DNA of 64,000 nt, taken from assembly GCF_001715535.1 (NCBI RefSeq), contig NZ_CP017015.1:806001-870000 (forward strand). Direction: 5' to 3'. The stretch comes from Spiroplasma helicoides. Its GTDB lineage: Bacteria; Bacillota_I; Bacilli_A; Mycoplasmatales; Mycoplasmataceae. The position numbers and the translations under genes were made by a program. The notes under the pieces are model-generated. The model worked only from the letters and a program-made list of their open reading frames with translations, ran no database searches and was not told where the DNA came from. Positions 1 to 64,000 of the stretch are shown one piece after another (the stretch's first letter is position 1; each line of letters begins with the position of its first letter).

Positions 1-2473
<2,473 letters not shown>

Positions 2474-2485
2474 ATATTCCTTTCA

Positions 2486-2517
2486 ATAAAAAAACGCCCC
2501 TAAAAAAGGAGCGTTTG
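2486..2517 (-). terminator. attenuator terminator of the ileS T-box
   Basis: An AAACGCTCC / GGGGCGTTT stem with a TTTTTTA loop is followed by seven T on the minus strand, just upstream of the ileS Shine-Dalgarno site. Confidence 0.9.
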
Positions 2518-2740
2518 ATCGCGGTACCATCCTTATTTACACAATATTTTTATTGTGCATCTTTCATGTTCTATAACGCGAACACCGTGGAGTTCTACTA
2601 AGAAATGAATTCTTTTCTTCTCCATTTAAAATAAGTGATAAATTTATAGTTAAACTGTTAGTTCACACCAAACACTAACTCTCTGGAAGTTTAAATTATA
2701 AATTGTTGTCTTATTCGAAAATTAAAAACATAAATTTATG
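2486..2740 (-). promoter_or_regulatory. T-box leader (Ile) of ileS
   Basis: On the minus strand the leader contains an AGAGAG stem I element, a distal GGTGTGAAC loop and a candidate specifier ATC (Ile) at 2639-2637. The T-box GGATGGTACCGCG (2532-2520) is followed by a GC-rich terminator with a T-run (2517-2486). Known mechanism: uncharged tRNA-Ile pairs with the specifier and the UGG of the T-box and favours the antiterminator. The specifier assignment is by eye and fits the downstream gene. Confidence 0.93.
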
Positions 2741-2812
2741 TAATAATATGCTCTTTTATTTTATCAAACTAAAAATTCTAATCAATAGTTTTTTGTACAT
2801 ATGTTTAAAAAA

Positions 2813-3163
2813 CTAGTCTATATCATATTTTTCAACTTTTTCAGCTATGTTTTTGGCCATGGCTTGAATTTTGTCGCTGTCCAATTCAAATAACTCTTTG
2901 TTTTCTTCTAAAAACTCTTTAACTATTTTTTCATAGTCATTTGGGTTATTATTTATTCTTGCTAATCCTTTTTGCATAATGTCTTTGATTCTAAAAGCAA
3001 TTTCAACTGATCTTGCTATTATTCTTTCAGAATTTTTTCTTGCAATTAATGCCATTTCTTGAATACTAGCCATTCCATTTTCATAAAAATCTTCTTTTTC
3101 TTTGTATATTTCTAATTCTTGTTCTAGTTCAGCAATTCTTTTTAATAAATCTGAATTATCCAT
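2813..3163 (-). CDS. coiled-coil protein, DivIVA-like
   Basis: A 116-residue, highly charged, mostly helical protein. Residues 1-30 form a coiled coil and residues 38-60 (ALIARKNSERIIARSVEIA) resemble the DivIVA repeat in which Ala/Ser and charged residues alternate. No membrane segment or signal peptide is visible. Its ATG overlaps the stop of the upstream RpiR regulator (TAATG), so the two are translationally coupled at the end of the ABC-transporter operon. A role at the cell pole or in division is possible but rests only on this resemblance. It could be an unrelated coiled-coil protein. Confidence 0.6.
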   Translation of the reverse strand: MDNSDLLKRIAELEQELEIYKEKEDFYENGMASIQEMALIARKNSERIIARSVEIAFRIKDIMQKGLARINNNPNDYEKIVKEFLEENKELFELDSDKIQAMAKNIAEKVEKYDID

Positions 3164-4017
3164 TAAATGTGACCTTTAAAGTTTCAACTCATTGATATTT
3201 CATTTGTTTTTTCAAATTTTTCTTTGAATTCTTTATGCTGAACAACTAGAATATTAAATAAAACATCAAAAATAATCAATTCACCAGGTAAAGAAGATAC
3301 AGAAGGATATTTGATTTTGTCGTAATTTAGAGTTTGAGTCTCAATAGCGTAGATTAAGTGTTTATTTTCTTCGCCAATCATTTCAAGTGTTGTATCTAAA
3401 TCAGTTGTTAAAATTAAAATTGAAATACCTCTTTTTAAAGCTCATTTAGCTGCCTCAATAACCTCTTTGGTTCAACCCGTTCTTGAAACAAATACACAAA
3501 AATCATTTTCGGTAAAAAAGATTGCTTTTTGGGCAAAAAGGTGAATATTTGAAACCGCATAAGCTTCTTTATTAACTTTTGATAAGTTTTGCACAAATAA
3601 TGTTGCTGAAATTTCTTGTTGTTCTAAACCAAAAACAATTATTCTTTGAGATTGATAAATTTTATGCGAAATTTCTTCTGCATAAGCAGGATCAAGGTTA
3701 CTTAATGTTTCATTTATTGTAAATAAAGCACTACCCTTTACATTATGGATAACTTGTTGAGGTGTATTATCTTCACCTAACTTGTAATATTCACTTTCCA
3801 TTCTAGATTTTTCATACACAAACATTTGTGCGGATTTAAAACTTTTGAACCCAAGTTTTTGACATACCCTTGTCATTGTACTTGGACTAACATTACTAGC
3901 TTTTGATACCTCTTGAATTGAATGACTACAAAAATAATCTGGATTGGTATTTATTTCATTAACAATTGCAAACTCTGTACTATTCAATTTCGATTCATCT
4001 AATTTTAAAATTTTCAC
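3163..4017 (-). CDS. RpiR/MurR-family transcriptional regulator
   Basis: A 284-residue regulator starting at a GTG behind AGGAGGGG. Residues 1-80 form the RpiR helix-turn-helix (IQEVSKASNVSPSTMTRVCQ), and residues from about 110 form a sugar-isomerase (SIS) domain expected to bind a sugar phosphate (IIVFGLEQQEISA, later VFVSRTGW). It continues past TGA at 3472 and 3184 (Trp) to TAA at 3163-3165. It lies 19 bases after the permease gene and overlaps the next gene, so it probably senses a metabolite linked to this operon. Its effector is unknown. Confidence 0.88.
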
Positions 4018-4035
4018 TTAACAATCCCCTCCTAA

Positions 4036-5067
4036 CTAATTGGGTTTCGACTTACTTTCTTTACTGCTCTTATTATTTATTTTACCATAGTTAAAGCCAC
4101 GTTTATTATACCCTATTTCTTTTAAGTGATTGTTTCTTAAATTTTTCAAATCTTCTAAACTTCCACAACGTTTAATTTCACTAATATATCTACTTGACAA
4201 TTTTTGTATTAAGCTTGCACCATAACTATCTTTTTTGTGTTTGTTTAATTTAAAAATAATTGTTGTTGCTAATACTATAACTAAGAAAATAATAATCCCA
4301 AGCGTTACAAAGTATGGTAAGGTTAAATGATCTGTTAATTTTCAATCAACATTATATTTTCCTGCATTTAAAGTGTCTGTATATTTCAAATTTGTTGAGT
4401 TAACTCACCCTGCTTGCATAACATTCATCATATATCTAGCTGGAAAAAAATACATAATTCAATTTAAAATTTGATATTTTGAAAGAATGTAGTAAGGATA
4501 AGCACAACCTAAAAAATATCAACTAATAATATAAAACATATTTGCAAATATCATCGCTAAAGGAACATCATTTACATAAATATACATTATAAAACACATC
4601 AAAACAAAAGTTATATATAATAACAATGCTCCTGAAATATACATATACCAATTTACATTAGCAATTAATAATCTTTGGTGACCAAATAATATAGATACAA
4701 TACCCATCAAACCAGCACAAGCAATTGAAACAATTGTTAAGTTAGCTGTAATATGTGCTAACAAAAGTGACACAGGGTTAACGGGTGTAAATTCTAATTT
4801 AGTACTAAAACCAGTAACTTTGTGAATACTTAAATTTCTATATAACATATGAATACTATTTCTAACAATAATAGCTCCTGTTGCTGAGGCTAAAATAAAT
4901 GGATCGTCACTTCTAAAAAGTAATCACATTAAACAAATAAAATAAAATAAAAAGATTCCTAAAAAAACATTAATGGGTGATCGTAAGTATGTTTTAAATG
5001 ATAAACGATAAAGAGAACTAAAAGAAACTAATCCGGTTCTTAATTTAATCCTTCATTTTTTTTCCAT
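4036..5067 (-). CDS. ABC-2-type transporter permease subunit
   Basis: A 343-residue membrane protein. The ATG at 5067 has a GAGGTG Shine-Dalgarno site and lies inside the end of the preceding permease gene (23-base overlap). About six hydrophobic segments are visible, the first after a short basic N-terminus, and a charged cytoplasmic tail closes the protein. It is built like its neighbour at 5045-6070, so the two probably form a heterodimeric membrane domain powered by the ATPase upstream. Multiple TGA codons are Trp. The substrate cannot be told from sequence. Confidence 0.8.
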
Positions 5068-6070
5068 AATTTCTTCACCTCGCACTATCTGATTTTTTAA
5101 TTTCTTTTAATTTATTGTTTAATTTTTTAATATTTAAATCAATTGAGTCTCTAACTTCAATCAAACTCTCTAATTCTTGCAATGATGTAGTTCTACTTAT
5201 AGAATAAATAATTCCCAAGTGTTTGTTCTTATTTTTATATTTCTTTCATTTTCTATTTTCAAATTCAAATACTTTTTTAAATGAAGCAAACACAATTACT
5301 GCCGCTACAAACACAATTAAAATTGAAGCAACATATGGAATTCAAGGATGATCTCCATATCCAAAAGAAATATCACTACCAGCTGAAGATTTATATTTAA
5401 AGCTTGGAGCATTTATTCAACCAGCTTCCATAATAGACAACATATACCTTTGTGGAAAAAGATAAGTTATATAAAATAATCACTGTTGTGTAACAATAAC
5501 ATTAAATGGCAACCCTAAACCTAATAAATATACTGAACCAAAGTAATAAATATTTCCGATTGTATATACTCATTCTAGTTTTTTTGCTGCAAAAACAATT
5601 ATAAATGCCATTAAATTTGAAATTAATAAAAGTAAAAAATAACCTACAAGGAATAAAAGTCAGTTAACGTTTTTGATTGTGTCTCTTTGTTCAGGATAAA
5701 TCATTGCAATCAAAAAAGTTACTAGCGTCACAACAAAGTTTGCACATATGTTAAATGATACTATTGCAAAAAATATAAATTTTTTTGAAATATTTGTAGA
5801 AAACAATCTATTGAAAAAATCTCGATTTTTAAACTCGTGAATAGTTTTAGCAAAGTTAAATAAACAATTTCTAATACCACAAACTCCAATCGCACCAGCT
5901 AAAACGAATGGATCATAAGTTAATCCCCCGTCGGTTGTATCTCTAAAAGACAATCATACAACCAAGGTAATTAAAGTAATTATTCAACCAGAAAATAAGT
6001 TAAACTTATCTCTTAAATAATTGCGAAGTTGCATTCTAAATAGAACTTTATAAATATGCCACTTTCCCAT
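5045..6070 (-). CDS. ABC-2-type transporter permease subunit
   Basis: A 341-residue membrane protein starting 15 bases after the ATPase stop. The N-terminus (MGKWHIYKVLFRMQLRNYLR) is the short amphipathic coupling segment usual in ABC-2 permeases, followed by about six membrane spans and a coiled-coil tail of about 70 residues (near residues 270-341). It reads through several TGA codons and ends at TAA 5045-5047, overlapping the next permease start. It is a likely partner of the permease at 4036-5067. The direction of transport and substrate are unknown. Confidence 0.8.
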
Positions 6071-6084
6071 AATTTTTTGCCTTT

Positions 6085-7488
6085 CTAATCATCGATAGTT
6101 TTTTCAATATCTTTTTCTATTTGTTTTTCCATTTCTATTTCTAATTGATGTGCTAATTCTTTTTCTAATTTTATTCCTTTTGGATCATTTTCTTTTGTCA
6201 AGTTATCAACTTTCGATTTTTGTTGTCTTTTTAAAATTCTTTGTTCAAGTTTCATAATACGTAATTCTTCTTGTATATACTTTTTCTTCAAAAATCTTAG
6301 TTTTGTAATTTCTTCTTCAGATAAATCAACTGTTAATTCATTTCCTGAAATAATAATTTTGTTCGATTTAAATATAGGTAAAAAATCTTTTTTCAAATAT
6401 ATTTTAAAATCATTTATTTTTTGAAGATATTTTTGAATATCTTTTTTATAATTATGTGTGTTTTTTACTTTTTTATATATTTTATTTAAATGCTTTATTT
6501 TAATGAGCAAAGTTTTAGTGGCTTCTCTAACATCATCAATACTTGATTTGTTCAATGCATTAGACGCTAAATATAATAATTTTGAATAAAGTTCTTGTAA
6601 GAAAAAACTGCTATTTCTAATTGAAATAAGAGTTTCATCTATCTCAAAAAAATCCAAAACTTCTTCTTTTGATTTTAACTTCTCATAACTTGTATTTACT
6701 TTTTCCATTTTAGACTCAAATTTTTTTAATATCGGTCTGAAAACTGGGTCTGGCTTTAATTTAGCTTCTTTTGTTTCAATTGAAGAAAGTATTTTTAAAC
6801 AGTAATCGTCATAATCGAAATTAGTATCCTCACATGAGATATGATCATCAGATAATATTAATCCAGATTCCATAACCAATATTCTGTCACATAATTCAGT
6901 AAAAATTGATTTATCAGGAGAAACAATGACATAAGTTGCATTATGCTGTTCTTTGTAATTCTTTAAAAAATTAATTACTCTAGTTCTCATATCAAGTCCA
7001 ATGGTACTTGAGACCTCATCTAAAACAACTAATTCAGGTTTGTGTAAAAAAGCAAGATAAAGAGAAAAAAGTTGCAATCATGAAGTAGCACAACTTTCTA
7101 GTCTTCTTTTTCACCTTGAATTAATATCAAAAACATTAGACAAATTATCTAATCATTCTTGGTCTCTTATATTATAAATTCCTTTGTATAATTCAACTAT
7201 ATCTTTAACCGTAAATCCGTCTGGTCATGTAGTTTGACGAAACTGAAAACCAATAGATGATAAAGCGTCATCTTTTGTAAAATTATATTCAATTATCCCA
7301 CTAGTTTGAGGAATTTGATTGGCTATAAGTCTTCCCAAAACTGTTTTCCCCGATTGATTGGGACCAATAATAGCCATTCCTTCACCCTTATAGATTTTTA
7401 AGTTTATTTTTTTTATAGCTCAAATCTTTTGATTAAATATTTTACTAACATTTTCTAACTCAACTAAAAGTTCTTTTTTAACATCCAT
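6085..7488 (-). CDS. ABC transporter ATP-binding protein with degenerate motifs and a C-terminal extension
   Basis: A 467-residue protein. Residues 1-235 are an ABC ATPase domain: Walker A GPNQSGKT is intact near residue 45, and Walker B LVVLDEV is present near residue 150. The ABC signature LSGGQ is replaced by CATSWLQ, the D-loop is altered (SSTIGLD), and the H-loop His position reads SPD instead of THD. Residues about 240-467 form a basic/acidic coiled-coil extension not usual in the family. The start has GAGGT eight bases upstream. It sits between a hydrolase gene and two permease genes. It may bind but hydrolyse ATP poorly. Confidence 0.85.
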
Positions 7489-7512
7489 AAGCGTGTACCT
7501 CATTTCTAAATT

Positions 7513-8439
7513 TTAAATGTTTTTCAAAAAATCTTTAACTGCTTCAATATATTGTTTAGTATGCTTCAACTGCGTTTGGACGTGCGGTCCGTTATCAAAA
7601 AGTAAAAGTTTATCTTTTTTGGAAATTGCTTTTCTCAACTCATAAAGTTTTTCACTATCTTTGTAGTACGTTACGAGATCTTTTTTAGAATGAATATATA
7701 AAACTGGAACCGTTTTTTTATTTATTTCTATTAATTTAACAATATCATATTTTAAGACATCTATATTAAAATCTTTTCTATATTTTTTGATTACTTCATC
7801 CATAAGCGACTCAACATATTTCTGAATTGGGTCTGTTGTAAAATTAAGAATTTTTTTAAATATTAGCTTTATATCCATATATGATGAGTCAGATATTACA
7901 AATTTTAATTTAGATTTTTTAATTATTTTTTTATCAAACAGTGAAAATAAGTTAACAGTAAAAGCACCCATACTAAAACCAATCAAACCCATCTCTTTAA
8001 CCTTAAAGTTGCTATGTAAGTAATTTACAACCTTTGTTAATGCATCTAACTCATGCACACCAAAAGTAACTAACCCTTCATCTGATTCTCCGTGATTTAT
8101 AAAATCAAAAACCATAATGTTATAACCCAAATTTTCTAAAAATCAACTTGATAATGCACTTGACTCTTTTGAACTACTATAACCATGACAACCTATAATT
8201 CATTTATTTGTTTTTACTTTATTTAAGTGATAAATGGCATGTATCCTATTATCAACAATTACTTTTTTTCAATTTTCAAAATTATCAAAACTTATTGGAT
8301 CTAAATTATATTCACTTGTTAAAGAATCTTTATATAAGTTTAATAATTGCTCTCAACCATAAGTTGTATAAAAATTGGCATTTCCCGCTTTTGTACTATT
8401 TATAATTTTTATTAATTTGTCTACTATGACTTTTTTCAT
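7513..8439 (-). CDS. alpha/beta hydrolase
   Basis: A 308-residue cytoplasmic hydrolase. The oxyanion region IIGCHGYSSS lies near residue 85, the nucleophile elbow GFSMGA (GxSxG) near residue 155, and candidate acid and base residues occur in LYIHSKKDLVTYY (Asp) and DNGPHVQTQ (His) near the C-terminus. The ATG at 8439 follows AAGAGGAA. It is the first gene of the transporter operon (25 bases before the ATPase). It most resembles mollicute esterase/lipase-like serine hydrolases. Its substrate is unknown. Confidence 0.85.
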
Positions 8440-8553
8440 AATCAAGTTCCTCTTAAAAATAATTTTAATATAAAATGAAAGATTATATAATATTAATTAA
8501 TTTTATAATTAATTGTCTAATTAAATTATAATAATCTTTGAGGTATCTGTTAT

Positions 8554-9036
8554 ATGAAAGACAAAAATAAAGATAGTTATAAAAATAGTTTAAAAGAACA
8601 CATAAAAGATCGAAAACAAGCTTATAAACAACAAAGAGAAGATATTGTTTCTGAAGTTCAATCTGGGGGAGTGCAAAAAGAAGTAGAATACATTGATGCA
8701 AAAAAATTAAGATGGTTTGATTATTTAATAATATTTGGTACTTTTTTGGCACTATTAGGTTTAAGTTTTATAGTATCGGTTTTTATTATGAAAGATATTG
8801 ATAGAACTGAATATATAACAACAGCAATAGCTGGTCTTGGTATTTTGGTTTGGTTAGTTATGGGTTGACTAAGAAATAATAAAACAGCAAAATTTTATAA
8901 TGATTCTAGAAGAAGATACCAATCAACTTTTACAACAGATGAAGGTATAAATAGAAGAAAAAGTAAAATTATAATAAGCATTGCAGGACTGATGTTGATC
9001 ACAAGTATTATTTATTGAATCGTTGTTTATGCATAA
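8554..9036 (+). CDS. small membrane protein of unknown function
   Basis: A 160-residue protein not recognised. The N-terminal 55 residues are very charged and Lys/Gln-rich. Three hydrophobic segments follow, two at about 60-100 (WFDYLIIFGTFLALLGLSFI and a second after KDIDRTEY) and one at the extreme C-terminus (IIISIAGLMLITSIIYWIVV). The ATG follows GAGGTATCTGTTAT, and a TATAAT-like box lies about 25 bases before it. Two TGA codons are Trp. It is transcribed divergently from the hydrolase operon and ends at a good terminator. Confidence 0.78.
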
Positions 9037-9064
9037 AAAAACTCATCATTATGATGAGTTTTTA
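9036..9064 (+). terminator. intrinsic terminator after the 8554-9036 gene
   Basis: AAACTCATCAT / ATGATGAGTTT inverted repeat with a T-run, starting at the stop codon. The arms are symmetrical, so it may act on both strands. Confidence 0.88.
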
Positions 9065-9165
9065 TATAAACATTTTTAATTAATATTCATATCATGTTTT
9101 AATTAATAAATTAGTTTATATTGTTCTTTCTTTCATTATTTTTTTAATATATTAGCAATTTTTTT

Positions 9166-9249
9166 ACTTAGATTCTTAAAAATACTTGAAAAAATTATTA
9201 GGGAGTACATACACATTAAAGGAAAAATGTATCTTTAATGAATCTAAGT
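9166..9249 (+). other. inverted repeats, candidate structured leader
   Basis: A 10-base perfect inverted repeat (ACTTAGATTC 9166-9175, GAATCTAAGT 9240-9249) encloses an inner hairpin (CATTAAAG 9214-9221, CTTTAATG 9233-9240). It ends 11 bases before a strong Shine-Dalgarno sequence. It looks like a folded 5' leader of the short ORF that follows. It matches no RNA family I know. Confidence 0.4.
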
Positions 9250-9272
9250 TTTAATTTTAAAGGGGGTGTTTT

Positions 9273-9368
9273 TTGATAATATTGACTAAAAGCAATTATT
9301 TAATAAAAAAACACCTAATCTATATAACATATAAACATCGAGTAATCAATGTAATCATGTATCTATAA
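9273..9368 (+). CDS. possible 31-residue peptide with sequestered start
   Basis: A TTG codon follows a very strong AAGGGGGTG Shine-Dalgarno sequence and opens a 31-codon frame rich in Ile, Tyr and Lys, ending in TAA at 9366-9368. GGTGTTTTTT (9265-9274), which covers part of the Shine-Dalgarno sequence and the first bases of the start, is perfectly complementary to AAAAAACACC (9306-9315) inside the frame. It may be a small hydrophobic/basic peptide or a leader. Real translation is unproven. Confidence 0.35.
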   Translation: MIILTKSNYLIKKHLIYITYKHRVINVIMYL

Positions 9369-9442
9369 ATTAAGTGTTGAGTAATTATTTATTGTTTTAA
9401 TTAAACGCTTTATTAGGTCTATATTATCATTAAATAAGTTCT
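9369..9442. other. intergenic, no gene seen
   Basis: An AT-rich stretch between two small convergent candidate ORFs, with no clear terminator or promoter. Confidence 0.5.
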
Positions 9443-9639
9443 TTAATTCATAAATACAGTTTTACACTTGGTAGTTGTAATGCCTGAAATTTTTTTAATA
9501 TTAAATAAAACTGTTGATTCAACAGAATTATTTGACATTAAAATATCATTAAAAAACATATTGTTTAATGATAATTTCGGTACAACAAAAAATGAGTTAT
9601 TTAAACTAGCATTGTTTTCACATAGATTAACACGTCTCA
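9443..9639 (-). CDS. possible 65-residue protein
   Basis: Starts at an ATG behind GGAGG (spacing about 8) and runs 65 codons to TAA. The product is Asn/Ser-rich with two Cys and no obvious membrane span or signal peptide, and it has no Trp. It was not recognised. The good Shine-Dalgarno site is the main support, and the low complexity argues for caution. A hairpin with a T-run lies upstream on the same strand (about 9685-9712), so it might have an attenuated leader. Confidence 0.35.
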
Positions 9640-9767
9640 TTTTTCGGTCCTCCATTACCAAAAAAATAATAACAAATGTAAAAGAAAAAAACAAGAATTT
9701 TTCTCGTTTTTTTTTAAATTTTTACAATATATTAGTGTTTATTATTTTTATAATTTAAGTTTTTTAG

Positions 9768-9773
9768 TATAAT
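9768..9773 (+). promoter_or_regulatory. -10 box of the lipoprotein gene at 9800
   Basis: TATAAT lies 26 bases before the ATG. No good -35 hexamer is visible at the usual spacing. Confidence 0.55.
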
Positions 9774-9799
9774 AAACTTGTAATGAAGGGGATAAAATT

Positions 9800-10336
9800 A
9801 TGAAGAAACTTATATCATTATTAGCATTTAGTAGTGTTTTGGTTGGATCTGCAAGTAGCGCAATGAGTTGCAAGAATACAGAGCCATCATGAATTGAAAC
9901 AACTAATAAACCAACAACAAAAGAAGAACTAATTAAACAAGCTACAAGTTATTTAGATGGTCATATAGACTATTTAAATAAATATAATTTAGATTGTGAA
10001 CAAGAAAATTCTTGTTATGAGACAAAAACTCTAGAAGAATTTAATTTAGGAAATGAAAATTGACAAAAATACATGGTTTATGAATTTACATGAAGATATG
10101 TTTATGGTTATATTTGAAATACAACATTTGAAGAGAGTGACATTTTAACAATAAAATCTGAAAAACATGAAGATTATGCGGATCAAGAATTTTACTTACA
10201 ACCATTTACAAAAGAAGCTTTAGATGAGCAATATAAAAATGTTATCGGAAAAGGTGAAGAAGACTTAGGAATTTATAAAGTAAATGAAAATTATTACAAA
10301 TATTATGAACTTGTATATAAATGAGCTACATCATAA
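9800..10336 (+). CDS. putative lipoprotein
   Basis: A 178-residue secreted protein. It has a Lys-rich N-terminus, a hydrophobic stretch (LISLLAFSSVLVGSASS) and a mollicute-type lipobox AMSC, with Cys near residue 24 as the predicted lipid-modified residue. The mature part is acidic and aromatic (many Tyr, six Trp, most from TGA) with two further Cys in a DCEQENSC motif. The Shine-Dalgarno site GAAGGGG precedes the ATG. It stands alone and converges on ftsZ, sharing a terminator. No function can be assigned. Confidence 0.85.
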
Positions 10337-10370
10337 AAAAAATCAGTTTAGTAAAACTGATTTTTTTTAT
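10335..10370. terminator. bidirectional terminator between lipoprotein gene and ftsZ
   Basis: AATCAGTTT / AAACTGATT stem with A-rich and T-rich flanks. It serves the plus-strand lipoprotein gene and also the minus-strand ftsZ, whose stop lies at 10380. Confidence 0.88.
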
Positions 10371-10379
10371 TATTTTTGA

Positions 10380-11687
10380 TTATCATTTTTTTCTTAAAAA
10401 TGGTGGGAAGTCTCCATCCTCATCATCACTTGTTTCTTCTATTTTTTGTGCTATTGGAGCAGCTTGTTGTTGCTGTGGAGAATTTGCAGCATCTTTTCAC
10501 TGATCCATTCTATTTGAAACATTTCTTAACTCATCTTCGCTTATTTGAGATTGTTGTTGTGCATAACTAGGTCTTTTATTTGGGTCAGTTTCCATAAAAC
10601 TAGTTCTTTTTGCATACATAGTTTCAACTTCATTTGTAGCTTGCATTTGTTGGTTTATTTGTTGTTGAGGCTCTTGTTGAATAGGCTGTTGACTGTATTC
10701 ATTATCGTAATCTGAGCTGTTTTTTGCTTTGGTACTTTCATAATCTTCATCAAATCCAGTTGCAATTACCGTAACAATTAATTCATCATCTAAATGCTCA
10801 TTAATAGCTATTCCAAAAATAAAGTTTACATCTGCACCACTAGCTTGTTGAATAATATCAACAGCATCATAAGCATCAACTAAAGACACATTTTTACCAC
10901 CTGTGATGTTTATAATAGCGTCTTTTGCTCCCCTAATTGAAGTTTCTAATAAAGAACTTGTTATAGCCTTATTAGCAGCTTCAATCGCCTTGTCTGGGCC
11001 TGTCCCTATTCCAATTCCGAATAAAGCATTACCCTTATTTTTCATAACTGTTCTTACATCAGCAAAGTCAAGATTAATTATTGCAGGAACAGCAATTAAA
11101 TCCGTAATTGTTTGAACACCTTGTTTAAGAATGTTATCAGCTTCTCTAAATGAGTCTTGAATTGGAATTCCTCCGATAATTTGTAATAATCTATCATTTG
11201 AAATAACAATAATTGAGTCTACATATTTTCTTAACTCATTAACACCTTGTGCAGCATAACTGTTTCTTAAACGACCTTCAAATCTAAATGGTTTTGTAAC
11301 AATTGCAATTACTAAAGCTCCTGTTTCCATAGCTATTCTTGCTATTTCTGGAGCAGCTCCAGTACCTGTTCCTCCACCCATTCCAGATGCAACAAATATT
11401 AGATCGGCTCCACTAAGTAATTCTTTAAGTTCTTTTTCTGATTCTAATGCTGCTTTTCTTCCTACTTCAGGGTTTGCCCCTGCTCCTAGACCTTTTGAAA
11501 TCTCTCTACCAAGTATTAATTTTTTTTCTGCTTTACTTGCAGCAATTACTTGAGCATCAGTATTTGCAACTATAAACTCTACTCCTTGGACATCATCATC
11601 AACCATACGGTTTACAGCATTGCAACCTCCACCACCAACTCCGATTACCTTGATATTGGCAGCTTGATTAAATTCTTTATTAGACAT
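10380..11687 (-). CDS. ftsZ: cell division protein FtsZ
   Basis: A tubulin-like GTPase that forms the Z-ring (435 residues). Seen: GGGGCNAVNRM near residue 20, the tubulin signature GGGTGTGAAP near residue 108, and the T7 loop NLDFADV near residue 208. A Gln-rich linker of about 110 residues follows, then a conserved C-terminal peptide DFPPFLRKKW. Two TGA codons, including the last sense codon, must be read as Trp to retain this peptide. The ATG at 11687 follows AAGGAGAA. It is the last gene of the mraZ-rsmH-ftsA-ftsZ cluster, 24 bases after ftsA. Confidence 0.98.
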
Positions 11688-11711
11688 ATAAATTCTCCTT
11701 TTATCAATCTA

Positions 11712-13313
11712 CTATTTTTTTATAAAATGACCATTAGGATTAAAATTATTTAAACCTTGGTAATTTTGTTGCATTCGATTATCATTTATATTATACATTT
11801 GCTCATTTGAATTATTTATAAAATTTTGATTTCAAGCAACATTACTTCTATTTATAAATTGATTATTATGGGTATCAAAATTATTATAATTGTTTTTTTC
11901 ATTATTGTATCTTTGATTTTGAGCAATCATATCTACTTGACTAAATTGGTTGATATTTCTTCCATTCATTGGCATACTTCTGGTAGCTTGCGCTACAAAT
12001 GGTGGTACATTTTTTGGCACAAATTGTTGTTGACTTGGATGGAAGCCATGTGGTGGTACATTTTGACCAATTGATCGACCAAAATGAGTATTTTTAAACC
12101 CTTTATTACTAGGGTTGTTTGTACCTATATCTTTAGAATAATGTTTAGTACTTGTTATAAACTTGCTTGTAGTTTTATTGAATTGATTTGCTAATTTTAT
12201 CAATCCACATATTGCAGTTGTTCATATTTCATTGGCACCTGTTATTTTTGAATAATAAATTAAAGAATCACGTCCAAATTCACTAAATGTTAGCATATTT
12301 GCAAAGCCTGCTATTTCAGTGATTTTACCATTGTAATATACTTTAAATCCTTTTGATGATTTGATAGCTTCTTTATGTATTTCAGCATCTATTTTTTTAA
12401 TTGCATTAAATATTTCTGAAATAACTATATCTTTAATTTGTTTTGCACTAAATACAATATTTTTTTTGATTTGAGTATTATATTTTCGATACAAAATTTT
12501 GTCATCACTTTTATTTGATTTAAAGTTTAACATTTTAAAAACATAACTTTCAACAATCGCTGGTTTAGCTAACATGCAATTAGCAACATTTGATATTATG
12601 TTTTCTATTCCAAATGGTAGCATTATTCTTTTAACTAAGGTTTCTTTAGAATAAAATGACATATCAATGTATTCATATCCTCAATCAACAACAATAGTTG
12701 GTTTTCTGAAATTCTCACTATCTATACATTGTATTGCAGTTGCATATGTGTGTATATTTTTTAAAAGTATTTCTTTATTATTTTTTAATATTATTTGATT
12801 ATGACTTTCCGCTACTTTTTTGTTTATTGTGTATACATTTGAAAACATTGCAACAGTTGTAGCTTTTATTCCTTCTTTAACACTATTTTTTTTCAACTTG
12901 CTATCAATCATATATTCATATGGTCTTATTAAAACAACTTTATCAAAATCATTTTCATTTTGTAATTTTGCTTGATTGATTAAATACTTATGATTATTTG
13001 CACTAAATACTTTTGTTTCTGGATCTGTAGTTACAATTGTTGTTGCGCTTCTAACCTTAAGGGTTTTAGTAGGATAAATAATACCAATAGAATTTAATTT
13101 TTCATTAAAAGTGGTTTCATATTGTTTAATTACTTTTGCAAGTTTTAGTTTTGCTAAATTAACATCAATTATCTCATCATTATCATTTAATCATTGACCT
13201 TTAAAGCGCTCTTTAAAAATGACTTTTAGACCTAAATTATTTCTATAACGTCCAACTATAAATCTAAACTCTTTTTTTGTAATCTCAAGTATTGCGTAGA
13301 CTTCTGTATTCAT
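11712..13313 (-). CDS. ftsA: divergent FtsA-like cell division protein
   Basis: A 533-residue protein between rsmH and ftsZ, where FtsA (actin-fold FtsZ partner and membrane tether) normally lies. The N-terminus (YAILEITKKEFRFIVGRY) and a later NEIWTTAICGLIKLANQF resemble FtsA edges. The second phosphate motif, usually DIGGGTT, reads DWGYEYI, so ATP binding may be lost. Residues about 375-533 are an Asn/Gln-rich disordered tail ending in NPNGHFIKK, without the usual amphipathic membrane helix. The Shine-Dalgarno site is AGGTGGG. The call rests mainly on position. Confidence 0.78.
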
Positions 13314-13314
13314 A

Positions 13315-14259
13315 TTATCCCACCTTTTTAATGGCTCAAAGTTTAGCGCTATGAGCTCTTCTATTTACACTCAACTCTTCTTCACTTGCAGTTATTGGTT
13401 TTTTAATCAATAACTCAAACTCTTTTTTACTAATCAAATTTTGAACAGGTAATTTAGACAAAAATTTATCATCATTATCAATAGTTTTTTCTTTAAAAAT
13501 ACTTTTGATAATTTTTTCTTCAAGAGAATGAAAAGTTATAACTACTATAACTCCATTTTTATTTATAATCTCTAAAGCCTGAATTAAAGATTTTTTTAAA
13601 TTTTCTAACTCATTGTTTACATGTATTCTTAAAGCCTGAAATACTTTTTTTGCAGGATGTTTCTTCTTTTTAAGAATTTTTTGAGGCAATGCTGATTTAA
13701 TAATTTCAACAAGTTCACCCGTAGTTTTAATTTCCTTAGTTTTTCTATAATCAACAATTTTTTGAGATATTCCAAATGCAAATTGTTCTTCACCTAAATA
13801 TTTAAATATTTCACTTAATTGCTTTTGATCATATTCGTTTACAACTTTTTTTGCAGTTAAACTGTTATTTAGAACATCCATTCTCATATCCAACTCAGAA
13901 TCAAAACGATAACTAAATCCTCTAGAATCATTATCAAATTGTGGAGAAGATACTCCCAAGTCATATAAAATACCATCAACTTTATCAACATTTTGTAAAG
14001 CTAGCAAAGTCTTCATATATGCAAAATTACCTTCCAAAATAGTAAAGTTGTTTGAAACTTGTTTTAAAGCTTCTTTGCTACTTTGAATGGCCTCGTTGTC
14101 TTGATCTATTGCATATAAATGACCTTTTTTAAGTTTTTTTAAAATTTCTTTACTGTGACCAGCACGGCCCAATGTGCAGTCGACATAAATTCCATTTTCA
14201 TTAATATTAAGTAACTCGATTGATTCTTTCAAAAGAACTGGTATATGCTCTTGAATCAT
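13315..14259 (-). CDS. rsmH: 16S rRNA (cytosine1402-N4)-methyltransferase
   Basis: A 314-residue SAM-dependent enzyme methylating C1402 of 16S rRNA. Seen: HIPVLLKES at residues 5-13, the SAM site VDCTLGRAGHS near residue 32, LGVSSPQFD near residue 100, and RIHVNNELENL plus ITFHSLEEK in the C-terminal half. The ATG at 14259 was chosen over upstream in-frame codons because it matches family length and has GGAG upstream. Its stop overlaps the ftsA leader and its start abuts the mraZ stop. The C-terminal Trp is a TGA. Confidence 0.97.
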
Positions 14260-14260
14260 G

Positions 14261-14692
14261 TTACTTGTCTCCGCCCAATTTTTCTGCAGCTGCATAGATT
14301 TTCTCTTCATTTAATAATTTTTGTTCTTCATCATATGTAGCTTTGTCCCAAATTTCCATTCTATTACCTAGCCCTAGGATATAGATTTGTTTTGTGACTC
14401 CTATTTTTTCCAACAAAATTGTAGGAATTTTAATTCTATTTGATGAATCAATTGATAATTCATCAGAATTTGACAAAATTAATCTTTCGATCATTCTTGT
14501 AGATTCATTAAAACTACTATTTTTCTTTATTTCAGATAGTAGTTCTGTGAAATTTTCTGGGGTTCTCAGTTCAAGGTACTTTCCAACGCCCTTTGAAACA
14601 TAAACTGAACTGCCTAATTTATTTCTTAGTTTTGAAGGAATAGTAAGTCTAAATTTATCATCGATACTATGTTCAAATGTTCCAAGTAACAT
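14261..14692 (-). CDS. mraZ: transcriptional regulator MraZ
   Basis: A 143-residue double SpoVT/AbrB-like protein. The first DNA-binding repeat is GTFEHSIDDKFRLTIPSKLR and the second is DSSNRIKIPTILLEKIG. The ATG at 14692 directly follows GGGGGAAAGT and gives the normal length. It heads the division operon and is known in mollicutes to regulate it through GTGG-type boxes, which are present just upstream. Confidence 0.97.
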   Translation of the reverse strand: MLLGTFEHSIDDKFRLTIPSKLRNKLGSSVYVSKGVGKYLELRTPENFTELLSEIKKNSSFNESTRMIERLILSNSDELSIDSSNRIKIPTILLEKIGVTKQIYILGLGNRMEIWDKATYDEEQKLLNEEKIYAAAEKLGGDK

Positions 14693-14693
14693 A

Positions 14694-14751
14694 CTTTCCC
14701 CCCACTTTCTCCCACACATTTCTATTATATACCACTTTATTCTATTTTCAA
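14694..14751 (-). promoter_or_regulatory. mra operon promoter with phased MraZ boxes
   Basis: TTGAAA (14751-14746), a 16-base spacer and TATAAT (14729-14724) form a good promoter. AAAGTGG occurs in the spacer (14738-14732) and again at 14708-14702, with TGTGTGG (14718-14712) between. The GTGG cores start at 14735, 14715 and 14705, i.e. 20 and 10 bases apart, so they lie on one helix face. They are known-type MraZ binding sites and suggest autoregulation. Confidence 0.85.
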
Positions 14752-14787
14752 GCGAATTTTAACAAAAATTACCCCCTTTTTTAAAAA

Positions 14788-14817
14788 ATAAAAAGAGGTT
14801 TTTTAACCTCTTTTTTG
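14788..14817 (-). terminator. terminator between small gene and mra operon
   Basis: GAGGTT / AACCTC stem with A- and T-runs on both sides, downstream of the 14828-15142 gene on the minus strand. Confidence 0.85.
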
Positions 14818-14827
14818 ATCAATCATA

Positions 14828-15142
14828 CTAGTGAATAATTTTTGATTCTAGTTTTCTTACACTATCTAGGTATGATTTTTGCTCTATTTTTCTTAAATAT
14901 TTTATTGCATCACTTTTTAAAACAATGGTTAAATGTTTAGTTAAATTAGTGTAGTGATAATATATAGAGTTAGTCACACCCAAGCATATTACTGGGTCTA
15001 ATTTACTTAATAGATGACCCAAATTTATTTGATTTTCATCGATTAGATTTACATCAATTTTATTCTCGAATAAAGCCAAGCAAATTGCTGAACGCATTAT
15101 CTCTTCAGATAACTCGTGAAAAATCTCTAAATTTGTTTTCAT
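14828..15142 (-). CDS. conserved-looking small protein of unknown function
   Basis: A 104-residue, mostly helical soluble protein, not recognised. Start: the ATG at 15142 has GGAGGT six bases upstream; a GTG in the same frame at 15154 overlaps that Shine-Dalgarno site and is less likely. It ends at TAG just before a terminator. It lies between rpmF and mraZ as its own unit. No membrane span, signal peptide or catalytic motif is visible. Confidence 0.7.
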   Translation of the reverse strand: MKTNLEIFHELSEEIMRSAICLALFENKIDVNLIDENQINLGHLLSKLDPVICLGVTNSIYYHYTNLTKHLTIVLKSDAIKYLRKIEQKSYLDSVRKLESKIIH

Positions 15143-15208
15143 ATCTACCTCCACTTATATAACCGTATAAAAATTATAATTATTGACAATTTTTTTTAAA
15201 TTTTTTAA

Positions 15209-15239
15209 TAAAAAAACAAGAATTTCTTCTTGTTTTTTT
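15209..15239 (-). terminator. terminator after rpmF
   Basis: ACAAGAA / TTCTTGT stem with a T-run on the minus strand, immediately after the rpmF stop. Confidence 0.88.
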
Positions 15240-15240
15240 A

Positions 15241-15417
15241 TTAACCAACTTTTTTTACTTCTTTGTTTTTGTAATATCCACATTCACGACAAACACGGTG
15301 TGGTTTTATCATACTACCACAGTTTGGACATGAGATAATTGCTGAGCTTACTAAAGCAAGATGACTTCTTCTCTTATTTTTAGCAGCCTTACTGGTCTTT
15401 CTAAATGGTACAGCCAT
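15241..15417 (-). CDS. rpmF: 50S ribosomal protein L32
   Basis: A 58-residue basic ribosomal protein. Seen: MAVPFRKTSKAAKNKRRSH at the N-terminus and zinc-ribbon cysteines CPNCG ... CRECG. The Shine-Dalgarno site GGAGGTG precedes the ATG. It follows a YceD/DUF177 gene, the usual bacterial arrangement. Confidence 0.98.
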   Translation of the reverse strand: MAVPFRKTSKAAKNKRRSHLALVSSAIISCPNCGSMIKPHRVCRECGYYKNKEVKKVG

Positions 15418-15438
15418 GTTTACACCTCCATAATAATC

Positions 15439-15939
15439 TTATTTTTTGAACTTAAAATCATTTAATTTATCCCAACGAGGATCTATTTCATTTTCTTGTT
15501 CTTGCTCGTATTCTTCTTCGGTCATTAATTTAAAGTTTTTACCGACAAGAGAGATTTTACCATAATTATTTGTTAAATTCATAGGTATATTTAAAAGTAT
15601 TTGATCAATTGCATAGTCTAATATGCTAAATTCTTCACCTAAAATTAAATTATGCTGATCATCATTCACATTTTCAAAAAAATATTCATCATCTCACTCA
15701 AACTCTTGGTTTTCTAATACAATAATACTTCCATCTCTAGCATCAATTGCTTCAATTGTTGCTAAAATTATGGCTTGAACTTGTAATCCCTTAATTGAGC
15801 TTTGATAATTTAGTTCTCCCTTAACTTTTAAATCACTAATGTTTTTAATTAATACATTATTATATTCATAATCTTCAGGAATAATAAAAGATTTGTCGAA
15901 CTTTATTTGTTTTTTTGATTCTATTTCTTTTTTAAGCAT
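15439..15939 (-). CDS. YceD/DUF177 family protein
   Basis: A 166-residue acidic protein of the YceD family, which in bacteria almost always precedes rpmF and is linked to 23S rRNA/50S metabolism. Seen: a beta-rich middle with VKGELNYQSSIKGLQVQA and a C-terminal DPRWDKLNDFKFKK, close to the family ending (DPRLAKLKDL type). One TGA is Trp. It overlaps the end of pheT by one base and lies 22 bases before rpmF. Confidence 0.85.
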
Positions 15940-18350
15940 TATTTCACTTCAATCTTTAATTTATCAATATTTGCAAGTATTTTGTTTCATTCCTTAGAAA
16001 CATCATTATCAGACAGTTGTTTTTCTGAAGAATTAAACTCAAATCCCACACTAACCGCTTTTAGTTTTTTTTCAGCTAATTGTTCATCTTGATAAATATC
16101 AACTAATTTAAAGCTCACAATGTAGTTAACATCGTTTTTTATTGTGTTTATTACTTTTGTGTATTGGTCATTTGAGCTCAATAACATTGTTACAACTCTT
16201 GAGGTTTTTTGAAATTTAGGTATTTCAATTGCTTTAATTTCTCTACTAAAAAGTTGATTAATAGAACTCAAATTGAATTCTAGCAAATATGTATCATCTA
16301 GCTTTTTTGCTTGTTCAAATCTTGGATTAAGTTTGAATACAAACCCGATCAGTTCATCTTTATAACTGATTTGTGCATTTATATGAGGATGAATATCATC
16401 ATTATCTTTATTAATATTTTCAATTTTTAAATCCATTGGGCATATTTGATAACAATTAAGTATCTTATCTGCTATTCCTTTTATATAAGCATATGAAGAA
16501 TGTAGATTTAAATCATATGCCTTTTGGTTTAAAATATCACCACTTACAATTGCACAAAGACGCTTTTCTCTAACCCCTTTTATGTTGTATACATCTCCAA
16601 CTTCATAAAGTTTTATGTTTTTATTTCCTCTTGAGTAATTCAAACTAGCACTTTCTATACAACCCATCGCTAAACTAAGTCGATATGTTTCTCTATATTG
16701 ACTTAATGGTGAAGCTAAATTAACAGGATCTTTAATATCAAATAAATCTCATTTTAAAGCATCATTTTTGGTTGTTAGTGAATAAGATTTGATGTTATTA
16801 AATCCTTGACCTAACAAATATGACTCAACATTGCCTAAAACTTTATCTTCAAGTTTTTTAGATTTAGCAGTTGCTATTATTTCTGGTGCTTTTGATTCAA
16901 TATTATTGTACCCATATAATCTAGCTATCTCTTCCACTATATCAGCGCTATTTTTTATATCAGTTCTATTTGGGTCAACTTTAAATTTAAGATTATGTTT
17001 ATCAGCTTCTTCTACTTCAAAATCAATATTTTTAAATAATTCTTTAATTTCCTTAGTTTTCAAACTCATTCCTAACAAGTTGTTGATAAATTCCAAGTTT
17101 ACCTCTATTGTTACATCTTGTTCATCACTCTCAATTTGTGTTTCTAAATCTGTGCTTGAGCCATACAAACCATATTGATCAAATCAATAAACTGTTCTAT
17201 CACTGGCCAACTTATGTATTTTTGAACTGATAGGTTTCATTCATCTTTGTAAAAAAACACTACTACTATTATAAGATTTTTGTTGTTTTCTCATTTCAAT
17301 AGGATTTAAAGATAAATATATTGCTAATACTTGTTTTGTTTCTTCGGTTGGTAAAAAATAACTTTCAACGCTTACACCCAATGTTGAAACAACTTCTCCA
17401 GCACATAATAGTTGATAATTAACAGGTCTATCTTTTGTTGGATTGTTAACTATTTCTAACTGTGTTTTTAATTTTTCTGCATCTAATAAAATCACTGGCT
17501 GACCAGACTCAATTGCTATTGCATTAGATAAATCAAGTCAAAAATTGTTTTGTGTTTTACATTGAGAAAATTTCATTCAAATATCTTGATTAGAAAATAT
17601 TTTTTGCTCAATTTTATCAATACTACTTACTTGTTTAATGTCAAATAATTGCATCGAGCATCTTCTTAATACGTTTTTCAAGTCTTTAGATTCTTTGATA
17701 GAAACAGGCACATTGTGTTCAGATTTTCTAGTTTTAAATATATTAGTATAATCTTTTATTTTTTTATCAAAATAATTTGCTATTTCTTTTGCTAATTGAA
17801 ATGCCCCTAAAGCATCACTTCTATTTAATGTTAAATCAACTTCTCAAACAGAGTCTTCAAACCCAATAATTTCAAGAGCTTCAGGGCTTCCTATCAATGA
17901 ATAAGGGTCTGACTTTGTATGAATGGGATAAATGATATCAACTTCTTCTTCATTAAGCAAGCTTTGATCCATACCAAATTCAATTAAAGCGCAAATCATT
18001 CCTTCAGATACTTTACCTTTTATTTCTCTTTTTGTTAAAGTCATTCCATTAGCAATAGTTGTTCCTGGTGGGGCAACCAATACATATTGTCCTTCTTTTA
18101 CATTAGTTGCGCCACAAACTATTGGACTAACTAAATCATCGCCTAAATCTACAAAACAAAAATTAAGTGACGTACCCTCCATTGGACTTACATGACCAAC
18201 ATGACCAACAATTAGTGAGTCATTTATTTCTTTATATGATCTATAAGCATCTACTTCAAACCCCAAGGAATTTAAAGCTGTTGTTATTTCATCATCCCCT
18301 ATATTATCTAAATCAATAAAATGCTCTAATCAATTTCTAGTAATAACCAT
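15939..18350 (-). CDS. pheT: phenylalanyl-tRNA synthetase beta subunit
   Basis: An 803-residue subunit of the (alpha-beta)2 class II enzyme. The N-terminal tRNA-binding OB domain (VGHVGHVSPMEG near residue 50) is followed by B3/B4 editing and B5 domains, a catalytic-like core and a C-terminal ferredoxin-fold anticodon-binding domain (from about residue 715). At least ten TGA codons are read as Trp. The ATG follows GGAG. It starts 13 bases after pheS and its stop overlaps the next gene's start. Confidence 0.97.
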
Positions 18351-18362
18351 GTTTCTTATCTC

Positions 18363-19415
<1,053 letters not shown>

Positions 19416-19450
19416 AAAATGTCCTCCAAATATTCTGCAATTTGATTATA

Positions 19451-20035
19451 CTAAATAATAGCTTCTAATTCTTCTTTCTTTGATTTTGATTTCAAAAATA
19501 CTATTTTTTGGTCCAATTCTTTTATAACAAAATCTAGTTCTTTTTCTGTTCTGTTCATCGAAATAAATAACTGTTTTTTTAGTTTAGTCATACTAAGTTC
19601 AAGATTTGTAAATTGTCATATATAAAAAAGATCTATGTCATAGTGTTTATAATTTAAATAAATATCTGCATGAATATATGAAAAAAATATGTACTCAAAT
19701 AGAATACTATTAATAAAATCCTTAATCGCAAAATAAATTTTTTTTATATATGTTTTTAGATATGTTTCAAGATTTTCTTTTTTAAACCCTTTTAAATCTT
19801 TGATAAAGTCTAAAAATAATGTTCTCATTTGCTTAATTTTTGTAAAAAAGTCATCTTCTTGTAGCTTTGTTAAACTAATTTGTAGCTTTGTTTCAATATA
19901 TGTGCAAAATTCACTTATATTTAATATTTCTGGAAAACCTTTAAACTGCCAATTAAATCTAACTTCATTAATAATTGTAAATTGATTTTCTTTTGTATAC
20001 TTTTGATTTACATACTCTACAATATCGTTTAACAA
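19451..20035 (-). CDS. helical protein of unknown function
   Basis: A 194-residue protein starting at TTG behind GAGGTG (spacing 5). It is mostly alpha-helical, rich in Ile, Phe, Tyr and Lys, with a C-terminal charged coiled coil (residues 145-190). One TGA is Trp. It was not recognised. It lies 35 bases before pheS and may be co-transcribed with pheST. No signal peptide or membrane span is clear. Confidence 0.65.
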
Positions 20036-20085
20036 AATATCACCTCACATAACCGTCATTACAATTTTATAAAAAATTAATAAAA

Positions 20086-20114
20086 AACTCCATATAAATA
20101 TGGAGTCTTTTATT
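20086..20114 (-). terminator. terminator of the rRNA operon
   Basis: ACTCCATAT / ATATGGAGT stem followed by a T-run on the minus strand, just past the 5S rRNA 3' end. Confidence 0.9.
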
Positions 20115-20117
20115 TCT

Positions 20118-20226
20118 GAACTGGCAGTGTCCTATTTTCGCATTATACTATCGTCGGCGCAGCTAGCCTTAACTTCTGTGTTCGACATGGGAACAGGTGT
20201 GACCCTAGCGCTATGACCACCAGATC
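20118..20226 (-). rRNA. rrf: 5S ribosomal RNA
   Basis: Minus-strand sequence begins CTGGTGGTCATAGCG and ends near GGACACTGCCAG, with the conserved CCCATGTCGAACACAGAAG in the middle. Last gene of the 16S-23S-5S operon. Ends are approximate. Confidence 0.95.
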
Positions 20227-20265
20227 TGAATTTTTTAGAGAGATAAAGGTTTTAAAAACCAAATT

Positions 20266-20291
20266 GTTCTCTCAAAACTGAACATTAGATG
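20266..20291 (-). other. 23S processing stem, 3' arm
   Basis: Complementary (with G-U pairs) to 23378-23403 on the other side of 23S rRNA. The two arms would form the long stalk cut by RNase III. Confidence 0.75.
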
Positions 20292-20335
20292 TAGATTTCT
20301 TTTAATACAAAATTTTAACTTAGGTTTTCTTTCTA

Positions 20336-23246
<2,911 letters not shown>

Positions 23247-23540
23247 AAGAAATCCTATTTTGCATTATAGATAATCTAATAAATATGAAATTTCAGTTTT
23301 TCTTAGTAATTTAATTTTAAAGTTACTATATACGTTTTTTTTAATATGAAACGTAAGAAAAATAAAATGTCTATTTTCATCTAATATTCAGTTTTCAAAG
23401 AACAATTTTTTTTCAGAGAATGAGCATTTATAAATAAATGCTAAACAATCTCTGAAAACTAGATAGAACCAGATTTAGTCATAAGCTGTTTTATCGATTC
23501 GCTCAGCTTATATAAACTAATTTACTATGATTAACTCCAT
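23247..23540 (-). other. 16S-23S spacer, no tRNA gene
   Basis: About 290 bases with no tRNA-like cloverleaf. It holds the 3' arm of the 16S stem (23450-23469) and the 5' arm of the 23S stem, which includes a boxA-like GTTCTTTGAAAACTG (minus strand, 23403-23389). Confidence 0.8.
23378..23403 (-). other. 23S processing stem, 5' arm, with boxA-like element
   Basis: Pairs with 20266-20291. GTTCTTTGAAAACTG resembles the NusB/NusE boxA of rRNA antitermination. Confidence 0.7.
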
Positions 23541-25055
<1,515 letters not shown>

Positions 25056-25143
25056 AATTAATGCGAATATTTTGATTCATGACTATATCTGTTTATTTAC
25101 TCAAAAAATTGAATGTATTTTGTACAATAATTTGGTTGTTGTT

Positions 25144-25163
25144 GTTCTATCTAGTTTTCAAAG
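25144..25163 (-). other. 16S processing stem, 5' arm, with boxA-like element
   Basis: CTTTGAAAACTAGATAGAAC on the minus strand pairs with GTTCTATCTAGTTTTCAGAG (23469-23450) behind 16S rRNA, giving the pre-16S stem. Confidence 0.75.
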
Positions 25164-25280
25164 ATCGTTTTCTCGCATATGAGCGAGCCATATATAAATT
25201 TACAATAAATTCTAAATCAAGTCAATAGTTTTTCTTAATTTATTTTTATTTTTTTTGTTATACGTTGCTTAGAGTTGAAA

Positions 25281-25571
25281 ACTTGTCAGCTTTCATATCA
25301 TAGCACAGTATTTTGCAAAATGTAAATTATTTTTATTTTTTTGTGCTTCAAGTTCGTAACTTGTCAGCTTTCATATCATAGCACAGTATTTTGCAAAAAC
25401 ATAAAATATTTAATTTTTTTTGTTTTTTTATTATTACATGTTGCTTAGAGTTGAAAACTTGTCAGCTTTCATATATTAGCACAGTATTTTGCAAAAACAT
25501 AAAATATTTAATTTTTTTTGCTTTTGCGCCGAAAGTTGAAAACTTGTCAGCTTTCATATATTAGCACAGTA
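25281..25571 (-). repeat. four direct repeats upstream of 16S rRNA, probable tandem promoters
   Basis: A 40-base core starting ACTTGTCAGCTTTCATAT on the plus strand recurs at 25281-25320, 25359-25398, 25457-25496 and, truncated to 30 bases, 25542-25571 (offsets 78, 98 and 85). Read toward the rRNA, each has TGTGC followed by TATGAT or TAATAT, which resembles an extended -10 box. The first three also carry the perfect palindrome TTTTGCAAAA just upstream of it. Tandem promoters are usual for rRNA operons; the palindrome could be a regulator site. No clear -35 box is visible. Confidence 0.65.
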
Positions 25572-25647
25572 ATTATTAAATATACAAAATATATATTAAT
25601 TTTTTAATTATTTTTGACATTTTAGTCTTAACTATTTTAAAACAAAT

Positions 25648-25669
25648 AAAAAAAACCCACTTAAGGGTT
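25648..25669 (-). terminator. terminator overlapping the stop of the 25668 gene
   Basis: AACCC / GGGTT stem followed by eight T on the minus strand. Confidence 0.7.
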
Positions 25670-27017
25670 AATCATCTCATTCCACAGTTGAAGAAGCGTT
25701 AGAATCATCATTTTCAACGTCATTAATGGGATCAAAAATATTTTTTGTATCAACTTCTAAAGTTGTTGTTGCATCTCTTTTAAATTGATTAATAATGTTG
25801 GATTCTGAATTAGAAATATCTAAGTTTTTATTATTCTCCTTTTTTGGGGGAACTATATTTCTATTTTGTTTTTTCATAGCTTCTCAAATACGGTCACTAT
25901 CCCCCAAGAATACTTTACCTTGATATTTTTCATCAACAAAAGCTTGTCTTCTTGTTTCGCTAACATACTTGCTTTCTTGTCTAGGTATATTACCAATAGG
26001 GCCTTTATAATCATTGGCTTTTTCTTTAGCCACCCTTCTTGGAACAATAGTTTCTTTGTAAGGATCTTTAAGTGTATTGTTATCATAATAGAATTCAGCT
26101 GTATTTCCAACGTTAGAGTTTTTTGATAAACCCCCTGGAATTGGTTGTGGTGCTGGCACACTATTAATCTTATTAGGGATACTATTTACATTATTGTTTG
26201 TATTAGAAAAATCCTCTTGAATTTGTTGTAATTCAAGATCATTTACAATTTCTTGTGTATTTCATTGATTTAAATCATTACCATAGTTTTCTTCTTCGGT
26301 CATATTTGCTTGTTCTTGAGAGTGAAGTTCATCAAATTTGTTTTCTGACAAATCGTCTCTCAATTTTTTAATTTTATCTGCAATATTTACAGTTTCTTCG
26401 TTTGGGGTTGATGTAAAGGACTGATCAATTGAATTATCTTGATACTGTTGTTGTACACCAAATTGAGCCATATTAACATTGCTTTGATTTTCTTGATAAC
26501 TTTGATTGTTTTGCATTGCTTGGTTATTTGGAGATTTCATTTTTTCATGTTTATCTTTAGGTTTATTGGTACTTTCTGTTTTTTGATTTATAAGCGATGA
26601 AAATACTACACTAAATATTAAAAAAACTATAGCTACTATTCCGAATAATCAATAATTTATTTTTTGACTAAAAACAACATTACTTAAATCAAAATATGTA
26701 CCTTCTATTAAACTTTTTCATGGCAATGAAAAAAAACTTACAAATGTTAAAGCTAATAGCAAACAAGCAAATACTAAATTGATGATTTTTACACTTTTAT
26801 TTTTACTTAAACTAAGTGATAAAATGCCCATTATTGCTAAAACTATCGCTAATAAAATCAATAATATTCCAACTATTGATAAACCAACAAGATTTTTTAG
26901 ATCTGTTCCAAAAATTATTTTATAACCATTACCTGTATATAACACTATTACATAAACAAAAATAAATAATGCCGCAAAAATACTTGTAACAAAATTAAAT
27001 ATGCTCAATTTTTTCAT
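25668..27017 (-). CDS. membrane protein with long polar cytoplasmic tail, unknown function
   Basis: A 449-residue protein, not recognised. Four membrane segments lie in the first 145 residues. About 300 hydrophilic residues follow, rich in Gln, Asn, Glu and Ser and probably disordered, with a more ordered basic patch near residues 300-385 (TIVPRRVAKEK and KVFLGDSDRIWEAMKKQNR). The ATG at 27017 has GGGGAAATG upstream. Six in-frame TGA codons are Trp. It stands alone between the rRNA operon and the mannitol operon. Confidence 0.8.
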
Positions 27018-27137
27018 AACATTTCCCCTATCAATAATTAGCACCCAAAATTACACACTTATTTTAACATATATGGTAAATTAATCAAATATCTAAAATT
27101 TACTACACTTATTATACTAAATTTAAAATATTATACA

Positions 27138-27162
27138 AAAAAATGAGTTAAAACTCATTTTA
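27138..27162 (-). terminator. terminator of the mannitol operon
   Basis: AAATGAGTT / AACTCATTT stem with a T-run on the minus strand, at the stop of the dehydrogenase gene. Confidence 0.88.
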
Positions 27163-28059
27163 TTTTTTAACAATTTCATGACCACCAAACTTATTTCGCA
27201 ATGCAGAGATAACTTTACCTGCAAAGTTTTTTTCTTGAAGACTCACTTGACGCATCATAACAGAAAGTCCAATCACAGGGGCTGGTGTTCCTTGTGATAA
27301 AGCATCTTGAATAGTTCATAGACCCTCACCATTCATACTCATAATTTCAGTATAACCACTTAAATCCTTATCTTGGCTAAAAATATCACTCATTAGTTCA
27401 ATTAATCAACTTCTTATAACACTACCGTTGTTTCATAAATCAGAAACTTTTTTGTAATCATATTCATAGTCTGAATTTTCTAAAATTTGATAACCTTCAG
27501 CAATTGCTTGCATCATTCCATACTCAATTCCATTGTGTATCATTTTAGCAAAATGCCCACTACCAATACTTCCAGTATGTAAATAACCATTTTTAACACA
27601 AATATCACTAAACATTTTATCTAGACCTTCAACAACTTCACGATCACCACCAACCATTGCACAAGCTCCATTTAAAGCCCCTGATGGCCCTCCACTTATT
27701 CCTGCATCCACAAAGTTTAATTTATGTTCTTTTGCAATGTGATATTTTTTAACTGAATCCTTGTGATATGAGTTTCCAGCATCAATGATACAATCTCCAG
27801 GTTCTAATTTTTCAATCAGTTCTTTAAAGACAGCTTCTGTTGGAGCTCCTGCATTTACAAACATAATTACATATCTTGGTTTTTCTAATTTAGAAATTAA
27901 ATCATCCATATTTTGTGCAATATTGATATTTTCTTTTTGTAATTCTTGATACATATCTTGGTTTTTATCATATCCAATGGGGTTATATCCGTTTCTGTGT
28001 AGATTTCTAACTAATCCCATTCCCATTTTTCCCAATCCTATTAGTCCAATATTTTTCAT
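27160..28059 (-). CDS. 6-phosphogluconate dehydrogenase (decarboxylating), short type
   Basis: A 299-residue NAD(P)-dependent enzyme expected to convert 6-phosphogluconate to ribulose-5-phosphate and CO2. Seen: Rossmann motif IGLIGLGKMGMGLVRNL at residues 4-20, DAGNSYHKDS near residue 102 and DAGISGGPSGALNGACAMVGG near residue 125. It resembles the ~300-residue YqeC/GntZ group rather than the 470-residue form. It lies 10 bases after mtlF, so it is co-transcribed with the mannitol PTS. A different beta-hydroxyacid or sugar-acid substrate cannot be excluded. Confidence 0.88.
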
Positions 28060-28069
28060 ACATTTTCTC

Positions 28070-28498
28070 CTAGCTATTTTCTTCAATAAATTTATTAACT
28101 TGTTCTTTTTTTGTTAAGTTTTTATGAAACTCTAAAACTAAATCTTCATCACTGAATGTTATTCCGATATTTGCCAATATTTCTAGTTGCCCTTCATTTT
28201 TTAAAATCAAAGCAATTACAAATAAAACTTCATTTTCATCTCACATAACTTTATTTTTTAATTTTATAAATACTAGCTCTTGTTTTTTGATATTTGATGA
28301 AAAACTATAATCACAATGTGGTATAGCAAGATAATTCCCGATAGCAACACTGGCAGTTTTATCTCTTTGTTTCATAGAATCGATAAAATCTTTATTACCA
28401 ATTTCACCTTTAATCAAGACGTTTTCCAAAAAACTAAATATATCTTCTTTACTTTTTAAATCTTCATCAATAAATATAAACTCATCTTTTATTTGCAT
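28070..28498 (-). CDS. mtlF: mannitol-type PTS EIIA component
   Basis: A 142-residue cytoplasmic phosphocarrier that passes phosphate from HPr to the EIIB domain of MtlA. The phospho-accepting His is in YLAIPHCDY near residue 62. Length and motifs match MtlF/EIIA-mtl. The Shine-Dalgarno site GGAGAG overlaps the end of mtlA, so the genes are coupled. Two TGA codons are Trp. Confidence 0.92.
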
Positions 28499-28501
28499 TC
28501 T

Positions 28502-30115
28502 TTACTCTCCTTTTTTAGCTGCGATCAATTTTTGTTGCAATTCTGTAAAGACATCTTTACCTAAATATTGTTTTACAGTATATATGTAAGCATTTGGTGA
28601 GTTTTCACTCGCCACTTCTTTAAAGTTATGCATTGTAACAACAATATCAACATCAGGGGTTAGATCTTTTACTGCACAATTGCTAACATCTACATCAATT
28701 TCATTTTGTTTTACTCATTTTTTTAAAATACCTGCCGCCATTGCACTAGAGCCAACCCCTGCATCACATGCAACTTTAATGATTTTTGCATTTTTGAAAT
28801 TGAAAGCGACTTGCGGTTGAATAACTTCTTTTTTATTTTCTTCAAAAGTTATTCCTTCATCAGTTACAGTAACAGCTTGTAGATTTGCAGATTTTTTACG
28901 GTTGAAAATCATTATAAAACTTGCTATTCCAAATGAAGTTAGAGCTCCAGCAAAAACTGCTGCAACATTTATAAGTATTCTCATAGCAGATCCTGACATT
29001 GATATAACAGAGATTAAACTACCAGGTGAAATTGGTGCAATGGCACCCCCACCAAATAAAGCAACTATTGTTAATGAAACAAATGCACCTCCAATTGTTG
29101 AAAGTATCATAATTGGTTCTGCAAGAATATATACATAGTGAACTTCATGAATACCTCCAATAAGTTGAATTGCACTACTTCCAGCTGCTGCTCCTCTTTG
29201 TTGTTTTCTTCAAGCAACATATGCTAATAACAGCCCAAATCCAGGACCAGGATTACCTCCAACCATAAAGAATGCAGAATAGTCTTTTTCAGCTACCTCA
29301 GTAAGACCTAAGGGACTCATAACACCATGATTTAAAGCATTATTTAGAAATACAGCTCTTAACGGTTCAGTTAGTATTGACATAAATGGAAATAGTCATT
29401 TAAATTTTGTAAATAGCTCAATAATTGCCACCATTACATAACTTATTCCATACATTACAAATCCTCATGAAAAGAATGTTGCTAAACCAAATACTATTGC
29501 TCACAATGCTAAACTAAAGTTTCTTACAAGCATTTCAAATCCAGGTTTAATTTTATTTATATAAGTTAATTCAATTTTTTTATATACATAAACTGTTAAC
29601 GGCGCAACAATCATAGCTCCAACAATTTGATTAGGTGATCCAACTTCTTTAGCTGTTTTATCTCCAAGCACCCAATCTGCAGCCATATTTGAGTAAATGT
29701 ATTCACTACCAATAATTATGCTCATTGTTATAAAAGCACCCATCATACCACCACGAACTTTATAAACCATATTTCCAGCAGTATAACCAATTAAAATTGG
29801 AATCAAATATTTTATACAGGGTTCAATCAATTGACCAACTGCTTCTGAATTAAATCATCCTTTTTTAACTCATTCAGTATTTCCGCTTGCATCAACTTTA
29901 TAACTACCCAGAAAAGCAGCTGCTAGTAAACCTCATGCAATCAAAATACTTACAACAGGCATAATCATTCCAGCCATAAAACTTCCAGCTCTTTGAATTG
30001 ATTTTTTTAATTTTATTTTAAAGGAATCACTGGCTTTAATATTTGAGTTTTTCATTTCATCAAGCTTCATTTTTATGTTTGTATCATCTTTTATTTTTTC
30101 TTTTACGTTTTTCAT
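28502..30115 (-). CDS. mtlA: mannitol-type PTS EIICB component
   Basis: A 537-residue membrane permease. About 30 cytoplasmic residues lead into the EIIC domain, with FLNNALNHGVMSPLG near residue 235, NPGPGFGLLLAY near residue 267 and the conserved GGIHEVHY near residue 301. A linker follows, then the EIIB domain from about residue 435 with phosphocysteine in VACDAGVGSSAMAAG. It takes up mannitol (or a similar polyol) as its phosphate. The Shine-Dalgarno site is GGAGG. It is the first gene of mtlA-mtlF-6PGDH. Confidence 0.95.
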
Positions 30116-30190
30116 TCAAGTATCCTCCTTGAATTAATTATATAAAGATAAAATAAAGTCTCATTTATTAGTTTTTTTCTTGAATTTGTT

Positions 30191-30209
30191 ATTATACTAG
30201 TAAACTAGT
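30191..30209 (-). promoter_or_regulatory. mtlA promoter with candidate operator
   Basis: A -10 box TATAAT (30196-30191, minus strand) is preceded directly by two ACTAGT palindromes two bases apart (30196-30209), in the spacer where a repressor would block RNA polymerase. The -35 is poor, which suits regulated expression. The adjacent RpiR gene is the obvious candidate regulator. Its stop codon (30213-30215) is next to the site. Confidence 0.55.
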
Positions 30210-30212
30210 TCA

Positions 30213-30986
30213 CTAATTACTTAGCAAATAAATTATTTGCATTACAAGAATATTAAAACTTATGATTGAGTTTCTTTGATTGACAAGAACTTCTTCATTG
30301 TTTTTAATTAAAAATGTAAAATCACTATCATTAAACATTTCTGTATTAGAATTTGAAGTTGCCAATACAACTTTCGCATTTTTAGATTTAGCTATTTCAA
30401 AAATTTTAGTTATAGATGAAGTTAAACCAGAATAGCTTAGAACAAAGCACACATCACCCTCTTCAACATTATTGACATACTTTTCTTGCACATCAAAATC
30501 ACTAGAGTGAAAAACACTATACCCTAACTTTATTAAATAATTATTAAAAATTGTATTTATGTGGATATTTGGTCCTTTACCAAACAAAAAAACTCTTGGC
30601 TTTTTATCTTTTAAATATGTAGATATTTCTAGAAATGTTTCGAAATTATAATTTTTTAATTGATCAATATTTTCTTGAATATTGTTAAAAAAATTAAAAT
30701 TGTATTTTAAGTTTGTTTTTTTTGATTTTAGTGTTTTAAATATTGAGTGCTCTCAGGTTAATACTGAAATTAATTCTTTATATCCATTTAAATTTAGCTC
30801 TTTTGCAAACTTCACAATACTTGATTTGCTACAAAAGCATTTTTCAGATACTTCAGCAATACTTAAATTATTTATTCTATCAAGATTGCTCAAGAAAAAA
30901 TTTGCTAGTAATTTTTTAACTGAATTTTCATTTGAAGAAGATATTATTTCTAACTTTTTAATTAAATTATGATTTTTTATTTCCAT
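30213..30986 (-). CDS. RpiR/MurR-family regulator, probable mannitol operon regulator
   Basis: A 257-residue protein. Residues 1-77 form the RpiR helix-turn-helix (IAEVSEKCFCSKSSIVKFAK), and residues about 120-257 a SIS domain (VFLFGKGPNIHINTIFNNYL, VCFVLSYSGLTSS). It probably binds a phosphorylated sugar or polyol. The ATG follows AGAGG. It lies immediately upstream of mtlA in the same orientation, separated by the promoter/operator at 30191-30209. One TGA is Trp. Confidence 0.88.
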
Positions 30987-31049
30987 TGCAACCTCTTATA
31001 TTAGCAATCATTAAAACTATTATATACTTTAAGTGGTTAAAATAAATAA

Positions 31050-31091
31050 AAACTTCTTACAAGAATTAAATCCTTAAAAGAAGTTTTTTTT
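31050..31091 (-). terminator. terminator of gapN
   Basis: AAACTTCTT / AAGAAGTTT stem with a T-run on the minus strand, overlapping the gapN stop. Confidence 0.8.
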
Positions 31092-32505
31092 AATAGTTTA
31101 TAACTATACCCTTATATCTTGTCATACTAATTAATGACTCTCTTATTCCTTGAACACCTTCTCCAGAATCTTTTATACCTAAAAATGGAAAACAATCTGG
31201 ACCACGTTGTGGTCTGCTGTTTAAATTAACAGTTCCTGTCTCAATTTTTTTAGCTACTTTTATTGCTGTTGATAAATCTTGGCAAAAGACACTGGCTTGT
31301 AAACCGAACTCTGATTGATTTGCAATCTCAATCATTTTATCAACATCATTAATTCTGATTATTGGTAATACTGGACCGAATGGTTCTTCTCAAGCTAATT
31401 TCATATCGACTGTCACATGATCAACTAATGATGGTCACATCAAGTTTTTTTCTTTTTTGTCACCATAAACAATGGTTGCATTTTTAGCCTTGGCATCATC
31501 TATTAAACCTTGAATAAAATCAGCTGATTTTTCATCAATTACAGGAGTAATGTTTGCATTATCAAAAGGACTACCCACTTTAAGTGCTTCAACTCTAGTT
31601 TTTAGTAAAGGAACTAATTTATCAGCTATTTTATCACTTACCAAAACTCTTTTAATTGCAGTGCATCTTTGACCTGAATAACCAAAAGCACCAGCAATTA
31701 TTTCATCTGCATATTTTTCTAAATTTTTATCATCCAATACTAAAGCAGGGTCTTTTCCTCCAAGTTCTAAAACAAGATCTGTTGAACTTCCTTGTTTACG
31801 AATTTGTTTACCAATATTTACACTACCTGTAAAAGAAATCATATTTATTTCAGGATTTGAAGTAATAATATCTCCAATATCTCTTCCTCTTCCTGTAACA
31901 ATGTTAAAAATACCTTTAGGAAAATTAGCATCAACCGCCAATTTACCCATATAAGCCCCTACAAGACTACCTGCTGTTGCTGGTTTGAAAACAACAGTAT
32001 TTCCAGTAACTAAGGCAGGAATAATTTTTGCCAAAGCTAGATTGAATGGATAGTTAAATGGAGAAATGGCACAAACAACACCTTTAGCCACTCTGCTAAA
32101 AATACCTAACTTATTTCTTGCCCCCATTCCTTCACCTGTCATTGCCAATGGGTCTAATCTTTTAACTTCTTCAAAAGTGTAATCAATTATTTCAACTGTT
32201 CTAATAACTTCATTTAAAGCTTCTTTAACCCCTTTAGCTATTTCTTCGGCCATAATTTGAGCTAATTCATCTTTATTTTTTAGAATTTCATCTCTGAATT
32301 TTTTTAAAATTGCTATTCTTTCTAGCAATGTTTTTGCTTCTCATTGAGGTTGCGCATCTCTTGCGGCTTTGTATGCTTTATTGACGTCTTCTTCTTTTAA
32401 AGCGCTAACTTTTCCTGCAACATCAAGAGTAGTTGGATTTAATATTTCAACTCATTGACCATTATCAATAAATTCATTATTTATAAGTGCTTTGTATTCT
32501 CTCAT
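31090..32505 (-). CDS. gapN: NADP-dependent non-phosphorylating glyceraldehyde-3-phosphate dehydrogenase
   Basis: A 471-residue aldehyde dehydrogenase that oxidises glyceraldehyde-3-phosphate directly to 3-phosphoglycerate, producing NADPH and bypassing one ATP-forming step. Seen: SPFNYPFNLALAKIIPAL near residue 150, the catalytic Glu region LELGGKDPALV near residue 245, and the catalytic Cys in FGYSGQRCTAIKRV near residue 285. The length matches GapN. The substrate call rests on overall similarity to GapN rather than on a single residue. The Shine-Dalgarno site is GGAGG. It lies 46 bases after the methyltransferase gene. Confidence 0.9.
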
Positions 32506-32550
32506 TAATTTCAATCCTCCGCCATTATTATACAACTATTGCATAAAAAA

Positions 32551-33291
32551 TTATTTCACATTGAAAATGTCATGCATAATAATTGATCCTGCAATTGCAA
32601 CATTTAAACTATCAATTTTTTCAGAAGTTTTTAAAATGACATTTTTTTGTGCTAATTTCTGAACCCTTTCACTAACTCCGTTACCTTCATTGCCTAAAAT
32701 TAAAGCAATTTTATCATGAGATTCAAAATCAAAAATACTGTTTTTTTCTTTTAAATTTGTAGATATTATTGTATATCCTTCATTTTTTAATTCAACTATT
32801 CTTTTTTCTAAATCGCAATATTCTATGTTTAAATCAAAATGATTACCTTGTATTGCTCTTAAAACTTTTGAATTAAAAAGAAACACAGTTGATTCAGAGC
32901 AAATGATGTTATTAAAACCAAACGCAAAGGCACTTCTTATCAATGTCCCTAAATTACCTGGATCTTGAACATCATCCAAAATTAAAACATTACTATCTAA
33001 AAAATCTTTTTTTACAATATTACAAATAGCAAAAACTTCTTGACTATTTTTTAAATCACTAAGTTTTTGAGCAACATTATCACTTATTTCAATAACATCA
33101 ATGTTTTGAAAGGTATTAACAAATTTTTTGGTTACAAAAATTTTATCAACAACATTATTTTTGATAGCTTCATTAACAATATTTAATCCTTCTATCAAAT
33201 ATTTTTTATCTTCCAATTGACTTTTTTTGGTTTTATATTCAAGTGCTTTTAGAATTAAACTGTTTTTAACTGAAGTTATTTTTTCTATCAT
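32551..33291 (-). CDS. TrmH/SpoU-family RNA 2'-O-ribose methyltransferase
   Basis: A 246-residue SPOUT enzyme. An N-terminal substrate-binding domain (residues 1-85) is followed by the methyltransferase domain with motif 1 LDDVQDPGNLGTLIRSA near residue 103, motif 2 LILGNEGNGVS near residue 195, and motif 3 SLNVAIAGSIIMHDI at the end. The start at 33291 was chosen for GAAGG upstream. It modifies tRNA or rRNA; the exact nucleotide is not predictable here. Confidence 0.92.
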   Translation of the reverse strand: MIEKITSVKNSLILKALEYKTKKSQLEDKKYLIEGLNIVNEAIKNNVVDKIFVTKKFVNTFQNIDVIEISDNVAQKLSDLKNSQEVFAICNIVKKDFLDSNVLILDDVQDPGNLGTLIRSAFAFGFNNIICSESTVFLFNSKVLRAIQGNHFDLNIEYCDLEKRIVELKNEGYTIISTNLKEKNSIFDFESHDKIALILGNEGNGVSERVQKLAQKNVILKTSEKIDSLNVAIAGSIIMHDIFNVK

Positions 33292-33317
33292 ATGTTTTCC
33301 TTCCTTCAAATAGGATT

Positions 33318-34529
33318 TTATTCAGATGTGAATGTAAAACCAATTTCATATAATTTATTTTCTGGGTTTAAATAGTCCATTCCCTTGTAATCAGGATTTT
33401 CAACTGGGTAACCATAAAGGTGTTGGGCTCTTCTTGGTGGATCGACTAATTTTGATTGTAAGCTGATCAAAGGATTAACTCTTTCGCCTCTTTGTTTTTT
33501 TTCTTTAACTTCATTCATAATGTCTTCATAATCTTTTACATCTTTTTGCTTTACTAAAATAAATATTTTATTTGTTTCTCATCATTTAACAATTTTTTGA
33601 TATTCTTTTCAAGAAAACTGTTTTGGTGTGTCTGACGCAATTAATCTATTATGTTTTTCATCTCAATCACAAACAAAATCTTTTCATACAACCCTTCCAG
33701 TTCTCCCGTTATTCATCAACTCATGGGTTTTATTGATAACTGTTTCTAAAGTAGGCATTCCATAGCCGATAAATGTATTACCAGTTCAAAAAGTTATAAA
33801 ACTAGCTTTTCTAGGGTTTCATATTTCTTCAAAACAAACAGTTGCTACTCATCATCTACCATCAGAACTATTATTATAAATTTCAAATCCAAATTTTGTA
33901 TTTTTTAAAACAACTTCATATTTAGTTGTTTTCACTACTTTATGTCTGAAAGTATTTACGATTGTTTCGATATCTTGTTTAGATATTCTTTCTCTAGAGT
34001 TTCTTGATGCCTCTTCTATTCTTGTTTTTGCATCTTTAAACGGACTTCTGGGAAGTGCTTGGTCAATTCTATATGTACTAAATAGTCTGTCTTTACTATT
34101 TGGGTCTGGCATAACTGTTTTGTTTTCAGTTGGAGTTGTTTCACTGTTTTCTTGTGAATTCATAAAGTCAGATGTTCCAGTTTCAGGATTATTTTCATAA
34201 ATTATTTCTTGTTGATTATTTTCTATACTTTCCCTTTGTGCATTTTTAATTCTATCAATCAAGCTTTTTGCATCTGACTTTGATTTTGCATAATCTTCAT
34301 TATTGTCTGTTGCTGTTATGTCATATAAAGAGTAGCTTTTCTTAATCTCTTTTTCACTTAAGTCGATAGTTTTTGTGCTAGTCTTAAAATCAGCAAACTC
34401 ATGATTTGACTCTTCATTTGCTAAATCCTCAGATTCTAAAAATAGATCTGGTATTTTTGGATCTTTTGGATTAGATGGTTTATAATCATAAATTTCATTA
34501 TTATGTTTTTTTGATTTATTATTCGCCAT
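33318..34529 (-). CDS. Trp-rich protein with disordered N-terminus, unknown function
   Basis: A 403-residue soluble protein, not recognised. Residues 1-165 are polar and probably disordered (Asn, Glu, Ser, Lys). From about residue 185 a folded region begins, with unusually many Trp, mostly from TGA, e.g. DGRWWVATVCFEEIWNPRKA and KIVKWWETNKIFILVKQKD. The ending includes DPPRRAQHLYGYPVENPDYK. The Shine-Dalgarno site GGAGG is clear. It lies between the dUTPase and the RNA methyltransferase genes, probably in one transcript. No membrane span. Confidence 0.75.
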
Positions 34530-34558
34530 AAATTAACCTCCTTCTCTAAAAACAATGA

Positions 34559-35059
34559 CTAGTATTTTTCTTCTATTCTCTTAAAATTAATCTTATTTTT
34601 TTTATCATAAGCATCTAATATATCTTCTTCACTGAAGTTGAGGATCGATGCCACTGAGAAAAAACTATTTAATAGGTTAATATAATTTTCTATACTTCTA
34701 TTTTTATTAAAAATTGCAAGTTTTTCATAACATTCTAAATAAATATCAATTATTGATTTATTTTTTAAATCAAATTTATAAGAATCTGGATTGAACCCGA
34801 TTGTATAACCAATTGATAAAATAAAGTGTATTCCATCAACATACTCTTCTAATAAAACATCTTTTTCACTAGCTTTTTTATTTGATCAAAATTTAAACTC
34901 TCTTTGCTCATTTATAAATTCTCCAAACTCTACAAATAAAGCAACTATTTTTTTAGATAAAGTTTCTTCATTTTGAGGTATATTATGTGTGCTTTCAATA
35001 TTTGCATCCAATTTTTTTTGTTTTTCTATAAGATTTTTAATATTTGTTATATTTATCAT
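34559..35059 (-). CDS. dimeric all-alpha dUTPase (MazG-like fold)
   Basis: A 166-residue protein hydrolysing dUTP to dUMP, keeping uracil out of DNA. The diagnostic metal-binding helices are present: FVEFGEFINEQREFKFW near residue 42 and LLEEYVDGIHFILSIG near residue 70, with acidic residues spaced as in the dUTPase_2 family. The start at 35059 is an ATG with GGGAGG close upstream. One TGA is Trp. Confidence 0.88.
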
Positions 35060-35086
35060 TTTGCCTCCCAATACTTTAATTTTAAA

Positions 35087-35115
35087 TAAAAAACAATAGT
35101 TTACACTATTGTTTT
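35087..35115 (-). terminator. terminator after the broken lipoprotein gene
   Basis: AAAACAATAGT / ACTATTGTTTT stem flanked by A- and T-rich sequence, between the lipoprotein pseudogene and the dUTPase gene. Confidence 0.8.
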
Positions 35116-35133
35116 GACATAAATTTATTTTTT

Positions 35134-35751
35134 TTATACTTTTGCAAGATCTTCGGCTTTGGGTTGAGGTATTGCAATTGTTTTTACAAATAAAACTTTG
35201 TTTTGAACTGGGTTTTCTTCAGTGTTTTGAATCTCACCTTTTTGTTTTAAAGTTGGTTTTGTAGAAATTAAAGAAAGTGTAAAACTTTTATCATCTTTTG
35301 AACCCTTAATTGTGAATAAGTAGATTGTTTCATCAGTTAAAGTTGCATCATCTTTATCTTTAGTTGCTTTAACTTTTAAATCAGATAATTCTACAAATAA
35401 ACTTTTTAATGATCCTAAAAAACTCTCACTATTTTTATCTTGAACTTCAACATATGTACCAGATACATTTTTAACATGTAGCATTGATTCTGAACGTGTC
35501 ATATCTGAATCAGGGTAATCTAAACCTAATTTATTGTAAATGATAGATAATGGTCCATTTTCAGATAATTTGTCACTTAAAACAACTTTTACTTTTTTTG
35601 AATCTGTTAAGTATGCTATAACATCTGCATCACTTTTACCTTCAACATATGAAAGTTGTGGTTGCTATTCTTTCGATCCACAAACACTGCTGAAAAAGAA
35701 CTTAGTTGCAACCAATCCAAAAGAACTCATTATTGCTAACAATTTTTTCAT
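35134..35751 (-). pseudogene. lipoprotein gene interrupted by an in-frame TAG
   Basis: From the ATG at 35751 the frame encodes a lipoprotein signal peptide (MKKLLAIMSSFGLVATKFF) and lipobox SSVCG, then reaches TAG at 35667-35665 (codon 29). The same frame continues open for 176 more codons to TAA at 35134, with a normal-looking mature domain (acidic, Lys/Ser-rich, ending in IPQPKAEDLAKV). A one-base change from CAG to TAG would explain it. Recent nonsense mutation, phase variation or a sequencing error are all possible. Confidence 0.75.
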
Positions 35752-35802
35752 ATTTCCTCATATTAGACATAAATTTTTTTTATTTTATATATTATTTCAA
35801 AT

Positions 35803-35838
35803 AAAAAGTTCTAGAAAATTTTCTAAAACTTTTTATTT
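35803..35838 (-). terminator. terminator of pgi
   Basis: AAAAGTT-TAGAAAA / TTTTCTA-AACTTTT stem with flanking A- and T-runs at the pgi stop. Confidence 0.85.
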
Positions 35839-37118
35839 TAATAGCCTGGTTTTTTAAGAAGTTTGAACATATTTTGTTTATAAACTTCAACCCCTGGCTG
35901 ATTAAATGGATTTATTTCAAGTAAATAACCACTCATAGCAACCGCCTTCATAAATCAGTAGATTGCATATCCAAACATTTCTGCATCCATTTTTTCAAAT
36001 TCAATAACAATGTTTGGCACTCCCCCAGTTATTGAGTGAGCTTCTAAAACACCTTCAAGTGCAGTTTGATTAATTTTATGAAATGAATTTTTTGTTAAAT
36101 AGTTTAAACCATCTAAATTTTGCTCATTTGTCGGAACATTAATATCTTCTTGTGGATGTTTTACATCAATAATTGTTTCAAATAAAACATTTTTTGTTCC
36201 ATCTTGAATAAATTGTCCCAATGAGTGTAAATCAGTTGAAAATACACAACTAGTTGGAAATAATCCTTTACCATCTTTTCCTTCTGATTCACCAAATAAT
36301 TGTTTTCATCATTCATTAAACATTTGCATTTGTAGTTCATAACTTACAAGTGTTTCTGATGCATAACCCTTTTGGGTATGTAAGATATATCTTGCAACTG
36401 CATAATGGTATGCGCTATTATCAAGACTTTTTAAATCTTTCATAGCTTTTTGAGATCCTTTGAATAAAGAATCTGTATCAACTCCAGCAACTAATAATGG
36501 AAATATACCCACTGGTGTAAATACACTAAATCTACCACCAATATCATCTGGAATAGTGAAAGTTTGGTAACCTTCTCCATCAGCTAATTGTTTCAAAGCA
36601 CCCTTTGCTTTATCAGTAACAGCTACTATTCTTGATTTAGCAACTTCTTTTGATTTGCTATCAATCAAGTATTTCTCAAAAACTCTAAATGCAATTCCGG
36701 GTTCAGTAGTTGTTCCCGATTTAGATATATTTGCAATCGCAAACTCTTTACCTTTTAAGTAATCTAAAACTTGCTTTGTGTAGCTAGAACTGATCGTATT
36801 TCCAATATAAATCAATTCTACTTTATCTGTATGATATAGGCCTCTAATCATTTCATCAGCAGCTCTTGCACCTAAGTAACTACCGCCAATTCCAATAACT
36901 AGTAAAACATCTATTTCTTTACGGAGTCTTGATGCAACCTCTTTCATTTTTGCATATTCTTCTTTGTTATAATTTTCCGGTCAATCCAATCATCCTAAAA
37001 AATCATTTCCTAAACCTGTTTTGTTTTCAATCATTTCATGTACTTTTTGTACTCTATTTTTATCAAACTTTTTAATTTCTTCTTCTACTTTTGATTTTGA
37101 AAAATCTACTTTTATCAT
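35838..37118 (-). CDS. pgi: glucose-6-phosphate isomerase
   Basis: A 426-residue glycolytic enzyme interconverting glucose-6-phosphate and fructose-6-phosphate. Seen: [17 protein letters not shown] near residue 75, [12 protein letters not shown] near residue 130 (phosphate binding), [14 protein letters not shown] near residue 190, and C-terminal catalytic residues about GQFIQDG and the final Lys-rich end. Several TGA codons are Trp. The Shine-Dalgarno site is GGAGCAGG. It lies 23 bases after an S1-domain gene. Confidence 0.96.
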
Positions 37119-37141
37119 AAATCCTGCTCCTTATGTAATTG

Positions 37142-37471
37142 TTAATCTTTATTTGGTATCATATTTTTTAAATTATCGAAACCATCTCCAGTTTCTTTAA
37201 TTTTAGATTCTTTCTCTTTTAAAAGTTGTGGTCTTATTCTTTTAAAACTCAATTTTACTTGATTTTTATCACTTAGAAAATCAATGACTTCTAATTCAAT
37301 TTCTTCTCCAACTTTAACAAATTGACTAATATCACCAACGAAATAATCTGAAAATTCTGAAATATGTATCAAACCTTTTACAACACTTTCATTATCAACA
37401 ACTTCACAAAAGGCACCATAGTTAACAATACTTGTTACCTTAGCTTTAACTTTTTGACCTTTTTCTAACAT
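37142..37471 (-). CDS. S1-domain RNA-binding protein (general stress protein 13 type)
   Basis: A 109-residue protein with a single S1 domain at residues 1-77 (GQKVKAKVTSIVNYGAFCEV, GLIHISEFS, VKLSFKRI) and a charged C-terminal tail. Such small S1 proteins associate with ribosomes. The Shine-Dalgarno site is GGAGAG. It is the first gene of an operon with pgi. It resembles the Bacillus YugI group. Confidence 0.88.
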   Translation of the reverse strand: MLEKGQKVKAKVTSIVNYGAFCEVVDNESVVKGLIHISEFSDYFVGDISQFVKVGEEIELEVIDFLSDKNQVKLSFKRIRPQLLKEKESKIKETGDGFDNLKNMIPNKD

Positions 37472-37559
37472 TTCCTTGCTCTCCTTCTATAAAAATTATA
37501 AACTTATTTTAGGAAATATTTAAGGGTTTAGACCAAAAATATTGATTTTAGAGGAAAAA

Positions 37560-37799
37560 ATGGAAATTAAAGAATTAGAACAAAAAGTTAAAGATATTTT
37601 AGATCAATTAAGAGTATATGTTACACAAGATGGTGGCGATATGGAGTTTGTGGCCTTAAAAGACCGCATTGTTTACATTAGATTATTGGGAAATTGTGTT
37701 GGATGTGGATTAACAGAAATTACTTACAAAGAAGGAATTGAGAGTATACTTTTTGAAGAATTTCCATACGATATTGATGGTGTAGAATTAATAATGTAA
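37560..37799 (+). CDS. NifU-like Fe-S scaffold domain protein
   Basis: A 79-residue protein equal to the C-terminal NifU domain, which carries Fe-S clusters for delivery. Seen: QDGGDMEFVALKD and the CxxC cluster ligand motif GNCVGCGL near residue 48. The ATG at 37560 follows AGAGG; an upstream in-frame TTG is unlikely. It is divergent from the S1-pgi operon and about 0.8 kb from the suf genes on the other strand. Confidence 0.92.
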   Translation: MEIKELEQKVKDILDQLRVYVTQDGGDMEFVALKDRIVYIRLLGNCVGCGLTEITYKEGIESILFEEFPYDIDGVELIM

Positions 37800-37836
37800 C
37801 AAAATAGGTTTAATCATAGATTAAACCTATTTTTTA
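37800..37836. terminator. bidirectional terminator between NifU-like and J-like genes
   Basis: AAATAGGTTTAATC / GATTAAACCTATTT stem with A- and T-runs on both sides. The arm includes the TAG stop of the minus-strand gene. Confidence 0.9.
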
Positions 37837-38534
37837 TCTGTTCTTTGTTTTTCTTTTTCGATTGTTTCGATTGCTCACTCTAACTGTTGATATTTATCAT
37901 TAGCTTTTTTATTTAAATCGTCTTTATAAATTTTAGCTAATTGAAAGTATACTTCTTCTATTTTTTTAAATGGCATACTTGGGTCTACACCTAAAACCTC
38001 ATAAGGATTTAAATCTTTTGGAATCTCTACTGTTTCTAAAATTTGCTTTTTTTCTAGTTTAATTAATTTATCAATTTTATTTTTTTGTAATTCTTTTATT
38101 TTTACTTCAATTTCTTTTTCTAAATCCATTTTTTCCTCTTCAAATATAGAATAGTAATTTTGATAATCTTTTTCAAACTTAAACAACTTTAGTGACTTTT
38201 TTCTCAATTGTCATATTTCATCAACTTCTTTAATAAATCCGTTATTTTCATAATTTATTAAAATATTTGCTTCATCATAAAAAAAATCTTTATATCATGG
38301 GTGTTCTAAAAAATTATTATAAGGTTCTAAAAATAAATGGTTTTGTTTTTTTAATAAAAACATTCATTTTTCTTTGTTATCTTTTGTAAGAACAATAACA
38401 TCTTCGACTTTTATTTTTTTGAACTTTTCTTTAACATCTTTTTCCTTACTTTTTTTAATTAAAGTGATTGCTAGTCAAACAACAACTCCTGCTGCAATAA
38501 CAACTGCAGAAATTATATATTGTATATTGTCCAT
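37827..38534 (-). CDS. membrane-anchored protein with a J-like domain lacking HPD
   Basis: A 235-residue protein. One N-terminal membrane segment (IQYIISAVVIAAGVVVWLAI, residues 3-22) is followed by a helical middle with a charged coiled coil (residues 118-165). The C-terminal ~65 residues resemble a DnaJ J-domain: NPYEVLGVDPSMPFKKIEEV, then a second helix ending YKDD where J-domains have HPD, then KYQQLEWAIETI. Without HPD it should not stimulate DnaK, so it may be a J-like adaptor. The Shine-Dalgarno site is GGAGG. It lies downstream of sufB. Confidence 0.7.
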
Positions 38535-38556
38535 ACTTTATCCTCCCAAAATAGTT

Positions 38557-39969
38557 TTAACCAACAGAACCTTCCATATCCATTTTAATCAGTTGATTTA
38601 GTTCTACTGCATATTCTAAAGGTAATTCCTTAGTAAACGGTTCTAAGAACCCCATAACAATCAATTCAAGTGCTTCTTGCTCACTAATTCCTCTAGACAT
38701 CAAATAAAATAGTTGCTCTTCACTAACTTTTGATACTGTAGCTTCATGTTCAATTTGTGACTCGTTATTGTGAACTTTATTTTGTGGAATAGTGTCTGAA
38801 TGTGATTGATTATCCAAAATCAAAGTATCACACTCCACTCTTGCTTTTGAATTGATAGCATCTTTACCAATAAATGCTAAACCACGATAATTTGCAGTAC
38901 CACCTTGAAAAGTAATTGACTTAGAAACAATTTTTGATTTTGTTTCTTTTCCTAAATGAATCATTTTACTTCCCGCATCTTGATAAACCCCTTTTTTAGC
39001 AACTGCAATTGAAATAGTGTCGCCCTGAGCTCTGTCTCCCTTTAAAATACATGAGGGATATTTCATATTTATTTTTGAACCGATGTTTCCATCAACTCAT
39101 TCCATACGACCATCTTCTTCAACCAAACTTCTTTTAGTAACTAAGTTTAAAACATTATCACTTCAGTTTTGAACAGTTGTATATCTTACATGACTTCTTT
39201 TTCCAACAAAAATCTCTACTATTGCTGCATGTAAATTGTTTTTTGAGTAAATCGGTGCAGTACATCCTTCAACATAGTGAAGTTCAGCATCATCCTCAAC
39301 AATGATTAGCGTTCTTTCAAATTGACCTGCTTGTTGATAATTAATTCTAAAGTATGCTTGTAATGGTCTTTCAACTTTTACCCCTTTTGGAACATAAATA
39401 AAAGTTCCTCCAGACCAAACAGCACTATTTAGAGCAGCATACTTATTATCTGTACTAGGTACAAGTGTTCCAAAATATTTTTTAAATATTTCAGGATAAT
39501 TTTTTAAAGCGGTATCACAATCTGTAAAAACAACTCCTAAGTCAGAGACTTCTTGTCTTAGTTGTTCATATACAGGAGTTGCATCTCACTGAGCATTAAT
39601 ACCCATAAAAAAGTTTTTTTCAGCTTCGGGAATTCCAAGTCTATCATAAGTTTTTTTGATGTTATCTGGCAATTGTTCTCAACTATCAACCACTTTATCA
39701 GTTGCCCTTGTATAGTAATAATAATCTTGAAAGTCAATAAAGTTCAAATCTGGTCCAAAATTTGGTTGACTCATACCTTCAAATTTGTTTAAGCTTTCTA
39801 GTCTAAAGTTAAGCATTCATTCTGGTTCTTGTTTTATTTTTGAAATATCTCTAATAATTTGTTCATTTAAACCTTTACCAACACTTAGCGATGAGAGTTC
39901 TCCCTCATTGAAACCATATTTATAATTACTTATCTCTTTAATTTCTTTTTCTTGTTTTAATTTTTTCAT
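38557..39969 (-). CDS. sufB: Fe-S cluster assembly protein SufB
   Basis: A 470-residue core of the SufBCD scaffold. Seen: the N-terminal YKYGFNEGE region, [20 protein letters not shown] near residue 190, CTAPIYS near residue 228, and the conserved C-terminal [20 protein letters not shown] region. Its start overlaps the sufU stop (TAATG). It ends the operon sufC-sufD-sufS-sufU-sufB. Many TGA codons are Trp. Confidence 0.97.
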
Positions 39970-40409
39970 TACTTGACCTCATTTTCCAAAATAGATCTAA
40001 TTCCATCAGCTCCTAAAAGAGCACAATTTATTCTATTTCCTTGATGGTGAATTTCTCAAAACACAATCAATTCACCAAGCGATTCTTCATCATATTCTTT
40101 TCCTGTAATCATATTATGATAATTATTTAAGTATTTTAAAGCTTCTTGCTTAGTTTTATTTTTAACCAAACTACACAAGATATCAACTGCAGCTCCACTT
40201 ATAGAACATGATACTCCATCAAATCTAGCATCAACAATTTTACTATCTTCATAAATTATTTGCACATCAATAGCATCAGCGCATGATTGAGAATCTTGAA
40301 ACTTGATAAAAGAGTTTTTTGCATCAGTTAATATACCTTTATTTTCTGGTTCAGTATAGTGTTCCATAATTATTTGTCTTAACATTATTTTGTCTTTTTT
40401 ATCTAACAT
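39969..40409 (-). CDS. sufU: Fe-S assembly protein SufU
   Basis: A 146-residue zinc-dependent sulfurtransferase/scaffold accepting sulfur from SufS. The three Cys positions are present: SQSCADAIDV near residue 42 (usual CGD altered to CAD), GVSCSISGAA near residue 67, and INCALLGADGI near residue 130. The conserved Asp of the zinc site follows the first Cys after one Ala. Coupled to sufB and 12 bases after sufS. Confidence 0.93.
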
Positions 40410-40420
40410 AATTAACTCCT

Positions 40421-41635
40421 TTATAAAACAGTTTCCATTCAGTTATCAATATCATTTAAAGCTAGAATCAAAGTATCTAAATCTGCTTTTTCGTTGTAAA
40501 TTGAAAGGCTAATTCTAAGTGTGTTCTCCACTTTTAAAAAGTGGTGCGAAAGTCTTGCACAATGTTTACCAACTCTAACTAATATATTGTACTTTTTGTT
40601 AAAAAAGTCCCCAACATCTTGGGCATTTATTCCTTTGATATTCATTAAAATTATTGGTTCATCACTCTCTAAGTTGTAAAAAATATATTTATCTTTGTCT
40701 AAACTTTCAACCGCTTTAACGAAATGATTTTTTAACATTATCAAATAGTTTTGAATTTTACTTAAGCCAATCTGATTTATATAACATATAGCTGCTTTAA
40801 GTCCAGAAATAGCACTTAAATTTAAGGTACCTGCTTCAAATTTATGTGGTATTTTTGCCAACCTAAATTTATCATATTCAATAAACGAGTTATTTCCCCC
40901 TCCATACATTAAGGGATTAATTTTTTCTAATCAACTCATTCTACCTCATAAAATTCCCAAACCAAAAGGACCAAACATTTTATGTGCTGAAAAAGCTAAA
41001 AAATCAATGTCTCACTCTTTTACATTAGTAAGTTTATGAAAAATAGATTGTGCTGCATCAATAATCACAATAACATCTTTGTTGATGCTTCTAATTTTCT
41101 TAACTATTTCTTTTATATTATTAGCTGCACCCACTGTATTTGAAACTGATGCAAACGATACTACCTTAGTATTTTTTGTAACACAGTTTTGAATTTTTTC
41201 TATACATATTGATCCATCATCATTCAAATCAAAATACTTTATTTTAAAGTTTATTTTCTCTTCTAAAACTCTTCAAGGCAATAAATTTGAAGAGTGTTCA
41301 AGATCTGTTAGTACAATTTCATCTTCATTGTTTAAATAATCTTTAAGACCAAAAGCAACAGTGTTTAAGGATTGAGTTGCACCACTTGTAAAGATAATCT
41401 CATTTTTATCATAAGCACCAATAAAATTTGCAACCAACTGTCTTGTTTCATCTATTAAGTTATTTGCATAAAAAGCATTACGAAAAAGATTGTTGTGTGC
41501 ATTAGCAGCAATATGAGTATTGTAGTAATTTTCAGCATCTAAAACTACTTTTGGTTTAAGACTTGTTGCTGCAGAATCAAAATAAATGTCTTGTTTATTA
41601 AACTTAAAGTATGGAAAGTCCTTTTTAAAGCTCAT
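40421..41635 (-). CDS. sufS: cysteine desulfurase SufS
   Basis: A 404-residue PLP enzyme releasing sulfur from cysteine. Seen: YFDSAATSLKPKVV near residue 18, FTSGATQSLNTVAFGL near residue 85, the PLP lysine in FSAHKMFGPFG near residue 220, and the active Cys in VRVGKHCARLSHHF near residue 355. The ATG has AAGGAAT upstream and lies one base before the sufD stop, with overlap. Several TGA codons are Trp. Confidence 0.96.
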
Positions 41636-41636
41636 A

Positions 41637-42407
41637 TTAATTCATTCCTTTTAAAATTTCTTTTAAATAAATCTCAATTTCTTCATTTTCACAACCAATA
41701 AACACAGGTTCAAAATATCCATTAATTATTAATTCTTGGGCAACAGTCTTAGACAACCCTCTTGATTCAAGATAAAATATTTGGTCAGGATCAAGCATTC
41801 CGATAGCATTTGCATGACTTGCAACAATGTCGTTTTCATCAATAAGTAAAACAGGATCTGAATTTGCTTTTGCATTTTTATCCAAAACTAGTAATCTTAA
41901 TTCTTGATGCGCTTCACTAGAGCTTGAACCTTGTCTAATATCACTTATGCATCTAATAAAACCTTTGGAAGTATCTTTTAATACTTCATAGGCTTTTATA
42001 TTTGAAGTTGTATTTTTTGCTAAATGAACAACTTTGATAATAGAGTTTTTTTCAGTATTTTTATTTAAAATTGTTGAACTATAGAATTCAATTGATGATC
42101 CTTCTTCAATCAAGTTAATAGTAATATTATCATCACAGCTTACATTGCTTAAGTTTGCAATATTTAAGGTTAGTTTTGAGTGTTGATGTAAATCAAAGTT
42201 AAGATTAAATATTTTTTTATCATTATTGGTTATTGGTAGTAACAAGATTGATAAATTAACTTCACAATCATTATCTATTATAAAATTTATATCTCCATCA
42301 ACATTAGCAAGGGTTACAACATCATTTGTTGAGTTCTTATAAACAATTTCTTTTAATAAACTATTTGATAAATCTTTAACTTTATCAGATTTAAAAATAT
42401 CTTTCAT
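41637..42407 (-). CDS. sufD: Fe-S assembly protein SufD
   Basis: A 256-residue beta-helix protein partnering SufB. It is shorter than typical SufD (about 400), with a reduced N-terminal part. The conserved C-terminal region is clear: SSEAHQELRLLVLDKNAKAN, then a run with ASHANAIGMLDPDQIFYLES and a GLSKTVAQELIINGYFEPV ending. The start overlaps the sufC stop. Confidence 0.92.
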   Translation of the reverse strand: MKDIFKSDKVKDLSNSLLKEIVYKNSTNDVVTLANVDGDINFIIDNDCEVNLSILLLPITNNDKKIFNLNFDLHQHSKLTLNIANLSNVSCDDNITINLIEEGSSIEFYSSTILNKNTEKNSIIKVVHLAKNTTSNIKAYEVLKDTSKGFIRCISDIRQGSSSSEAHQELRLLVLDKNAKANSDPVLLIDENDIVASHANAIGMLDPDQIFYLESRGLSKTVAQELIINGYFEPVFIGCENEEIEIYLKEILKGMN

Positions 42408-43150
42408 TAGGCATTAACTTCCTTAGCTCAGTTGTAACCTTCTTTGTTTATTTTATCAACTAATTCAATACCCCCACTTTTAATTATTTTTCCATTAATA
42501 ATTACGTGTGCATGGGTTGGTTTAACTTGCTTGAAAAATCTGTCATAATGAGAAACAATTAATAACCCTTGTTTTGTTAAATCAATGCTATTTAGATTTT
42601 TAGACACAATTTCTAATGCATCAACATCTAATCCTGAATCAATTTCATCTATCAAACTAAAAATTGGATTTAACATTTTTAATTGTAAAATCTCGTTTTT
42701 CTTTTTCTCTCCACCTGAAAATCCATCATTTACAAATCTTTTTAGCATATTTAGATCAAAATCAAGTTGATTTGCATTAGTTCTTATATCTTGAATAATG
42801 TCTTTTAATTTGTGTTTTTCATCACTATGAGAATTAAATGCATACTTCAAAAACTCAAGATTTGAAACTCCTGGAATAGTTTGAGGGTTTTGCATTGCTA
42901 AAAATAAACCAGCCTTACTTCTTTCATCAACACTCATTTCTAAAATACTTTGCCCATCTAGTAATATATCACCTTTAGTGATTTCATACTTAGGATGCCC
43001 CATTATCGCCATTAACAGTGTTGATTTTCCGTTACCATTTGGTCCCATTAAAGCATGAATTTCTCCAGAATTAACAACTAAATTAACCCCTTTTAAAATC
43101 TCTTTTTCTTCAATACTTACATGTAAATTAATTATTTCAATTTTATGCAT
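42407..43150 (-). CDS. sufC: Fe-S assembly ATPase SufC
   Basis: A 247-residue ABC-type ATPase energising SufBCD. Walker A GPNGNGKST is at residues 36-44, the signature GFSGGEKKKNE near residue 143, Walker B/D-loop FSLIDEIDSGLDVD near residue 164, and the H-loop VSHYDRF near residue 199. The Shine-Dalgarno site is GGAGAACG. First gene of the suf operon, divergent from the large lipoprotein genes. Its last residues follow a TGA Trp. Confidence 0.96.
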
Positions 43151-43230
43151 AAACGTTCTCCTAACTTATTTTATTATAAATGTTAGTTGGCAAACTTACT
43201 CTATAAGTTAATAAAAAGTTTAAATTTATT

Positions 43231-43258
43231 TTGTTTAATGACTTTTTTTCTTTATAAT
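43231..43258 (+). promoter_or_regulatory. promoter of the lipoprotein pair
   Basis: TTGTTT (43231-43236), a 16-base spacer and TATAAT (43253-43258) lie 33 bases before the GTG start. Confidence 0.6.
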
Positions 43259-43291
43259 TACTTTGATAACAAAATTCAAGGAGTGAATAGT

Positions 43292-45595
43292 GTGAAAAAG
43301 TTATTAACACTACTAAGCAGCTTATCACTAATCGGAAGTGCTGGAACAATGGCAGTTTCATGTGGTAGCAAATATGATATTAAACAAGACGGGAACTCTG
43401 TTTTAGTTAAATTCTTAACTTCATTAGACGGACACGCCCAATTAGATTCCTCAGACTTATTGTGGGAATTGATAAATAGTTCGGGACCAACAAAAAGAGA
43501 ATCATTTTTATTAGAAATGCTTCAATTGTTAAATGTTTCATTATTAGCAAATTCTGAAACAGTTATGAACAAAGATGAGAAAGACTACAATAGTAACAAA
43601 GATTACAACAAAGGTCTTAAAGAAGCTTTAAAATACAAATGAGATACTTTACAAAAATCTGTAGATCTACAAATGCAAAGAGAAAAAGATACTTACAGAG
43701 TTAAAAATGGTAAAAGCTGAGAAAAAGAATGAAGAAAAATGCTTGTTGAGAAATATACAGTGTATCAAGAAGATACTAAAGATATGGATCAATCTTTCTT
43801 AGAAAACAAATATAAAGCAAATATTCTATTATCAGACTCAACCAATAGTGCTTCAAAAGCAATTTTAGATGTTTTACTAAATACAGATAGCTATGGAGTT
43901 AACTGAGTTTCAATTCAATCAGTTAAAACAAAATTAGCAAACTTATTAGATGTTATTGGTGATGATGCAAAATTTGAACAAGTTTATAACACTGATAAAA
44001 AAGCAATATCACAAATATTGAATGCACAAACTAATGATACAAGCAAATGAGTTGATGTAAACTTGAACAAACCTTCAGATTCTTCATCTTCAGAAGTATC
44101 TTTATCAGCAGCTGATGCAAAAGCTAAAATCCAAAACATTAAAACAACTTATATAAAAAATGACGTGCCAGAAGATATTTTACAATGACAAACTAGCTCT
44201 TCTGATACAAGAAAAGGTATGTTAAGTAAATCTCAACTATACTTTTTAAATAAATTTTATGAAACTAAAGCACCATTAGCTATTAGTGAAATCACAATTC
44301 CATTTGCAACAAATGGAAAATTTGATGACGGATTAACTTATGATGACTTTAAAGGTGATAATGATTTAAGTGCAATTGATGCAACTAAATTATTGGCAAC
44401 ATTAACATCTAATGGAGATACAAATTTACCTACTCCAAGTGAACCAGGTGAATCAGAAGATGATTCAGATTTAGATCTTGTTCAAGTGGATGAAGCTGGA
44501 CAAAAAGACAACAATCAATTTTGAATTTCTGCTTTGAGAGATAATACAAGAGTTACTTCAATTCTTTCAACAGCAACAGTTAAAAAATATGATAAATTAT
44601 TAACTTTATCATCAACTGATTTTTCAAATACTTTAAAAACTGTTGTTTATGATTACGTATTTGGAAACGATAAAGTTAAACCAGCAACAATTGATCCAAA
44701 ACTTAAAGTTGAAGATTTAACTTCAAATGTTGACAAAGATGCTCTTAAAAAGAACTTTGAAACTCAAATAATTACACCATTATCTAGAAAATCAACAGAT
44801 GGTAAAGACTTTTATGGTGTTTTAAAAGGTTATAACGATAAACTTATGTTTATGGAAACAGATGGGTTACACATCGTGTCAATCGATGGTTACAATAAAT
44901 TAAAAACTTATTCAGAATCAAATGAATCTGATTTAACACAATTGCAATGATTTAATAATTTCCATAAATTAGATGACAATAAAAAAGTAGCTTATTTATC
45001 AGGGGTTGGAGTTACTGATGAAACCGACTATATGAAACATTTAAATAGTGGTATCAAAAGTGATTACCTAAGATATTTAGTTAATAGCTCATTAATTGGA
45101 GGTATTAGTGATGCTCCTGTTTCATTTGATATAGTTTCTGACTTGAAAAAATGAGTTTCATTAACAAGTTCAACAGATAGTGAAACATATTGAATGACAT
45201 CAGTATTTACTTATTTCAAAGATATAACATCTATTGATACAGTTGACAACTTTGTAAAACAATTAGTTGTTTTTGGACAAGATGATCCAAAAAACCAACA
45301 CGGGGATGAAGTGGCAAAATCTCTTGAAGGTTGAACTGTAGATAAAATAACTGTTGCAGAAACAAACTTATCTATAGCTCCAGTTATTAGATTTATGGAT
45401 AAATATACAAATTGAAAAAAAGAAGTTGCTGCAAATACAACTTCTGGATATCCAAAATCAATGATAAATAATGAAAAATTTAGTTCTGATACTTTAGATG
45501 CTACTGTATCTGCTATTTGAAGCATCGAAAAACCAGTCGTATCAAAAAGTCTTGCAATGCATTACATAAGCAATCAATTAGGGGGTAATTTATAA
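43292..45595 (+). CDS. large lipoprotein, unknown function
   Basis: A 767-residue surface lipoprotein starting at GTG behind GGAG. The signal peptide (KKLLTLLSSLSLIGSAG) ends in the lipobox AVSC with Cys near residue 24. The mature part is acidic and Ser/Asp/Lys-rich, with helical segments and a Pro/Ser/Glu-rich low-complexity stretch near residues 390-410. About a dozen TGA codons are Trp. Its stop overlaps the next lipoprotein start (TAATG). A role at the cell surface is inferred; no family was recognised. Confidence 0.88.
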
Positions 45596-47316
45596 TGAAA
45601 AAACTTTTAGGATTACTAGGAGCTGCATCATTAGTTGTTTCTACCTCAGCTGTTGCTGTTGCATGTAATAAAGATAGACCAACATCAGCAAAATTAAACC
45701 GTGATTTAGCAAGACAATTAATTGCATCAATTGCTGGTGGAGATCCATCTTTAGCATATAAAGATTTTGGAGATCTATTCTCTGATGCAGATATTACAGC
45801 AACTGTTGTAAAAATTATTAATGATTTATTAGGTAAAAAATATGGTTATGAATCTACAAATGCAAATTTAGATAAATTAGGTTTACAAAAATATGAAGAC
45901 CTTGGTGAAAATGGTAAATTACCTGATTCATTTTTAAACAACTATAACTTGCAAGCAGGAACTGTAGCTGAAGATTTATTGTTTACTGAATACAGTACAT
46001 CGATATCAAGCAATAGATTAGATTTAACTCAAATAGACTCAAAACTTTATTCATTAAACCCAACTGAAGATGTTGTTGTAAAAGATGTTAAAAACAACAC
46101 ATTTACAGTTAAAGCTAAATCTAAAATAAGTATTTTAAAAGATGGTGGAAAAAAAGTTTGATCAATTAGAGCGGAAGACAAAAGCACTCCATCTAATACT
46201 CCAGAATTAGCTGATTTAACTAGTTCAACAAATCCATTTTATGTAAATGACGACAAAGGTGCAGAACATCAAATTACTGCAAAAACTGCTTTAAGACTAA
46301 GATTTCAAGATTATTTTGATAATAAATTAGTAAAAGATATCATCGATAACATCTTGACTATGTCTTACATTGACTCAAATGCATTTTCAATTTTACCAAC
46401 ATCAAACGAATCAACAGATTATGGAGCATATATTAATACTAGTTCTCCCCTATTTGCAAAAACTCAATCATGATTTACAACAAATACAACAGGAACTGGT
46501 AGAAATTGAACTACAAACGTTAGAATGGTTTGATCTTATAAATTTGAAAGAAAAAATGAAACTAAAGTAACTACAGCATTAAATGATATTTATTCTAAAG
46601 CAGTTGACCCAACAAATGGAGAAATATTAAAAGATAAAAGTTTAATAAAAGATGTTATGGGTGAACTTGCAACCGCTTTGCAAAAAGATAACCTAATATA
46701 TAATGGTGATAACTCAAATGCTTATGACTCATTCTTTGGAAATCAAGGATATAAAGGGTTTACAGTTTATGATAATGGTTCATCATTAGGAACTAGTCCA
46801 ATTGCTTCAAAAAGTTATGAAAGTGCTGTTAAAGCAGCTACAAAAGCAGGAATCTTGATGAAATCTGGAAATCCATATTATGAAGATTCAAGCGATAAAA
46901 ATATTGAAGAAATTGTCTTTGTACTTCCAATATATATGATTGAATTATTAGGAGCAAGTGTTGAATCAAGTGGACAAAGCACTTATGAAGTTCAAGGTGC
47001 AACTGATGATAGTAAGAAAGCAATTCAATTTGGTTGATCTGGAATCAACAACACAAAATATGCAGATATCTGAAATCAAGACAATAATAAAGAATATCAT
47101 TCAAAAGATGTTCAAAATTTAATTAAAGACTCAAAAGAAAAAGCAAGAGCTATGGTAAACCAAATTAAATATTTAGTTTCACAAGATAGCTCAACTTCAG
47201 AAATAGCTAAAACAGTACTTTATTCAAAATACTTAGATGCTGATTTGGTTTATTATGCTGGTTTATATGATTCAATTGGAAAATACATTAAAACAGATAA
47301 AGATGAAGATAAATAA
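45595..47316 (+). CDS. large lipoprotein, unknown function
   Basis: A 573-residue surface lipoprotein. The signal peptide (KKLLGLLGAASLVVSTSA) is followed by the lipobox AVAC with Cys at residue 24. The mature part starts with a helical RDLARQLIASIAGGDPS segment and is rich in Ser, Thr, Asn and Asp, with Trp from TGA. It is translationally coupled to the preceding lipoprotein and shares its layout, suggesting a two-component surface complex or an old duplication. Function unknown. Confidence 0.88.
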
Positions 47317-47342
47317 AAGTTTATTTAAATAAACTTTTTTTA
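47316..47342 (+). terminator. terminator of the lipoprotein pair
   Basis: AAAGTTTATTT / AAATAAACTTT stem followed by a T-run at the stop codon. Confidence 0.85.
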
Positions 47343-47414
47343 TTTAATATTTAAAAAATATAGGTAATTAATTGGATTTTTTGTAAAATAACATTATAGA
47401 AGGAAGTTATAAAT

Positions 47415-47825
47415 ATGGAAAATTGTATTTTTTGTAAAATAGCCAATGGTGAAGTTAAAACATATAAAATTTATGAAAATGACTATGTAGTTTCTTTTTT
47501 GGATGCAAATCCAAACTCAGAGGGACATTGTTTAGTAGTTCCAAAAAAACACTCAGAAAATTTTGAACAAACAGATGAACAATATCTTGTTGAAGTTGCT
47601 AAGGCTAAAAAAGAAATAGTTAAACTATTAAAATCTAAATTAAAAAAGAAGCCAGTAGGATTTAACTATGTATCTAATCAAGGTGTAGAAGCATATCAAA
47701 CTGTATTTCATTACCATGAACATATAATTCCAAAATATGTAAAAGAACATGGATATGGTTTCTCAATTAAAAGAGATCCTAATGATGAAAAAGATTTTGA
47801 AGTTATTCACAAATGATTTTTATAA
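47415..47825 (+). CDS. HIT-family nucleotide hydrolase
   Basis: A 136-residue member of the histidine-triad family, which hydrolyses nucleoside phosphoramidates or dinucleotides. Seen: an N-terminal CIFCKIANGE zinc-type motif and the triad HYHEHIIPK near residue 98. The Shine-Dalgarno site is AAGGAAG. The true end is TAA at 47823-47825, beyond a TGA Trp. Stands alone. Confidence 0.95.
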
Positions 47826-47860
47826 TAAAAAACCTAGCATCAACGCTAGGTTTTTTATTA
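47826..47860. terminator. bidirectional terminator between HIT and nuclease genes
   Basis: AAAAACCTAGCA / CGCTAGGTTTTT stem with flanking A- and T-runs. Confidence 0.9.
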
Positions 47861-48826
47861 TTGTTTTTTAAAATGCTTTAAAAAACTTCTTCCATCTTCA
47901 GTCATAATTCTTGCTGTTCAACCATTTTTTTCCGTTTTTAGTAGTTCTTCATTCACTCTATAAATTCTTGCATCAAGTGCATCAAGTGAAGAAACTATTA
48001 TAGCTTCAATTAAACTTGGCTCAACTGGAGAACCATACTCGTGTTTCCCATGACTCGCTAAAATGATATGTTGTAATTTGACAGCATCTTGGTGTTGTTC
48101 ATCTGATAGATTAAATTCTTTACTTTTTGCATTAACAAACATACTTCCTATTGAAATGTGACCAATTAACTTCCCTTCATCAGTATATTCAGAGGCGTTC
48201 TTACCCTTCATTTCAATAACTTTACCAATATCATGCAAAACAGCTCCACAAAAAACTAAATCTCAATCTATTTGTGCATAAGCATATATTTCTTGCAAAT
48301 TTTTAGCTGCTTTTAGCAATGAAAAACTGTGTCAAAATAGTCCCCCTATTACATTATGGTGAATTGAGGTTGCTGCAGGATAAGTTTTATACTCATCTAA
48401 ATAATCATCTATTATTGATAATGTAATTTTTCGATATACTTCATTTTTTACTTCTTCGATGGTTTTTAAAAGCCATTCAAAACCTTTATCTATATTTAAT
48501 GGGGCTGTTATTGCAAACATATCGTCATTTATACCATAATTCAAATATTCTTCAGGATCTATAATATGATACGAGTTGATTTTTATTTGTAGCTGTTGAC
48601 GATAAACATTTACAACACCATCAACTCTAATTATTTCCCCTTCTTTTATTAACTCTAAATCTTTTTCAGAGCAATTTCAAAGCCTTGCTTCAATTCTGCC
48701 TGTTTTGTCCACTAAGTTTAAGATTAAGTAATTTGAACCATTATTACCTGTAGAAAGTATAACCTTTTCTACTCTTGAGTTTATTTCAATACTTTTGCTA
48801 TCTGCGTTTATTTCCTTAATTCACAT
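47858..48826 (-). CDS. 3'-5' exoribonuclease of the YhaM type
   Basis: A 322-residue protein. Residues 1-95 form an OB-fold nucleic-acid-binding domain. Residues about 160-300 form an HD phosphohydrolase domain with metal ligands in SIHHNVIGGLF, AVLHDIGKVIE, ILASHGKHEYGSP and SLDALDARI. YhaM enzymes trim RNA and single-stranded DNA from the 3' end. The ATG follows GAGGAAA. Several TGA codons are Trp, including codon 2. Confidence 0.92.
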
Positions 48827-48861
48827 ATAATAATTTCCTCTTGTCAATAATATATTTTAAC

Positions 48862-48888
48862 AAAAAAAAGCACTTTTTTAAAGGTGCT
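48862..48888 (-). terminator. terminator after the acyltransferase-like gene
   Basis: AAGCACCTTT / AAAGTGCTT-type stem followed by eight T on the minus strand. Confidence 0.85.
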
Positions 48889-51012
48889 TTAAATTAACAA
48901 CCCTGGATTTGTAATTATTTTGTTAAATTCTTGAACTAGCAACGTTGCTTTATTTAAATCTATAAAGTTATTATCAAAACTCAATGTTACGTTTACATAG
49001 CTAGATAAAATCATTTCTCCTTTAACTTTAGAATGTACATCACCAATAGCTAAAGAAATCACACTACTATTTGCTAATTGTAAATTTGATGAAAGTATAT
49101 TATAATCTGATAAATCTAGTAAAACAACTTTTTGTGTTTTTTGACCAAATGGACTATGTATTATTCTTTTTGATATCTCTAAAATAGAGTCATCTTTATT
49201 TATCGAAATATCTTTATATTCAAATAATTTCTTAAATTTTTTTCCAAGACTAATCATTTTGAGACCATCTAGATTTAATTCTTTAAATTCATCTAAAACT
49301 ACTCTAAGTGCTTTTATATAGAAACTTGATAAATTAAATTCGATACCTTTTAGAGAAAATGATTTTTCCATCAATGCATATAGATTTAATAATCCTGTTA
49401 TATCAACCTCAAAGTTTAGTACACTTACATTTCTTGATGAATTATTGATTGAAACTCTTTCATTGTTTAAATTAGTAGATGAGCTTTGCAATAAATTATT
49501 CAAATTTCTAATTTCAATTTCTAAATCATTAATTTTTTTTCTTTGAGTATGAATTTCTGAAACAGCTTGATTTTTACCCATTGAAAATAAAGGACTTCTA
49601 ATTTTTTCTTTTAAATATAAAACTTGTTTATTTGCTTTATATATATCCCTTTTCATTTCTTCAATTGTATGTTTTAATTTACCATCAATGTGATGTTCTT
49701 CATGTTTCTTTTTAAATTCATTAGGTAGCAAGTCTTTGTCTTCACGCAATTTTGAACCTTGTTGCTCCAAAATTTTAATATGATTTTCTTCTTTAAATTG
49801 AGGTCTCTCTGCAAAAACTTTTTCAACTTTTTTATCAATTTGTTCTAAATCTTCAAAATTGAATTCTTCAATTAGTGATTGATCATTTTTTTGAGATAAT
49901 CTATCAAAATCGTAATTTTTATTTTGCTCCTCAGGTTTTTCAGCATCATTTAAAGATTTTTCATCATGAGCAATACTTTTTTCTGATTTTTCATTTAATT
50001 CAGAATTTGCTAATTTTAGTTCATTGTTTTCTTTTAATATTTTTTCTTCTATAACATTGATTGATCTAGAATTTTCTACTATTGGTTCTTGACTTTCATG
50101 TTTCAAAGCTTCTTCTATATCAATTTTATTTAAAACTGGACTTTTATTTATAAAATTAGTATCTTCATTTGTATCAATAGTTTTTTCTAGAAAGTATTCT
50201 TTTTCTGAATTCTCAAAACTTTCAAAATTAATACTATTCAAATTATCTAATTCTTTTGTTATCCCCTGAGCATCAACAACATTATTATTGATACTGCTAA
50301 AATTATCTTCATAACTTATTTTTTTGTTGTTGTTTTCTTCTCCAATGCTAAATGGCTTTTTATCATTAAAGTCAAATGTTTTAGTTGATTCATCATCTTC
50401 AATTATAGTTTCTTTAATGCTGATTTCATCTATAACTATAGGTTCATCATCGATGTCTTTAACTTCAGAAGATTCAGTCTCTATGTCTTCTTTTATTTCA
50501 AAATCTCCATCATTTTTATTTTCATTATTATGCGCTAATTCTTTTTCATTGTTAATGTATTCATCAATTGTTGATTCTTTATTAAACTCAAAATCATTGG
50601 TTGTATCTTCGCTTTCAATCTCTAAAGAATTCAATTCCTCAAGATCATAAGTATTATTAATTTCAGAATCAACTTCTATTGTTTCAGTTCTGTTTAAATT
50701 TTCAATAACATTAAAATTTTCTAAACCCTCTTTAAGAGTATCATTCATTTCTGAAGGTTTTCTTAACAAAACGTCTAACTCTCTTCAATTAATAACATCA
50801 AAAAGCGTATCTCCATGCGATACAATTAAAGATTCAATTATATATATATTTCTAATATATCCATTTATAGGAGATTTGATTTCAAACTTCTCAACTTGTG
50901 TAGAAACTTTTGCTAATAAATCGCCAGCTTTTACTGGTTGACCATCACTAACCAAAACACTTTCTACTATACCTTTGTATTTGCGCGAGTTTTTGAATTT
51001 AACTTTTTCCAT
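48889..51012 (-). CDS. acyltransferase (E2)-like pseudoenzyme with degenerate lipoyl domain and long acidic/coiled-coil insert
   Basis: A 707-residue protein. Residues 1-76 read as a lipoyl/biotinyl domain (KAGDLLAKVSTQVEKFEI then KSPINGYI), but the usual DKA of the modified hairpin is QVE, so the acceptor Lys is absent. Residues about 80-440 are very acidic and probably disordered; about 440-520 are coiled coil. Residues 528-707 align by eye with the 2-oxoacid dehydrogenase acyltransferase domain (FEVDITGLLNLY, SSFYIKALRVVLDEF, SVISLAIGDVHSKV), but the catalytic HRxxDG is NNFIDL at about 681-686 and the CoA-binding middle is shortened. Probably structural. An in-frame TGA joins the two parts. 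Confidence 0.72.
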
Positions 51013-51082
51013 ATTTTAGCCCTCTTCAAATAAAGATAAATGTTTGCCCATAAACACTTATTTTTATTTTACCTCATTTGTT

Positions 51083-52396
51083 TTATATTTGTAAAGGTTT
51101 TAAACCAAGTTTTTCAATATATTTTTTTAGAGCTTTCATACTTTGTTGATAAATATATTCATTTTTTTCAAACCTTGTATCAAATTTTTTATTAAGTGTG
51201 TTAATAATTCCCATATTTGCTTTCATTGGCTTTAAATATTTTATTTTAGGATTAGTAACATAGTCAATCAAAGAACCTAAAATAGTTTTTTGAGGAAAAG
51301 GCTCAAACTTTTTTCCGTGATGTTGGCAAAATAAAGCTATAAAAACTATCATTGCTGATGCAAACGACTCAATATAACCTTCCACGCCAACTACTTGCCC
51401 TGCAAAAAAGATTTTTTTATTTCGCATAACTTGAAGTTTTTTATTTAATATTTTGGGGGAGTTAATATAATTATTTTTATGCATAACTCCAAACCTTACA
51501 AACTCAGCGTTATTTAAACCTGGAATAGACTTAAATATTCTTTTTTGTTCCGGTCAAGTTAAATTAGTTTGAAAACCTACCATATTATATAGTTCATCAA
51601 TAGCATCATCCTTTCTTAATTGGATTACAGCATATGGATCAATTTCTTTTGTTGCTAAATTATTAGGAGACATTGGTCCATTTAACAAAAGTTTTTTAGA
51701 TTGTTTTGCAAGTTGTTCTATTGGTTGGCATCCTCTAAAAAATACTTTTTTTTCAAAATCTTTTAGTTCAACTTGTTTAGCTTCTAACAAGTTCTTATGA
51801 AAATCCTCAAATTGGCTTTCATTTAATGGTAAACATATATAACTTTTATCATTATTATGTCTTGAATTTCAGTATGCCACTTCAAAATCAATTGAATCTT
51901 TTTTTATTATAGGAGCTGAGGCATCTAAATAAAATAGCTTTTGATTTCCAATTAATTCGTTAATTTTAATTTGAAAGCTTTCTGTTATCAAAGGTCCACA
52001 ACATATTACATTAATTTTTTTATCATCTATTTCAATCAATTCTTCTTCGATTACTGTTATATTTTTGTGGCTTCTAATTCTTTTATCTATAAGTTCTGAA
52101 AACTTTGCTCTATCTACAGCAAGCGCGTCATCTGCTTTAACTTGTGTTTTGTATGCACAATCAAGAACAAAAGAACCTAATAGTTCTAGTTCCTTTTTCA
52201 AAATACCAACAGCATTTTGTGTCGATGTGCTTCTCAAAGAATTTGAGCAAACTAATTCAGCAAAAGTATCTAATTTTTGAATTTCATTTTTTATTCTTTT
52301 TTTCTTTTCATAAAGTATAACTTTTATTCCATTATTAGCTAATTGATATGCCAATTCACAACCAGCTAGTCCTGCTCCAATAATTGTAACTTCCAT
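51083..52396 (-). CDS. trmFO: methylenetetrahydrofolate-tRNA-(uracil-5-)-methyltransferase
   Basis: A 437-residue FAD enzyme forming m5U54 in tRNA using folate. Seen: the FAD-binding [18 protein letters not shown] at residues 3-20, [10 protein letters not shown] near residue 48, [12 protein letters not shown] near residue 205 (Cys), and a second nucleotide-binding region [15 protein letters not shown] near residue 335. The Shine-Dalgarno site is GGAG. It lies 70 bases before the acyltransferase-like gene. TGA codons are Trp. Confidence 0.95.
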
Positions 52397-52416
52397 AATT
52401 TCTCCTAACGTATTAT

Positions 52417-52448
52417 AAAAACCAAAACTATTAAAGTTTTGGTTTTTA
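52417..52448 (-). terminator. terminator of metK
   Basis: AAACCAAAACT / AGTTTTGGTTT stem with a T-run at the metK stop. Confidence 0.88.
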
Positions 52449-53591
52449 TTTTTTTTCTAAATAGTTTTTTAGATCTCTAACTTTATCAAGCTTTTCTCAA
52501 CTAAATTCTTTTTTTCCAAAATGTCCATATTTTGAAGTTCTAAAGTAAATAGGTTTTCTTAAATCTAAGGTTTCAATTATTTTTTTTACATTAAATGAAA
52601 AATTCTCATTTATAGCCTTATAAATAATATCCATTGGAACATTGTTTGTACCAAAAGCTTCAACAAATAATGAAATTGGGTTTGGTCTACCAATTGCATA
52701 ACTCACTTGAATTTCAACTTGATCTGCAAGTCCAGCAGCCACTATGTTTTTAGCTGCATATCTTGCCATATAGGCAGCACTTCTATCCACTTTTGTTGGG
52801 TCTTTTCCAGAAAAAGCCCCTCCACCATGTCTTGAATATCCTCCATATGTGTCAACAATAATTTTTCTTCCTGTTAAACCAACATCTCCAAGCGGTCCAC
52901 CAATAACAAATTTACCTGTAGGATTAATTAAATATTCAAAGTCTGTATTCAAATTATGTCTCTTTGCTATTACATCCATTATATTTTTTTTAATAAAACT
53001 TTCAAATTCTTCTTTATCATAATTTTCATCATGTTGTACTGACATTAAAATTGTTGATATTGTTGGATTTTTAGGGTTTGTATAATTCATAGTGACTTGT
53101 GATTTCATATCAGGTTGAGCATATTTGAATAATCCTGCCTTATTAAGTCTACTTGCTAAGTGCACTAAATCGTGAGCAAGTTGGATTGAGTAAGGCATAT
53201 AAGACTCAGCTTCATTTATTGCATATCCAAACATTATCCCTTGGTCACCAGCACCAATTTCATCTTTTATCGAGATTCCTTGTGCAATATCTGGTGATTG
53301 TTCACTTATTTTAATTTGTACTTCACAATTATCTGGATCAATACCTGTTTCTGCACTTGAATACTTTACTCTTCTAAGAACAGCTCTAACATGTTCTTCA
53401 TAATCCACCTTAGCTTTTGAAGTTATTTCTCCAGTTACCAATATATAGTTTTTACTTGCAACAGTTTCACAAGCAACTCTAGAAAATGGGTCTTGTTTTA
53501 AACAAGCATCTAAAATAGCATCTGAAATTTGATCACAAAGCTTGTCAGGGTGCCCTTCAGACACAGATTCACTTGTAAAAAATCTTTTCAT
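52446..53591 (-). CDS. metK: S-adenosylmethionine synthetase
   Basis: A 381-residue enzyme making SAM from ATP and methionine. Seen: FTSESVSEGHPDKLCDQISD at residues 4-23, GAGDQGIMFGYA near residue 117, GGGAFSGKDPTKVDRSAAY near residue 256. A TGA (52497-52499) must be read as Trp to include the last 17 residues. The ATG at 53591 has AGGAG about 12 bases upstream. Controlled by an S-box leader. Confidence 0.97.
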
Positions 53592-53617
53592 ATATTTAAA
53601 ATTCTCCTTTTACTAAT

Positions 53618-53741
53618 AAAAAATGACCTCAAAGGGGCCACAGTAACTCAGTCTTTCTCTTATTGCTGGTTTCCCCTAATTTAAGCACCTAAATTAATAG
53701 GTTGCTACTACTTCATCGAGTTTATTCTCTCTGTAGTTCTG
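53618..53741 (-). promoter_or_regulatory. SAM-I (S-box)-like riboswitch of metK
   Basis: On the minus strand, P1 CAGAACT (53741-53735) pairs with AGTTaCTG (53648-53641). Between them lie AGAGAG (53732-53727), GATGAA, GCAACC (53705-53700) and GGTGC (53689-53685) in S-box order. A terminator hairpin TGGCC / GGTCA with a T-run follows at 53640-53618. SAM binding would favour the terminator and switch off metK. The P2/P4 arms are short compared with Bacillus S-boxes. Confidence 0.82.
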
Positions 53742-53819
53742 AATAAAAGGTTATATTTATCTCCTTAATAATAACAAAATATTTAAAAAATGATATAACT
53801 TTTTTACTAAATTTGTAAA

Positions 53820-53848
53820 TAAAAAAATGCAGTTTTACTGCATTTTTA
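53820..53848 (-). terminator. terminator after the 53846 gene
   Basis: AAAATGCAGT / ACTGCATTTT stem with T- and A-runs overlapping the stop codon. Confidence 0.88.
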
Positions 53849-54211
53849 GTCATTATGTGATAAGTCTAATGCATACACATCAAATTGACCCATGAACCAG
53901 AATGCAAAGATGACATTTTGTTTTCTGATTATAAATTCATCATTACCCATAACATTTATTGCCTCATAAATAACATTTCCAGCATCTTGTTCAAGATTTA
54001 TTCTCATTCGTTCAAAATCATAAATCGTAGATCTACCATACATTTCATTTTTTCTTTCAAATTCAACTTCTGTTAGAATCCTCTCGTAAGTATCTTTGTA
54101 TTTAGCAACCGTTCTTAATCTTTGCTCAATACCTTTACAAACATTTTTAACTTCTTTGTCAAGGGCAAATAACGCTTCATGTAGATTTCTTAGTTTGTCA
54201 TGTCTTTTCAT
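53846..54211 (-). CDS. small soluble protein of unknown function
   Basis: A 121-residue, mostly helical, charged protein, not recognised. The N-terminal two-thirds look like a helical bundle or coiled coil (RNLHEALFALDKEVKNV), and the C-terminus is more hydrophobic (QNVIFAFWFMGQFDVYAL). Start: the ATG at 54211 has GGGAG nine bases upstream; an ATG at 54220 abuts that site. It is a single-gene unit ending at a good terminator, just upstream of the metK riboswitch. Confidence 0.72.
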   Translation of the reverse strand: MKRHDKLRNLHEALFALDKEVKNVCKGIEQRLRTVAKYKDTYERILTEVEFERKNEMYGRSTIYDFERMRINLEQDAGNVIYEAINVMGNDEFIIRKQNVIFAFWFMGQFDVYALDLSHND

Positions 54212-54300
54212 AATTGCCATCTCCCATTACTATCACTAATTTAGGTATTTTTATCATAATAATTATACCATAAATGCTACAATCTATTTTAATATATTAT

Positions 54301-55062
54301 CTACATAGTTGATAGTCTTTTTATAGAAATTGCCTTTTTATTTTCAACATTTATAACAACTGCATTTATTCTTCCTGGATTTTCACTAGGTTTAAATTTA
54401 GTTGGTAAACCAGTTCTATCTTTAAACACCACTTCATCAGGATTTGCTCCTATAATAGAGTTTATAGGTCCTGTCATACCTATATCGGTGATAAAAGCAG
54501 TCCCTTTTGGTAAAATTCTTTCATCTGCTGTTGGTACGTGCGTATGAGTTCCTACAAGTGCTGTTATCTTTCCATCATAATTTCAAGCAAAAGCAATTTT
54601 TTCTGCACTTGCCTCAGCATGAAAATCAATTATATGAATATCACTACTATCTTTTTGGATTAAATTGTCAATTATTTCATAAGCTTTATTTGAATGCTCC
54701 ATAAATGAATTACCCATTATATTTGTAACTCTAATATTTAAGCCGTTTTTATTAATAACAATTGATCCATTTCCAGGTAACTCACTATACATATTAATTG
54801 GTCTTAATAAATCCTTTGTTTCTTTAATAAATTCAAGTGTTTCTTTAACTTTAAAAATATGGTTTCCTGAAGTTATCACATCAACTCCTAAGTTTTTTAA
54901 AAAATCGTAGTGACTTTTATTAATACCTTTACCATGTGATATATTTTCACCATTGGCAATAATAAAGTCTATATTTTCATCCTCAATTATATTAGGTAAT
55001 CGTTTTTCTAAAACATCTCGCCCTGATTTTGAGTAAATATCTCCAATTATCAAAAAATTCAT
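54301..55062 (-). CDS. YmdB-family metallophosphoesterase
   Basis: A 253-residue phosphodiesterase of the YmdB family (2',3'-cAMP phosphodiesterase in Bacillus). Metal-binding residues are visible in IIGDIYSKSGRDVL near residue 5, IANGENISHGKG near residue 35, TSGNHIF near residue 63, IDFHAEASAEKIAFAW near residue 145 and GTHTHVPTADE near residue 172. The start overlaps the ylxM stop (TAATG). One TGA is Trp. Confidence 0.92.
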
Positions 55063-55379
55063 TATAATTCCCTTTCAATGATATCGTTTAAGTTATCAAT
55101 TGTAATTTTTTTATTTTTGTAGTCATCTAATCCTTTTTTAATAATTTCAGACTTTTTCATTAATTTTAATTTTGATTCTAAATCATTTAGTAAATTCATT
55201 GTTTTTGAAATACTGTCATGAACAGCATTTCTTGAAACTCCTAGTTCTTCACTAATCTCTTGCAATGTTAAATCTTCAAAATAATATAATTCAAAATATT
55301 GTCTTTGTTTTTCAGTTAAGATTTCTTTGTAATAATCATACAATTGAGTTGATTCACTAGTTTTTAAAAGATTATTCAT
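55062..55379 (-). CDS. YlxM-like DNA-binding protein of the SRP pathway
   Basis: A 105-residue helix-turn-helix protein. Residues 10-75 match the YlxM/p13 family, including LTEKQRQYFELYYFEDLTLQ and EELGVSRNAVHDSISKT. Family members are linked to the signal recognition particle genes. Its ATG overlaps the ftsY stop, in keeping with that role. Start chosen at 55379 because it matches family length. Confidence 0.9.
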   Translation of the reverse strand: MNNLLKTSESTQLYDYYKEILTEKQRQYFELYYFEDLTLQEISEELGVSRNAVHDSISKTMNLLNDLESKLKLMKKSEIIKKGLDDYKNKKITIDNLNDIIEREL

Positions 55380-56361
55380 CTTCTTCATCATCCTCATTTT
55401 CCATAAAATCACTTGCTAAATCTCATACATAATCATCAATATCAAATTCTTTAATATCGTCAACTTTTTCACCAAAACCTACCAATTTTACAGGAATATT
55501 TAGTATATCTTTGATCGCAAGAGCAATTCCACCTTTACTTGTACCATCCATTTTGGTTAAAACAATGCCTGTAACATCTGTTGCTTCAGAGAAAGCTTTC
55601 GCTTGATTAACTCCATTTTGTCCGGTTTGAGCATCAATCACAAGCAATCTTTCGTGTGGACCATCAATGACACTTTTTTGAACTATTTTGGTCATTTTTT
55701 CAAGTTCTTTCATTAAATGTTGTTTATTTTGGAGTCTTCCAGCTGTATCAATTAACAAAAGGTCATACTTATCTTCTATTCCTTTTTTTACACCATCAAA
55801 AACAACACTTGCTGGGTCACTTGAGTTTCCTTTAATTAAATCCACTCCTGTTAGTCTTTTTGTGCATCATTCTTCAAGTTGTTCTACGGCACCAGCTCTA
55901 AATGTATCTGCTGCTGCTATTAATACTTTTTTTCCTTTTTGTGTAAAATAGTTAGCTATTTTTGCAATACTTGTTGTTTTACCAACACCATTAACACCTA
56001 CCATAATAAAAATGTTCAATCTGCCATCTTTTCAGTTTAAATTTGTGTTGTACTTCTTTGAATCGGTATATGCATCATATAATTCTTCTACTATTATTTC
56101 TTTTATATCTGAAAACTCATGCTTTGGTTTTACTTTTTTTTGAACACGATTTGATATTTCTAAAACCATTTTCATTCCCATATCAGTTTTAATTAAAATG
56201 TTTTCTAGTTCTTCAAAAAAATCACTATTTGGATTTTTATACTTTTTACTTAATTTTTTTATGTCTTTTGAGAAAGTAAGAGTTGTTTTATGCTCCTTTT
56301 TATGTTGTTTTATTCTTTTTTTATCTTCTCTTCTTTTTTTTAAATTGCTTCAAAAACCCAT
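55372..56361 (-). CDS. ftsY: signal recognition particle receptor FtsY
   Basis: A 329-residue SRP GTPase that docks ribosome-SRP complexes at the membrane. A short basic N-terminus ([18 protein letters not shown]) precedes the NG domain with [15 protein letters not shown] near residue 115, [11 protein letters not shown] near residue 145, [12 protein letters not shown] near residue 204, and [10 protein letters not shown] near residue 268. An acidic C-terminal tail ends in EDDEEDE. The Shine-Dalgarno site is GGAG. TGA codons are Trp. Confidence 0.96.
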
Positions 56362-56433
56362 CTTTTTTCTCCAATTTCTATATAATTAATTGTATAATAA
56401 ATTGTGAATTTTAGAAAAAATTAGGTGATTAAA

Positions 56434-57081
56434 GTGAAAAAATGGTTGAAGATGTTATTTGGACTAAAAATAAATATACATCCATTAAATGAACTATATA
56501 AATATACTGAATCTAGCCTTAGTAAGCATAGACTTTTTTTGCGTGATAATGAAATAGATTTATACTTTAAATACGATATGAATTATCAAGGAACTGTTGA
56601 AGAGTTTGTTATCAGTAATTTAGATTTAATTATAAAAAACAATTTACATGATTATGAATTAGGAAAAGTTATTTATTCTCTAGCAAATTACGAGTTTGTA
56701 AGTTACGAAGATTTTAAATTAACTTTGAAGTTCTCTGATAAAGAAAATAGATATTGTTTAGGTAAATCAATTACAAAAACATTTGATGTATTTTTATATA
56801 ATTACGATAATGTAACAAAAATTCAAGAAGAAATTTTAAGAAGTAATAAAATAATACTCCCTAGCGACATCAAATATATGGATGGAATTGTTGATTATCT
56901 AGAAAGCACTTTTAAAGAAAGCTTTAATAAAGCGTGTTCGGATAAAATATTTTTAAATAACGAAAAAGATTTTTTTGATTATCTTAACTTTTATGAGATT
57001 GATGATAACGGAAATCTGAAGGCTCAATTTTTAGGTTCTAATACAATTTACTTTCCTTTGTATCAAGATATCCCACAATAA
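56434..57081 (+). CDS. protein of unknown function
   Basis: A 215-residue soluble protein, not recognised. It starts at GTG with AGGTG nine bases upstream; an earlier in-frame GTG at 56425 overlaps that site. A basic amphipathic N-terminus (KKWLKMLFGLKINIHPL) could touch the membrane. The rest is acidic and aromatic (many Tyr, Phe, Asp). A TATAAT box lies near 56393. Ends at a terminator shared with phoU. Confidence 0.72.
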   Translation: MKKWLKMLFGLKINIHPLNELYKYTESSLSKHRLFLRDNEIDLYFKYDMNYQGTVEEFVISNLDLIIKNNLHDYELGKVIYSLANYEFVSYEDFKLTLKFSDKENRYCLGKSITKTFDVFLYNYDNVTKIQEEILRSNKIILPSDIKYMDGIVDYLESTFKESFNKACSDKIFLNNEKDFFDYLNFYEIDDNGNLKAQFLGSNTIYFPLYQDIPQ

Positions 57082-57118
57082 AACCTCTTGAAAATCAAGA
57101 GGTTTTATTTTATTTTTT
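57082..57118. terminator. bidirectional terminator between 56434 gene and phoU
   Basis: AAACCTCTTGA / TCAAGAGGTTT stem with a T-run on both strands. Confidence 0.88.
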
Positions 57119-57808
57119 GTTTGTTTTTTCATCAAAATTATTTAAAATTGTTTCACCATATTCTTCAAATTTACCAGATCTAATAAAATGAACTGTTTCT
57201 TCAACATTTATTAGGTGTTCTCCGGCTCTTTCTAAGTTTTTTAACTGTCTAATTATTGTTATAACTTTTTTAGAATCAGCTTTATCTTTTACTTCAAGTA
57301 ATCTTTCTGCTAATTTAAGGCTTAGATCAGAAAATTGATTATGCAAATCAGTTTCCATGCTCATAACCTTGACGTGTTGGTCATTATCGAAATTTTCTAT
57401 AAGAGAAGATATAATATTAAGCATTTCATTAACTAGATCAAACATTTTTGAAATATAGTCAATTTCAAGTGTGGCTGGTTTATATTTAATCGTGAAATTA
57501 CAAATATGTTTAGCAACGTCAGCGATTCTTTCGATCTCTCTACTTATTAAAACTCCTCCAACCGCTAGCCTTAAATCACCAGCAACCATTTGTTGCTTTG
57601 CAATTTTTCATAATGCCATTCTTGTAAAGTTGTTTTGTGCATCGTTGATTTTTAAATCATCGCGAACAACATTTATTGCTAAATCATAATCATTATTTTT
57701 AAGCGCTTCAAATGTTTTAGCATATTGAGATTTAGTTAATTCAACTATATTAATCAAATCTTTTTTAATAACTTTAATATCATTGTCCAATATTTTATTG
57801 TATGACAT
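57110..57808 (-). CDS. phoU: phosphate transport regulator PhoU
   Basis: A 232-residue all-helical protein of two PhoU repeats. Metal-binding-like motifs are EIERIADVAKHICN near residue 90 and NLERAGEHLINVEE near residue 195. It modulates Pst uptake. Twelve bases after pstB, last gene of the pst operon. One TGA is Trp. Confidence 0.93.
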
Positions 57809-57819
57809 TATATCACCTT

Positions 57820-58689
57820 CTATCCAAATCTTCCTGAAATATAATCTTCTGTTTTTTTATTTTTCGGGTTAGTAAATATTTTTTTAGTTCTATCATATTC
57901 CACAATTTCTCCTTGTAGGAAAAATGCTGTAAAATCACTTACCCTGGTGGCTTGAGCCATTGAATGGGTTACTATTACTATTGTATACTCTTCTTTTAAT
58001 TTTAAAATAAGTTCTTCAACTTTTAAAGTGGCAATTGGATCTAATGCACTTGTTGGTTCATCCATCAAGAGAATTTTTGGTCTCATAGCTATTGCTCTTG
58101 CTATACATAGTCTTTGTTGTTGACCCCCACTTAAACCTAACGCAGAATCTTTTAAATAATTTTTAACATCATCTCATAAAGCGGCTTTTTTTAGCGAGTC
58201 TTCAACTATTTGGTTTAAAGCTTTTTTATCTGTAACTCCTTGATTTCTTGGACCAAAAGCAACATTATCATAAATTGACATTGGAAATGGGTTGGCCTTT
58301 TGAAAAACCATACCAACTTCGGTTCTTAGTCTTACAACATCAAATCCTGGCTCATAAATATTTTTACCATTTACAATTACTTCCCCTTCAAGACTTGCAT
58401 TATCAACTAAATCATTCATTCTGTTTATTGATCTAAGTAATGTTGATTTACCACAACCTGAAGGGCCAATAAATGCAGTTACATGATTTTCAACAATTTT
58501 TAAATTTATATTAGAAAGCGCTTGTTTAGCACCTTGGTTATAATAAAAATTTACATCTTTAATATCAATAACAACTTTTTTGTCCCTAGCTGATTTTTTC
58601 TTTGGTTTACTTAGTAACTCTTTTTCATCAAGTACTTTTAAATCAGTATCTTCAATCGTGTTATCTTGTTGATTTTTTATTTCCGCCAT
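57820..58689 (-). CDS. pstB: phosphate ABC transporter ATPase PstB
   Basis: A 289-residue ATPase of the phosphate importer. A basic ~38-residue N-terminal extension precedes the core. Walker [10 protein letters not shown] is at residues 75-83, the Q-loop at [16 protein letters not shown], the signature [15 protein letters not shown] near residue 190, Walker [12 protein letters not shown] and the H-loop VTHSMAQA. Its start lies inside the end of the fused permease gene (29-base overlap). Confidence 0.97.
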
Positions 58690-60826
58690 TTTCTTTTGCC
58701 TCCTTGGTTATAGTTTTTATAACCGATCTACGAGTTTTGATGTTTTTCAAATAAATATTAGCTTTTTTAAAGTTAAATATTATTGCTAATTTCTTAAATT
58801 TAGACTTAATTGATTTTCCTAAAAAGATGAAATCATTTTTATAGCTATGTTTAAATATTCTGTTATAGTTGTTTTTTCAATATTGTTTAAATCCAACTTT
58901 GTTTCTAGCAGGATCTAGTAATTTAGCAAGATATTTACTCAATCAATTTAATCCTAAAACTAATAATATTGTAACCGTTGCTAATTCATATGCAATACCT
59001 AGGGTTTCTGCACTACTTCCCTCTGCTGCCATCATGTAGATTTGCGTTGTTAATGTCGCTCCAGATGAGAAAAACCCTTCTCCTGGCATTCTAACAGATG
59101 TACCCAATGTTAAGTATATTGGTGCAGATTCACCAATGATTCTTGCTATCGATAAAATAATTCCAGTAATCATTCCTTGCATTGCGTTTGGAATAACTAC
59201 TTTTATTATAACCTTTGTTTTTGTCATACCCATACCATAAGCTGCTTCTCTATACATATATGGAACCCCAGAAATAGAGTCCTCAAATACATTTATAAGA
59301 GATGGTAGAATAACTATTGTCATTGTTAAACTTGCAGCAAATACAGACATTGGCAATCCCATTGCAACAACAAATAGACTTAATCCAAATACCCCAAACA
59401 CAATACTTGGTGTTGAAGATAAAACATTGATTGAGAATCTAATTATTTTTGCAAATTTACTACTTTTATGTGCATATTCTGCTAAATAAACCGCAACAAA
59501 TAAAGCTAATGGGATAGCTAATATAATAGTTGATATAACAAGTAATAAAGTTGTTAGCATTGTGGCAAATATTCCTGATCTTTGACCAGGTATTTCAATA
59601 AATGAATGTGCATCAAATCCAGCTAAACCTTTAAAAATAACAGTTACAATAATTCAAGTTGTAAAAATAACAATTATAGATGTTGCTATAAACATTAAAA
59701 ACCTTAATGTGAAACTTTCGATATTTTTTAAAGCTCTTTGTTCTGTTCTTGTTCTTACAAGAGTTTTCAATTTATAGGGCTCATAGCTATATGGAAAATC
59801 AACATTTTTAGCATTTTTTATTTTTGCTTTATTATACTTAGTTGCTTTAATTTTATTTCTTTTATTTTTATTTATATTACCAACAGCAATTATTATCAAA
59901 TTTATAAATATTACTAAAATAAATAATACTAAACCAATTGCATATAAAGCTGATTCGTGTGTATTTCCATTATTTTCAAGCATTTCTAAACCGATTGTTC
60001 CTGCTAGTGTTCTAATTGAAGAAAATAAGAAACCTGAAAACCCATCATCAGTATTTAAACCTTTTGATGAGTTACCAGCAATTAATATAACAGCCATAGT
60101 TTCACCAATAATTCTAGCAACTCCTGTTATTATTGCTGTTATTATTCTTGGCATAGCTGTTTTTAAAACAACTTTAAATGTGGTTTTTTCTTTTGTTACA
60201 CCTAGAGCAAGTGCTGCATATCTGTAACTATCTGGTACAGCTTCTAAGGCATTTATTGATAGTGTTATCATTGTTGGAAGTGCCATAAAAGCAAGTGTAA
60301 AACTTGCTGTCATCATGTTTCCACCTGTTGCGGCTCCCATTTTAACAAATAAAGGGCCTATTTGATCTAATGCAAAAAGACCAAAAACTACTGATGGTAT
60401 ACCTGCTAATAATTGAATAAAAGTAATTATAAATTTTTTAGTTTTTTTACTCAAATATTCAGTAATAAAAACTGAGCTAAATATAGTTAATGGTACAGCT
60501 ATTATCAATGATATCAATAGCATCATCATTGTTGATTCAATAATTTTTAGTATACCATAACTACCATCAGCACCATCCTTAGCTGGTGCTCACTCATGTG
60601 AAAATATAAATTGGAAGAATCCTACTTCTTGAAATGCAGGAATCGATTTATAAAGAATGAATGAAACTAGAATAGCCAAAATTAATAATGTAATTCCAGT
60701 AACTATTATTATTGTTCATTTAGAGGATAGATCAAGTTTTGATAACTTGGTTTTTGGCATTTTGTGAAGACTTTTAACTTGAACATTGTTTTCTAATGAC
60801 TCAGTTTTTGATTGTTTATTTGTCAT
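58661..60826 (-). CDS. fused phosphate ABC permease PstC-PstA
   Basis: A 721-residue membrane protein combining both permease subunits in one frame. Residues about 1-300 match PstC ([19 protein letters not shown] near residue 210) and residues about 390-630 match PstA ([19 protein letters not shown] near residue 555), joined by a basic loop. The C-terminal ~90 residues are a basic tail. Each half carries its own EAA-type coupling loop. Fusions of this kind occur in other mollicutes. The start overlaps pstS by 11 bases. Confidence 0.93.
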
Positions 60827-61943
60827 AATTAACCTCTTTTAGTTCAAATTTTGGCACTAAACCCTCTGCATCAAAATCCTCTTTATATGGATTTTGTGCT
60901 TCTTCACCTATCATTGCTTTAAAAAAATCAATTAAAAGATTGATGCTATTCATTTTTAGATTGAAAATAGCTATAAAAGGTCTTTGAAATGCATACTGTC
61001 CTTTTTTTATAAAATCTTCGTTTGTAATATTATTTTCAATCTTTTCAAATAATCCTTGATTGTTTAATTTCATACCATACGATCAATCATCGCCTAAATC
61101 CACTGGGTTTCCTAATTTTGTCTTATTAACACCAGCAATTCTTACTCCTGATTCTTTTGTAACTTGCTTTACAAAGGCATAAGATAAATAACCAATCCCA
61201 TTATTTGATTTTTGTATATTTTCAAACATTGCTCCATTTGAGTTTACAACGTTTGCACTTTCCATTTTTTTTATACCAGTCAAATCTCCAAATGCACTTC
61301 TTGTTCCTGAACCATCTTCTCTAGTAAAAGTGCTAATTTTTGTTTCGCTATCTGGAACATCTTGTTGTCCAAACTGTTTTGCCAAATCTTCTCAAGTTAT
61401 ATTACCTTTATACACATCACTCAATAATTTTCCATTTGGATTATTAGGGTCAACATTGAAATTTATTTTATTATTAGTTTCATCACTAACTCAACTAGGA
61501 GCTTTATAAACTATCGCAATTGCGTCTATTGCAAATTGAAATGCTAAATAAGTTTCATTTTTAGAAGTATTTGCACTTTCGTTTATTAAACCATCAATTT
61601 TGTTGCTAAAGTTATTTCCTTCTCCCACATTAAATTCTTCATTAACGTGATAAAATTTGTTATCTCCAGCCAAAGTACTACTACTTACTCCCTTAGAAAT
61701 AAACCCAGCTCCGTACATTCCTTTTTCAACTCCATCAACACCTGCTTGACTACCTGTCGAGTTGTATATGAAGTCTTTTTTAGTATTGTCAAAATAACTT
61801 TTTGTATATGCTTGCATAAATGTGTTGACACTTGTACTGCCACCTAAAATGAAATAACTTTGAGTAGCCATTGCAGATCAAACTCAAATTGCTAGAAATA
61901 AACTAACAATTATTGCAAGTATTATACTTATTTTTTTGTTCAT
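60816..61943 (-). CDS. pstS: phosphate-binding protein PstS, membrane-anchored type
   Basis: A 375-residue substrate-binding protein. One N-terminal hydrophobic helix (ISIILAIIVSLFLAIWVW) is followed by mature sequence ILGGSTSVNTFMQAY and phosphate-site motifs NSTGSQAGVDGV near residue 62 and TREDGSGTRSAF near residue 198. No Cys lipobox is present, so it is anchored by its signal helix or released, unlike most Gram-positive PstS lipoproteins. The Shine-Dalgarno site is GGAG. First gene of the pst operon. Confidence 0.93.
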
Positions 61944-61955
61944 TTGTTTTCTCCT

Positions 61956-61976
61956 TATTAGTTTTTAAACTAATTT
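61956..61976 (-). other. hairpin at the smc/pstS junction
   Basis: ATTAGTTT / AAACTAAT inverted repeat overlapping the smc stop and ending at the pstS Shine-Dalgarno site. It lacks a T-run, so termination is doubtful. Confidence 0.45.
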
Positions 61977-64000
61977 GAATTACTCAATTTTTTTGCTTCA
62001 ACAAGTTTAATTTGCACAAGTTTAGTAATACCCTTTTGCTGCATTGTTACACCAAATAAAATATCACAGTTTTCCATTGTTCCAATTCTATGAGTAACAA
62101 TCATAAATTGGGTATTATCTGTAAATGTTTTTATATACTTTGCAAATCTCTCCACATTGGCAACGTCTAATGGAGCCTCAACCTCATCTAATATTACTAA
62201 AGGAATTGGTTTTACTTTTAAAATTGAGAATAAAACAGATAATGCTACTAGTGATTTTTCACCACCAGATAATAAATGTAAATTTGATATTTTTTTACCT
62301 GGAGGAGCTATTTTAATATCTATTCCAGAATCCAAAACATCATCTGGATTGGTGTAAACAATAGATGCTGTTCCTCCTCCAAATAATCTAGCAAATGTTT
62401 CTGGTAATGATGCATTAACATCTTTAATTATTTGTTTAAATTGGATTATCATCTGACTATCCATATCTTTTATTGCTTCATTTAAATTACTAATTGAATC
62501 TTTTATATCATTTGATTGAGTTAACAAATCATCAAATCTCGATTGTTCAGTTTCATACTCAACTATTGATTCAAGATTTACATTACCCAACAATCTAATA
62601 TCACTTCTTAGTTTATTAATTCTTTCTTTAATTTCATCTTCGTTATCAATAATATTTTGTTTTAATGATAAAGCAGATTCAAAGGTTAAATTATAGTCCT
62701 TAGACAATCTTTCTATTGAAGTTGCTTTTCTTTCAATTATCAAACTGTAGTCGGAATTAATTTGAGAATAATTTTCTCTTAAAGCATTTAGCATTTTTGA
62801 TTCTTCTTGAATTTGAGTAAATAGTTCATTTTGTCTACTGTTTGATTTTTCTTTTAATGAGTTCAAAATGTTTATTTGTTGTTGAACTTTTTCTTTTTCT
62901 GTCTCATTGTAAGAAATTTTTTCAATAACTTCTATTATTTGTTTATCAATTGATTTATAGTTTTCATCATTACCATCTAACTCTTTACCTGTAATAATTC
63001 TGTACTCATCATGGATTTTGTACTTCTCTTCATTAAGTTGTTGAAGTGTTTGACGTGCAGATCCTGTTGATATATTATGTTCATTAATAACTTCTCTCAA
63101 AACATTAATTTTAGAATCAACATCTGATGCTTTTTCTTTTAATTCTAGTTCTTTTTTTTCTAAATCTATTTTCTTAGATTCCAGCTCTTCTAATTTTGAA
63201 TTGTCATTAATAAATGAAGTTCTTTTTTTTCTACTTCCCCCAACAATCGCACCGTGAGGTAAAATTCTTTGTCCATCCAATGTAACAATGTTATACTTAT
63301 ACTTAATCATTTTTGCAGTTTCAATTGCAGAATCATAATCCTCAACTAAAATATAAGTTCCAACCAAGTAGTCTAAAATTATTTGATATTTTTTTTCTAT
63401 TTTTATTACTTCATTTGCAAAACCAACAAATCCATTTAGATTTTGTACAGCAAATCTAATGTCATTTGGTATTTGATTTGCTCTAAGTATATCTAATGGT
63501 AGAAATGTTGCATGACCCGCTCTATTATCTTTTAAAAACTTTATTGCAACTTTTACATTTTCTGCATTATTTACAACTATATTTTGCAACCCAGAAGTTA
63601 GTATGCTTGAAATAGACACTTCATAATCTTTATCAACATGAATCAATTCTTGAACCTGTCCAATTATTCCGGGCAAAACTTTTTTATTATCTAAAATATT
63701 TCTAACACCCTCAAAAAGCCCTTCATTAGAAAGCTTCTTTTGATTAAGTTCTTCTATTTGGTTTTCAGTTTTTGCTAAAATTTTTAATATACTATTTAAT
63801 TCATTAGTAATCATACTTTTTTCACTTAATGCAGATTTTAAATTATTTTCGTTTTGAGCTTTTTCTTCAACTAATTTCTCTATCTTGGTTTTTTCAGTGT
63901 TTAGTTTTATTTCAATTTCTTTAGATTTTGTTATTAGATTTTTTACAACTGATTCTTTATCGTTAATTTCAGAGTTTTGTTTATTCATTTCTAAATTCAT
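61970..64000 (-). CDS. smc: chromosome segregation protein SMC, N-terminal part outside window
   Basis: The C-terminal 676 residues of SMC, the condensin ATPase. Seen: coiled coil, the hinge domain at about residues 110-235 of this fragment (GQVQELIHVDKDYEVSISSI, NRAGHATFLPLDI), a second coiled coil, then the C-terminal ATPase half with the signature HLLSGGEKSLVALSVLFSI and Walker B LVILDEVEAPLD. The Walker A half lies beyond position 64000. The gene precedes pstS by 26 bases. Confidence 0.97.
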   Translation of the reverse strand: MNLEMNKQNSEINDKESVVKNLITKSKEIEIKLNTEKTKIEKLVEEKAQNENNLKSALSEKSMITNELNSILKILAKTENQIEELNQKKLSNEGLFEGVRNILDNKKVLPGIIGQVQELIHVDKDYEVSISSILTSGLQNIVVNNAENVKVAIKFLKDNRAGHATFLPLDILRANQIPNDIRFAVQNLNGFVGFANEVIKIEKKYQIILDYLVGTYILVEDYDSAIETAKMIKYKYNIVTLDGQRILPHGAIVGGSRKKRTSFINDNSKLEELESKKIDLEKKELELKEKASDVDSKINVLREVINEHNISTGSARQTLQQLNEEKYKIHDEYRIITGKELDGNDENYKSIDKQIIEVIEKISYNETEKEKVQQQINILNSLKEKSNSRQNELFTQIQEESKMLNALRENYSQINSDYSLIIERKATSIERLSKDYNLTFESALSLKQNIIDNEDEIKERINKLRSDIRLLGNVNLESIVEYETEQSRFDDLLTQSNDIKDSISNLNEAIKDMDSQMIIQFKQIIKDVNASLPETFARLFGGGTASIVYTNPDDVLDSGIDIKIAPPGKKISNLHLLSGGEKSLVALSVLFSILKVKPIPLVILDEVEAPLDVANVERFAKYIKTFTDNTQFMIVTHRIGTMENCDILFGVTMQQKGITKLVQIKLVEAKKLSNSN

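Follow-up and report, generated by a model that had tools for sequence, protein, structure and literature searches.

E2 cores are self-assembling cages. The E2 of the pyruvate dehydrogenase complex (PDC), PdhC/AceF, combines a lipoyl domain (PF00364), a peripheral-subunit-binding domain (PSBD, PF02817) and a core domain (PF00198). In E2 enzymes, a short C-terminal helix provides the knob of a conserved knob-into-hole contact between trimers (PMC8421416). The eukaryotic PDC also includes E3BP (protein X), a non-catalytic E2 paralogue with disordered sections and a core that is reduced in fungi (PMC10156792, PMC8626477).

Here we describe a gene located in a stretch of 64,000 nucleotides (hereafter the window, meaning the whole stretch that was analysed), whose product shares with PdhC/AceF the order of head, linker and CAT-like core, profile matches at both ends and a C-terminal NP-x-L-L tail. 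By contrast, this protein and its orthologues, termed family A, possess neither the lipoyl lysine, nor the PSBD, nor the catalytic His, and they carry an acidic linker of 215-589 residues and a shortened core domain; moreover, the gene lies outside the pdh operon and is kept in genomes without a PDC. Family A comprises 28 orthologues (that of the host genome G000 and 27 others) from five genera, all with a common layout and with open frames of 479-856 codons. The nearest known system is E3BP of the eukaryotic PDC, which differs in that it keeps an E3-specific PSBD and acts inside the PDC, whereas family A has no PSBD and occurs in some genomes where the PDC is absent. We regard family A as a non-catalytic E2 paralogue that has become independent of its complex. 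The literature searched, which covered openly accessible main texts, yielded no description of a pseudo-E2 from Spiroplasma.

Gene context and domain organization of family A

The host genome is a single contig of 1.33 Mb read with translation table 4, and it carries Spiroplasma-type genes for fibril and several MreB proteins. The open reading frame fills exactly the interval listed in Table 1 and is intact, its single TGA being read as Trp. Ahead of the ATG lies an AGAGG stretch resembling a ribosome-binding site, read directly in the sequence. The stop codon is followed by a terminator-like stem that a terminator scan did not list, its loop exceeding the limit of the scan. The upstream neighbour is a trmFO-like gene (GIDA match), and the downstream neighbour encodes an OB-fold plus HD protein with a YhaM-like layout. 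These neighbours are largely conserved across the orthologues, with the OB/HD gene alongside and either trmFO or, in genus g8, a phosphoglucomutase-like gene. Elsewhere in the window, two adjoining large lipoprotein-type genes (43187-45595 and 45595-47316, both on the + strand, encoding 802 and 573 residues with a signal sequence plus Cys) have no Pfam match and lie on the strand opposite to most of the surrounding genes.

Table 1. Features of the family A gene in window coordinates, with residues numbered in the encoded protein
Feature	Position	Strand	Basis or remark
Whole gene, family A pseudo-E2, 707 codons plus stop	48889..51012	-	Translation table 4; TGA = Trp at residue 76 (W76)
Lipoyl-fold (barrel-sandwich) head, residues 1-83	50764..51012	-	PF00364, 27.7 bits; 28/28 orthologues match; most conserved part of the family
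V40 codon, lipoyl-lysine position	50893..50895	-	Flanked by conserved T38-Q39; never Lys in 28 orthologues
Acidic linker, residues 84-524 (441 residues)	49441..50763	-	Composition; charge/hydropathy-disordered
Linker motif D-S-[IL]-T-x-E-L, here AQGITKELDNLNS, residues 248-260	50233..50271	-	Recurrent motif
Heptad (coiled-coil-like) stretch, residues 444-471	49600..49683	-	Score reached by 2/300 linker shuffles
Pseudo-E2 (CAT-like) domain, residues 525-707	48892..49440	-	Profile matches to E2 cores; hhalign
N681 codon, catalytic-His position	48970..48972	-	Never His; orthologues show Q, E, N, S, K, T and other residues
C-terminal NPGLLI, aligned with the E2 inter-trimer knob	48892..48909	-	Both P703 and G704 unchanged across all 28
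Terminator-like stem AAAGCAC/GTGCTTT, loop of 10, then T run	48859..48888	-	Directly 3' of the stop; read by eye

Profile searches assigned the two ends of the protein to the domains that the preliminary description had read by eye, a lipoyl domain at the N-terminus and an acyltransferase fold at the C-terminus. The match to Biotin_lipoyl covers residues 14-72 and lies above the cut-off of 22.1 bits. The C-terminus of the window protein by itself gives a weak match to 2-oxoacid_dh (PF00198), at 19.9 bits against a cut-off of 23, but 17 of the 28 orthologues match this family, the best with an E-value of 5.9e-44, which makes the E2 identity firm. A profile of the C-terminal domain searched against the PDB retrieved essentially only solved E2 cores, including 3mae (2.4e-17, the best), 1b5s (6.9e-16) and human protein X (6h60, 5e-13). 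In addition, hhalign, with a query of 23 family A rows from which the most canonical rows had been left out, aligned the domain at 98.4% each with the PdhC of the same group and with a second family (family B, see below) over about 180 columns (179 for PdhC). Single-sequence AlphaFold models were uninformative, with a mean pLDDT of 37 for the C-terminal domain and 41 for the head, and scans of genome contigs with the window protein or the head alignment yielded zero real relatives.

In NCBIfam, the window protein gave sub-threshold barrel-sandwich matches only. One of them resembles the HlyD/RND membrane-fusion adaptors (TIGR01730), which share the barrel-sandwich head; however, its 37.8 bits are far under the cut-off of 94.9, the C-terminus of family A is an E2 domain, and the window protein contains no transmembrane-like segment, its maximal 19-residue hydropathy being 1.24. 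An adaptor of this type was rejected on the scores and the absence of such a segment.

The two domains are bridged by a linker that is acidic and charge/hydropathy-disordered in all 28 orthologues. The preliminary description, which proposed an acidic, coiled-coil insert of about 350 residues, captured the acidic and disordered character and a short heptad stretch, but underestimated the length (Table 1). The motif D-S-[IL]-T-x-E-L has 36 matches in 21 of the 28 linkers, with one to three copies in each, compared to a mean of 2.8 and a maximum of 9 in shuffles; as the motif was picked after inspection of the alignment and the rows are related, this excess is descriptive. A second recurrent motif, F-L-S-[KR]-F, is found in 12 of the 28 orthologues (for example L004, L007, L008, L013 and L018) and is absent from the window protein.

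Lost chemistry and retained constraint

Both carrier and catalytic residues of E2 have been lost throughout family A. At the lipoyl-lysine position, the 28 orthologues have Leu (17), Val (3), Asn (3) or other residues, and zero Lys. The preliminary description had placed QVE at the modified DKA; the loss of the lysine stands, whereas the position is now specified, as the Asp-Lys pair aligns with Q39-V40 and the lysine site is V40. The preceding T38 and Q39 are each conserved in 27 of the 28 orthologues. In the C-terminal domain, NNFIDL indeed replaces the catalytic HRxxDG, with N681 at the position of the His. The Asp and Gly of this motif vary among the orthologues as well, no substitute residue is conserved, and the variability at the His position (2.70 bits) exceeds the median of the domain (2.18 bits).

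The PSBD is missing too, as had been suspected: the window protein has no match to PF02817 (E3_binding) at E-values up to 10, and this domain is absent from the families matched by the 28 members, whereas PdhC of the same genome scores 56.3 bits. That genome holds the second, intact pdhC for which the preliminary description had recommended a check; its lipoyl, PSBD and core domains are at full strength, and it reads DHKVIDG at the active site.

Purifying selection acts on the head and the C-terminal domain alike. In most of the informative pairs, dN/dS ranges over 0.03-0.09 for the head, 0.015-0.20 for the C-terminal domain and 0.17-0.42 for the linker; in noisier pairs, one nearly identical and one the most distant, it reaches 0.25, 0.39 and 0.70, respectively. 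The most constrained stretch of the C-terminal domain is its very end, NPG-[LFY]-L-I, in which N702 and L706 are conserved in 27 of the 28 orthologues besides the invariant Pro-Gly pair. One further family A copy in g8 ends in NPALLL. As the catalytic columns vary while the tail and the head are conserved, constraint has shifted away from the active site, towards the assembly contact and the head. In the genus of the window protein, the C-terminal domain is shortened to about 180 residues, compared to about 230, and the usual first-helix motif is unrecognisable, which suggests that a full cage may not form. Altogether, the purifying selection, the variable catalytic columns and the persistence in genomes without pyruvate dehydrogenase bear out the earlier proposal of a function without the original chemistry. 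The cage that was also proposed would be in keeping with the conserved tail, which fits the E2 knob-into-hole contact.

Family B and the distribution of both families

A second pseudo-E2 family, family B, is encoded outside the window (C1:936532-939759, 1075 residues in the host genome). It resembles family A in having a lysine-less N-terminal head, a long disordered middle and an E2 core without the catalytic His. Its core is better conserved than that of family A (PF00198, 1.7e-63, about 215 bits), with the His replaced by Gln (TVDQRIIDAA), whereas its head is below the Pfam threshold in the host genome and matches Biotin_lipoyl in 4 of 15 members. The two families further differ in the C-terminus, -PEILTxS in family B compared to NPGxLI in family A, and in the middle, where family B has conserved segments and Gln-rich repeats of its own but not the D-S-I-T-x-E-L motif. 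In a quick tree of E2 domains, family A, family B and catalytic PdhC form three separate groups (SH-aLRT 99, 97 and 93), the mutual order of which is unsure owing to the long branches of family A. In the same tree, the catalytic PdhC of G009 (L049, genus g1) falls among those of g2/g5 and apart from g1, which suggests a horizontal exchange of pdh genes.

Family A is present in genera g1 (20/20 genomes), g7, g8, g9 and g12. Family B occurs in these genera and also in g6 and g11, from which family A is absent, and in two f9 genomes. Two B-like genes of g11 (L067:954-2555 and L068:1043-3013) begin in the conserved middle segment and seemingly lack the lipoyl-like head. Broken copies were seen for family A in G087 (L112, G087:C1:86500-91500) and for family B in G077 (L105, G077:C1:311500-317500), the latter adjoining transposase-like genes.

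The cytoskeletal genes have an overlapping distribution. Fibril is present in g1, g6-g9, g11 and g12; these genera and f9 carry strong multi-copy MreB. Genera g2-g5 and g10 have neither fibril nor strong MreB, and neither A nor B. Within f9, G067 carries intact MreB and B, G056 has an intact B beside MreB copies interrupted by stops, G077 has an MreB fragment and the broken B, and G062 and G072 lack both MreB and B. Family f5 has divergent MreB-like genes and neither A nor B. A and B are confined to genomes that carry fibril, multiple MreB or both, a pattern that suggests a link to the cytoskeleton but could also stem from shared ancestry and genome decay. The fibril gene of the host genome itself (C1 about 424.3-425.8 kb, L091, outside the window) is split across two reading frames, by either a sequencing error or a real mutation, and the copies of its relatives are intact.

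Most A-positive genomes also have pdhC, and many pdhC-positive genomes are without A and B. Three genomes of about 99% completeness have no catalytic E2, with E1 matches at background level in G048 and G084 and a partial E1 in G083. All three keep an intact A of 590-626 codons; B could be read as an intact frame of 988-990 codons in G048 and G084, and its score in G083 is 225 bits. The two families are therefore not merely subunits of the complex. This speaks against a PDC-subunit role as their general function; A and B could still contact the PDC where it is present.

A proposed structural hub and its alternatives

We propose that family A is a non-catalytic E2 descendant that acts as a multivalent structural hub, a reading to which we assign a probability of about 0.6. 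The C-terminal pseudo-E2 domain would form the core, at least as a trimer and probably as a larger assembly through the retained C-terminal knob. From this core, the long acidic disordered arm with its short coiled coil would extend, and its recurring short motifs may contribute to partner binding. The lysine-less lipoyl-fold head at the tip of the arm would serve as a protein-binding module, as suggested by its conservation, the highest within the family, and by the nearly invariant Thr-Gln in its hairpin. Family B, which follows the same plan in the same genome, would be a likely partner or a parallel scaffold. As both families occur only together with a Spiroplasma-type cytoskeleton, the client might first be sought there.

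A more specific form of this hub, in which it binds one specific cytoskeletal partner (MreB, fibril, FtsZ or the cell tip) to organize polarity or anchoring, is possible but doubtful. It agrees with the confinement of A and B to genera with fibril and/or multiple MreB, with their absence where both are missing, and with the f9 genomes, in which absence of MreB coincides with absence of B and an MreB fragment with a broken B. Nevertheless, shared ancestry and genome decay could yield the same pattern, G056 keeps B intact beside MreB copies with stops, and in f5, MreB-like genes occur in the absence of both families. By annotation, no E2-like protein is present among the 16 reported for the Triton-insoluble fraction, or ribbon, of S. 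eriocheiris (PMC5289999). In addition, fibril and MreB suffice for helicity in Mycoplasma capricolum (PMC9663586), so a role of A and B in the ribbon is not essential and they would be accessory. The broadest version, that duplicated PDC E2 cores became paired non-metabolic cage or lattice hubs, A and B, which tether MreB/fibril, the cell tip or the division machinery through their arms and heads in helical wall-less bacteria, is a tentative picture that we rate as rather unlikely.

The remaining explanations keep family A closer to its origin. An E3BP-like subunit built into the pyruvate dehydrogenase core, where it would anchor or tune the complex, has a precedent in E3BP itself, with its disordered linkers and reduced core, and gains from the match of human protein X to the family profile and from the pdhC carried by most A-bearing genomes. 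It would nonetheless have neither an E3-binding domain nor a lipoyl lysine and be encoded outside the pdh operon, many pdhC genomes do without A and B, and the co-occurrence with the PDC that is typical of E3BP breaks down in G048, G083 and G084, which retain both families without a catalytic E2 or an intact E1. This reading is improbable and was rejected as the main one, since A and B persist without the PDC. Still less probable is an enzyme or carrier with altered residues, be it a domain that binds a ligand or an acyltransferase that relies on different side chains. The CAT-like fold contains an inter-subunit channel and the domain is under purifying selection, but in the HRxxDG motif His, Asp and Gly vary freely with no conserved replacement, and the carrier lysine is gone in all 28 members. 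That family A is a decaying, functionless duplicate of pdhC is scarcely credible; the loss of all catalytic residues and the broken copy in the relative G087 would fit, yet dN/dS is far below 1 at both ends and the frames are open in 28 genomes across deep divergence. A pseudogene was rejected on these grounds.

If the structural hub proposed here is correct, the core of a metabolic megacomplex would have been exapted as a scaffold, without its carrier lysine, its partner-binding domain and its active site. Besides MreB and fibril, helical Mollicutes would thereby gain two candidate structural proteins, conserved and apparently undescribed, with possible roles in polarity, division or motility.
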